DNA of 39,634 nucleotides from Synechococcales cyanobacterium S06. Lineage in GTDB: Bacteria > Cyanobacteriota > Cyanobacteriia > Cyanobacteriales > JAABRE01. Positions 1-39,634 of the stretch are shown here, piece by piece. Both the position numbers and the translations under genes were made by a program. The stretch covers positions 1 through 39,634 of the forward strand of contig JAABRE010000048.1 in assembly GCA_011391125.1 (NCBI GenBank). The letters are read 5' to 3'. The notes under the pieces are model-generated. The model searched no databases and had not been told where the DNA came from. It worked only from the letters and a program-made list of their open reading frames with translations. Position 1 is the first letter of the stretch. The number at the start of each line of letters is the position of its first letter.

Positions 1-72
1 TTGATGTCTTTTACCCTGATTTCGACGAAAGTCCTTGACTAATTTAAACTTTTCAATTAAACTGTTTAACAT
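1..72 (-). CDS. Transposase N-terminus, ISAs1-like, cut by window edge
   Basis: Read on the minus strand from ATG at 72, 24 codons stay open to the window edge. The product contains KDFRRNQGKRHQ. A DFR..xGKRH segment near the N-terminus is typical of the DDE_Tnp_1-associated N-terminal domain of ISAs1-family transposases, which usually go on with a tryptophan- and leucine-rich stretch. Only the start is visible, so it is unknown whether the gene is intact. The family call rests on a short motif and is an inference. Confidence 0.6.
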   Translation of the reverse strand, partial: MLNSLIEKFKLVKDFRRNQGKRHQ

Positions 73-90
73 ATTTTTGGAAATCAAAAA

Positions 91-133
91 AATAGTGTTA
101 TCTTTTTGATTTTATCAAGAAAAGATCACTATT
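91..133. repeat. Imperfect hairpin upstream of the transposase start
   Basis: AATAGTG-TT-ATCTTTT is followed about 13 bases later by AAAAGATCACTATT. The arms pair over 14 bases with one bulge. It lies between the partial transposase and aroA and may belong to the end of the insertion sequence or be a terminator-like structure. The sequence does not decide between these. Confidence 0.35.
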
Positions 134-340
134 ATATTTTTTTTTACCCCCGAGAATGAAAACACCCTGCTTACCAAGGGGGGGTAGGGGGGTACATCCT
201 TTTATTACCGGAAAATACTAGATTTACGAGCAGTGTTAATTGTTAACAATTAGCAGGTATTATGCTTGTATGGATAATGAGCAAAGGGTAAAGACCAAAA
301 AATTTTTATCCTTTCTCTAATCTTTAACGATCTAAAAACT
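134..340. promoter_or_regulatory. aroA upstream region with a 16-bp palindrome
   Basis: No gene is seen in this gap. It contains a G-run stretch around 177-192 and a perfect 16-bp palindrome TAATTGTTAACAATTA at 237-252, roughly 90 bases before the aroA start. A palindrome of this size upstream of a gene could be an operator, but AT-rich palindromes also arise by chance here. No convincing -35/-10 pair was identified. Confidence 0.3.
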
Positions 341-1675
341 ATGTCAATTGTTACTCAAACTACCACGACGGGCGAAAATTTAATTATTCAAGGACAAAAT
401 TTTTCCCTACAGGGAACTATTAAAGTACCGGGAGATAAATCCATTTCCCATCGTGCTTTAATGTTAGGAGCGATCGCCACGGGCGAAACTATCATCGAAG
501 GGTTATTATTAGGAGAAGATCCCCGCAGTACGGCCGCTTGTTTTCAAGCTTTAGGAGCAGAAATTTCTCAATTAAATACGGAAAAAGTTATCGTCAAAGG
601 AATTGGTTTAGGGAATTTTCAAGAACCAACTGATGTTTTAAATGCGGGAAATTCCGGTACTACTTTAAGATTAATGTTAGGTTTATTGGCTTCTCAACCC
701 GATAAATTTTTTACGGTAACGGGTGATCATTCCCTCAGATCCCGTCCCATGTCTAGGGTAATTAAACCTTTAACCCAAATGGGAGCGAAAATTTGGGGTA
801 GAAAGGGCCATACTTTAGCTCCTTTGGCCATTCAAGGACAACAATTAAAAGGCCTACATTACCATTCTCCCATAGCTTCGGCTCAAGTTAAATCCTGTAT
901 TTTGTTGGCTGGTTTGATGGCTGACGGAAAAACCACGGTCACAGAACCAGCTTTGTCACGAGACCACAGTGAGAGAATGTTAACTGCTTTTGGCGCTCAT
1001 TTAGATATTGATCCAGAAACCCACAGCGTCACGATTACCGGAAATTCCCAGTTAACTGGTCAGAAAGTTGTTGTACCCGGCGATATTAGTTCGGCGGCTT
1101 TTTGGTTGGTGGCAGGGGCAATCATTCCCGATTCTAATTTATTAATCGAAAATGTCGGGATTAATCCCACTCGGACTGGTATTTTGGAAGCATTACAGAT
1201 GATGGGTGCTGATATTAGCCTTGAAAATGAGAGAATCGTCACGGGTGAACCGGTCGCCGATTTACGGGTGAAATACAGTCAGTTAAAGGGTTGTACCATT
1301 GAGGGTGATCTTATTCCCCGTTTAATTGATGAAATTCCTATTTTGGCAGTTGCTGCAACTTTTGCCCAAGGTACTACTTTGATTAAAGATGCTGAGGAGT
1401 TGAGGGTTAAGGAAAGCGATCGCCTCGCTGCGGTGGCCTCAGAATTGACTAAAATGGGAGCTAAAATTACGGAATTTGCTGACGGTTTGGAAATTACTGG
1501 TCAGACTCCTTTAACTGGTAGTATGGTTGAAAGTTACCACGATCATCGTTTAACCATGAGTTTGGCGATCGCCGCATTAGGTAGTCAAGGTGAAACAATT
1601 ATTCAAGGTGCGGAAGCCGCCAGCATTTCTTACCCGAATTTTATTTCCACTTTACAATTAATAATTGATAATTAA
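341..1675 (+). CDS. aroA: 3-phosphoshikimate 1-carboxyvinyltransferase (EPSP synthase)
   Basis: This enzyme joins phosphoenolpyruvate to shikimate-3-phosphate to give EPSP, the sixth step of the shikimate pathway to chorismate and aromatic amino acids; it acts in the cytosol. The 444 aa length is normal for the family. Visible signatures are [12 protein letters not shown] near residues 29-40 (substrate-binding lysine and serine), [11 protein letters not shown] near 101-111, the RPMSRV segment, and [11 protein letters not shown] in the C-terminal domain. NAGNSGTT and RPMSRV resemble the class II, glyphosate-tolerant type rather than the E. coli class I enzyme; that subclass call is inferred from motifs only. 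HIP1 octamers occur inside the gene (for example near 470 and 1418), as expected of an old cyanobacterial resident. A hairpin follows at 1741-1771. Confidence 0.97.
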
Positions 1676-1740
1676 TTTTTAGCAGGATTAGGCAACCAAG
1701 ATTAATTCCCCCTAATAAATTACAATTTTTAGTAGGATGG

Positions 1741-1771
1741 GAAATCCGATTTCGCTCAGAAATCGGATTTC
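1741..1771. terminator. Hairpin after aroA, likely terminator
   Basis: Perfect 13-bp inverted repeat GAAATCCGATTTC / GAAATCGGATTTC with a 5-base loop, followed by CTAATTGTT. It lacks a strong T run. A very similar hairpin core occurs at 15647-15679, so it may also be a dispersed repeat used as a terminator. Confidence 0.55.
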
Positions 1772-1851
1772 TAATTGTTAAAAATAAGTTCCTTAATCAA
1801 TTATAATTGATCTTGAATTACCTATTACAAATAATTTATTATTTATAAATA

Positions 1852-2658
1852 ATGGAAAATTTTTGGATTCAAATATTAGATTTTGCTCAAAAAACGACTA
1901 AAGAAATTGGTGATCAATTAGTAACTGATTTTGGTAAATTAACAGCAATTCGTAAAGATGATGGTACTTTAGTCACCCAAGCCGATCGCTGGTCAGATCA
2001 GCAAATTCGGGAGGCGATCGCCATTAGATTCCCTGATCATGGAATGTTAACGGAAGAAACTGAACACATTTTTCCCACCAGTGATTGGTGTTGGGTAGTT
2101 GATCCCATCGACGGAACAACCAATTTCACGAGGGGAATTGGAATTTGGGGAATTTGTCTAGGCTTATTGTACAAAGGTACACCCGTTTTTGGTCATGTTT
2201 ATTTTCCCCTGTTACAACAGTCATTTCACGGTTATTATTACGGAAACACGGGGTTAACTGGTCCTGTCGGTGCATACTTAAACAACGAACCCATCAAAGT
2301 TAGTCAGGATGAACCAAGTTTAAATCATGTTTTTAGTTTATGTGCGAGAAGTATTGCGGTTTTAACTAATCCTTTTCCCTGTAAAATTAGGATGATTGGA
2401 GTAGCTAGTTATAACATGATTTTAGTCGCTTCGGGAGCAGCTTTAGGAGCAGTGGAAGTAACGCCGAAAATTTGGGATATTGCCGCATCTTTACCCATTT
2501 TACAAGCAGCAGGAGGCGTTTTTGTTAGCCTTGAATCAGAAAATCCTTTTCCTCTGAAAATTGGTGTTAATTATGGTAGTAAATCTTTTCCCTGTTTAAG
2601 TGTTAGTAAATCAGAATTAGTGCCGGTTTTTCAACCATTGGTTGAATGTCTTAAATAA
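1852..2658 (+). CDS. Inositol monophosphatase family protein
   Basis: A Mg-dependent phosphatase of the inositol monophosphatase/FBPase-like superfamily. Metal-binding motifs are present: LTEET around residues 66-70, DPIDGTTNF at 84-92, and KIWDIAASLP in the C-terminal half, which supplies the third aspartate. At 268 aa the length is typical. The real substrate cannot be told from sequence: members include inositol-1-phosphatase, 3'(2'),5'-bisphosphate nucleotidase and histidinol-phosphate phosphatase. Two HIP1-like sites lie near the start. There is no clear operon partner. A strong convergent hairpin follows at 2750-2790. Confidence 0.88.
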   Translation: MENFWIQILDFAQKTTKEIGDQLVTDFGKLTAIRKDDGTLVTQADRWSDQQIREAIAIRFPDHGMLTEETEHIFPTSDWCWVVDPIDGTTNFTRGIGIWGICLGLLYKGTPVFGHVYFPLLQQSFHGYYYGNTGLTGPVGAYLNNEPIKVSQDEPSLNHVFSLCARSIAVLTNPFPCKIRMIGVASYNMILVASGAALGAVEVTPKIWDIAASLPILQAAGGVFVSLESENPFPLKIGVNYGSKSFPCLSVSKSELVPVFQPLVECLK

Positions 2659-2749
2659 TTATGAAACCTGTCCTAATTTATAGTTACACAAATCATAAAA
2701 TGACTTAAACTGCTCGTATTAAGTTAAGAGGGAAAATAGCTTGATTTTT

Positions 2750-2790
2750 ATAATAAAAAGCTAAGAATTGATAAGCTGGCTTTTTATTAT
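2750..2790. terminator. Bidirectional terminator between convergent genes
   Basis: Inverted repeat ATAATAAAAAGC (2750-2761) and GCTTTTTATTAT (2779-2790). A T-rich tail on either strand fits a terminator serving both the phosphatase gene on the left and the reverse-strand small gene on the right. Confidence 0.6.
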
Positions 2791-2831
2791 GAACACTTAA
2801 AATGAAGAGAAGAAACTGCAATTAGCTCAAT

Positions 2832-3044
2832 TTATTGCGGCCATAAATTTGATTTTTCTAAGGCAAAAGTAATCATCATCACAATCAATTTAACAAACCA
2901 AGGCGCAAAAATTAAAGTCGCTCCGAAACCCAGAATAGCTAAACAAGCCATGGCAACTTTAACCACTTCTTCTTTAGTATTAATACTTAAACAAGTTGCA
3001 ACCGTGGTAACAGATAAGGACATAATCGTTGGTACTAACATCAT
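2832..3044 (-). CDS. Small conserved-looking membrane protein
   Basis: A 70-residue protein, not recognised. It has two hydrophobic stretches, about residues 1-20 and 28-60 (with AMACLAILGFGATLIF and KLIVMMITFAL), joined by a short charged linker NTKEEVVK, and ends NLWPQ. This fits a small double-spanning inner or thylakoid membrane protein. The gene sits alone between a convergent terminator and the ffh promoter region, transcribed away from ffh. It starts with two ATG codons in tandem, and the choice between them is arbitrary. Confidence 0.6.
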   Translation of the reverse strand: MMLVPTIMSLSVTTVATCLSINTKEEVVKVAMACLAILGFGATLIFAPWFVKLIVMMITFALEKSNLWPQ

Positions 3045-3188
3045 AATTTTTCGGTGATTAATTTAAGATTTGAAAAAAAATAAAAGCTCAATGATTTACT
3101 TAATTTATATCAAGTATAGTTTAATCTTTTTTTTATAAATGTCAACCTTTTGATAAGAATGATTAACTGTCAACTATCCCAGGTCAAC

Positions 3189-3235
3189 TAGACAATTGTC
3201 TAAGTGCCAAGATTATGTCAGAGTAAAGATATAAT
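3189..3235 (+). promoter_or_regulatory. Probable ffh promoter with overlapping palindrome
   Basis: A perfect TATAAT -10 hexamer lies at 3230-3235, 24 bases before the ffh start. No good -35 hexamer is visible at normal spacing. Just upstream, 3189-3202 is a perfect 14-bp palindrome, TAGACAATTGTCTA, where an operator would overlap the -35 region. The binding protein is unknown. Confidence 0.4.
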
Positions 3236-3259
3236 CAAAATTTACACCATTTTAAATTT

Positions 3260-4717
3260 ATGTTTGATGCTTTAGCCGAAAAATTGGAAGACGCTTGGAA
3301 ACAAGTGCGAGGCCAAGATAAAATCTCAGAAACTAATATACAAGATGCTTTAAAAGAAGTCCGTCGCGCTTTGCTTTCGGCCGATGTTAACTTGGATGTT
3401 GTCAAAACTTTTATTGCAGATGTGGAAAAATCTGCTCAGGGTGCTGATGTTATTTCCGGTGTTAACCCTGGCCAACAATTCATCAAACTTGTTTATGATG
3501 AATTAGTAAAGGTGATGGGGGAAAGTAATGTTCCTTTGGCAAAAGCTGCAACAGCGCCCACGGTTATTTTAATGGCCGGTTTACAAGGTACTGGTAAAAC
3601 CACCGCGACGGCCAAATTGGCCCTATATTTGCGCAAACAAAATCGCTCAACTTTAATGGTAGCAACGGATGTTTATCGTCCGGCGGCGATCGATCAGTTA
3701 ATTACCCTCGGTAAACAAATTGATGTTCCTGTTTTTGAGATGGGTACACAAGCAACTCCGGTGGCGATCGCCTCTGCTGGTATCGCCAAGGCCAAGGAGC
3801 TGGGCGTTGATACCGTCATCATTGACACCGCCGGCCGTTTACAAATCGACGAGGCGATGATGGGCGAATTAGCCCAAATAAAAGCCGTTGTTAACCCCCA
3901 TGATACCCTACTCGTGGTGGACGCAATGACCGGTCAAGAAGCGGCTAATTTGACCCGTACCTTTAACGATCGCATCGGTATTACTGGCGCAATTTTAACT
4001 AAATTAGATGGTGATACCAGGGGAGGAGCTGCTCTTTCGGTTCGCATGGTTTCCGGCCAACCCATTAAATTTGTCGGTGTCGGCGAAAAAGTAGAAGCTT
4101 TAGAGCCTTTTTATCCCGATCGCATGGCCTCCCGTATCCTGAATATGGGGGATGTTCTCACTTTAGTCGAAAAAGCCCAAGAGGCGATCGATATTGGCGA
4201 TGTGGAAAAAATGCAGGCCAAAATCATGGAAGCGAGATTCGACTTTAATGATTTTATCAAGCAAATGCGCCTGCTCAAAAATATGGGCTCATTTGCAGGG
4301 GTGATGAAACTCATTCCCGGAATGGGCAAAATTGGCGGTGATGTCTTAGAAAAAGGCGAAGAACAACTCAAACGAACCGAAGTCATGATTAATTCCATGA
4401 CCAAACAGGAACGAGAAAACCCCGATTTACTCGCATCTTCCCCTAGTCGTCGTCGTCGTGTGGCTAAAGGTTCAGGCAATTCTGAAAAGGATGTTTCTAA
4501 ATTGATTACTGATTTTACCAGAATGCGATCGATGATGAAACAAATGGGAATGGGTGGCGGAATGCCCGGAATGGGTGGAATGCCCGGAATGGGTGGCCTG
4601 GGGGATTTATTTGGCGGTGGAATGGGCGGAAATCGCCCGGGTTTTCGCCCCCAAGCTGCTAATACTAAAAAACAGGGCAAAAAACCCAAGAAGAAAAAGG
4701 GTTTCGGCGATTTGTAA
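3260..4717 (+). CDS. ffh: Signal recognition particle protein Ffh
   Basis: The GTPase subunit of the bacterial signal recognition particle. With the 4.5S-type RNA it delivers signal-anchor proteins co-translationally to the receptor FtsY. Domain order is the usual N-G-M: an N-terminal four-helix bundle, P-loop GLQGTGKTT near residues 109-117, DTAGR near 190, TKLDGDTRGG near 247-256, then a methionine-rich M domain with the RNA-binding SxxRRRRVAKGSG stretch. The C-terminus is a long Met/Gly/Pro tail with repeated GMPGMGG units followed by a lysine-rich end. Its DNA holds a short tandem duplication around 4545-4600. The length of 485 aa is normal for cyanobacteria. A MITE begins 51 bases after the stop. 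Confidence 0.98.
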   Translation: MFDALAEKLEDAWKQVRGQDKISETNIQDALKEVRRALLSADVNLDVVKTFIADVEKSAQGADVISGVNPGQQFIKLVYDELVKVMGESNVPLAKAATAPTVILMAGLQGTGKTTATAKLALYLRKQNRSTLMVATDVYRPAAIDQLITLGKQIDVPVFEMGTQATPVAIASAGIAKAKELGVDTVIIDTAGRLQIDEAMMGELAQIKAVVNPHDTLLVVDAMTGQEAANLTRTFNDRIGITGAILTKLDGDTRGGAALSVRMVSGQPIKFVGVGEKVEALEPFYPDRMASRILNMGDVLTLVEKAQEAIDIGDVEKMQAKIMEARFDFNDFIKQMRLLKNMGSFAGVMKLIPGMGKIGGDVLEKGEEQLKRTEVMINSMTKQERENPDLLASSPSRRRRVAKGSGNSEKDVSKLITDFTRMRSMMKQMGMGGGMPGMGGMPGMGGLGDLFGGGMGGNRPGFRPQAANTKKQGKKPKKKKGFGDL

Positions 4718-4768
4718 AAGACTAATGACTTTGGCTAACAGGGCAATATGCCAGCCAAAGTTCAGTTA

Positions 4769-4887
4769 TGGTAATTCCAAATAAAAATTAAACAAAAGTT
4801 TTTAGTTTGTCGTTGGACTAAAGTCCAAAGAAGCGCTAAAGCGCAACTACGAACCTATAACTGTTCTAATCTTAAGGGGAATTACTA
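4769..4887. mobile_element. MITE-like element, family A, copy 1
   Basis: Non-coding 119-bp element with terminal inverted repeats GGTAATTCC / GGAATTACT. Inside are short palindromes GGACTAAAGTCC and GCGCTAAAGCGC. The reverse complement of 18103-18226 aligns along nearly its whole length, differing by a few substitutions and a short indel. This copy is wedged between ffh and pckA and ends 2 bases from the pckA stop codon. No target duplication longer than TA is evident here. It codes for no transposase, so it would depend on one supplied in trans. Confidence 0.8.
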
Positions 4888-4889
4888 TA

Positions 4890-6596
4890 TTAATTGTTAA
4901 TTGTCAATTGTTGCGGACCGGCGGTTGAAATTTCTTGGCGCACATGGGCAAATTGCTTAAAGTTCTCCACAAAACGATGAGCTAATTCCTGTGCCTGTTC
5001 TTTGTAGCCTTCTGGATCATCCCACGTTTTTTCAGGATCGAGAATTTCCCTCGGAATTCCGGGGATACTATCCGGGACTAAAATTTTGAAGATCGGATGA
5101 GCAGTGTAGTTCACCTCTTCTAATTCGCCGTTTAAAGCAGCAGCCACCATCCGACGAGTGTATTTAATTGGCATTCTTTCGCCAACTCCGTAGGGACCGC
5201 CAGACCAACCCGTATTAACCAAATATACCTTCGTATGGCGATGAGTTTCGAGCAGCTCGCCCAACATATCTGCGTAAACCGTGGGTGACATGGGGAAGAA
5301 ACATTGACCAAAGCAGGCGGAGAAAGTCACTTGGGGCGCAGTAATACCCCTTTCTGTCCCCGCCAATTTGCTCGTATAACCCGATAAAAAGTGGTACATG
5401 GCCTGCTCTTTGGTTAATTTGGCGATCGGAGGCAACACGCCAAAAGCATCAGCAGTCAGGAAAATCAGCGCTTTCGGATGACTGCCCACCCCAGAAATTG
5501 AAGAATTCGGGATGTTTTTTAAGGGATAGGCAACCCTTGTATTTTCAGTCAGGTAACTGTCATCATAATTGGGAATACGAGAATCTGGATCAAGAATCAC
5601 GTTCTCTAATAATGCACCAAAACGAATCGCTTCCCAAATTTGGGGCTCGTTTTTAGCACAAAGTCGGATCGTTTTCGCATAACAACCCCCTTCAAAGTTG
5701 AAAATACCTTCCTCTGACCAGCCGTGTTCATCATCACCAATTAAACGACGTTCGGGATCTGCGGAAACAGTGGTTTTTCCTGTTCCTGAAAGTCCAAAAA
5801 ATAAGGCCGTATTTCCATGTTTATCCATGTTAGCCGCACAGTGCATCGGTAACACATTTTGCTTGGCCGCAAAATAGTTCATCATAGCGAAAATGGATTT
5901 TTTGATTTCCCCGCAATAACGAGAACCTCCAATTAAGACCAGTTTTCGACTTAAATTTAACACTATAAATGCTTCGGAGTGAATACCATCTACTTCTGGA
6001 AAACCCTGTAATCCGGGTAAAGCTATTACGGTAAAATCTGCTTTGTGACTTGCTAATTCTTCCAAACTACCCGGTCTTAAAAATAATTGATGAGAAAATA
6101 AATTCTGATAGGCATATTCGTTAATTACTCTCACACCGTAGGAATATTTGGGATCAGCACCAACATAGCCGTCAAATACATATAAATCTTTGCCTTGAAC
6201 ATAAGATAAAACACGTTGATATAATTGCTCAAATTTGGCCTCGGAAATCGGTACGTTGTGTTTATTCCAGTCGATTTCGTGCTTTGTGCTGGCTTCTTCT
6301 ACGACAAATTTGTCTTTTGGCGATCGCCCGGTATATTTACCGGTTCTCACACATAATGCCCCATTATCCGCTAAAATTGCTTCGCCTTTGCTGAGACAGT
6401 GTTCTACAAGGTGGGATACGGATAAGTTACGATAAATTTGGCCGAGATTTTTCATGCCTAATTGTTCTAAGCCAAAATAAGGACTGTCTGACCAACCATC
6501 TTGGGTGTTGATAGTTTCGCCCGGAATGTTTGCTCCTACCGGTAATTGTTGCGATTTAGAAGCTGTGTGATATTCGCGAAGAAGACTATTTACCAT
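4890..6596 (-). CDS. pckA: Phosphoenolpyruvate carboxykinase (ATP)
   Basis: Catalyses the ATP-dependent, reversible conversion of oxaloacetate to phosphoenolpyruvate and CO2. In cyanobacteria it links the C4 acid pool to gluconeogenesis or anaplerosis. Recognised by the kinase-type P-loop GLSGTGKTT followed by SADPERRLIGDDEHGW (metal and nucleotide binding), FNFEGGCYAK, the YTGRSPKDKF substrate-binding segment near the N-terminus, and VNTGWSGGPYG. The ATP-type rather than GTP-type enzyme is indicated by this motif set. At 568 aa it is slightly longer than the E. coli enzyme (540 aa), mainly from N-terminal extension. Its 3' end abuts a MITE, so its native terminator may have been displaced. 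No clear operon partner. Confidence 0.97.
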   Translation of the reverse strand: MVNSLLREYHTASKSQQLPVGANIPGETINTQDGWSDSPYFGLEQLGMKNLGQIYRNLSVSHLVEHCLSKGEAILADNGALCVRTGKYTGRSPKDKFVVEEASTKHEIDWNKHNVPISEAKFEQLYQRVLSYVQGKDLYVFDGYVGADPKYSYGVRVINEYAYQNLFSHQLFLRPGSLEELASHKADFTVIALPGLQGFPEVDGIHSEAFIVLNLSRKLVLIGGSRYCGEIKKSIFAMMNYFAAKQNVLPMHCAANMDKHGNTALFFGLSGTGKTTVSADPERRLIGDDEHGWSEEGIFNFEGGCYAKTIRLCAKNEPQIWEAIRFGALLENVILDPDSRIPNYDDSYLTENTRVAYPLKNIPNSSISGVGSHPKALIFLTADAFGVLPPIAKLTKEQAMYHFLSGYTSKLAGTERGITAPQVTFSACFGQCFFPMSPTVYADMLGELLETHRHTKVYLVNTGWSGGPYGVGERMPIKYTRRMVAAALNGELEEVNYTAHPIFKILVPDSIPGIPREILDPEKTWDDPEGYKEQAQELAHRFVENFKQFAHVRQEISTAGPQQLTINN

Positions 6597-6787
6597 CTGT
6601 TTGTCCTCGATAATTTCAATGATTTATTTTTATTTACCCTTGCCTAGAATTGTAGAGGATAAAACTTATTTTGTTTCACTATTTTTGTCTGTATATCCTG
6701 ATTTTTAAGCTTTTCTTTATAAAGTAATCCTAATGATTTTTTCTGTATTTTATGATACTTATAATTGTAAATTTATATTACAAAATG

Positions 6788-7501
6788 TTAAGGAATAAGC
6801 CGATTTGTAATCATACTTTCTAATCCTAATGTTACTAATTTTTTCAGGTCATTAGCATCGTCTATGGTCCAACCAATTAATTTAATTCCTTCTGCTTTAC
6901 TTCCTTGAATTAAATTAGTATTTTCTAATAACACTTGGTATGCAGATAAAACGAAATCTAGTTCATTTTTTACATAAGTTAATTTTTCTTGAAATTCTGT
7001 TACGTTTTTACTTAAATAGCCTAAACTAAGATTAGCATTTTGCCGTCTTATTTGTTGCAAAATATTAGCATCAAAGGAAATAATCGCAACCTGATGGCCA
7101 CCTTTTTTGCTGGTTATTAAATTAATTAAATTATTAAGATCAGTTATTTGCCAATCATTAGTCTCCTTTATTTCGGCATAAATTTTAATCCCCGTGGGAA
7201 TGAGAAAATCTAATATTTCCTCTAAAGTCGGTATTTTTTCCTCCTTAAATTCTGCACTAAACCAACTACCAGCATCTAATTGTTTTAACTCGGTGAGGGT
7301 TTTTTCCCTTATTTTTCCCTTACCATTCGTGGTTCTTTCTAAACTTGAATCATGGATAATTACCGGAATGCGATCGCCCGTTAGTTGGACATCAAATTCA
7401 ATTCCGTCCGCACCATATTTGACAGCTTCAGCAAAAGCTGAATAAGTATTCTCAGGGGCGATCGCACTATAACCACGATGAGCAATTTTTTCTAAGCACA
7501 T
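6788..7501 (-). CDS. Glycerophosphodiester phosphodiesterase
   Basis: Hydrolyses glycerophosphodiesters to glycerol-3-phosphate and an alcohol, feeding phospholipid turnover. The family signature is clear: HRG at residues 8-10, APENT at 15-19, EFDVQLT at 35-41 with metal-binding E35 and D37, and IIHD with catalytic H50, followed by RTTNGKGK. The C-terminal GWTIDDAND and MITNRL also fit. At 237 aa it is a cytosolic-type, compact member with no signal peptide. The gene is divergent from the next gene across a 95-bp gap. The 190-bp gap on its other side, back to pckA, shows no gene. Confidence 0.93.
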   Translation of the reverse strand: MCLEKIAHRGYSAIAPENTYSAFAEAVKYGADGIEFDVQLTGDRIPVIIHDSSLERTTNGKGKIREKTLTELKQLDAGSWFSAEFKEEKIPTLEEILDFLIPTGIKIYAEIKETNDWQITDLNNLINLITSKKGGHQVAIISFDANILQQIRRQNANLSLGYLSKNVTEFQEKLTYVKNELDFVLSAYQVLLENTNLIQGSKAEGIKLIGWTIDDANDLKKLVTLGLESMITNRLIP

Positions 7502-7596
7502 TTATTAAGATAATTATTAAGGTTGTAATATGATAACATAAAAGAATATTTAAAAATACTTAAAGCATAAATTAAGCTAATTTAACAAACAAAAAA

Positions 7597-8559
7597 ATGA
7601 ATACTTCTCACCAAGAAAATTATATTTTAATCGTCGATGATCAAATAGTAAGTCAAAGGTTTTTAGAGAAAATATTAACCAAAAATAGTTATCAAGTAAT
7701 GACAGCTTTAAATGCTAAAATAGCCTTAGATATTATTAAGGATAATCTCCCTGATTTAATCTTACTTGATATTATGATGCCTGATATGAATGGTTATGAA
7801 TTATGCGCTCATTTAAAAAATAATCAAACAACTAAAAATATTCCGATCATTTTTTTAACTTGTTTAGAGGGAATTGAAGATAAAATTAAAGCCTTTGAAA
7901 TAGGAGGAGTAGATTATATAATTAAACCCTATCAACAACAAGAAGTAATAGTAAGAATTGAGACTCATTTAAAAATTAAAAGATTACAAGAACAGTTAGA
8001 ACATCAAAACAATTTATTGCAAATAGCTAATGAAAAATTAAAAAAATTATGTGTCAGAGATGAATTAACACAAATTATTAATCGCCGAGGTTTTGAGCAA
8101 ACATTTAAGCAAGAATGGTACAGAATGGCTAGGGAAAAACAGCAGTTGTCATTAATAATATGTGACATAGATTATTTTAAATTATATAATGATAAATACG
8201 GTCATCAACAAGGAGATAAATGCTTAAAAAAAGTTGCTCAAACTATTAATAATTGTGCCAGAAGACCCGCAGATTTAGTAGCAAGATATGGAGGAGAAGA
8301 ATTTGTCGTTATTTTGCCAAATACTCCCTCAGAAGGAGCAATTCATGTCGCTGAATTTATTCAAATAAAAATTAGCCAATTAGAAATTCCCCATGAAGCT
8401 TCAAAAATTAGTCAATATGTTACCCTAAGTTTAGGAATATCTAGTATGATTCCTCATCTAAATTATCGCCCAGAAAATTTGTTAAAAAGTGCCGATCAGG
8501 CTCTTTATGAAGCAAAAGACCAAGGAAGAAATCGACTAATTTTTAAGGTTATATCCTAA
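7597..8559 (+). CDS. Response regulator with diguanylate cyclase (GGDEF) domain
   Basis: PleD/WspR-like architecture: a receiver domain (residues 8-125) and a GGDEF domain (about 150-318). Receiver residues D14, D15, phospho-acceptor D58, T88 and K110 are all present. The cyclase domain keeps metal-binding D190/D192 and the active signature GGEEF at 232-236. The inhibitory site RxxD is also present as RPAD at 223-226, five residues before the signature, so product inhibition by cyclic di-GMP is expected. It should therefore make cyclic di-GMP from two GTP in response to phosphorylation. The partner kinase is not certain; the histidine kinase at 9341 lies two genes downstream but is separated by a promoter. 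Confidence 0.94.
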   Translation: MNTSHQENYILIVDDQIVSQRFLEKILTKNSYQVMTALNAKIALDIIKDNLPDLILLDIMMPDMNGYELCAHLKNNQTTKNIPIIFLTCLEGIEDKIKAFEIGGVDYIIKPYQQQEVIVRIETHLKIKRLQEQLEHQNNLLQIANEKLKKLCVRDELTQIINRRGFEQTFKQEWYRMAREKQQLSLIICDIDYFKLYNDKYGHQQGDKCLKKVAQTINNCARRPADLVARYGGEEFVVILPNTPSEGAIHVAEFIQIKISQLEIPHEASKISQYVTLSLGISSMIPHLNYRPENLLKSADQALYEAKDQGRNRLIFKVIS

Positions 8560-8589
8560 CATTATTGGTACATTTTAGATCAAAAAAAC

Positions 8590-8618
8590 TTGTCAAAAAA
8601 TAGATTATCTGTTATAAT
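8590..8618 (+). promoter_or_regulatory. Sigma-70 promoter for the downstream membrane protein
   Basis: TTGTCA at 8590-8595 and a perfect TATAAT at 8613-8618 are separated by 17 bases. The start codon of the next gene follows 26 bases later. This is the best consensus promoter in the window and indicates that the membrane-protein gene is transcribed independently of the upstream regulator. Confidence 0.65.
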
Positions 8619-8644
8619 GCAACTTACAAAAATGAGAAATAATT

Positions 8645-9286
8645 ATGCTTAGAAAAATAGGATTTGGTTTAATTTGGTTAGGTTTTGTTATCTATGCTTT
8701 TATGTTTTCACCTCCTGATCAACCTGATACTTTTGAATTAATTACAAATATGTCCCTGGGAAAATGGGAAGGAATTAATCCTTTAATTCTAGCGGAATTT
8801 AACTTAATGGGAATTTGGCCAATTATTTACGGATGTTTGTTATTTATTGATGGTAATGGTCAGAAAATACCCGCTTTTCCCTTTGCGATCGCCTCATTTT
8901 TTGTCGGAGCATTTGCGGTAATTCCTTATTTAGCTTTAAGACAACCAAATCCACAATTTACGGGGCAAAAAACTTGGTTTCTTAAAGTACAAGATTCAAA
9001 AATATTGGGAATAGTGATCACAATTGCGGTCATTATTTTCCTAGGTTTTGCTATCTTAAAAGGAGACTGGCCCGATTTCATTGCACAATGGCAAAATAGC
9101 AGATTTATTAATGTGATGACTTTAGATTTTTGTTTACTTTCTGTTTTGTTTCCCACGATTTTAAAAGATGACATGAAACGACGTAATTTTGATAATAATA
9201 AAATATATTGGTTAGTTTCTTTTATACCCTTATTAGGAGCAGCAACTTATCTCTGTTTTCGGCCTTCTTTACCAGATAATAATTAA
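8645..9286 (+). CDS. Conserved multi-spanning membrane protein
   Basis: Unrecognised 213-residue integral membrane protein. Hydrophobic segments are seen at about residues 4-23, 52-68, 75-95, 122-142, 158-172 and 187-206, suggesting five or six transmembrane helices. Loops carry RQPNPQF and KDDMKRR. The composition and length resemble a family of cyanobacterial and plastid-type hypothetical membrane proteins, but I cannot name a function. It has its own good promoter (8590-8618). The histidine kinase starts 54 bases after its stop, so the two may be co-transcribed. Confidence 0.7.
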   Translation: MLRKIGFGLIWLGFVIYAFMFSPPDQPDTFELITNMSLGKWEGINPLILAEFNLMGIWPIIYGCLLFIDGNGQKIPAFPFAIASFFVGAFAVIPYLALRQPNPQFTGQKTWFLKVQDSKILGIVITIAVIIFLGFAILKGDWPDFIAQWQNSRFINVMTLDFCLLSVLFPTILKDDMKRRNFDNNKIYWLVSFIPLLGAATYLCFRPSLPDNN

Positions 9287-9290
9287 TTAT

Positions 9291-9331
9291 CTCACGCAAA
9301 GACGCAAAGGCGCAAAGAAAAGACGCAAAAA
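9291..9331 (+). repeat. Short CGCAAAG tandem repeat
   Basis: The stretch CACGCAAAGACGCAAAGG continues with two further CGCAAA units, giving four imperfect 8-bp-scale repeats just before the histidine kinase start. Such CGCAAAG arrays are dispersed in many cyanobacterial genomes. Here the array occupies the place where a ribosome binding site would normally lie. Confidence 0.6.
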
Positions 9332-9340
9332 TTTTTTAAT

Positions 9341-10669
9341 ATGTTTCAAGAAACCAGAAAACGTTTGGCTATTTGGTACACAGCCGTGACGGCGATTGTT
9401 TTATTAATATTTGCAACGGCCGTTTATTTCTATGTTAGTAATACTTTAATTGAAAGAATCGACGATACTTTAAAACACGTTGCTGAGGTTGTCGAACGTT
9501 CTTTAGTAATAGAAAAAAATACCGTATCTGAGGTTAAATATCGCGTTAATATTGAAGCAAGTTTTAGAAATAATAGTAACAATTTAGAGGCTGATCATAT
9601 TGATATAGAATGGTTTAATCCCATGGGAGAATTACTTTGGACTACTTTTGATGAAACACCAAATATTCCTTTATCTTTTGGTCGAACCGGAAAAACAGTC
9701 CATTTATCACCCGAACATTTATCCAGACAAATAACAAAAAGAATCGATTTTGGACGCTATGTTTTAGGCTATTTAAGAATAACTCATCCTTGGTTTGAAT
9801 TTACTAAACCTATTCGTCAATTAATGTTAGATTTAGTTTTAGCTATTAGTTTGATGATTATCTCTGTCGGAGCAATTGGTTGGTTTTTATCAGGAATTGC
9901 CATTAAACCTGTTAAGGATTCTTACCAAAGTTTAAAACAATTTACCGCAGATGCATCCCATGAATTAAGAAATCCCATCGCAATGATCCAAACTAATGTA
10001 CAATTAGCTTTAGCATATCCCGAACCACAATTACAAGAAAAACAATTACAAGTTATCGAAAGATTGACCCAAAGATTAGGACGTTTAGTTAATGATTTAT
10101 TATTTTTAGCTCGTTCGGATAGTGGGATGTTAAAAATTAATTTTCAACCTGTACCTTTAGATGCTTTATTAATAGAAGTTATCGAAGAACAAAGAATATT
10201 TGCTGAACAAAAAGGGATTTTTTTATCTTTACAGATTGGAGATAATCAAGATTTAGATTCACACAATGAAGACCGATTTACCTTGGCCGGAGACTGGGAT
10301 CAATTAGCTAGATTATTCACTAATTTAATTAGTAATGGATTAGAATATAGTCAGGAAAATAAAAGTCAAACTGAACCAGAATTAATTGTAGAATTACAGT
10401 TAATTAAACGAGAAAGAAATCCTAAATTACAAGTAAAAATTAACGATAATGGTATCGGTATTTCCGAAGAATTATTACCCCATATTTTTGACCGTTTTTA
10501 TCGAGTTGATTCAGCTCGTAGTCATCGCAATAACAACCAAAATGCATCAGGATTAGGATTAGCAATAGCCAAGGCCATCGCTGAAAATCATCAAGGACAA
10601 ATTACGGTAGAAAGTCAAATAAATAAAGGAACAACTTTCACAGTAATCTTACCCATTAATAGTAATTAA
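9341..10669 (+). CDS. Membrane sensor histidine kinase
   Basis: Two-component sensor. Transmembrane helix 1 is at about residues 12-33, a sensor region without recognisable fold spans 35-158, helix 2 is at about 162-188, then comes the dimerisation domain with phospho-acceptor H207 in ASHELRNP, and an HATPase domain with N box NLISNGLEYS, G1 DNGIGIS, F box DRFYR and G2 GLGLAIAK. The sequence around the H box (FTADASHELR) resembles the RppB/NrsS type of cyanobacterial kinases. The H box has N where T is more usual, which is common and compatible with phosphatase activity. No DNA-binding response regulator lies next to it; the nearest regulator is the receiver-GGDEF gene at 7597. A short tandem repeat sits immediately upstream. 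Confidence 0.93.
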   Translation: MFQETRKRLAIWYTAVTAIVLLIFATAVYFYVSNTLIERIDDTLKHVAEVVERSLVIEKNTVSEVKYRVNIEASFRNNSNNLEADHIDIEWFNPMGELLWTTFDETPNIPLSFGRTGKTVHLSPEHLSRQITKRIDFGRYVLGYLRITHPWFEFTKPIRQLMLDLVLAISLMIISVGAIGWFLSGIAIKPVKDSYQSLKQFTADASHELRNPIAMIQTNVQLALAYPEPQLQEKQLQVIERLTQRLGRLVNDLLFLARSDSGMLKINFQPVPLDALLIEVIEEQRIFAEQKGIFLSLQIGDNQDLDSHNEDRFTLAGDWDQLARLFTNLISNGLEYSQENKSQTEPELIVELQLIKRERNPKLQVKINDNGIGISEELLPHIFDRFYRVDSARSHRNNNQNASGLGLAIAKAIAENHQGQITVESQINKGTTFTVILPINSN

Positions 10670-10842
10670 AAATAAGATTTAATTATCAGAATAATTTACT
10701 TAAACTAACTAAATTTAAGTAAATTATTGTATCTTTGATAGATATTTGTCAGTAAATAAACATCATGCCCTTATAATATAGTTAAATATTAAAACAAAAT
10801 AAAAAGCGCTCTCGCAAGTGCTAATAACTTAGGAGAAAATAA

Positions 10843-11214
10843 ATGACCGTCGAAAATTTAGAAACCAAGAAAGTAGAAGCTAAAAAACAAGAAACGACCA
10901 CACCAACCACTACTCCCACTGAAAAAACTGCATCAACCACCGCTTTAGCCTTAAAAGAACCCGGTGGCTTTCTGTACAATCGACCCGTGGAAGCTTCACA
11001 TTTGAACATTGTCGGCACTTATACTTCGGTAGGAAGTATACGTCCAGTGGTGTCTAGTGGCCTAAAATTTAACAATATGATCGCCATTTCCGGCAATCGC
11101 CCTATTGGTGCAAGTTCCTTGATCATCAGCGAAACCTACAAAGTCATGGGAAATCGGCCCGTTGCTTCTAACTTCATTGACGATCCTGCTTCTCTGATGG
11201 GTTTTCTGGACTAA
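10843..11214 (+). CDS. Conserved hypothetical protein with repeated N/R-RP motif
   Basis: Unrecognised 123-residue protein. Residues 1-40 are Lys/Glu then Thr/Pro rich and look disordered. Residues 45-110 carry four spaced motifs: NRPVEAS, IRPVVSS, NRPIGAS and NRPVASN, each followed by a hydrophobic beta-like strand (LNIVGTY, NMIAIS, LIISETY). This suggests a small repeat fold of about 20-residue units. The terminal FIDDPASLMGFLD may be a binding peptide. A strong Shine-Dalgarno AGGAG precedes the ATG. A terminator follows at 11253, so it is a one-gene unit. It looks well conserved, with more GC-balanced codons than the accessory genes, but I can assign no function. Confidence 0.75.
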   Translation: MTVENLETKKVEAKKQETTTPTTTPTEKTASTTALALKEPGGFLYNRPVEASHLNIVGTYTSVGSIRPVVSSGLKFNNMIAISGNRPIGASSLIISETYKVMGNRPVASNFIDDPASLMGFLD

Positions 11215-11252
11215 AAGATTTTGGCATCTTTAAGGCCAGAACCTGTTAACAA

Positions 11253-11284
11253 CCCCCTTCTAGTCTGCTGTTGGGGGATTTTTG
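11253..11284 (+). terminator. Rho-independent terminator
   Basis: CCCCC (11253-11257) pairs with GGGGG (11273-11277) across a 15-base loop that can pair further, followed by A and a run of five T. It ends the repeat-motif gene and precedes gloA. Confidence 0.6.
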
Positions 11285-11312
11285 ATCTTACTCACAATGG
11301 AGAATTACAATT

Positions 11313-11696
11313 ATGCGAATGTTACATACCATGTTGCGGGTAGGAAATTTAGAAGAATCTCTCAAATTTTACTGTGAAATTTTGGGGATGCAGTTATTGC
11401 GAAAAAAAGACTACCCCGACGGTAAATTCACCCTTGCCTTTGTCGGCTATGGTGACGAATCCGAACACACAGTCATCGAATTGACCTACAACTGGGGTAT
11501 TGATAGTTACGACATAGGTACTGGTTACGGTCACATTGCCCTCGGTATTGATGATATTTATCAAGCTTGTGGGGAAATTAAAGAACGTGGCGGAAAAATC
11601 ACCAGAGAACCTGGTCCAATGAAACACGGCTCAACTGTAATCGCTTTTGTCGAAGACCCCAATGGTTACAAAATCGAGTTAATTCAAACAAAATAA
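11313..11696 (+). CDS. gloA: Lactoylglutathione lyase (glyoxalase I)
   Basis: Converts the methylglyoxal-glutathione hemithioacetal to S-lactoylglutathione, detoxifying methylglyoxal. A vicinal-oxygen-chelate fold is indicated by two betaalphabetabetabeta halves. The four metal ligands fall at H5, E56, H74 and E122, exactly the numbering of the E. coli enzyme, and IELTYNWG and GYGHIAL are characteristic. The enzyme is therefore most likely the Ni/Co-type of 127-135 residues without the eukaryotic zinc-type insertions. A 7-bp perfect hairpin (11709-11727) follows, and the carotenoid oxygenase gene starts 64 bases downstream. Confidence 0.96.
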
Positions 11697-11708
11697 GTAA
11701 TATTAAAA

Positions 11709-11727
11709 GACAGGTTTTTTACCTGTC
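11709..11727 (+). terminator. Hairpin after gloA
   Basis: GACAGGT / ACCTGTC with a loop of five T. A T-run tail is lacking, so termination is likely but may be partial. Confidence 0.45.
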
Positions 11728-11760
11728 AAATTATTAAAAATTAAGAGGATTATAAGTAGT

Positions 11761-13146
11761 ATGACAAATTGGGCAAAAACATTTTTACAACCAGCAAAAG
11801 AATTTTCCCTAACTACTTTACCGTTAATTAGTGGTACAATTCCCACGGAATTAAGAGGTAGTCTTTATAGAAATGGACCAGCAAGATTTAGTCGAGGTGA
11901 AGAAAAAATTGGTCATTGGTTTGATGGAGATGGCGCAATTTTAGGGGTACATTTTACATCGGAAAAAGTTGAAGCAATTTATCGTTATGTGAAAACAGAA
12001 GGCTATTTAAAAGAAGAAAAAGCAGATAAATTTCTCTATGCAAATTATGGCAGGAAAGCTCTGTTTAAACCAGTTAAAAATGCGGCCAATACTTCCGTTT
12101 TGGCATTAGAAAATAAACTTTTAGCTTTGTGGGAGGGTGGCCATCCTTATGCACTTAATTTAGATAATTTAGAGACCAAAGGAGAGGATAATTTAGACTT
12201 TTTAAAAAGTAATCAACCATTTTCAGCACATCCAAAAATTGATCCGGATACCGGTAATATTTATAACTTTGGGGTCACAGTTAGTAACCATGGTATTTTG
12301 AATATTTATCAGTGTAATTGCCAAGGAAAATTAATTAAACAAACGGCTACAAAATTAATAGGTTTTCCTTTGATACATGACTTTGTTATGGCCGGAGATT
12401 ACTTAATCTTTTTTGTTTCACCGGTGAGAATTAATTTACTTAGTGTAATTTCTGGTCTTAAAAGTTATAGTGATTCCATGAGTTGGAAACCCGAATTAGG
12501 GACACAAATATTAGTGTTTAATAAACATGATTTAAGCTTAATCTCCCGTGGAGAAACTGAACCTTGGTTTCAATGGCATTATACTAATGGTTATGTCGAA
12601 AAAGATGGATCAGTTATGGTAGAATTAGTTAGATTTGAAAACTTTGCCACGAATCAAAATCTTAAAGAAGTTGGCACAGGAAAAACAGAAACTCCAGCTA
12701 AAGGTAGCTTATATCAAATAAGAATTAAACCAGAAAATGCCCAAGTATTAGAAATAAATAAAATCTTAGATAATCCTTGTGAATTTCCCATAGTTTCACC
12801 ACATTTAGTCGGCAAAAAATGGCGTTATACTTTCTTGTCATTACATCGAGAAAACGCTGATATTAGCCAAGAAATCTTAGGAGAAATCGGAGTTTATGAC
12901 CATAAAACTAATACTTTGTCAAGGGTTAATTGGGCAGAAAATTTATATCCCAGCGAACCAATTTTTGTCCCCAAACCTAATGAAATAGAAGAAGGTTGGG
13001 TAATTACAGTAGTGTATGATGGTCATAACGATAATAGTCAAATTTGGATATTTGATCGTAATAATTTGTCAGAAGAACCCCTTTGTCGGTTACAATTACC
13101 AAGTGTAATACCTCCGAGTTTTCATGGAACTTGGCAATCCAGATAG
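11761..13146 (+). CDS. Carotenoid oxygenase (apocarotenoid cleavage type)
   Basis: Iron(II) dioxygenase that cuts carotenoid or apocarotenoid double bonds, the retinal-forming group in cyanobacteria. The four histidine iron ligands are at H157 (SAHPKID), H206 (LIHDFVM), H273 (WHYTNGY) and H455 (HGTW). Their spacing matches the Synechocystis apocarotenoid oxygenase closely. The N-terminus has LRGSLYRNGPARF and HWFDGDGAI, which are family signatures. At 461 aa it is typical and soluble or peripherally membrane-bound. Whether it prefers apocarotenals or intact carotenoids cannot be decided. The cohesin-dockerin gene follows after 20 bases and could share its transcript. Confidence 0.93.
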   Translation: MTNWAKTFLQPAKEFSLTTLPLISGTIPTELRGSLYRNGPARFSRGEEKIGHWFDGDGAILGVHFTSEKVEAIYRYVKTEGYLKEEKADKFLYANYGRKALFKPVKNAANTSVLALENKLLALWEGGHPYALNLDNLETKGEDNLDFLKSNQPFSAHPKIDPDTGNIYNFGVTVSNHGILNIYQCNCQGKLIKQTATKLIGFPLIHDFVMAGDYLIFFVSPVRINLLSVISGLKSYSDSMSWKPELGTQILVFNKHDLSLISRGETEPWFQWHYTNGYVEKDGSVMVELVRFENFATNQNLKEVGTGKTETPAKGSLYQIRIKPENAQVLEINKILDNPCEFPIVSPHLVGKKWRYTFLSLHRENADISQEILGEIGVYDHKTNTLSRVNWAENLYPSEPIFVPKPNEIEEGWVITVVYDGHNDNSQIWIFDRNNLSEEPLCRLQLPSVIPPSFHGTWQSR

Positions 13147-13166
13147 TTAATAATTTAGGAGTTAAA

Positions 13167-14189
13167 ATGACTAATCCCATCGCAACAATACCAGATAATA
13201 TTCCCGTTGCTCCAGGTACTAATATTAAGATACCCATTCTGTTAATTAATGGCGTAAATTTTAGTGCTATAGATATGGAGCTAAAATATGATCCAAATAT
13301 ATTAGAATTACCTAGTTCTACTAATTTATTTAATCCAAATATTAAGACAGGAGAAATTACAGATAATTGGCAGATATATTCTAATGTTAATAGCGAATTA
13401 GGTACAGTTAAAATAGCATTAATTCCTACTATTAATATTATCCCGAAAGCTACTGGTATTATTGCGGAGTTAGAATTTACAGTTAAAAATAACTTAGAAA
13501 CAAATACAACTTCGATTTTAGATTTACAAAAAGTAGCTTTAGATGAACAAGAAGTTAGCCTAAATAATGGTAGTATTATTGTTAGTAATGAAACACCTGA
13601 ACCCGAATTAGTAGGAACATTTTTTGAGGCAGTTTCCGATCACATAATAGACGCTAATACTAACATTAATTTTACTATTTTAAATCAGGGAATTGGTACA
13701 GCAGATAACTTGAAACTTGATGTATATTATTCTCAGGATGACAATATTAATCCAGAAGAAGATACATTAATAACAACTAAAAATTATGCTAATTTAGCCA
13801 GTGGTCAAATAATAGATGAAAGTTTACCTATTTCTATCCCTAAAAATGATTTAATTTTATCAGCAAATACCGATGATCCTGTTAATTTAGGTAAAGATCA
13901 TCAATCATTAAATACCGATTATTTAGGGATAATAATTGACGGCAATCTTGTTACTTTAGAGAAAGGAATAAACTCAGATGACATTACCTATTTTCCTTGG
14001 GATGTTAACAAAGATGGTAAAGTAACTCCCACAGATACTATTTTTGTAATTAATCGTTTAGGACAAACTGTATCGAATGATAATCGCAAAGCAGACTTAA
14101 ATCTTGATAATCAAATCACAATGGAGGATGTTAATGAAATTTATGGTCGTTTAGGTTACTCAATTAATGATGCAGTTTTTAATGATTAA
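13167..14189 (+). CDS. Cohesin-CARDB-dockerin type surface or secreted protein
   Basis: A 340-residue protein. The start is taken at ATG 13167, which has TTAGGAG upstream; an in-frame upstream start at 13083 would overlap the oxygenase gene. Residues about 8-130 resemble a cohesin domain (MELKYDPNILEL, IAELEFTVKN). A CARDB-like adhesion domain follows (FTILNQGIGTADNLKLDVYY). The C-terminus is a type I dockerin with two calcium loops, DVNKDGKVTPTD and DLNLDNQITMED, each followed by a helix ending RLG. No signal peptide is present, so export, if any, would need a C-terminal signal. Cohesin and dockerin in one chain suggests self-assembly or binding to neighbouring proteins. Functional meaning in a cyanobacterium is unknown. 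Confidence 0.8.
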   Translation: MTNPIATIPDNIPVAPGTNIKIPILLINGVNFSAIDMELKYDPNILELPSSTNLFNPNIKTGEITDNWQIYSNVNSELGTVKIALIPTINIIPKATGIIAELEFTVKNNLETNTTSILDLQKVALDEQEVSLNNGSIIVSNETPEPELVGTFFEAVSDHIIDANTNINFTILNQGIGTADNLKLDVYYSQDDNINPEEDTLITTKNYANLASGQIIDESLPISIPKNDLILSANTDDPVNLGKDHQSLNTDYLGIIIDGNLVTLEKGINSDDITYFPWDVNKDGKVTPTDTIFVINRLGQTVSNDNRKADLNLDNQITMEDVNEIYGRLGYSINDAVFND

Positions 14190-14325
14190 GTTTTAAGAGT
14201 TATGATAAATATCTAATCATAACTCTTATCAAAAATAATTTAATTTAGGACAGATTATTTAATAATATATCATTACTTTTATAGTATTATCTTATTAAGT
14301 TTAGAAAACAATTAGGAGACAAAAA

Positions 14326-15630
14326 ATGGCTAATGTAGCAGTAATTTTAGAATTGGTTGACTCCAATGGAATTGACGGAATTTTAATAAATGAGCAACTT
14401 GATATCAAGGTCAGCTTTCAGGATTTAACTCAAAATAATCAAGCTGTATTTTCTGGTTTTGTCGATGTTAATTTTGACCCCAATGATGTTAAGGTAGATA
14501 CTATTAGTTATGCGGATATTTACAGTGGTAATGGCTCATTTCAATCAGGCGAAATTTTAGCAGGGGTCGTTAATGAAGTAGGAGCAATGGCAAATATTAA
14601 TAAGATAATTATTGATAATAAACCTGTTATTCCCCAAGATAATCTCGTTTTTACCTTAAAAATTACGGCCTTAAAAGACTTAACAGAAAATGGTACAACA
14701 ATTACCACCGATAAGGGAGACGATGACTTATCAGAAATTACTATTTTTGGTAATGATAATGATCAAAGAGATAATACAAATTACGGTAGTTTAACTATTG
14801 GTAATATTTCTAATCCTACTAATACACCGCCAACTATTAGTAATATCAATAATCTTACCATCGGATTAGGCAATGAAATTAGCCCGATTACTTTTATTGT
14901 AAGTGATCAAGAAACTAACGCCAATGATTTAGTAATAACTGCTGTTTCTAATAACAATACACTGTTAGATAGCCAAAATATAATAATCTCAGGAAGTGGA
15001 GAAAATCGCACCTTAAATATTACCCCAACTGCGAATCAAACTGGTATAACTACTGTTAGTTTAACAGTTTCAGATGGCGAATTAAATAGTGTTGAAACCT
15101 TTGATTTAAACATTAGAGAAATTCCACCTAATCAAGCTAATCTTACCCTTAAAGATGGCGATAAATCCTTAACTTTTGCTGGTGGAGGTAATGATATTAT
15201 CGATTTAAGTAATCAAAATTCATCGGTAAAAGATCGACTTTATCTAGGTAGTGGAAATGACAATGTTTATTTAGGAACTAATGATTTTGTCGCCTCTGGT
15301 AAGGGTGATGATAAATTATTTGTTGTCACTGGAGGAGGAAATATTTTAGCTGGAGGTTTAGGTAAAGATGAATTTTGGATCGCTAATGAAACTTTACCAA
15401 ATGCAACAGTAACTCAAGGAATATTACCAGATTCACCGAATTTAATTGTTGATTTTAAGCGGGATGAAGAAGATAAAATTGGTATTAATGGTTTTGGTGT
15501 TAATATTGATAATATTCAAGAATCAATTAATGTGGTTGGCAATAACACTTATGTTGATATTAATAACGAGACTATTGCCATTATTTTAGGAGTTTCTGAT
15601 ATTAATAGCAGTGATTTTATCTTTTCTTAA
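14326..15630 (+). CDS. Cohesin-like, cadherin-like and RTX-type repeat protein
   Basis: 434 residues with a clear Shine-Dalgarno (TTAGGAGAC). The N-terminal 150 residues resemble a cohesin/bacterial adhesin fold (FSGFVDVNFDPNDVKVD, VFTLKITALKDLTENG). A middle domain beginning NTPPTISNINNLTI is cadherin- or Ig-like, as in many large adhesins. The C-terminal third has degenerate glycine-aspartate nonapeptides: GGGNDIIDL, GSGNDNVYL, GKGDDKLFV, GGLGKDEFW, which bind calcium in RTX proteins. There is no N-terminal signal. The RTX-like end and absence of a leader suggest type I secretion by an ABC exporter located elsewhere. It is separated from the dockerin gene by 136 bases but probably shares its role outside the cell. 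Confidence 0.78.
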   Translation: MANVAVILELVDSNGIDGILINEQLDIKVSFQDLTQNNQAVFSGFVDVNFDPNDVKVDTISYADIYSGNGSFQSGEILAGVVNEVGAMANINKIIIDNKPVIPQDNLVFTLKITALKDLTENGTTITTDKGDDDLSEITIFGNDNDQRDNTNYGSLTIGNISNPTNTPPTISNINNLTIGLGNEISPITFIVSDQETNANDLVITAVSNNNTLLDSQNIIISGSGENRTLNITPTANQTGITTVSLTVSDGELNSVETFDLNIREIPPNQANLTLKDGDKSLTFAGGGNDIIDLSNQNSSVKDRLYLGSGNDNVYLGTNDFVASGKGDDKLFVVTGGGNILAGGLGKDEFWIANETLPNATVTQGILPDSPNLIVDFKRDEEDKIGINGFGVNIDNIQESINVVGNNTYVDINNETIAIILGVSDINSSDFIFS

Positions 15631-15646
15631 GTTTAATTATCTACTC

Positions 15647-15679
15647 AGAAATGGGATTTCTTTAAGAAATCCCATTTCT
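15647..15679. terminator. Hairpin after the RTX-type gene
   Basis: Perfect 14-bp inverted repeat AGAAATGGGATTTC / GAAATCCCATTTCT with loop TTTAA. It resembles the hairpin after aroA, so the family may be reused as a terminator. Confidence 0.55.
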
Positions 15680-15705
15680 AATCCCCATCTATTTTTGCTT
15701 AATTT

Positions 15706-16623
15706 ATGAAACCAAGTTTAATTGTTATTTGTGGTTGTACTGCTTCGGGAAAGTCCGGTTTAGCTTTACAATTAGCGCAACGTTTGAATTCTATTATTAT
15801 TAGTGCAGATTCTCGTCAAATTTATCGAGAATTTGATATTGGTACAGCTAAACCAACAATTTCTGAACAAAATTTAGTCCCCCATTATTTGATTGATATT
15901 TGTAATCCTACTATAAATTTAACTTTAGCTGAATATCAAGAATTCGCACAACAAATTATTAATAATCGAGAGAAAAATTTAGCTCCACCTTTATTAGTTG
16001 GAGGTACAGGTTTATATATTAAATCTATCACTAAAGGCCTGAAAATTCCCAAAGTTGCACCTCAGTTTGAATTGCGATCGCAACTAACAAAATTAGGGCA
16101 AAAACAACTCTATCAAATGTTAATTCAAATTGATCCCATTGCGACTAATAAAATTCATTTTAACGATAAAATACGCACTTTAAGAGCTTTAGAAGTATGT
16201 TACGTTACGGGGAGACCAATTTCAGAACAACAGGGCGAAAATCCGCCAAATTATCCCATTTTACACATAGGTTTAGATGGAGATACTGATATTTTAGACG
16301 ACCGAATTAAACAACGTACAAATAAAATGGTAGAAATGGGTTTAGTTAAAGAAGTCGAGTATTTAGTTAATAAATATGGCGCAGATTTACCATTATTAAA
16401 TACCCTTGGTTATGGGGAATTTAAACAGTATTTAAAAGGTGAAATTTCCGTCTCTGAAGCCATAGATTTAACGGCTTTACATACGCGACAATTTGCGAAA
16501 CGTCAACGCACTTGGTTTAAAGGTTATCCTGAAATAAAATGGTTTAATTTTAATAGTAATAACCTCTTAGAAGAAGTTTGGGAATATATTAATTGCAGCG
16601 CTTTATCGCAACTACAAACTTAG
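15706..16623 (+). CDS. miaA: tRNA dimethylallyltransferase
   Basis: Transfers a dimethylallyl group to A37 of tRNAs reading UNN codons, an anticodon-loop modification important for decoding. The P-loop GCTASGKSGLALQLA is at residues 10-24, followed by DSRQIYREFDIGTAKP, DICNP and GGTGLYIKSI; the C-terminal half has the TRQFAKRQRTWF motif. At 305 aa it is normal. The last residues, roughly CSALSQLQT, are encoded by sequence resembling the internal part of MITE family A (GCGCTTTA...GCAACTAC), suggesting that the 3' end was rewritten by a repeat fragment. It converges on the Uma2 gene with only one base between stop codons. Confidence 0.96.
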   Translation: MKPSLIVICGCTASGKSGLALQLAQRLNSIIISADSRQIYREFDIGTAKPTISEQNLVPHYLIDICNPTINLTLAEYQEFAQQIINNREKNLAPPLLVGGTGLYIKSITKGLKIPKVAPQFELRSQLTKLGQKQLYQMLIQIDPIATNKIHFNDKIRTLRALEVCYVTGRPISEQQGENPPNYPILHIGLDGDTDILDDRIKQRTNKMVEMGLVKEVEYLVNKYGADLPLLNTLGYGEFKQYLKGEISVSEAIDLTALHTRQFAKRQRTWFKGYPEIKWFNFNSNNLLEEVWEYINCSALSQLQT

Positions 16624-16624
16624 T

Positions 16625-17266
16625 TTATTCACTAAATTTCTTTAATAACCAAGCACCTACTTTGCCATGATTAGTTTGCCGAGTCATTTGTAAAGCTTCT
16701 TCTAATACTGCTAATTTTAAATTCGGTAAAACTTGCGATTCTTTAATGCGATAACTACCTCCATTTTCCATTTTAAAAGCAATTATTTCGCCTTTTTTAA
16801 CATTAACAATCCAATACTCTTTTACCCCCAATTCTTCATATAATAAACGCTTTTCTCCTTGATCATCAGACAGGGAAGTATTAGCGATTTCTACTACTAA
16901 TGTCGGGGGAGAAAACTTATCTAAATTAACAATACCAGTGCCGTAGGGAATAGCATCAACTTGCTCTTCCAAATAATAAGATAAATCAGGTTGTGCTTCT
17001 TTATAACCTGTTTTACGATAACTACAGTTATCATTAGCATTCAAATTAATCTCTTTTAAGAATACATAGAGATTAATAGCACTGTTTATGATTGAGTGAT
17101 CTCTTGAATGATCGTTTCCTAATGGTGACATTTCTATTCTTAATTTTCCTTGGTAATAATAAAATTTTCCTGTTTTATAATCAGGATTTTCTGTGGCCTT
17201 GATAAATTCTTCCCAAGTCGAATCTATCCATGTATCACCAATAATTTTTGCTTGTAATAGAGTCAT
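16625..17266 (-). CDS. Uma2 family endonuclease-like protein
   Basis: Uma2 (DUF820) proteins have a PD-(D/E)XK-like fold and are abundant in cyanobacteria, usually in many copies per genome; their cellular function is not established. Visible core: PDLSYYLEEQ, LVVEIANTSLSDDQGEKRLLYEELGVKEYWIVN, which contains the conserved acidic residues and K of the nuclease core. The 213 aa length is normal. The reading frame is intact. It starts in ATG 17266 and converges with miaA. Confidence 0.85.
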   Translation of the reverse strand: MTLLQAKIIGDTWIDSTWEEFIKATENPDYKTGKFYYYQGKLRIEMSPLGNDHSRDHSIINSAINLYVFLKEINLNANDNCSYRKTGYKEAQPDLSYYLEEQVDAIPYGTGIVNLDKFSPPTLVVEIANTSLSDDQGEKRLLYEELGVKEYWIVNVKKGEIIAFKMENGGSYRIKESQVLPNLKLAVLEEALQMTRQTNHGKVGAWLLKKFSE

Positions 17267-17457
17267 GTTATTTCCCCTTTTCTAAATAACTGGACTGAGA
17301 AAATTATAACATATCAATTAATATTCTTTCTCTCAATTACCACTGTCACAAAAAATAAAAATTGCTTTCCAGCGTTAAATTTATATATTTTGTCGCCGAT
17401 AATTAAGATTATGTAATATAATTGTAGTAATTTACTTAGTTTAATAATTTATATATT

Positions 17458-17751
17458 ATGACTATTCAAGTTAAATCATCTAATTCCCCAGACTTAATTT
17501 CCCTAGAAATTAGTCAACAAGAGCAAGAAAAATTAAGAAAAATTGCCTCCCTTAAAGGTATTAGTATTAATGAGTTTTTGACCCAAATAATTTTAAATGA
17601 AACAAAAAAAATAGATAATAGTTTAATAATTGAGGAAATCAATCTTTCTGAAAAAGATTGGGAAATTGTGACTTCAGCCATAGAAAATCCCCCAGAAATT
17701 AACTCTAAATTAAAACAAGCAATTGAACAATATAAAGAACAATATAAATAA
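17458..17751 (+). CDS. DUF1778 (TacA-type) antitoxin
   Basis: 97-residue antitoxin of the TacA/AtaR/KacA group that pairs with GNAT acetyltransferase toxins. The N-terminal part reads as a ribbon-helix-helix (ISLEISQQEQEKLRKIA, INEFLTQII) that would bind operator DNA. The C-terminal neutralising tail LSEKDWEIVTSAIENPPE is the family hallmark. The start of the toxin gene lies 9 bases after its stop, a typical operon arrangement. The toxin is broken by a MITE (next entry), so this antitoxin is left with no functional partner here, unless it controls other loci. Confidence 0.85.
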   Translation: MTIQVKSSNSPDLISLEISQQEQEKLRKIASLKGISINEFLTQIILNETKKIDNSLIIEEINLSEKDWEIVTSAIENPPEINSKLKQAIEQYKEQYK

Positions 17752-17760
17752 TCAAAAAAT

Positions 17761-18397
17761 ATGGCTTATATTATTTGCTCTATCAATGACAAAAGAGTTA
17801 TCAAAGATAAGTTTGATTGTGGTATTTCTGAATTAAATGAATATCTCAAAAAATATGCTAAACAAAATGATAAAAAGGGTATTGCTAAAACTTGGGTAGC
17901 AATTTTAGACGGGAATAATAACAGAGATATTTTAGGTTATTATGCTATTAGTATGGCCGAGTTAAAACAAGATTCTTTACCCGAAGATTATCGTCAAAAA
18001 TTACCTCGTTATCCCTTACCTGTAATTAAAATTGGCAAATTAGCAGTAGATAAATCTAGGCAAGGGAAAAGATTAGGGGAAACTTTATTAATTAATGCTT
18101 TATAGTAATTCCAATTAAGATGAGAACAGTTGAAAAATAGGTTCGTAGTTGCGCTTTAGCGCTTCTTAGGACTAAAGTCCAACAACAAACTAAAAACTTT
18201 TGTTTAATTTTTATTTGGAATTACTATTATATAGAGGAATACGTTTAGCGGAGGAGATTGGAGTTTATGGTTTTACAGTGGATGCAATTAATGAAAAGGC
18301 AAAAAACTTTTATTTAAACTATGGTTTTATTCCCTTACAAAATAATGAATTATCTTTATTTATTCCTCTCAAAAATTTACAAAAATTGTTGAAATAA
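17761..18397 (+). pseudogene. GNAT toxin (TacT-type) split by a MITE
   Basis: The 5' part (17761-18102) encodes 114 residues of a GNAT acetyltransferase: FDCGISELNEYLKK and, near the end, KLAVDKSRQGKRLGETLLI, the acetyl-CoA-binding motif A. The 3' part from 18230 encodes LAEEIGVYGFTVDAINEKAKNFYLNYGF, the C-terminal GNAT segment with its conserved tyrosine. Between them lies a 124-bp element flanked by a TTA duplication. Removing the element plus one TTA restores an open frame, ALYRGIRLAEE. Intact members acetylate the amino group of charged tRNAs and block translation. The inserted 127 bases shift the frame and bring TAG right after the first part, so the present gene should be dead. Confidence 0.93.
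18103..18226 (-). mobile_element. MITE family A, copy 2, inserted in the GNAT gene
   Basis: 124 bp with perfect terminal repeats TAGTAATTCC / GGAATTACTA, flanked by TTA on both sides (18100-18102, 18227-18229). A 3-bp duplication of TNA form is found with IS5-family (IS1031-group) transposases, so an IS5-like helper is possible; this is inferred only from size and sequence of the duplication. It is the inverse orientation of the copy at 4769. Similar internal palindromes occur at 21734-21778. Confidence 0.88.
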
Positions 18398-18468
18398 TTA
18401 ATTTTGTAGGCAATTTATCCCTCTAATTTCTAACACATTAATTTTGATTACCAATTACTCTTAAAAAA

Positions 18469-18585
18469 GATGGGTAAAATGGTAAATCAATGGTTTTTTC
18501 ATTAGATTATTCGCCATTTTACCCACCCTACAACTCAAATCATTAATTTTTGTAGAGTGGGTAATTGGCTATTTTGACGGGCTCT
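18469..18585. repeat. Palindromic repeat, GGGTAAAATGG/CCATTTTACCC type
   Basis: Downstream of the broken GNAT gene and hicA. It contains ATGGGTAAAATGG and CCATTTTACCCACCCTAC in inverse orientation, then a second decayed unit GTAGAGTGGGTAATTGG. The same family recurs around 24743-24895 and 25710-25935. No gene is visible in this gap. Confidence 0.6.
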
Positions 18586-18587
18586 TT

Positions 18588-18821
18588 TTACTTATCCAGT
18601 AACTCTATGAATTCTTCACCTGTTAAATTGGCATCATTGAGTATACTTTTCAACGTCTTTAGTTTGAGAATAGTTGTACCATGATAAGGAACAGTTACTC
18701 TTCTACCTTCTGAATTTTTGTAAATTTTATGACTTCCGCTTTGTCTAGTCAATGTAAAGCCAATTTTCTCCAACACACGAATGACCTCGACAGCCTTTAC
18801 TCTAGGAAACTTGCTACTCAA
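18588..18821 (-). CDS. hicA: HicA toxin
   Basis: 77-residue mRNA interferase of the double-stranded-RNA-binding-like fold, cutting mRNA when not neutralised. Hallmarks: VLEKIGFTLTRQSGSHKIYKN with the catalytic histidine H31 in GSHKIY, and RVTVPYHGTTILKLKTLKSIL. It overlaps the hicB stop by 4 bases, so hicB is translated first and coupled to hicA. The gene appears intact, in contrast to the hicA remnant near 22.3 kb. Confidence 0.93.
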   Translation of the reverse strand: MSSKFPRVKAVEVIRVLEKIGFTLTRQSGSHKIYKNSEGRRVTVPYHGTTILKLKTLKSILNDANLTGEEFIELLDK

Positions 18822-19042
18822 GCACTAACCTCCACCGATGTCAAACTGATTTGTCCTATCTTGGGCAAATCTTCACCACTGAGGAGACGATCCTCAATAT
18901 GTAAAGAAATAGCATCTTTGATATTTTCGAGAATCTCTTCATAAGAATCCGCTTGTGTGCAACAACCTTGAAGAGAAGGACAAAAAGCAAAATACCCTTC
19001 TTCATCTTTCTCTATAACTACGGGCCAAATCATATTCTTCAT
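18818..19042 (-). CDS. hicB: HicB antitoxin
   Basis: 74 residues with the HicB partial RNase H-like fold: WPVVIEKDEEGYFAFCPSLQGCCTQADSYEEILENIKDAI, containing the family FCP.LQGC..Q motif. No C-terminal DNA-binding helix-turn-helix is visible, only a short tail, so autoregulation may be weak or indirect. Translation is coupled to hicA by a 4-base overlap. Upstream, from 19043 to 19346, no gene is seen apart from the repeat at 19162. Confidence 0.92.
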   Translation of the reverse strand: MKNMIWPVVIEKDEEGYFAFCPSLQGCCTQADSYEEILENIKDAISLHIEDRLLSGEDLPKIGQISLTSVEVSA

Positions 19043-19161
19043 AGCAAAGATGTCAGTTTGAGTTGTTAGATTTAGATCATATATTGTCTATTTTAGAGTA
19101 TAATAGCGAACTTTTGCTGAACTCAACACTGGGAGTCTGTAAGGTTAATAAAACAGCGCAA

Positions 19162-19346
19162 AATCTAATTGGTTTTTAATCAGATTATTCGCTATTTTAC
19201 CTTTTAATTGCTAAGGTGTGTCACACAGAAAACTTATTGCTTAAATCATTATTTTAATAATGTGCCGCTATTAAATAAGTAGGGTGGGTCACACAGACAA
19301 CTTATTACTTGAATCATTATTTTAATAATGTGACGCACCCGACAAA
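19162..19346. repeat. Long direct repeat, left copy, flanking the PIN module
   Basis: About 185 bp beginning AATCTAATTGGTTTTTAATC. It contains a hairpin (AATCTAATT/AATCAGATT) and two copies of a subrepeat of about 63 bp bounded by AGGGTGTGTCACA and TGTGACACACCC-type ends. The whole block recurs in direct orientation at 20068-20258 with the same order of subparts. It directly precedes the stop codon of the PIN gene. Confidence 0.75.
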
Positions 19347-19754
19347 CTAGGGGTTTTTGAAAGGATTGACAATTTTGAGACCATCAATGGCTATGTAACC
19401 AAAATCTTCTGTATAGAGGGTTTGAACATTTGCCTCTAAGCAGGCTGCAACTATCATTGAATCCCAATGAGATAGACTAAAACGATTCATCAAAACTTCA
19501 GCACGATCAATAACGGCCCAAGTTGGCAAGGCCGTGTACCAAACTTGTTGTAAATCTCGAATATATTGGTATGCTTGAGCTCGATTATATCCTAAAGATT
19601 CTAGCTTGCGGCTTGCGGCTAAATACTCACACGCAACTTGCCAAATTAACACCCCATCTGTCAAACCAGACACCAAAGAAACGGCGATTGCTTGTTTAAC
19701 TAAATCACGGGGATCATTAATGTAAATTAAAATATTTGTATCAACAGCGTTCAT
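19347..19754 (-). CDS. PIN-domain ribonuclease toxin (VapC-like)
   Basis: 136-residue PIN-domain protein, start taken at ATG 19754, where the frame begins AVDTNILIYINDPRD; a longer frame from 19817 would run far into the upstream gene. The acidic active-site residues are visible: D5 in VDTNILIY, the acidic W-D-S-M of SHWDSMIVAACLE, and TEDFGY near the C-terminus. Such proteins usually cleave tRNA or rRNA. The gene overlaps the upstream antitoxin-like gene by 14 bases, as expected of coupled toxin-antitoxin genes. The pair lies between direct repeats. Confidence 0.87.
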   Translation of the reverse strand: MNAVDTNILIYINDPRDLVKQAIAVSLVSGLTDGVLIWQVACEYLAASRKLESLGYNRAQAYQYIRDLQQVWYTALPTWAVIDRAEVLMNRFSLSHWDSMIVAACLEANVQTLYTEDFGYIAIDGLKIVNPFKNP

Positions 19755-19983
19755 GTAACATATCCCTTGTAAATTGAGGAGCATTAACAGGAATTGGATT
19801 TTGTTGCATTCGCTCAACTAATGATTTGAGAAAATTTTGCCTAGCATTAAGATCAGAAATTGGAGGAGGAATCACTTGAGGTGATTGCACCTCAAGCTCC
19901 ACCTCAAGGCCTTCAGGAAAATTACAGGGTGTTTGGAGTATGAACGCACCATTTTGGTATATTGCTTTTAAAGTTTGGGGCAT
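19741..19983 (-). CDS. DUF104 (AF2212-like) antitoxin
   Basis: 80 residues. The N-terminus, LKAIYQNGAFILQTPCNFPEG, is the small beta-barrel typical of the AF2212/DUF104 antitoxin family often paired with PIN domains. The rest, ending QFTRDMLHERC, is a helical tail that would wrap the toxin. A ribosome binding site-like AGGAG lies upstream. Translation is coupled to the PIN gene by overlap. Confidence 0.85.
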   Translation of the reverse strand: MPQTLKAIYQNGAFILQTPCNFPEGLEVELEVQSPQVIPPPISDLNARQNFLKSLVERMQQNPIPVNAPQFTRDMLHERC

Positions 19984-20067
19984 TGTAAAAACTCCTTTTA
20001 GAAGTAAACTATCTATGAGTATTTAAGTGTTTATTTTATTATAAGATTAGCAAGGTAAAATAGACTT

Positions 20068-20258
20068 AATCTAATCGTTTTTTAATCAGATTATTTGCTA
20101 TTTTACCTTTTAATTGGTAAGGTGTGTCACACAGACAAGTTATTTCTTGAATCATTATTTTAATAATGTACCCCTATTAAATAAGTAGGGTGTGTCACAC
20201 AGACAAGTTATTACTTGAATCATTATCTTAATAATGTGACACACCCTACAAACTAGAG
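20068..20258. repeat. Long direct repeat, right copy
   Basis: Aligns with 19162-19346 over its whole length, with point differences and one small indel. Its second half, 20186-20248, is the cleanest example of the GGGTGTGTCACA hairpin unit. It ends directly before the stop codon of the beta-barrel gene. The 85 bases from 19984 to 20067 are noncoding promoter sequence. Confidence 0.75.
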
Positions 20259-21080
20259 TTAAATATTTTCGTTATTATCAATTTCCGAATTCTTATCAAT
20301 ATTGCCGAAACGACCACGACCTCCATATTCTAAGGAAAAACCCACTCTTGTATCTCTACCATTGACACTTAAAATAGTTTTAAAACCTAGTTCTGAGCCA
20401 CTTTTTTGATTCAAAGTATAACCCGTACGAAAGGAAAGAGAAGTAGTGGAAAAACTTGCCTTTTCTAAAGGAATAATATGACTAGCAGTGGCACTAAAAT
20501 TAATATGTTCATTAGCTATAAAACCTGCACCTATACCAAAAGCAATCGCATCTTCATCAAATTCTAATGACCGATTATAACCTAAAGAACCTAGTAAAAT
20601 TACGGGATCTTTTAATAAGGTTGCTGATGTTTGAACATTAACGCCCCAAGGATAAGAAACCCCAATAGCTAATCTCGGATCTAACACTTTGTTAGGTGCA
20701 AAATGATATTCTAAAGATAAATCTCCACTAATATCTGTCTCAGTTTCTGTATTAGTATTAGATTGATCTCCAAACTTTTGAGTTTCTTCTTTTATTAATA
20801 AATAAGGAATAATATTGCCATAGATACTAATATTTTTACTGAAACTATAGCTCCCTGAAAAACTTAAATTTAACTGTTTTTCCTGATAAGTAAAACTCGC
20901 AGGCTCACCAGAAAAATCAATATATTCTTCTTGTTGGCCATCAGGACTATAACCAATTCCCAAGGTATAAACGTAACTTCCAGCCTCACTATCAGGCAAT
21001 TTTAAGGGATCAATGGGAACTTGAGCCAACACTGGAGTAGCCAAGAAGGAAAAAACTATGGTTGCAATTGCTTTTTTCAT
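20259..21080 (-). CDS. Outer-membrane beta-barrel protein, FapF-like
   Basis: 273 residues with a Sec signal peptide: MKKAIATIVFSFLATPVLA then AQVP. The rest has alternating hydrophobic strands ending in aromatic residues and repeated Gly-Tyr/Ser patterns (LSFSGSYSF, LGSLGYNRSL, FSATASHIIPL, SFRTGYTL), typical of an outer-membrane barrel of the phenol-MetA-degradation/transporter family. The end is an acidic tail NIDKNSEIDNNENI. It overlaps the upstream C39 peptidase by 4 bases, so the two are co-translated. In Pseudomonas the Fap amyloid exporter pairs a C39-like FapD with the barrel FapF, so this pair may export a substrate. This is inference from architecture and gene order. Confidence 0.75.
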   Translation of the reverse strand: MKKAIATIVFSFLATPVLAQVPIDPLKLPDSEAGSYVYTLGIGYSPDGQQEEYIDFSGEPASFTYQEKQLNLSFSGSYSFSKNISIYGNIIPYLLIKEETQKFGDQSNTNTETETDISGDLSLEYHFAPNKVLDPRLAIGVSYPWGVNVQTSATLLKDPVILLGSLGYNRSLEFDEDAIAFGIGAGFIANEHINFSATASHIIPLEKASFSTTSLSFRTGYTLNQKSGSELGFKTILSVNGRDTRVGFSLEYGGRGRFGNIDKNSEIDNNENI

Positions 21081-21706
21081 TTACCTAATCTATATAAACG
21101 ATTTTCTGCCCAATTAAGGGTCTGATTTTGCTCTTGTCTGACTTGCTTTAATAAACTACGAGGAGTGGTCGGAATTAAAACCACACCTTCAAAACCCTTT
21201 TCCTTAATCAAGTCATTAAGATGAATAATTTTACGACCCCAAGAAGGATCTGCAATGACAACCCAATCTCCGAACATTCCCACCGCTAAAACATAATGAA
21301 GTTGAGGATTTGTCACATGAAGAATTAAAGGCACACCACCACGGTTAAAATAATCAGCTAAATTTTGAGGTGAAATTTTCATTCCCTGAGCGGAAATTCC
21401 CTTGGCAGCCAAGGCTTGTTGCAGTGCCAAAGCATTAATGCCTTTTCCGTCTTCAGGATTTTTACCACGATCTTTAATTGCTTGATGGGACAATTCTAGG
21501 ATTTCCTTTTCACTGGTTTCGATACCGTAGTAATAAATAAGCAAGGTGGCGATCGCCGCCGGACCACAGGTGTAATAACTGGTTTGGCCAACTACACCTT
21601 GATAACGGATATCCCGATAGGGAGTTATGGCTTTGCTTTCAACGGGTAGAGCCAGAAATCCTATATTGACGAATAAAGTTAAGCTGAGAAAAAAAGCTTG
21701 ATTCAT
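21077..21706 (-). CDS. Secreted C39-family cysteine peptidase, FapD-like
   Basis: 209 residues with a signal peptide (LSLTLFVNIGFLALPVES). The C39 core carries the oxyanion glutamine Q41 six residues before catalytic C47 (TCGPAAIATLL), H137 in LHYVLAVG and D153 in ADPSWG. C39 peptidases are usually fused to ABC exporters; a stand-alone, signal-peptide-bearing version points to periplasmic processing of a substrate. It is joined by a 4-base overlap to an outer-membrane barrel, the FapD/FapF arrangement. A truncated copy of its 5' end lies just upstream (21867-21978). Confidence 0.82.
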   Translation of the reverse strand: MNQAFFLSLTLFVNIGFLALPVESKAITPYRDIRYQGVVGQTSYYTCGPAAIATLLIYYYGIETSEKEILELSHQAIKDRGKNPEDGKGINALALQQALAAKGISAQGMKISPQNLADYFNRGGVPLILHVTNPQLHYVLAVGMFGDWVVIADPSWGRKIIHLNDLIKEKGFEGVVLIPTTPRSLLKQVRQEQNQTLNWAENRLYRLGK

Positions 21707-21733
21707 TTTTAAAATAAAGTTAAAATTAGGTTC

Positions 21734-21778
21734 GTTGTTGCGCTTTAGCGCACAAAGATAGCGCTAAAGCGCAACAAC
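21734..21778. repeat. 18-bp inverted repeat, GCGCTTTAGCGC family
   Basis: Perfect arms GTTGTTGCGCTTTAGCGC and its complement with a 9-base loop ACAAAGATA. It shares its core with MITE family A. It sits directly upstream of the C39 gene and might disturb or shape its promoter. Confidence 0.65.
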
Positions 21779-21789
21779 AAGCCATTAGT

Positions 21790-21866
21790 TTAGGTGGTGC
21801 GTTAATCGGATTTTTTCATCCTTGGTGTGGATGCCAAAATTATTGCCGATTAACACACCCTACGAT
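21790..21866. repeat. Repeat family C, copy 1 (TTAATCGG ends)
   Basis: About 77 bp bounded by GGTGCGTTAATCGG and CCGATTAACACACCC. It interrupts a duplicated C39 fragment and recurs at 22587-22662 with a different loop. Confidence 0.65.
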
Positions 21867-21978
21867 AGCCCTGAAATCTCATTTCTCGGTAGGGAGTTAT
21901 GGCTTTGCTTTCAATGGGTAGAGCCATAAATCCCATATTGACTAATAAAGTTAAACTGAGAAAAAAATTTTGCTTCAT
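21867..21978 (-). pseudogene. Truncated second copy of the C39 gene 5' end
   Basis: From ATG 21978 on the minus strand, about 36 codons match the start of the C39 peptidase, for example NFFLSLTLLVNMGFMALP versus AFFLSLTLFVNIGFLALP, and SKAITPYRE versus SKAITPYRD. The match stops where repeat family C begins. This shows that two tandem copies, or a local duplication, once existed and one has lost its 3' part. Only the signal peptide and a few further residues remain, so no enzyme can be made. Confidence 0.85.
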
Positions 21979-22067
21979 TTTTGAGTTTAGAAAAATATTC
22001 TGGACATAAAAGGAATTTTTGATTATGGTGATATTAACTACACTTGTATTATCAAAAACATCATATT

Positions 22068-22265
22068 ATGAAAATAAAAGCAATAATTCATCCTGCCGAA
22101 GAAGGAGGCTATTGGGCTGAAGTACCAATTTTTCAGGGATGTTACACCCAAGGTGAAACCATTGAAGAAGTATTAGAAAATCTTAAAGAAGTAATCAGTT
22201 TGTACACAGAGGATGAACCCGAAAATATTAGCCTGAATGATCGAGTAGTGGAACTAACGATATGA
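22068..22265 (+). CDS. hicB: HicB-like antitoxin, second locus
   Basis: 65 residues starting at ATG 22068: HPAEEGGYWAEVPIFQGC with the Q-G-C core, YTQGETIEEVLENLKEVI, the usual HicB-like pattern. A longer frame from TTG at 22044 is unlikely. Its stop overlaps the hicA start by 4 bases. The partner hicA is broken, so this is an orphan antitoxin at present. Short, with no helix-turn-helix tail. Confidence 0.88.
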   Translation: MKIKAIIHPAEEGGYWAEVPIFQGCYTQGETIEEVLENLKEVISLYTEDEPENISLNDRVVELTI

Positions 22266-22584
22266 AAGCAATCTCAGGGAAAAAATTAGCAGAAATACTG
22301 CAAAAAAAGGTTGGCAATTAATACGGGGGTCAAGGGGAGTCATTAGACCTCTTGCGAAACTCAAAAAATAGAATTGTCATTCTGAGCGTTAGCGAAGAAT
22401 CTCCGAGATTCTTCGCTGACGCTCAGAATGACAGTTTTTCGTAGTTTCGCAAGAGGTCTATTATCGTTTTCAAAAAGATAATCTCAATATTTCTATACCC
22501 ATTCACGGTAATCAAGATTTGAAAATTGGAATGCTCAAAAGCCTTATGAAACAAGCAAATTTAAGCGAATCTGACCTTATTTAA
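22262..22584 (+). pseudogene. hicA: hicA toxin remnant, frameshifted and interrupted by a MITE
   Basis: Three lesions separate recognisable HicA pieces. The start, ISGKKLAEILQKK, runs to a frameshift in a run of A near 22302-22308. The next piece, GWQLIR then VKGSH, has a second length change in a G run near 22325-22329. After SH, the 117-bp MITE interrupts. The frame resumes as YYRFQKDNLNISIPIHGNQD and DLKIGMLKSLMKQANL, the HicA C-terminus, to TAA at 22582. Joined, these give an ordinary HicA with the catalytic GSH. The gene cannot work. The homopolymer shifts could be sequencing errors, but the MITE alone inactivates it. Confidence 0.9.
22344..22460. mobile_element. MITE family B, 117-bp near-perfect palindrome
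   Basis: Terminal repeats TAGACCTCTTGCGAAACT / AGTTTCGCAAGAGGTCTA. The interior also pairs: GTCATTCTGAGCG and its complement, around GATTCTTCGC. The whole element can fold as one long hairpin with a small loop. The flanks fit a 2-bp TA target duplication, because removing the element plus one TA restores SHYYRF in HicA. It is unrelated to family A. Confidence 0.85.
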
Positions 22585-22586
22585 AG

Positions 22587-22662
22587 TTTAGGTGGTGCGT
22601 TAATCGGATTTTTTCATCCATACCAAGGATGAAAAAATTATCGCCGATTAACACACCCTACG
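22587..22662. repeat. Repeat family C, copy 2
   Basis: Starts TTTAGGTGGTGCGTTAATCGG just after the hicA remnant stop and ends with CCGATTAACACACCCTA. Its middle TTTTTTCATCC and GGATGAAAAAA pair, so it is a more complete hairpin than copy 1. Confidence 0.65.
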
Positions 22663-22674
22663 ATCTACTACGAT

Positions 22675-23193
22675 CTACCAAAACAATCTAATCAATATCC
22701 CTGCTTCAGTCCACGGTAAATAAGCTTTTACTATTCCTTTTCCGGCGGCGACAGCGTAACCTTTAAATGTACAGTCGCTTGCCCAGCCAAGATAACATTT
22801 ACCGCCGTGAATAAGTGCTCCTTTACCTGCACCGTAGATACCCGGCATAAACCACAAAGCTTCCCCTTCGATTTGTTCTAATTCCTCAGAAGAAAGAGCT
22901 TGACCTTCAGGAAGGACTACAAAAGCTTCCGAATTCAAAGCCAATTTATCAGCTTCTTTGTTACCAAATGAAGTTGGATTTAAAATTTCTTTACCTTTGA
23001 GACTTGCTTCGCCTTTGAGTGCGATATAATCCTTAACTGGGATAAGTTGCACTGCACCCTGAGTATCAGGAGTTGTGGATTTTAACATAACAGAATTTTC
23101 TTGTTTTTGGCTAGTTTCCTGTTCTCTAATTGGATTAGCAAAAACCGGAATCATACTAGCATTAACCATTACAAGACTAACGAGACTTGCCAA
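22675..23193 (-). CDS. Putative exported precursor with double-glycine-like leader motif
   Basis: About 172 residues, unrecognised as a whole. The N-terminus is a hydrophobic export signal (LVSLVMVNASMIPVFANP). Far inside, residues 100-111, LSSEELEQIEGE, match the double-glycine leader consensus LSxxELxxIxGG at nearly all positions, the last Gly being Glu. The 61 residues after it are Gly-rich with two Cys (GIYGAGKGALIHGGKC; SDCTFKGYAVAAGKG) and end with LIRLFW, features of small bacteriocin-like or pore-forming peptides. The start is uncertain: TTG at 23193 lacks a charged N-region, while ATG at 23223 is one base out of frame with MRKILKLKTF-like sequence. It may therefore be a recent frameshift or use a rare start. 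Confidence 0.55.
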   Translation of the reverse strand: MASLVSLVMVNASMIPVFANPIREQETSQKQENSVMLKSTTPDTQGAVQLIPVKDYIALKGEASLKGKEILNPTSFGNKEADKLALNSEAFVVLPEGQALSSEELEQIEGEALWFMPGIYGAGKGALIHGGKCYLGWASDCTFKGYAVAAGKGIVKAYLPWTEAGILIRLFW

Positions 23194-23305
23194 AAAAGTT
23201 TTAGTTTTAATATTTTACCTCATAAAATATTTAGACTTAATGATTATTTTAGTTTTAAATGATTGCATCAAAGTAACATTTAGTAGCTAATTTCTAAAAT
23301 TAATT

Positions 23306-23340
23306 TAGTGGGTTTTAGTGGGTTTTAGTAAGTTTTAGTA
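23306..23340. repeat. Short tandem repeat of GGGTTTTAGT type
   Basis: Three to four imperfect units of TAGTGGGTTTTAGTGGG type, 10 bases each, in the gap between divergent genes. The rest of the gap 23194-23441 shows no gene. It may lie in the promoter of one of them. Confidence 0.55.
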
Positions 23341-23441
23341 CCGTGATCTAGGTAATGTTTACAAAACTTAATTCTTAGTGACAAAAAGTATGTTTTTGCT
23401 GTTAAAATACAAATAATTTTACTGAGATTAAATAATGTTCT

Positions 23442-24770
23442 ATGAACATTCAAGAATTATCACAATGGACAGATGAACAGGTATTCGCTAAGACAGGAAA
23501 ACATCTTGATACACTACAAAAAAGAATCTTAGAAGGCACTTTTAGGAGACAAAAGTATCCCCTAATAGCATCCCATAATAATCCTTATAAACAAGATTAT
23601 ATCAAAGAACAGGGAGCTAAGTTATGGAAACTTCTCTCCGAGGTTTTTGAAGAAGAAGGTATTAAACAGTCTAATGTTCACTCCATTTTAGAAAATAAAG
23701 CACCTTCTACTATCTATAATTTTGGTAATTCTTCACCTATTGTTAGTAGTAATATTAATAGTCATATAAATATTTGTCCCGAAAAAACCCAATCTTCAGA
23801 AGACATAGAAAAGCGATCGCCTTCTCCCCAAAATAAAAACCAATCCCCCATAATTGACCTAACAGAAGCACCCGAAATAGAGTATGATATCGATCGCCCT
23901 TCTGACATTTATACCATCAAAAAATGGCTAGAAAATAAGACTAAACTAATCACAATTTATGGTTTAAGTGAAATGGGAAAAACGGCTTTAAGTCTTAAAT
24001 TAATCTCAGAAATTAAAGAACAATTTGATTATATTATTTACCGAAGTTTTAACTATAAAAAACGCACATTTGAAACCCTAAAAACGGAAATTAAACAAAT
24101 TTTAGGCCAAGAAAAAACAGGGACTAAACTAATAGAGTATTTGCAATCACTACGCTGTTTATTAATCTTTGATAACCTAGAAAATATCTTTAAAATAGGA
24201 GAATTATCAGGGGAATATTTAACAGAATATAAAGATTATAGTAACTTCTTTAAACAAATCGCCAATAATAATCATCAAAGTTGTGTAATCTTAATTAGTT
24301 GGGAACAACCCAAGGAAGGGACAACCACAGGGGGATTGTCCCTACATTTAACAGGATTAAATGAGGAGGCCAAGGAAATCTTAAGGAAAAAAGGATTAAA
24401 AGACGAGGAAAAATGGACAGAATTAATAACACTTTATCAAGGACATCCGACCTGGTTAAATAATATAGCCGATACTATCAATGATTATTATAACGGTAAA
24501 GTTTCCCTATTTTTAAGTGAACATTCAGAGGTATTTTTAGACGACTTAGAAACAATTATAACCCCTCATTTTGACCGTTTATCTGAGTTAGAAAAAAAGG
24601 CGCTTAACTGGTTAGCGAATCAAAATGAACCGATAAACATTATTCCCCGTGAATTTTTAGCCGCAATAAAATCCTTAATACGACGAGGTTTAGTCGAAAA
24701 AAATAACTCCCATTTTATACTCAATCCCGTATTTAAAGCATATTGTAGGGTGGGAAATTGCAGCGATTAA
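23442..24770 (+). CDS. STAND/NB-ARC-type ATPase with N-terminal HTH-like domain, C-terminus short
   Basis: 442 residues. Residues about 1-75 (TGKHLDTLQKRILEGTFR) match the helix-turn-helix-like N-terminal domain found in cyanobacterial NB-ARC and vWA-MoxR-associated proteins. A linker follows, then a signalling ATPase domain with Walker A GLSEMGKT at 174-181, Walker B CLLIFDNLE near 239-247, and a winged-helix-like region at 330-430. Full members go on with WD40 or other sensor repeats; here the protein stops at CRVGNCSD, whose codons lie inside a palindromic repeat (GTAGGGTGGG). So it may have lost its sensor. If functional, it could act in signalling, stress or defence; no target is known. 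Confidence 0.8.
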   Translation: MNIQELSQWTDEQVFAKTGKHLDTLQKRILEGTFRRQKYPLIASHNNPYKQDYIKEQGAKLWKLLSEVFEEEGIKQSNVHSILENKAPSTIYNFGNSSPIVSSNINSHINICPEKTQSSEDIEKRSPSPQNKNQSPIIDLTEAPEIEYDIDRPSDIYTIKKWLENKTKLITIYGLSEMGKTALSLKLISEIKEQFDYIIYRSFNYKKRTFETLKTEIKQILGQEKTGTKLIEYLQSLRCLLIFDNLENIFKIGELSGEYLTEYKDYSNFFKQIANNNHQSCVILISWEQPKEGTTTGGLSLHLTGLNEEAKEILRKKGLKDEEKWTELITLYQGHPTWLNNIADTINDYYNGKVSLFLSEHSEVFLDDLETIITPHFDRLSELEKKALNWLANQNEPINIIPREFLAAIKSLIRRGLVEKNNSHFILNPVFKAYCRVGNCSD

Positions 24771-24895
24771 TTTAGTTCTCAATTTTAAATTATAATTCGC
24801 AATTGCCCACCAATTATAGAGGTGGGGCCAAATGGACTACATATTATCTGTTTTTTGCTAAGATTTTTCGCCATTTTATCTACTCATAATTTACG
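24743..24895. repeat. Palindromic repeats at the STAND gene 3' end
   Basis: GTAGGGTGGGAAATTGCAGCG is answered by GCAATTGCCCACC; a second unit GGTGGGGCCAAATGG to CGCCATTTT follows. 57 bases (24821-24877) are nearly identical to 25777-25833, on the other side of the 24993-25695 gene pair. Confidence 0.7.
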
Positions 24896-24992
24896 ATAAA
24901 TTGACACTTTAATATAATTGTGATACAGTTACCCTATAAAAGTGTTAAAAATGCTTAAATTATGAGGCAAAAATTAATCAGAATACAGACTT

Positions 24993-25304
24993 ATGAACAC
25001 TCAATTAGTTAATTCCCTCGCACAAATTATTTTATCGCTTTCAAAAGAAGAAAGAAGTTTGTTAAACTCACAAATAAACTCAGAAATAAAAGCAAATTCT
25101 GAGTCAGATAATATTGATGAGCAAATTTTGGATTTAGAAAATAAATTAAAATGTTATGAAACTCAATATCAAATGTCATCTCAAGACTTTTATCAAAAGT
25201 TTCACACTGGTGAATTAGGAGATGATATAGATTTTTTTGAATGGAGTGTATTTTATGAAATGTGGTTATCAGGACAACAGGAATTAAAATTTAATCATAA
25301 TTAA
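24993..25304 (+). CDS. Putative antitoxin partner of the DUF6516/TumE-type gene
   Basis: 103 residues, no family named with certainty. It has a helical N-terminal part (NSLAQIILSLSKEERSLLN), a coiled-coil-like stretch IDEQILDLENKLKCYETQY, and a conserved-looking tail QDFYQKFHTGELGDDIDFFEWSVFYEMW. Its stop is one base from the start of the next gene, so they are a coupled pair. Acidic, helical small proteins of this type precede many toxin genes. A TTGACA hexamer stands at 24901, about 90 bases upstream. Confidence 0.65.
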   Translation: MNTQLVNSLAQIILSLSKEERSLLNSQINSEIKANSESDNIDEQILDLENKLKCYETQYQMSSQDFYQKFHTGELGDDIDFFEWSVFYEMWLSGQQELKFNHN

Positions 25305-25305
25305 G

Positions 25306-25695
25306 ATGAATCTTCAAAATTACATTGAAATGATTAAATACAAATTAAATAGCAGTTTAATTATTGATTCTTTTCAAATTATAGATGAAAGAATATTATT
25401 TAATCGAGGTTATTTCCGAGCTAGATTAATTTTAAAAAATGAAGATTTTTTAGAGATTGCTGAATCTTTTACTGTTATTGATAATCGTTTAGTTACTTTA
25501 AGCTATCGTTATCAATGGATGACTGGAAATAAACAACAATTTAAAAAACGCTGGGATAATGTGGAACATTTTCCTGATTTGTCTAACTTTCCCCATCATG
25601 TTCATGTGGGCAATGAATCTGTTGTAAATCCTAGCAAGTCAAGGAATATTTTACAAATTCTGACTTTAATTGAAAATGAGATACAAAATAAGTAA
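25306..25695 (+). CDS. DUF6516/TumE-like toxin family protein
   Basis: 129 residues. Features I recall for this family are present: RARLILKNEDFLEIAESF, SYRYQWM, KKRWDN and FPHHVHV. This family is now treated as the toxin part of a toxin-antitoxin system (TumE). A residue pattern of charged Arg/Trp/His with an aromatic core suggests an RNA-acting fold, but the activity is not established from sequence. Translated right after the preceding gene. The pair lies between near-identical repeat units. Confidence 0.72.
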   Translation: MNLQNYIEMIKYKLNSSLIIDSFQIIDERILFNRGYFRARLILKNEDFLEIAESFTVIDNRLVTLSYRYQWMTGNKQQFKKRWDNVEHFPDLSNFPHHVHVGNESVVNPSKSRNILQILTLIENEIQNK

Positions 25696-25709
25696 AAAGG
25701 AATTAATCT

Positions 25710-25935
25710 CAGGGGGTTTTTAATAAGATTTTTCGCCATTTTACCCACCCTACCAATTATTAATTTAACTATAATTGGTGGGGCCAAATGGACTACATAT
25801 TATCTGTTTTTTGTTAAGATTTTTCGCCATTTTACCCACCCTATAAATTATTAATTTAACTGTATTTGGTGGGCAAAATGGATTTAATATTATTAGTTTT
25901 CGTAAGATATTTTTCGCCATTTTACCCACCCTACA
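25710..25935. repeat. Tandem array of three palindromic repeat units
   Basis: Three copies, about 90 bp apart, of a unit beginning AAGATTTTTCGCCATTTTAC and containing ACCCACCCTA. Between them GGTGGGGCCAAATGG or GGTGGGCAAAATGG pairs with the next CCATTTTACCCACC, making hairpins. It lies between the toxin-like gene and the 3' end of the AI-2E family gene, and may act as a terminator for both. Confidence 0.75.
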
Positions 25936-25939
25936 AATT

Positions 25940-27010
25940 TTATTCGTTACTTTTTTCTGCTAATAATTTGGGTTGCAAATAAAGGTTTTCTAGCAAAACA
26001 GAAGCTCCAGCAACCCAAGGAGGTACTATTAAAGCGCCAATAATTCCTAATACTTGAGCACCTCCTAATACTGCTAATAATTGATACAAAGGAGTTACTT
26101 TTACTGAAGAACCAACCAGTAAAGGATCTAAAATATAAGTCTCAACATTTTGGATAATTACAAACAGTAATAACACCCAAAGAAATGTCCAACCTCCTAA
26201 AGAAACTGCCACAATTAAAGGAGGAATCGCACCAATAACTGGTCCAAAAAACGGAATTAAATTAGTAATTCCGGCAATTGCTCCCAAACCTAAAGCTAAC
26301 TCGGAAATACCTAAAAATTTTAAGCCAAAAGTAATCGCAATTGCGAGGATACCAGAAACTACAATTCTTCCCTGAATATAACCCCCCATTCTAAGACTAA
26401 CTATGGGCATTTGTGCCGCTAATTTTTCATCCCAAGGTTTAGGAAATAAACTTACAATACCCTCAATTAATGTTTTTGAACCTGATAGTAAATAACCGGA
26501 AAGAAACAGGGATAAAATAATACTTAAAACTCCGCCAATAATCCCCCTTGTTACTCCATAAGATTGCACTAATAACTCTTGAGAAGAACGAAAACCCCAA
26601 GCAATAATTGCCTGCACATTAAATAACTTATTAATTAATTCAATGGTTTCGGGTTGATCTATTCCCAAGCGAATAACTAAGTCTTTAGTAACAATTTGTA
26701 ATACTTCTAAATAACTCGGTAATTTGTTAATTAATTTCTCAATTTGTTGGATCACAGTTGGTCCAATTATTAAGCCAATTCCTGTTAAAATAGATAGCAA
26801 ACCAAGATAGACTAAAATAACCGCTAACCAACGGGGAATTTTCAATTTTTCAGCGCGATTAATAATAGGAGCTAAAGTCGCAGCAATGACAATAGCTATC
26901 ATTAAAATGAGTAGCAAACTTCTTAATTGCCACAATAACACTAAGGTTAAACCGCAGGCAATAATTAAGACTATATTAGCAGTTGAAATGGTAATTTTTC
27001 GCTCTGACAT
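25940..27010 (-). CDS. AI-2E family transporter
   Basis: 356-residue polytopic inner membrane protein of the PerM/AI-2E (UPF0118) family. Hydrophobic helices are seen at about 10-45, 62-85, 150-180, 210-240, 243-275 and 305-335, near the expected eight spans. Family signatures include ITNLIPFFGPVIGAIPPL and LDPLLVGSSVKVTPL. Members export AI-2 or act as sodium/proton antiporters, so the substrate is not assigned. It starts at ATG 27010, divergent from the AAA ATPase, and ends at the palindromic array. The 27011-27235 gap shows no gene. Confidence 0.92.
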   Translation of the reverse strand: MSERKITISTANIVLIIACGLTLVLLWQLRSLLLILMIAIVIAATLAPIINRAEKLKIPRWLAVILVYLGLLSILTGIGLIIGPTVIQQIEKLINKLPSYLEVLQIVTKDLVIRLGIDQPETIELINKLFNVQAIIAWGFRSSQELLVQSYGVTRGIIGGVLSIILSLFLSGYLLSGSKTLIEGIVSLFPKPWDEKLAAQMPIVSLRMGGYIQGRIVVSGILAIAITFGLKFLGISELALGLGAIAGITNLIPFFGPVIGAIPPLIVAVSLGGWTFLWVLLLFVIIQNVETYILDPLLVGSSVKVTPLYQLLAVLGGAQVLGIIGALIVPPWVAGASVLLENLYLQPKLLAEKSNE

Positions 27011-27235
27011 TACAGTACAATTGATAATAGGAAAAAATGATTAATTTTTTTTTAAGTATAGCATTTTCTACTTTATTTTAAAAGTTAAAGTTAGCTAAAC
27101 TAAGAGTCAAATTTATTCTTTCAGCTTGTTACTTACTTCAATCTTAACAAAGATTAGAATCTCCATTAACTAATGGTTAATTATTAATATATAATAATTG
27201 GATAAACTTTTTTGAATATTTATTATATCGAAAAT

Positions 27236-28297
27236 ATGTTTAAAACTATTGAGATCAAAAATTTACGAGGTATTGCTGAATTAAAGATTAATGATTTGAG
27301 TAAAATCAATGTTTTTGTGGGACCAAATAATTGTGGAAAAACAACTATTTTAGAGTCGATTTTTTTATTACTTGGTATTTCTAATCCCCAAATATCTTTG
27401 CTAATTAATAATCTGAGAGATTTATCGCATTCTGAAAATAATGATTTTCGCTTTAATTTTAGAGATTTTAATTATGAAAATATTATTTCTTTAAAATGTA
27501 GAGATGATCATGATGGTGAAAGATATTTAAAAATTACCCCTATTTTCTCTAATCAAATTATTACCAAAATTGAGCAGAAAAATTATCTTACTAATGAGGA
27601 GCCTTTAAGTACAAATACTTTTAAAGAGGCGATCGGGTTAAATTTTGATTTTCAGAAAAAAAATGATCAGGAAAATTATCATTCTGAATTAAAAATTGAT
27701 CGACTAAATATGCAGGTTTCTATTGATGGTAAATATCAGGAATCTTTAAGGGGAATATTTTTAAATAATAAAACATTATATTCTAGTTTAGTCGAAAAAA
27801 TTGATCAAATTCAAAGGACAAAAAAGAAACAAGAATTAATTGAAATCCTGAAAAAAATTGATCCTAAAGTGGTTGATATAGCTTTATCTCATAATAATTT
27901 AATTTATGTTGATATTGGAATCGAACAAATGATTCCTGTTAATCTTATGGGAGATGGTTTTAAAAAATCTTGTGCAGTAATTTCCCATTTATTAATTTTA
28001 AAAGATGGTTTTCTAATAATAGATGAAATAGAAAATGGCTTACATTATCAAGCTCTTTATATTCTCTGGAAAGCTATTATTGAAGCTTCTAATAAATTTA
28101 ATGTCCAAATATTTCTCTCAACCCATAGTTATGAGGCTATTAAAGTTCTGATTCAAGTAATAGAAAAAAATAAATTTGATCCCAATGATCTAAGGTTATT
28201 ATCTATTCAAAAGTTAAATAATAACGAACATAAATGTTATAACTACAATTTTGATGAACTGGAAGCACATATTAATAGTAATGTGGAAATTAGATAA
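27236..28297 (+). CDS. AAA-family ATPase (AAA_15/OLD-like)
   Basis: 353 residues; ATG 27236 is preferred to a TTG at 27212. ABC/SMC-type ATPase of the overcoming-lysogenisation group. Walker A GPNNCGKT (29-36), a signature-like NLMGDGFKKSCAV, Walker B FLIIDEIENGLH (259-270), and H-loop STHSYEAI with H297 are present. The middle is a variable helical insertion. No TOPRIM domain is fused; instead the next gene, 22 bases later, is a TOPRIM-like DUF3226 protein. A two-gene ATPase plus TOPRIM-like effector is the plan of PARIS (AriA/AriB) and split OLD systems, so a role in phage defence is a reasonable inference. Confidence 0.85.
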   Translation: MFKTIEIKNLRGIAELKINDLSKINVFVGPNNCGKTTILESIFLLLGISNPQISLLINNLRDLSHSENNDFRFNFRDFNYENIISLKCRDDHDGERYLKITPIFSNQIITKIEQKNYLTNEEPLSTNTFKEAIGLNFDFQKKNDQENYHSELKIDRLNMQVSIDGKYQESLRGIFLNNKTLYSSLVEKIDQIQRTKKKQELIEILKKIDPKVVDIALSHNNLIYVDIGIEQMIPVNLMGDGFKKSCAVISHLLILKDGFLIIDEIENGLHYQALYILWKAIIEASNKFNVQIFLSTHSYEAIKVLIQVIEKNKFDPNDLRLLSIQKLNNNEHKCYNYNFDELEAHINSNVEIR

Positions 28298-28319
28298 AAA
28301 ATATTAGGAAAATAGGAAA

Positions 28320-28889
28320 ATGAATTCTCTTTTTGTGGAAGGAAAAGCAGACGAAAAATTTGTATTTGACTTAATTTATTTCTTAAATCCTGAATTCTCA
28401 AATATTGTCAAGATAATTCCCACTAATGGTTTTCAAAATATTAGTAAATTCAAAAATCAAATTGAAAAGACTAAGGATTTTGGTGGTCAAAATTTGATAA
28501 TTTTTGATGCGGATGATAATATAGAGACAAAACAAGATTTAATCGCTAAAATTGCCCATGAATTAAATTTAGAAATAGCAACTTTCTTTTTTCCCAATAA
28601 CAGTGATAATGGCTGTTTAGAAGACTTACTTTCACAGATTATTAATCCCAAACATCAAGGAATTATAGACTGTTTTGAACAATATCAATTGTGTCTCAGT
28701 AAACAGGAAACAAAATATACCTTACCCAATAAAAAAGCGAAAATCTACGCTTATTTAGAAGCCTTATTATCATCTCAAAAATCTGCTCAAATTAAAGAAG
28801 AAAATAGAAATTATTTAGATAGAGAAATTTGGGATTTAGATTCAGAAAATCTCACCCCTTTAAAAAATTTTCTCAATCAAATATTTTAG
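28320..28889 (+). CDS. DUF3226 TOPRIM-like protein
   Basis: 189 residues. TOPRIM-like acidic pattern: E7 in LFVEGKADEKF, D63-A-D65 in IIFDADDN, and SDNGCLEDLL with D96 and E101. These would bind magnesium for nuclease or nucleotidyl chemistry. DUF3226 is grouped with TOPRIM-like folds. Its start follows the ATPase stop by 22 bases with GGAAAATAGGAAA upstream, so one operon is likely. Converges with recQ with only 14 bases between ends. Target unknown. Confidence 0.82.
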   Translation: MNSLFVEGKADEKFVFDLIYFLNPEFSNIVKIIPTNGFQNISKFKNQIEKTKDFGGQNLIIFDADDNIETKQDLIAKIAHELNLEIATFFFPNNSDNGCLEDLLSQIINPKHQGIIDCFEQYQLCLSKQETKYTLPNKKAKIYAYLEALLSSQKSAQIKEENRNYLDREIWDLDSENLTPLKNFLNQIF

Positions 28890-28903
28890 TAGAAAATTTA
28901 ACC

Positions 28904-31033
28904 TTATCTATTTTGTTTCTGTCGCCAAGCCCTGACTAATTTTAATTCATCATAACTGTAATCTTCTCCTAAATTTTCTCGTAAAGTTTTTAATGAATAA
29001 TCACCTAATTTATTAATCATTTTGAGAATTTCTTTTTGTTTAGTTTCAGAAACAAAATCATTAATATTAACTGGTTGATTCATTAAAATTAATTCACTTA
29101 AATGATAAGCAATTGTCCCCATTGTTAAACCACGTTTTTCCGCAATTTCTGCTATATTTAAACCCTGTTGATAGAATTGTAAGGTTACCATTTGACTATC
29201 GGAAGGTAAAGCTATGGGTAATTCTTGTTGTTGGCAAAATGCCCTGATTTCTGAGACAAATATATCCCCATATTGACTAGCTTTATGGGAATTTACTCCC
29301 GATATTTCTGAAAATTCTTTAATATTTTGAGGTCGTAATAAGGCGAATAAATTCAGGGTATTATCTTGAAATACCACATAGGGAGCTATATTATTTGCAT
29401 CAGCAATATATTTGCGTAATTGTTTGAGTCTATCTAATAATAAAGCGGCTTCAGCTTGGCGCTCATTATACTCACCTAAAATTTGTTTAATATCTTGTTT
29501 CTTAATAGGAATAATTACTGAACGTTCATCTCTGAATACTTCCCAGCTTAATTTATTTAATTTTAAGATTCGATAACCGTCTGTCGTTTCATTCATTAAT
29601 CCTTGGTGCAATAACGCTCTACTTAGATTTTTCCATTGGTCAATACTTTTATCTTTACCAATACCATAAGTCGATAATAAATGATGTCCATTTTTTTCTA
29701 TTTTCTGATTTTTAGCCCCCCTTAGAATATCAATAATATGCATCATGCCAAATCTTTGATTAACTCGCGCAACACAAGATAAAAACTTTTTAGCTTCCGT
29801 AGTCCAATCTTCAGTAATTAATGGATTTAAACAGTTATCACAATTAGCACAATTTCCCTTAAATCTTTCTCCAAAATAACTTAATTGAATCTTTCTCCTG
29901 CATTCCGTACCTTCAGAATATTCAATAATTTTTTCCAGTTGTTGTTTAGCTATTCTTTGTTCATCTTGATTCTCTTTTTGAGAAATAATGAAATTAATTT
30001 TACTAACATCACTTAAACTAAAAAATACGACACATTTAGAAGGTTCACTATCCCTTCCAGCTCGACCTGATTCCTGATAGTAACTCTCAATATTTTTCGG
30101 TAAATCATAATGAAAAACAAACCGAACATCTGGTTTATTAATACCCATTCCAAAGGCAACTGTTGCCACCATGACTTGAATATCATCTCGAATAAAACTG
30201 TTTTGGTTATTAATCCTTTCTTGATCACTTAATCCGGCATGATAAGGTAAAGCTTTAATTCCATCATTTTGTAATCTAAGAGCGAGATTATCTACACTTT
30301 TTCTACTCATACAATAGATAATTCCTGCACCTTTTTCTAAACGAATTTCCTTTAATAATTGGTTATAACTATGGCGATTTTTTTCCCTAACTTCATAATA
30401 TAAATTAGGACGATTAAAACTAGAAATATGAATAGCAGGTTCTCTTAATTGTAATTGTGTAATAATATCGTGTTGTACCCTTTTCGTTGCCGTTGCGGTA
30501 AGAGCCGAAATAGGAATTTGGGGATAACGTTGCCGTAATTCTTTAATTCGTCGATATTCGGGGCGAAAATCATGACCCCATTCCGAGATACAATGGGCCT
30601 CATCAATGGCAAAAGCTGACACTCCCACCTGATTAATCAGATTATCTAAAAACGAAGTAAATCGCTCCGACATTAATCTTTCTGGAGCTAAATATAACAG
30701 TTTAATCTTATTATTTAAAATGGCGGATTCTCGACGATAAATTTCTTCGGGTTCTAGGGTACTATTAATAAAAGTAGCACCTATTCCATTATCAGTTAAA
30801 GTATCAACTTGATCCTGCATTAAAGCAATTAAAGGAGAGATAACTATGGTAATTCCAGATTTTAATAAAGCTGGTAATTGAAAACAAAGAGATTTGCCTC
30901 CTCCCGTGGGCATTATTATTAGTAAATCCCGATTTTGTAAAGCTTGCTCAATAATTTCTTTTTGGCCTTCCCGAAATTTATCATAACCAAAAAATTGTTT
31001 TAATGATTGTTCTAAAGAGTGCAATTGATACAT
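28904..31033 (-). CDS. recQ: ATP-dependent DNA helicase RecQ
   Basis: 3'-5' DNA helicase in recombination and repair. 709 aa. Motif I MPTGGGKSLCFQLPA, Ia SPLIALMQDQV, motif II DEAH in AIDEAHCISEWGHDFR, motif III ALTATATKRV, motif V VATVAFGMGINKPDV, motif VI YYQESGRAGRD, then the RQC zinc-binding cysteines (CRRKIQLSYFGE, CANCDNC), an HRDC domain around 520-600, and a C-terminal HTH (AEIAEKRGLTMGTIAYHL). All parts are intact. The start codon is ATG at 31033. The gene is convergent with the AAA/DUF3226 pair. Confidence 0.97.
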   Translation of the reverse strand: MYQLHSLEQSLKQFFGYDKFREGQKEIIEQALQNRDLLIIMPTGGGKSLCFQLPALLKSGITIVISPLIALMQDQVDTLTDNGIGATFINSTLEPEEIYRRESAILNNKIKLLYLAPERLMSERFTSFLDNLINQVGVSAFAIDEAHCISEWGHDFRPEYRRIKELRQRYPQIPISALTATATKRVQHDIITQLQLREPAIHISSFNRPNLYYEVREKNRHSYNQLLKEIRLEKGAGIIYCMSRKSVDNLALRLQNDGIKALPYHAGLSDQERINNQNSFIRDDIQVMVATVAFGMGINKPDVRFVFHYDLPKNIESYYQESGRAGRDSEPSKCVVFFSLSDVSKINFIISQKENQDEQRIAKQQLEKIIEYSEGTECRRKIQLSYFGERFKGNCANCDNCLNPLITEDWTTEAKKFLSCVARVNQRFGMMHIIDILRGAKNQKIEKNGHHLLSTYGIGKDKSIDQWKNLSRALLHQGLMNETTDGYRILKLNKLSWEVFRDERSVIIPIKKQDIKQILGEYNERQAEAALLLDRLKQLRKYIADANNIAPYVVFQDNTLNLFALLRPQNIKEFSEISGVNSHKASQYGDIFVSEIRAFCQQQELPIALPSDSQMVTLQFYQQGLNIAEIAEKRGLTMGTIAYHLSELILMNQPVNINDFVSETKQKEILKMINKLGDYSLKTLRENLGEDYSYDELKLVRAWRQKQNR

Positions 31034-31152
31034 TTTTTTTGCCGATAAGTTAATAGTTAAATTGTAACCTTAATCATGTACAAAAGTAAAAAAAGTTATA
31101 AATTAACAAATTTAGGGGATAATAAGAAGATAAATAGTTATTAAATTTGATT

Positions 31153-31404
31153 ATGCCAAGAAAAGCAGACGAATACGCAGTTTTTATTTTTCTAAACACT
31201 GGTCACAAAGAAGAAGTACGTTTTTCCACCATTCAAGAATTTCAAAAATGGTACAGTGGGGAATTAATTCCCAAAGGTGATTCCAAGGATTTTATTAATG
31301 TACCCATCAAAAATATTCAGGGTGAATATATGGTCTTACGTCCGGCAAGTGTTGTAGCAATTAGGGTTGAGCCAGTATTTCTGGGTAGTGTAGAACGATT
31401 TTAG
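31153..31404 (+). CDS. Small conserved cyanobacterial protein
   Basis: 83 residues from ATG 31153 (PRKADEYAVFIF); TTG 31147 in frame is less likely. The product is a compact alpha/beta protein with EEVRFSTIQEFQKWYSGEL, a hydrophobic strand after NVPIKNI, and VLRPASVVAIRVEPVF near the end. I do not recognise a function. A perfect stem-loop at 31411-31433 ends it, so it is a monocistronic gene divergent from recQ. Confidence 0.75.
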   Translation: MPRKADEYAVFIFLNTGHKEEVRFSTIQEFQKWYSGELIPKGDSKDFINVPIKNIQGEYMVLRPASVVAIRVEPVFLGSVERF

Positions 31405-31410
31405 CACTTT

Positions 31411-31433
31411 TTAGCCTGCTTTTTGCAGGCTAA
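31411..31433 (+). terminator. Stem-loop terminator
   Basis: TTAGCCTGC, five T loop, GCAGGCTAA, then TTATTTC. A 9-bp perfect stem just 7 bases after the stop of the small conserved gene. The following gap 31434-31591 holds a degenerate GGTTCGTTGTTGG-type repeat but no gene. Confidence 0.65.
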
Positions 31434-31591
31434 TTATTTCAGAAGTTAATGTTAATAATAAACCCAAATATTAACATTTATTTTGTGTTAATATTTTGTT
31501 AACAACCTCGGTTCGTTGTTGGCCTTTAGGGCTAATCACGCTAATATAGTTAAAATAATTGTTACTTGTTGATAAATTAGGAAGATAAAAA

Positions 31592-32728
31592 ATGATCAAA
31601 AAAACTTTATTGAGCTTATCTGTAGGTTTAGGAATAACTTTATTCACTCCCAATTTTATCTTAAATGCTTCACCTTTACAGCCAATTAAAATTATTAATC
31701 AAGATAATAATATCGGTAAAGATGACAAATTGTGGGGCGAAAATAACGATAAAAAGGCTTTATTAACAGCCATAAATTATAGTTTAAATTATCTCAATAC
31801 CCGAAGTGCTATTAATGCTTATGCCAACTATCCAGTTAAGGGAATAACTAGGGATAGAGTACGTCGCTCCTTGTTACGTTTTCGGGAATTAGTCTTAAGT
31901 TCTAATAATTCATTAGAGTTACAAACTGCCGTGAAAAAAGAGTTTATTTTTTATCAATCTGTGGGTAAAGATAACCAAAATACTGTTCATTTTACAGGCT
32001 ATTTTGCCCCTATTTATAGTGCTAGTCGTACTCCTAATTCGGAATATCGTTATCCCCTGTATAAAAGACCCAATAACTATACTCAAATCAGGAAATTAAC
32101 CCGATCGCAAATAGAAGGAAAAGACGGTTTATTGGGGCAAAAAAGTCCCGTTAACGGTCAAGAAATTGTCTGGTTAAAGAATAGAATGGAAGCGTTTTTA
32201 ATCCATGTCCAAGGTTCAGCCACATTGAACTTGATAGATGGTACAACCATGACCGTGGGTTATGATGGTCACACCAATTATCCTTATCGCAGTATAGGTG
32301 GCGAACTGGTCAAAGATGGCAAAATAGAGCGAGAAGGGTTGACATTACCGAAAGTTCTCGCCTATTTTGAGCAAAAACCACAGGAATTAGACGATTATCT
32401 CTCCCGTAATCACCGTTTCATCTTTTTTAGCGAAACTAACGGTGCTCCTCCCCAGGGCAGCATTGGCGTGCCCGTCACAGGCGATCGCAGCATCGCTACT
32501 GACAAAAGCATCATGCCCCCCGGCGCACTGGCATTGATTCAAACAGCCATACCTGACCAGAATTTAGAAATTGGGGACGTGAGCCGTTTCGTATTAGATC
32601 AAGATACAGGAAGTGCCATCACAGGACCAGGGAGAGTCGATATTTTCTTGGGAAGTGGACCAGTCGCAGGCGATCGAGCTGGTATAATCAATGGTACAGG
32701 TCAACTGTATTACTTATTATTAAAATAA
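31592..32728 (+). CDS. mltA: Membrane-bound lytic murein transglycosylase A
   Basis: Cleaves the glycan strand of peptidoglycan, giving 1,6-anhydro ends. 378 residues with a signal peptide (LLSLSVGLGITLFTPNFIL). The MltA barrel has VHFTGYFAPIY, RYPLYKRP and AFLIHVQGSATLNL; the 3D domain shows PPQGSIGVPVTGDRSIATD, IMPPGALALI, and the catalytic aspartate in RVDIFLG. No lipobox cysteine is evident near the signal cleavage site, so it may be soluble periplasmic rather than a lipoprotein. AGGAAG serves as the ribosome binding site. Confidence 0.94.
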   Translation: MIKKTLLSLSVGLGITLFTPNFILNASPLQPIKIINQDNNIGKDDKLWGENNDKKALLTAINYSLNYLNTRSAINAYANYPVKGITRDRVRRSLLRFRELVLSSNNSLELQTAVKKEFIFYQSVGKDNQNTVHFTGYFAPIYSASRTPNSEYRYPLYKRPNNYTQIRKLTRSQIEGKDGLLGQKSPVNGQEIVWLKNRMEAFLIHVQGSATLNLIDGTTMTVGYDGHTNYPYRSIGGELVKDGKIEREGLTLPKVLAYFEQKPQELDDYLSRNHRFIFFSETNGAPPQGSIGVPVTGDRSIATDKSIMPPGALALIQTAIPDQNLEIGDVSRFVLDQDTGSAITGPGRVDIFLGSGPVAGDRAGIINGTGQLYYLLLK

Positions 32729-32745
32729 TAAATCAAATAATATTG

Positions 32746-32807
32746 TAGGGTGCGTCACACCGAGCAATTATTTAGAGAATGATTAACTATTTATGGTGAC
32801 GCACCTA
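32746..32807. repeat. TAGGGTGCGTCAC/GTGACGCACC hairpin repeat
   Basis: Same family as the subrepeats around 19280 and 20186. It lies between mltA and the helicase gene, and contains the ATG at 32793 that opens the longest frame of the helicase, which is therefore less trustworthy as a start. Confidence 0.65.
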
Positions 32808-32828
32808 ATCACTATTGAATTGAAAAAT

Positions 32829-35450
32829 ATGTTATTTTACCTATCAGATTTAGCCTTAAAAGATTACGCTCAATATACTAAATTTGCGGAACAATGTCTC
32901 GATAAATTGTCTAAGATATTTAACTCTTTTCACGAATTAAAACATCATGAAATTAAGCAAATTAAACGACTAAAATATTATCAACCGACAGTCTGGAGAT
33001 ACCGTCATGGAGATTTCCGTTTAGTATTTACTGCGACATCTAAACCCCAAGAAATAGTCTTAATTCATCGTTTTTTACCTAGAGATATAGTTTATCAAAA
33101 ATTACCAAGATATTTAACCGATAAAATTAGTGAAGAAGATTTAGAAAATTTAGAGATTAAAAATAATCAGGAATATCAGTTACATAATCGTTATTTTAGC
33201 ATCCCATTAACACAGCTTAATAACTCAGAAGAAATTACGGAATATATAACAAAAGGAAACTACTTATTTTCGCCTTGTTTAACCGAAGAACAATTAAAAT
33301 TTGTCAGTAATATTAATAGTTATAACTTTAAAATATATCAAATTCAAGGAGCGGCAGGGACGGGAAAAACAACCTTAGCATTTCAAATAGCAACACAAAC
33401 CTTAAAACAACATGAATCTTATCCCTTAATAATAGTGCCGACAGAATCATTGCAAAATTTTGGCATTAAAACAATGGAAAATAAAGCGAAAGAATTAAAC
33501 AAAGAAATTGCCATTTGTACTAATTTATTAGATACAGAAAATAGTGAATTAGCAATTGTAACAGTAGAAAACTTTTTTAAATTTGCTTCAGGAGACAAGC
33601 AAGATTGTTTAACAAAATTTGAAGCTAATCAAATTATTAATCAATATATTAATAGACAAAATAGCTCACATTTACACGGAATAGATTTATATAATCTTCA
33701 CTTGGGATTAAGACAAAATGATGGTTACATACAAACAGCAAAAGGTAAGATTTCTGAAAGTTATGAAAACAGTATAAATGATCTCAATAAGTATTATGAT
33801 CAACAAAAATTAGCCCTAGCATTTAACTTTGAAAATCGAGATATAATTAGCCAAGCAAAACGCGCATTTGACCACAAAGAAAACGTTTTAAAAAAGCTAA
33901 AAAAAATTAGTCAAGATAAACCTATAAGCTTTATTATAGATGAAGTACAGGATTTATATTGGCAGCAAATGAGACTACTTTTATACTTAGGGAAAAACCA
34001 AGAATCTCCTCAACCATTTGTCATGTTAGGAGATGTTAATCAAGAAATTACTATTTCTGGATTTTCTTGGGCAAATTTTGACCAAAGTTATCTCAATGAA
34101 TTTATTAAAAATGATCACAACAATCAAAATGATAAAGAAAAAAATAACAGATTATTAGACCAAGATAGAGAAAGACATGGACAAAATCAACCCTTAAAAA
34201 ACTTTAGAAATACCATACAAATAGCTAAAGCAGCCCGTTTTATTTTAATAGAAGCTTTTCGAGATAAACTACCAAAAAATAGTAAACACAATTTAGATCC
34301 AGGTAATCCAGAAGAAATCTGTTTTGAAGAAGGAATTGCACCCTTATTAATTAAAGTTAATCAAGAATGGTTAACAACATTTATTGACAAATTAATTAGA
34401 GAAAATACGCAAACAAATAACAGTAAATTTGTCTTTATTGTGAATCAAGAAAGTGACCATTATCAACAAATTAAAGAGAAAATAGACACCTATAAAAAAG
34501 AGATATTATCATTAACAATTGTGCAAGCAAAAGGTCAAGAATTTGACGCTGTAATTTACGTTTCCTTATTTGCTTTTCAAAAAGCACAACCCACAAATCA
34601 TGAAATTCATAAATGGTACACTGCTTTAACTAGAGCGAGACATTTTAGCGTAATTTTACTATTAGAAAATGAGTATAACTGGTTAACCGAGCAAATAACA
34701 GAAGAGCAAATAACAGCACATTTTAACCTCTTAGAAAACCCGAATTTAGAAGACTTAATTCAGCAGGTTTCTGAACAAGGTATTAATATTGTAACTACTC
34801 AACAAATATTACAAAAAATCGCCTTAAATTATGGCGAAAATTGGAGTAACTGGTTACAAGGTCAAGAAATCAAGATACATTTAAGTCAAGAATGTGAAGA
34901 AGAAAATATTTCCTTTTGGGAATTGATTAATTATCTCGAAAATAACGCCCAAGAAATAGTTAATCTTGACTATGAAAATATTAGGGATAATCAATTAAAC
35001 AACCTGTCAGAAAATCTCCCTTTACTTGATAGTTTTGCTTGTATAATTATGATTTTTAAAATAGCCAAAGATAACCAAATATTAAAGGAATTATCGCAAA
35101 AATTATTTAACAAATTAGGAAAACACTTTAAAAAATACCCAGAGGAGTTAGAAAAAGCCTTAAAACAAGTAGAAACACCTATTGCTAAAATTTTACTGTT
35201 AAGATATGCAGGAAAATCATGGAATGCTGCCAATTTAGCTCACCAAAATGGACATGAATTTTTGATTCAAGAACTTGTCACTGATTTAGAAAAGCGAAAA
35301 TTAGTTTACGAAGCTGCTAGAATGAAATATCAGTATTTAAACATAGAACCAGATATCGATTTACCTTTTCCCAAAGTATTAAAACAAAAAGGAGACTTAG
35401 TAGAACTTCTTATTGACGATTTTTTGAAACAATTACCAATTAATAATTAA
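32829..35450 (+). CDS. RelE-like domain fused to SF1 (UvrD-like) helicase
   Basis: 873 residues from ATG 32829; an ATG 36 bases upstream lies in a repeat. Residues about 1-92 read as a RelE/ParE-like toxin fold: SDLALKDYAQ, a central WRYRHGDFRLVFT and EIVLIHRFLPRDIVY, where R/H residues of such toxins sit. Then comes an SF1 helicase: Walker A GAAGTGKTT (174-182), DEVQD (371-375), GDVNQ (401-405), FRNT, KGQEFD (568-573) and YTALTRAR (597-604). The last 270 residues are helical and unassigned. This fusion followed 5 bases later by a coiled-coil gene suggests a two-component system acting on nucleic acid, perhaps defence; function unknown. Confidence 0.85.
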   Translation: MLFYLSDLALKDYAQYTKFAEQCLDKLSKIFNSFHELKHHEIKQIKRLKYYQPTVWRYRHGDFRLVFTATSKPQEIVLIHRFLPRDIVYQKLPRYLTDKISEEDLENLEIKNNQEYQLHNRYFSIPLTQLNNSEEITEYITKGNYLFSPCLTEEQLKFVSNINSYNFKIYQIQGAAGTGKTTLAFQIATQTLKQHESYPLIIVPTESLQNFGIKTMENKAKELNKEIAICTNLLDTENSELAIVTVENFFKFASGDKQDCLTKFEANQIINQYINRQNSSHLHGIDLYNLHLGLRQNDGYIQTAKGKISESYENSINDLNKYYDQQKLALAFNFENRDIISQAKRAFDHKENVLKKLKKISQDKPISFIIDEVQDLYWQQMRLLLYLGKNQESPQPFVMLGDVNQEITISGFSWANFDQSYLNEFIKNDHNNQNDKEKNNRLLDQDRERHGQNQPLKNFRNTIQIAKAARFILIEAFRDKLPKNSKHNLDPGNPEEICFEEGIAPLLIKVNQEWLTTFIDKLIRENTQTNNSKFVFIVNQESDHYQQIKEKIDTYKKEILSLTIVQAKGQEFDAVIYVSLFAFQKAQPTNHEIHKWYTALTRARHFSVILLLENEYNWLTEQITEEQITAHFNLLENPNLEDLIQQVSEQGINIVTTQQILQKIALNYGENWSNWLQGQEIKIHLSQECEEENISFWELINYLENNAQEIVNLDYENIRDNQLNNLSENLPLLDSFACIIMIFKIAKDNQILKELSQKLFNKLGKHFKKYPEELEKALKQVETPIAKILLLRYAGKSWNAANLAHQNGHEFLIQELVTDLEKRKLVYEAARMKYQYLNIEPDIDLPFPKVLKQKGDLVELLIDDFLKQLPINN

Positions 35451-35455
35451 AAACC

Positions 35456-36481
35456 ATGACATTCACCAGTGATACTGATATAATCAGTAAATTACAAGCA
35501 TTAAATAATACTATTAACAACCTTGAGAAAACCTATCAAGGATTGTTAATAGAAGAGAAAAACATAACAGAAAAACAAGAAAAAATTGTCGATAAAATAA
35601 AACAAATTGAAACTTTAAATGAATTAATTAAACAAATTGGAGGTGAGCAAGAATTACAAATATTACTAAGACAAATTCAGGAAATAAGTCCATTTTTAAA
35701 AGATATAGAAAACCAAAAAATTGACATAGAAAATAACATTAAAAGCACTCAAAATCAAATAAATGATTATCAAGAAATAGATGAAAACTTAGCTGATAAA
35801 TTAAAATTAGTTCAAGAAAATATTATTAAATTAGACCAAGATTTAGAGAAAATCGGTGGTTTTGAAGCCTTACAATTGTTATTAGAAAAAACAGTATCGA
35901 CGAAAAAAGAGTTAGAAACATTTTCCGCAAATTTGGAACAAAAATTAACTCAAAAAATAGAGCATGAACTAAGGGAATTTGCGCAAAACTTACTTCAAAA
36001 AATCAAAGAAGAAACCCAGAACAAACCAAGATATGAATTAATAAAATCTCCTGATAATCAGTTAGAAACTAGGATAAAAAGTTTAGAGAAACAAGTAGAA
36101 TACTTAGATAATCAAAATCGTGAACTTACCGAAAAAATAACAAATATACAAGAAAGCACTCCTAATGAAAATCAGCAAGAAACAGGAGATAATTTAACCG
36201 AATTAACTTGGGAAAATATTCTCAAAAAAGAGCCATTAATCGGTATAATTAAAAAATATGCCGAAACTTACCGAATCGAAAAATTATATACAACTACCGC
36301 AGGTCAATTAGTATATGGAATTAAAAGAAGTACCATTCGAATAATTATAATCCTCCAAAATATGAGGGCAAAAAGTATCATTTTACGAGACGAAGATAAG
36401 AGAAAAGAACTTAATTTAACCCCCCAAGAGTCCCATTTTATCTATCAATATATGGACAGTTATATTCAACCCATTAATTAA
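35456..36481 (+). CDS. Coiled-coil protein, partner of the RelE-helicase
   Basis: 341 residues. Residues about 10-235 are strongly heptad-like, rich in Glu, Lys, Gln and Ile/Leu, with two QIGGEQELQILLRQI and KIGGFEALQLLLEK segments that look like an internal duplication. The last 95 residues form a separate domain: LTWENILKKEPLIGIIKKY, AGQLVYGIKRSTIRI, ESHFIYQYMDSYIQP. Translation is likely coupled to the helicase gene (5 bases between stop and start). It may be the scaffold or sensor part of the unit. I recognise no named family. Confidence 0.75.
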   Translation: MTFTSDTDIISKLQALNNTINNLEKTYQGLLIEEKNITEKQEKIVDKIKQIETLNELIKQIGGEQELQILLRQIQEISPFLKDIENQKIDIENNIKSTQNQINDYQEIDENLADKLKLVQENIIKLDQDLEKIGGFEALQLLLEKTVSTKKELETFSANLEQKLTQKIEHELREFAQNLLQKIKEETQNKPRYELIKSPDNQLETRIKSLEKQVEYLDNQNRELTEKITNIQESTPNENQQETGDNLTELTWENILKKEPLIGIIKKYAETYRIEKLYTTTAGQLVYGIKRSTIRIIIILQNMRAKSIILRDEDKRKELNLTPQESHFIYQYMDSYIQPIN

Positions 36482-36599
36482 TCCCATCATCAATGACCAA
36501 ACTAGCAACAAAAAAAAGTATCAAAAAAAGACATTGTTTAGTAAAATACATTCAGCAATGTATGTTATGTAATGGATTCTGAAATAAGAGGAGTAGTTT

Positions 36600-37742
36600 G
36601 TGATTAATCAAGAATTGACAACCGAAAAACAAAACGCAAAATCTAACATTCTAACTTCAGAATCAATACCCCATACACCTCGCTATGTGGCGAATTGGCC
36701 GGGTTTGATCGAAGCTTATCGCCCCTATTTGCCCGTCACTGAAACCACCCCTGTGATTACCTTACAGGAAGGTAACACACCTTTAATCCCCGTGCCGTCC
36801 ATCGCCGCAGAAATTGGCAGGGGAGTGCAAGTTTATGTCAAATATGACGGCCTCAACCCCACGGGAAGCTTTAAAGACAGGGGAATGACCATGGCCATTT
36901 CCAAAGCCAAAGAAGAAGGTGCAGAAGCCGTCATCTGTGCTAGTACCGGCAACACCTCCGCCGCAGCCGCAGCCTACGCTCTTCGCGCTGGTATGAAAGC
37001 CTTTGTCTTGATTCCCGATGGCTATGTAGCTTTAGGCAAGTTGGCTCAGGCCTTGGTTTACGGTGCAGAAGTCCTCGCCATTAAGGGCAACTTTGACCAA
37101 GCTTTAGACATCGTGCGGGCATTGGCGAAAAATTACCCAGTCACTTTGGTAAATTCCGTTAACCCCTATCGCCTAGAAGGTCAAAAAACGGCGGCCTTTG
37201 AGGTTGTCGATAAATTAGGAAATGCACCAGATTGGTTATGTATTCCCGTTGGCAATGCTGGCAATATAACGGCTTACTGGATGGGATTTTGCCAATATCA
37301 TCAAATAGGAAAATGCGATCGCCTGCCCCGAATGATGGGGTTTCAAGCAGCAGGATCTGCTCCTTTAGTCGTCGGTCATCCCGTCGCACACCCTGACACC
37401 CTAGCTACCGCCATCAGAATTGGAAATCCAGCCAACTGGGAAAAGGCGATTTCTGTTGAACAGGCAAGTCAAGGTAGCTTTAACGCAGTCACCGATGAAG
37501 AAATATTACACGCCTACCGTTTGTTGGGTAGAGAAGGGGTATTTTGCGAACCAGCCAGCGCAGCATCAGTAGCCGGATTATTGAAACTAAAAGAGCAAGT
37601 CAAAGATAACGCCACCATCGTCTGTGTTTTAACAGGTAACGGTTTAAAAGACCCTGATTCAGCCATGGCGAATACCGACAATCACTTTAAATCGGGGATT
37701 GAGCCGAATTTAGAGGTTGTTGCCCACACCATGGGATTTTAA
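36600..37742 (+). CDS. thrC: Threonine synthase
   Basis: PLP enzyme converting O-phosphohomoserine to threonine, the last step of threonine synthesis. 380 aa; GTG start at 36600 preceded by AGAGGAG. The PLP lysine is in [14 protein letters not shown], the phosphate-binding loop in [10 protein letters not shown], and [11 protein letters not shown] and [12 protein letters not shown] complete the fold-type II signatures. A plant-type N-terminal allosteric domain is absent, so it is the short bacterial type. A HIP1 site lies near 37320. A perfect 30-bp palindrome follows 46 bases after the stop. Confidence 0.96.
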
Positions 37743-37787
37743 TTAAGTTAAAAGGTAATAAGTAATATAGCAGTCCTCAATGAGTTG

Positions 37788-37817
37788 TGTAGAGACGTTG
37801 CATGCAACGTCTCTACA
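37788..37817. repeat. Perfect 30-bp palindrome after thrC
   Basis: Self-complementary 30-mer with the centre TTGCATGCAA and arms beginning TGTAGAGACG. It can form a cruciform or a terminator-like hairpin. Repeats of the GTAGAGACGTTGCATGCAAC type are dispersed in cyanobacterial genomes. Confidence 0.75.
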
Positions 37818-37947
37818 GTAAGGGTTTGGTGAAAACAATTTTTTACAACCTATTTAGGTATAGGTTTTTATTATTTATTACTGATTACTTAATTAATTTA
37901 ATTAATAATAGTAAATAATTAATTTTTAAAGAGCTAAAATATAGATC

Positions 37948-38221
37948 ATGAAAAACTTAGAAGATCTTAAAATTATTTTAAGTCAAGTAAAGTCTTTAAT
38001 CAAAGAAAAATATCTTTGGAGATTATATAAAAGGTGAAATTAACGAAAATAGCCAAATTAATCTTCTCATAAATTATACAGAACCACCAAGTTTATTAGA
38101 TTTGGTAGATATGCAATATTATTTAAGTGATTTATTCCCAGTAAAAGCAGATGTTATTAGTAAAAATGGCTTAAAAGGGAAAAGGAAAGAAAAGATACTC
38201 TCCGAGGTTATTTATGTATGA
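37948..38221 (+). pseudogene. MntA-type nucleotidyltransferase remnant (with HepT trace)
   Basis: From ATG 37948: NLEDLKIILSQVKSLIKEKY, then a frameshift near 38012, then FGDYIKGEINENSQINLLIN, LVDMQYYLSDLFPVKADVI and KRKEKILSEVIYV to TGA 38221. This is the order of a minimal nucleotidyltransferase (usually LFGSYARGE, sDIDLLV, ADLV, ReVIYV), the antitoxin MntA of HEPN/MNT pairs. The catalytic GSxARGExxxDID is altered to GDYIKGE...QINLL, so it has lost the acidic residues as well. Immediately overlapping, MTKREF followed by stop and scrambled codons could be the start of a HepT toxin remnant. Function is lost. Confidence 0.75.
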
Positions 38222-38303
38222 CAAAACGAGAGTTTTAAGATTTCTTACCAGAGAATTAATGCTTTATTTTTTACTAATTTAGGTAAATTATTTTACTAAC
38301 AAA

Positions 38304-38609
38304 TTAAGCAGAAACTAATTGAAAATTAACCTTCATTTTTAAAGCTGTGGCAATAATATTTAACATCAAAAAAGAATCACCTTCATAATCAGCATTTTCT
38401 AAAGACTCAATAATAGATTCGTCAGTATTAATTAATTTAGCTAATTCTTGAGTCGATAAATTATGTAATTCTTTTAGTTTAAGAATTTCTCTGGATACTT
38501 GATCATCAAGACGCATTTTTTCTAATTCTAATTGACGATCTGGATTATTTTGGTAATAACGATTATAAAGAATTTCTAAACCATCGGAGGTAGATTTTAT
38601 CTTATTCAT
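38304..38609 (-). CDS. XRE-type HTH antitoxin (HigA-like)
   Basis: 101 residues. Helix-turn-helix at the centre: LHNLSTQELAKLINTDESIIESLENADYEGDSF, a typical XRE/Cro motif. N-terminus has a helical arm LEILYNRYYQNNPDRQLELEKMR. Last residues, MKVNFQLVSA, form a strand often found in HigA-type antitoxins. It overlaps the toxin gene by 4 bases and is translated second, the HigBA order. Expected to bind its own promoter and neutralise the partner. Confidence 0.85.
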   Translation of the reverse strand: MNKIKSTSDGLEILYNRYYQNNPDRQLELEKMRLDDQVSREILKLKELHNLSTQELAKLINTDESIIESLENADYEGDSFLMLNIIATALKMKVNFQLVSA

Positions 38610-38980
38610 ATTAACTCCTGAGAATAACTATGTAATTTAGGATTTTGTTCAAATTGAGTTTTATTTTTAATTGCTTGATCAATTTCAGATGAAGAAACTT
38701 GTTTTTCTTTAATTATACCGTGAGAAATAATCACAGCTTGATTTTGAGAGAAAAAATAAAGAATTCGATAATTAATTCCCTGAAAACTAACCCTCAATTC
38801 ATAAATTTTATCCCTCAAAAAGTCAGCTTCTGGTCTTCTTAATTCATGGCCAAATAGTGATAACCTTTCTAATTTAATAAAACATTTAGTTTGTACTTTA
38901 TTAGGAAGTTGATCAAGCCATTCTAGAAGCGGAACTTTCCCTTTTTCATCTTGAGAGAATATAAGTTTTATTTGTGGCAT
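38606..38980 (-). CDS. RelE/ParE superfamily toxin (HigB / Gp49-like)
   Basis: 124 residues. Gp49/HigB signature: PLLEWLDQLPNKVQTKCFIKLERLSLFGHELRRPEADFLRDKIYELRVSFQGINYRILYFF. The conserved arginines and aromatic strand fit a ribosome-dependent mRNA interferase. Toxin-first order with overlapping antitoxin supports HigBA. The start ATG 38980 follows a 14-base gap from the end of a pseudogene. Appears intact. Confidence 0.87.
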   Translation of the reverse strand: MPQIKLIFSQDEKGKVPLLEWLDQLPNKVQTKCFIKLERLSLFGHELRRPEADFLRDKIYELRVSFQGINYRILYFFSQNQAVIISHGIIKEKQVSSSEIDQAIKNKTQFEQNPKLHSYSQELI

Positions 38981-38994
38981 TTTTGCTCTTAAAT

Positions 38995-39507
38995 TTAATT
39001 GAGAATATTTAATCTGCTGGATAATTTTGCACCAATAGTAATACTTAGGACTGCAAAAATCTCGGTAGATAAATTACTATTAAAACGAGAAGCAGATCAA
39101 GTAGAATTACCTGTACCTGTATCAGAAATTAAGCCAGCAAGTCTATCTAAATGAGTCTCCCAATCTTGATCAGAAAAATTAGGAGAACAGTTTTAACCAA
39201 GAGAATCAATAATTGTCCCTTGAATTTTGTCAATGGTTGCCATAATTCCGGTTTCAGGATTATTAACAAGAGAATTTTTTACTTCTTGTAAATAACTAGC
39301 CAAATTTGCTTTAAGAATTGGTTTTTCGATGTTAGCAGTATGGTGAATATCCCAGACATCCCATACAATAATACCGACACCAATAGTAGTATCTAAAAAT
39401 GCACTTCCTATTTTAGTAGCAATAACTCCACCGGTTTTAGTCGCCACTTTTGCACCAGCTTTTCCCGCCAGTTTAGCGACAACTTTACTGCTAATAGTGG
39501 GAATCAA
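38995..39507 (-). pseudogene. Membrane-associated protein with two in-frame stops
   Basis: Read on the minus strand, the first 104 codons give a glycine-zipper/hydrophobic N-part (KLAGKAGAKVATKTGGVIA, FLDTTIGVGIIVWDVWD) and end at TAA 39193-39195. The same frame continues as SPNFSDQDWETHLDRLAGLI, ends at TGA near 39097-39099, then continues with SASRFNSNLSTEIFAVLSI to a final stop at 38995. The protein-like character across both stops suggests a single gene of about 170 codons with two nonsense mutations. No start codon except TTG is seen, and a stop lies further upstream, so the 5' end may also be missing. Function unknown. Confidence 0.6.
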
Positions 39508-39634
39508 TTTAGCTAAAAGAGGTTTAATAACTACATACAGCGTTTTGCGTAACTATGTGACACAGTATCCACAGTGAGCAAAATAATTATGTCTGTATTG
39601 TGAAGAGTTGAGAGAAACACCTAATTCAACTAAT

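Follow-up and report, generated by a model that had tools for sequence, protein, structure and literature searches.

The window, i.e., the whole stretch of 39,634 nucleotides of Synechococcales cyanobacterium S06 that was analyzed, carries two adjacent genes on the forward strand, here called A and B, whose coordinates are collected with those of their features in Table 1. Gene A combines a predicted RelE-fold domain, an SF1 helicase, and a C-terminal helical domain, while gene B encodes a coiled-coil partner. Five bases separate the stop of gene A from the start of gene B (35450 and 35456), which is the spacing given in an earlier note on this DNA. Two starts are possible for gene A, 32793 or 32829; the in-frame ATG at the latter is residue 13 of the 885-residue frame, and the match of the family profile begins there. 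The fusion of a RelE-type domain to an SF1 helicase, also claimed in the earlier note, is borne out by the predicted fold and by the presence of both the catalytic residues and the helicase motifs. This architecture recurs in nine GTDB families of the phylum as well as in named cyanobacteria, and is therefore more than a chance arrangement.

Table 1. Positions of the gene pair and related features in the window
Feature	Position	Strand	Remarks
Gene A: RelE domain, SF1 helicase, C-terminal helical domain; 885 aa	32793..35450	+	alternative start 32829
Predicted RelE-fold domain, residues ~12-105	32826..33107	+	PDB profile matches, AF2 model, structural matches
R76, counterpart of RelE R61	33018..33020	+	R in 29/29 aligned sequences
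R97, counterpart of RelE R81	33081..33083	+	R in 29/29 aligned sequences
Y101, counterpart of RelE Y87	33093..33095	+	Y in 29/29 aligned sequences
SF1 (UvrD/HelD-like) helicase core, residues ~161-640	33273..34712	+	Pfam, PDB profile, structural alignment
Walker A GAAGTGKT, residues 186-193	33348..33371	+	K192 in 29/29
Walker B DEVQD, residues 383-387	33939..33953	+	D383, E384, Q386, D387 each in 29/29
C-terminal mainly helical domain, residues ~645-885	34725..35447	+	model; invariant W810, E840, R843
Gene B: coiled-coil partner, 341 aa	35456..36481	+	ORF; partner alignment and searches
Partner N-terminal motif D6..L13..L16	35471..35503	+	D and both L invariant in 26/26 aligned partners
C-terminal ~100 aa of the window's partner	36176..36478	+	takes the place of the hydrophobic tail of other partners
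AbiLi/AbiLii-like pair	27212-28886		conflict genes near the gene pair

As judged from profiles and structural models, the N-terminus of gene A is a RelE fold in which the key catalytic residues are kept. A profile of 30 N-termini compared with the PDB gave 11 distinct sequences at E ≤ 0.1 (best 1.7e-6), all belonging to the RelE/YoeB family, and the single sequence of gene A matched the Pfam family ParE_toxin over residues 17-98 with an E of 1.1e-3 and a score of 20.0 bits, below the cut-off of 23. The AF2 model of residues 1-118 has a pLDDT of 76 and a pTM of 0.71, and the top structural match of the predicted fold is RelE on the 70S ribosome (Z 9.4), with Cami1 on the ribosome also among the matches; Foldseek alone gave no match to the predicted domain at E ≤ 0.001. 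The earlier note had described this segment as RelE/ParE-like and had set a structure prediction as a check; profile, model, and structural match all support a RelE fold. The counterparts of RelE R61, R81, and Y87, which are the most important cleavage residues and lower cleavage when mutated (PMC2807027), are invariant in the family, and basic residues are also found at the positions of RelE K52 (R/K in 29/29) and K54 (27/29). Gyrase-inhibiting ParE toxins are said to be without the catalytic residues (PMC11980606), and we have ruled out a ParE reading of the domain because the gene A family keeps the RNase residues. The Pfam scan of the window neighbors showed no RelB-like antitoxin beside gene A, the sole constant neighbor of which is the coiled-coil gene. 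Control by cyclic oligoadenylate was also considered and rejected, because no CARF domain was found among the Pfam matches listed for gene A and its relatives.

In the helicase part, the Pfam families AAA_19 and UvrD_C_2 exceed their cut-offs. The best profile match in the PDB is HelD (E 4.3e-18), with UPF1 matching as well, and the structural comparison (VIA-align) ranks UvrD best at Z 13.0, SLFN11 being found at 12.5. The SF1 motifs I, II, III, V, and VI are present, as expected for the UvrD/HelD group, and can be read in the sequence as GAAGTGKT, DEVQD, GDVNQ, NFRN, AKGQEF, and YTALTRAR; helicase motif residues show little or no variation across 29 sequences. The earlier note had likewise described all the main SF1 helicase motifs. 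Sub-threshold matches to the Pfam family SLFN-g3_helicase occur in 10 of 15 relatives of gene A. The C-terminal domain is conserved across the family and is almost all helix in the full-length model, with just two 3-residue strands and a pLDDT of 84-92 over residues 801-880, falling below 50 at 724-747. No Pfam family above cut-off covers these ~240 residues among the 25 of 29 matches listed.

The coiled-coil assignment of gene B is based on its composition, on weak SMC-type matches, and on a published COILS screen that picked Slr7083 (see below); all Pfam matches are sub-threshold, several of them to coiled-coil families. The partners vary in length from 140 to 652 residues. Of the 32 partner rows, 19 show a hydrophobic C-terminal segment when KD19 is set at ≥ 1.5 and 15 when it is set at 1.6; both counts are given since the threshold of 1.5 was picked after the values were known. 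About half of the partners may therefore possess a tail resembling a membrane anchor. The partner of the window is without such a tail, and its C-terminal ~100 residues were unmatched in the 59 other genomes searched.

The helicase was found in 15 of 386 genomes of the phylum, and the identical 15 contain the N-terminal motif of the partner at E ≤ 3.8e-12, in every case downstream of the helicase on the same strand. The other 371 genomes have nothing better than 5.0e-5; we have taken as noise the weak matches in twelve of them (5.0e-5 to 0.0089). The genome G185 has, in addition, a second weak match (1.2e-4). The survey for gene A considered just the best-ranking candidates of each genome (two as a rule) and may have missed a carrier; an independent search for the partner with up to 17 candidates per genome gave no further carrier. 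Wherever the sequence continues, the partner lies beside the helicase (18/18 loci, 18/18 in another locus set, and 15/15 genomes), and it is obligate for gene A as far as tested. The dedicated partner of the earlier note was hence found with the helicase in all carriers, and its check that the homologues always occur together came out in its favor.

The distribution of the pair is patchy. The genera g5, g6, g9, g10, and g14 each mix carriers with match-free genomes among those listed. The genome G099 has 219 bp at the site where the carrier G193 holds ~3.7 kb including the pair, so that both genes together are missing from a matched site. At the site corresponding to that of G151, other DNA is found in G072 (1.6 kb) and G064 (14.7 kb); among the sites listed in this comparison, the flanks of G039 and G048 lie on different contigs. 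Gene A is also present on 8 of 72,556 plasmid records, all cyanobacterial, and a Marinibacterium plasmid record matches residues 1-82 only. Two stretches of viral contigs match the helicase in part only, and phages searched with the window protein gave no match. A single-sequence scan of genome contigs found no relative of gene A, a profile being needed for this purpose. From 185 related loci the best 80 were retained, of which 22 (L026-L047), all titled as cyanobacteria, were taken as family members; no RelE-profile match at E ≤ 1e-3 was seen in the remaining 58 or in two viral loci (60 in total). These searches suggest that the fusion is absent outside cyanobacteria.

The neighbors of the pair in the window are MltA, RecQ, a PLP enzyme, and a Gp49 pair (Pfam). 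The region had been described as rich in toxin-antitoxin loci, and this holds, as TumE-type, TacA-type, and Gp49-type genes are found in addition to the AbiLi/AbiLii-like pair. No cas family was detected among the window neighbors scanned with Pfam and PADLOC, and no cas genes were recognized by eye at other chromosomal loci. On the Synechocystis plasmids pSYSA and pSYLA, the pair adjoins annotated type III-B genes, being placed between TIGR03985/csx3-side genes and cmr genes, and pSYLA carries BREX genes in the vicinity. In Synechocystis B12, TIGR03985 and csx18 occupy corresponding positions. At a threshold of 1e-10, 96 flanking proteins from 18 loci matched 186 PADLOC families versus 36 for 96 controls, where the flank rows listed match two members each, nearly all of them methyltransferase models, and 25 families are listed without protein names; any enrichment of defense genes around the pair is therefore at most tentative. 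For this test 99 proteins were listed per set, three of each being dropped, and L135 and L147 were excluded as near duplicates. Beyond the partner and a response-regulator-like match, recurrent neighbors are shared mostly between close species. By eye, many chromosomal copies lie among ordinary-looking genes. As to core genome positions of a helicase regularly without its partner, which the earlier note had named as evidence against its view, the partner was never missing where the sequence continues, but the ordinary-looking surroundings of many copies agree with the other half of that condition.

By gene order (anchors sll7078, slr7080, and sll7090), the partner on pSYSA of Synechocystis 6803 is Slr7083. 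This protein forms filament nets in vitro, is located at the cell periphery, and binds HmpF in a two-hybrid assay; its deletion in the motile PCC-M reduces twitching and disturbs cytokinesis, and in non-motile Synechocystis gives no phenotype, so that the effects are seen in one of two substrains, and complementation failed (PMC7002697). A helicase is not mentioned in that paper (0 occurrences, PMC7002697). In Synechocystis 6803 an in-frame stop breaks gene A, and the annotation of Picosynechococcus 7002 splits it into two genes, so that gene A is dispensable in both. On pSYLA of Synechocystis 6714 it is a single open frame, which provides an intact gene A in a genus with good genetics. The pair thus supplies a genetic partner for a published filament-former of unclear role.

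We consider it about an even chance (roughly 0.5) that the pair is a mobile accessory anti-invader module in which a RelE-type mRNase is mounted on a helicase motor and held by a coiled-coil scaffold. Protein A would then be a nucleic-acid motor bearing the mRNase, and protein B would oligomerize and bind A, probably via its conserved N-terminus, and in roughly half of the relatives may tether the complex to the membrane. Engagement of foreign or abnormal nucleic acid by the helicase would free or place the RelE domain for cutting mRNA in the ribosomal A site, such that translation of the invader (or of the cell) stops. A defense role is plausible in view of the RelE residues, the strict pairing, the patchiness, the plasmids, the type III-B/BREX neighbors, the ARMADA II precedent, and the CARF-RelE fusions discussed below. 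Weighing against it are the ordinary-looking neighbors, the distance to ArmD, the lack of RNase activity in vitro of a CARF-RelE protein (SyCsm6), the tail-less partner of the window, and the dispensable gene A; the motility and division defects of the slr7083 deletion also count against it, because a defense model does not predict them. We tentatively envisage, at rather low likelihood, a tethered "bacterial Schlafen", where a membrane- or filament-held coiled-coil rod of variable length keeps the ribosome-directed mRNase and SF1 motor at the cell periphery, where they would meet phage or plasmid nucleic acid entering the cell, or polysomes bound to the membrane. If this is true, a separate dedicated scaffold positions a RelE nuclease in the cell, and the "cytoskeletal" Slr7083 is that scaffold.

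The closeness of the helicase to HelD, an RNA-polymerase recycling factor, and to UPF1, together with the many copies among ordinary-looking chromosomal genes, fits a housekeeping surveillance in which the RelE fold serves as an adaptor to the ribosome or to RNA, and the motor removes ribosomes or RNA polymerase that have stalled. We regard this as unlikely, given that only 15 of 386 genomes have the pair, that carriers and non-carriers coexist within genera, that some copies are plasmid-borne, and that an adaptor has no need of the retained catalytic residues. Distinctly unlikely is an addiction or toxin-antitoxin module with A as the toxin neutralized by B: the RelE domain with its key residues and the strict pairing with no constant RelB-like neighbor would agree with it, but B is encoded downstream of A and, as a long coiled coil, does not resemble RelB. 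The lack of a phenotype when slr7083 is deleted from non-motile Synechocystis (PMC7002697) also speaks against it, a weak test because A has an in-frame stop in Synechocystis 6803.

A cytoskeletal function, with B forming filaments for pilus-based motility and division and A being ancillary, draws on the filament nets, peripheral location, HmpF binding, and PCC-M deletion effects of Slr7083 (PMC7002697). It appears improbable, since these deletion effects are confined to one substrain and were not complemented, and B without A gave no strong match in 386 genomes, from which it follows that the function of B should involve A. We give very little weight to an accessory effector of type III CRISPR-Cas: the arrangement on pSYSA and pSYLA, the genes of strain B12, and the existence of CARF-RelE effectors point in this direction, but linkage to cas10/cmr genes is not constant, a CARF match is absent in the gene A relatives, and cas families were seen neither in the scanned window neighbors nor, by eye, at other chromosomal loci.

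Gabija was considered and rejected, as GajB matches only at 1.3e-3 and the partner is a coiled coil rather than GajA. E. coli RelE and archaeal aRelE (PDB 4v7j and 1wmi) have the fold and the R61/R81/Y87 counterparts in common with gene A, but are stand-alone toxins with a RelB antitoxin, whereas gene A is helicase-fused with no constant RelB-like neighbor. UvrD/PcrA and HelD share the SF1 core and are without the RelE domain, the gene A family adding its own C-terminal helical domain. The vertebrate Schlafens (SLFN11/13/14), which have antiviral and RNase roles, likewise combine an RNase with an SF1 helicase; the likeness is one of analogy only, as the Schlafen RNase domain is not known to be related to RelE. 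The CARF-RelE effectors SyCsm6 and Cami1 are multidomain defense proteins that share the RelE domain with gene A, with a CARF sensor where gene A has the helicase. SyCsm6, the one such protein tested in Synechocystis, showed no RNase activity in vitro (PMC9676260). ToxM is a RelE-fold toxin linked to the membrane through a transmembrane segment within the toxin itself, and no helicase or coiled-coil partner is described in the available sections of that work (PMC11980606). A description of a helicase-RelE/coiled-coil pair was not found in the open-licence literature searched.

The closest precedent is ArmD of ARMADA II, a RelE-UvrD fusion that is part of a tested anti-phage system, in which protection is abolished by deleting any of four genes or by mutating the Walker A of ArmD (PMC12458937). 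The view that no named defense system has this plan must therefore be modified, although ArmD is distant and without a coiled-coil partner. The order is the same, an N-terminal RelE-like domain followed by a UvrD-family SF1 helicase. Only the helicase motifs align, however: with the ArmD sequence of E. coli ATCC 8739, the A6 profile gives 1.1e-10 against ArmD alone, the best BLASTP hit is 31% over 81 residues (2e-5 in a small database), and the RelE profile gives borderline values (0.016 for the whole, 0.07 for the best domain). ArmD has 704 residues, a spacer of ~140 residues precedes its helicase, and it is too short to include the C-terminal helical domain; it works with ArmA (BrxHII-like), ArmB (PglX-like), and ArmC (YprA-like), an operon absent from the window neighbors. 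The domain plan of the pair resembles one part of this system. The pair presents a fusion of a RelE-type nuclease and an SF1 helicase beyond ARMADA, here as a compact set of just two genes, of which the second encodes the obligate coiled-coil partner.

The earlier note's observation of a RelE-like domain fused to an SF1 helicase, with a coiled-coil partner encoded downstream, is confirmed. The helicase gene (gene A) and the partner gene (gene B) lie head to tail with a gap of 5 bases, and the window's own 4.8 Mb genome, of which the window is one contig, holds a single match to gene A. All relatives that carry a name come from cyanobacteria, and a cyanobacterial origin of the window is inferred from them.

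Coordinates of the gene pair and of neighbouring conflict genes in the window
Feature	Position	Strand	Basis
Gene A	32793-35450	+	ORF
Gene B (partner)	35456-36481	+	ORF
AbiLi/AbiLii-like abortive infection pair	27212-28886	+	PADLOC
TumE-type toxin gene and preceding small gene	24993-25692	+	PF20126 3.8e-18; PADLOC PDC-M44A/B
TacA-like antitoxin, then 114-aa gene	17458-18102	+	antitoxin PF08681 1.6e-10
Gp49-type toxin and weakly matching helix-turn-helix gene	38307-38980	-	Gp49 1e-18

The AbiLi-like gene encodes an AAA ATPase (PADLOC AbiLi 5.3e-62), which AriA also matches, and the AbiLii-like gene is a DUF3226 gene (AbiLii 1.5e-13). The Gp49-type toxin genes are located 1.8 kb downstream of the RelE-helicase/partner pair.

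Pfam ParE_toxin matches the gene A protein alone at 1.1e-3, below the family cut-off, and is absent among the Pfam families matched at 0.01 by 15 main-clade relatives. A profile of 30 N-terminal domains, the window's among them, finds 11 different PDB sequences at E<=0.1, every one RelE or YoeB, the best being aRelE (1.7e-6). In a Foldseek search with the AF2 model of the domain (pLDDT 76), YoeB and RelE head the list, at E 3.8e-3 or higher and with no match at 0.001 or better. The first VIA-align match is RelE on the ribosome (Z 9.4, 89 residues, 2.4 Å), and RelE, HigB, YoeB, YafQ and ParE-type toxins plus Cami1 occupy rows 1-44 of the best 50. In the HMM alignment with E. coli K-12 RelE, R76, R97 and Y101 of gene A pair with R61, R81 and Y87, and they are invariant in 29/29 aligned full-length sequences. 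According to PMC2807027, alanine mutants of these three RelE residues show reduced cleavage, and K52A and K54A cause no significant drop; a basic residue occupies the K52 position in 29/29 and the K54 position in 27/29 aligned sequences.

The core of gene A is an SF1 helicase, for which HelD is the closest PDB profile match (4.3e-18) and UvrD the top structural match (Z 13.0, 397 residues, 5.4 Å), SLFN11 (Z 12.5) and GajB (Z 10.5) ranking lower. The checked motif residues are kept in 28/29 or 29/29 sequences, the exception being G186. Model quality for the full-length protein is moderate (pLDDT 66), with the C-terminal helices at 801-880 reaching pLDDT 84-92.

In the named genomes, the partner lies at most about 50 bases downstream of gene A in 18 of 22 family loci, with a contig end in the other four. 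An order-wide search added 19 loci. In 18 of them the partner follows gene A on the same strand (within about 75 bases in 16, at ~380-515 in L014 and L013), and the remaining one, L021, has a contig end; the RelE-type N-terminus is readable in 17 of the 19, the other two being truncated or fragmentary. Across 386 genomes of the phylum, the gene A family profile detects 15 carriers (E<=1e-30), and the profile of the partner's N-terminal motif, in which D6, L13 and L16 are invariant in 26/26, is positive in the same 15 (E<=3.8e-12), on the same strand, at gaps of <=75 bases in 12 and of 381 (G172), 538 (G051) and 1240 (G231) in the others. Twelve other genomes reach only 5.0e-5 or weaker with the motif profile. 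Detection in G151 and G239 is independent, because neither genome fed either profile. Between the helicase and coiled-coil genes of G231 there are two more genes, a stand-alone RelE and a small one (L135:11076-11733); no stand-alone RelE was seen there in its close relative G051 (L134).

The distribution of the pair is accessory. Five genera (g5, g6, g9, g10 and g14) contain carriers alongside genomes without a match; 219 bp separate the conserved flanks in G099 vs ~3.7 kb in carrier G193, and the site of carrier G151 holds other DNA in G072 (1.6 kb) and G064 (14.7 kb). Gene A is also present on eight plasmid records, all cyanobacterial, and a partner-like gene adjoins it in all five of those examined. 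On pSYSA and pSYLA the pair is within a type III-B CRISPR region; the B12 plasmid, whose listed annotation is sparse, has TIGR03985 and csx18 at matching places, and WYL, methyltransferase, VapBC and other genes surround the pair on two Picosynechococcus plasmids. Gene A is one ORF in strains 6714 and B12; an in-frame stop interrupts it in the Synechocystis 6803 pSYSA record (L124:14001-16388; pSYSA 76204-78591), and in PCC 7002 it is annotated as two genes.

The conserved catalytic residues, the motor, the partner, the accessory distribution and the precedent of ArmD favour an anti-invader role over any other single reading of the pair, at about even odds. The earlier note's interpretation, a conflict-related coupling of helicase and RNase with a dedicated partner, is supported in part. 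Against an anti-invader role stand the many copies beside ordinary-looking neighbours, the broken gene A copies in two strains and the motility phenotype of Slr7083, by gene order the Synechocystis 6803 partner; a comparison of defence genes in the flanks of 18 loci vs controls was also weighed against it, without clear outcome. According to PMC7002697, Slr7083 forms net-like filaments in vitro, is located at the cell periphery and has HmpF as an interaction partner; PCC-M cells that lack it are affected in twitching and cytokinesis, unlike those of the non-motile strain.

It is unlikely, in our estimate, that the pair is a membrane- or filament-tethered "bacterial Schlafen" with the coiled-coil partner, Slr7083 included, as scaffold; its probability was reduced slightly because a membrane-like tail occurs in about half of the partners, not most. 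Partners range from 140 to 652 aa, and 19/32 partner rows have a hydrophobic C-terminal segment at a hydrophobicity score (KD19) >=1.5, 15/32 at 1.6, the rows being 30 initial ones, with L025 swapped for the fuller L140, L141 and L137 added, L034 masked and some near duplicates. The partners of L133, L126 (pAQ6) and L043 end instead in a tryptophan-rich basic tail, possibly an alternative means of membrane binding; such tails belong to Picosynechococcus and Leptolyngbya partners. The window's partner has a ~100-aa C-terminal segment of its own in place of the hydrophobic tail.

ArmD, the RelE-UvrD fusion of the anti-phage system ARMADA II (PMC12458937), aligns in its E. coli ATCC 8739 form with the cyanobacterial family only across the helicase motifs, and the match of its RelE part is borderline; a common origin of the two fusions is therefore not established. 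PMC11980606, a study of multidomain RelE proteins whose stated scope leaves out many families lacking a recognisable antitoxin, nowhere uses the word helicase; it describes ToxM, a RelE-fold toxin linked to the membrane.
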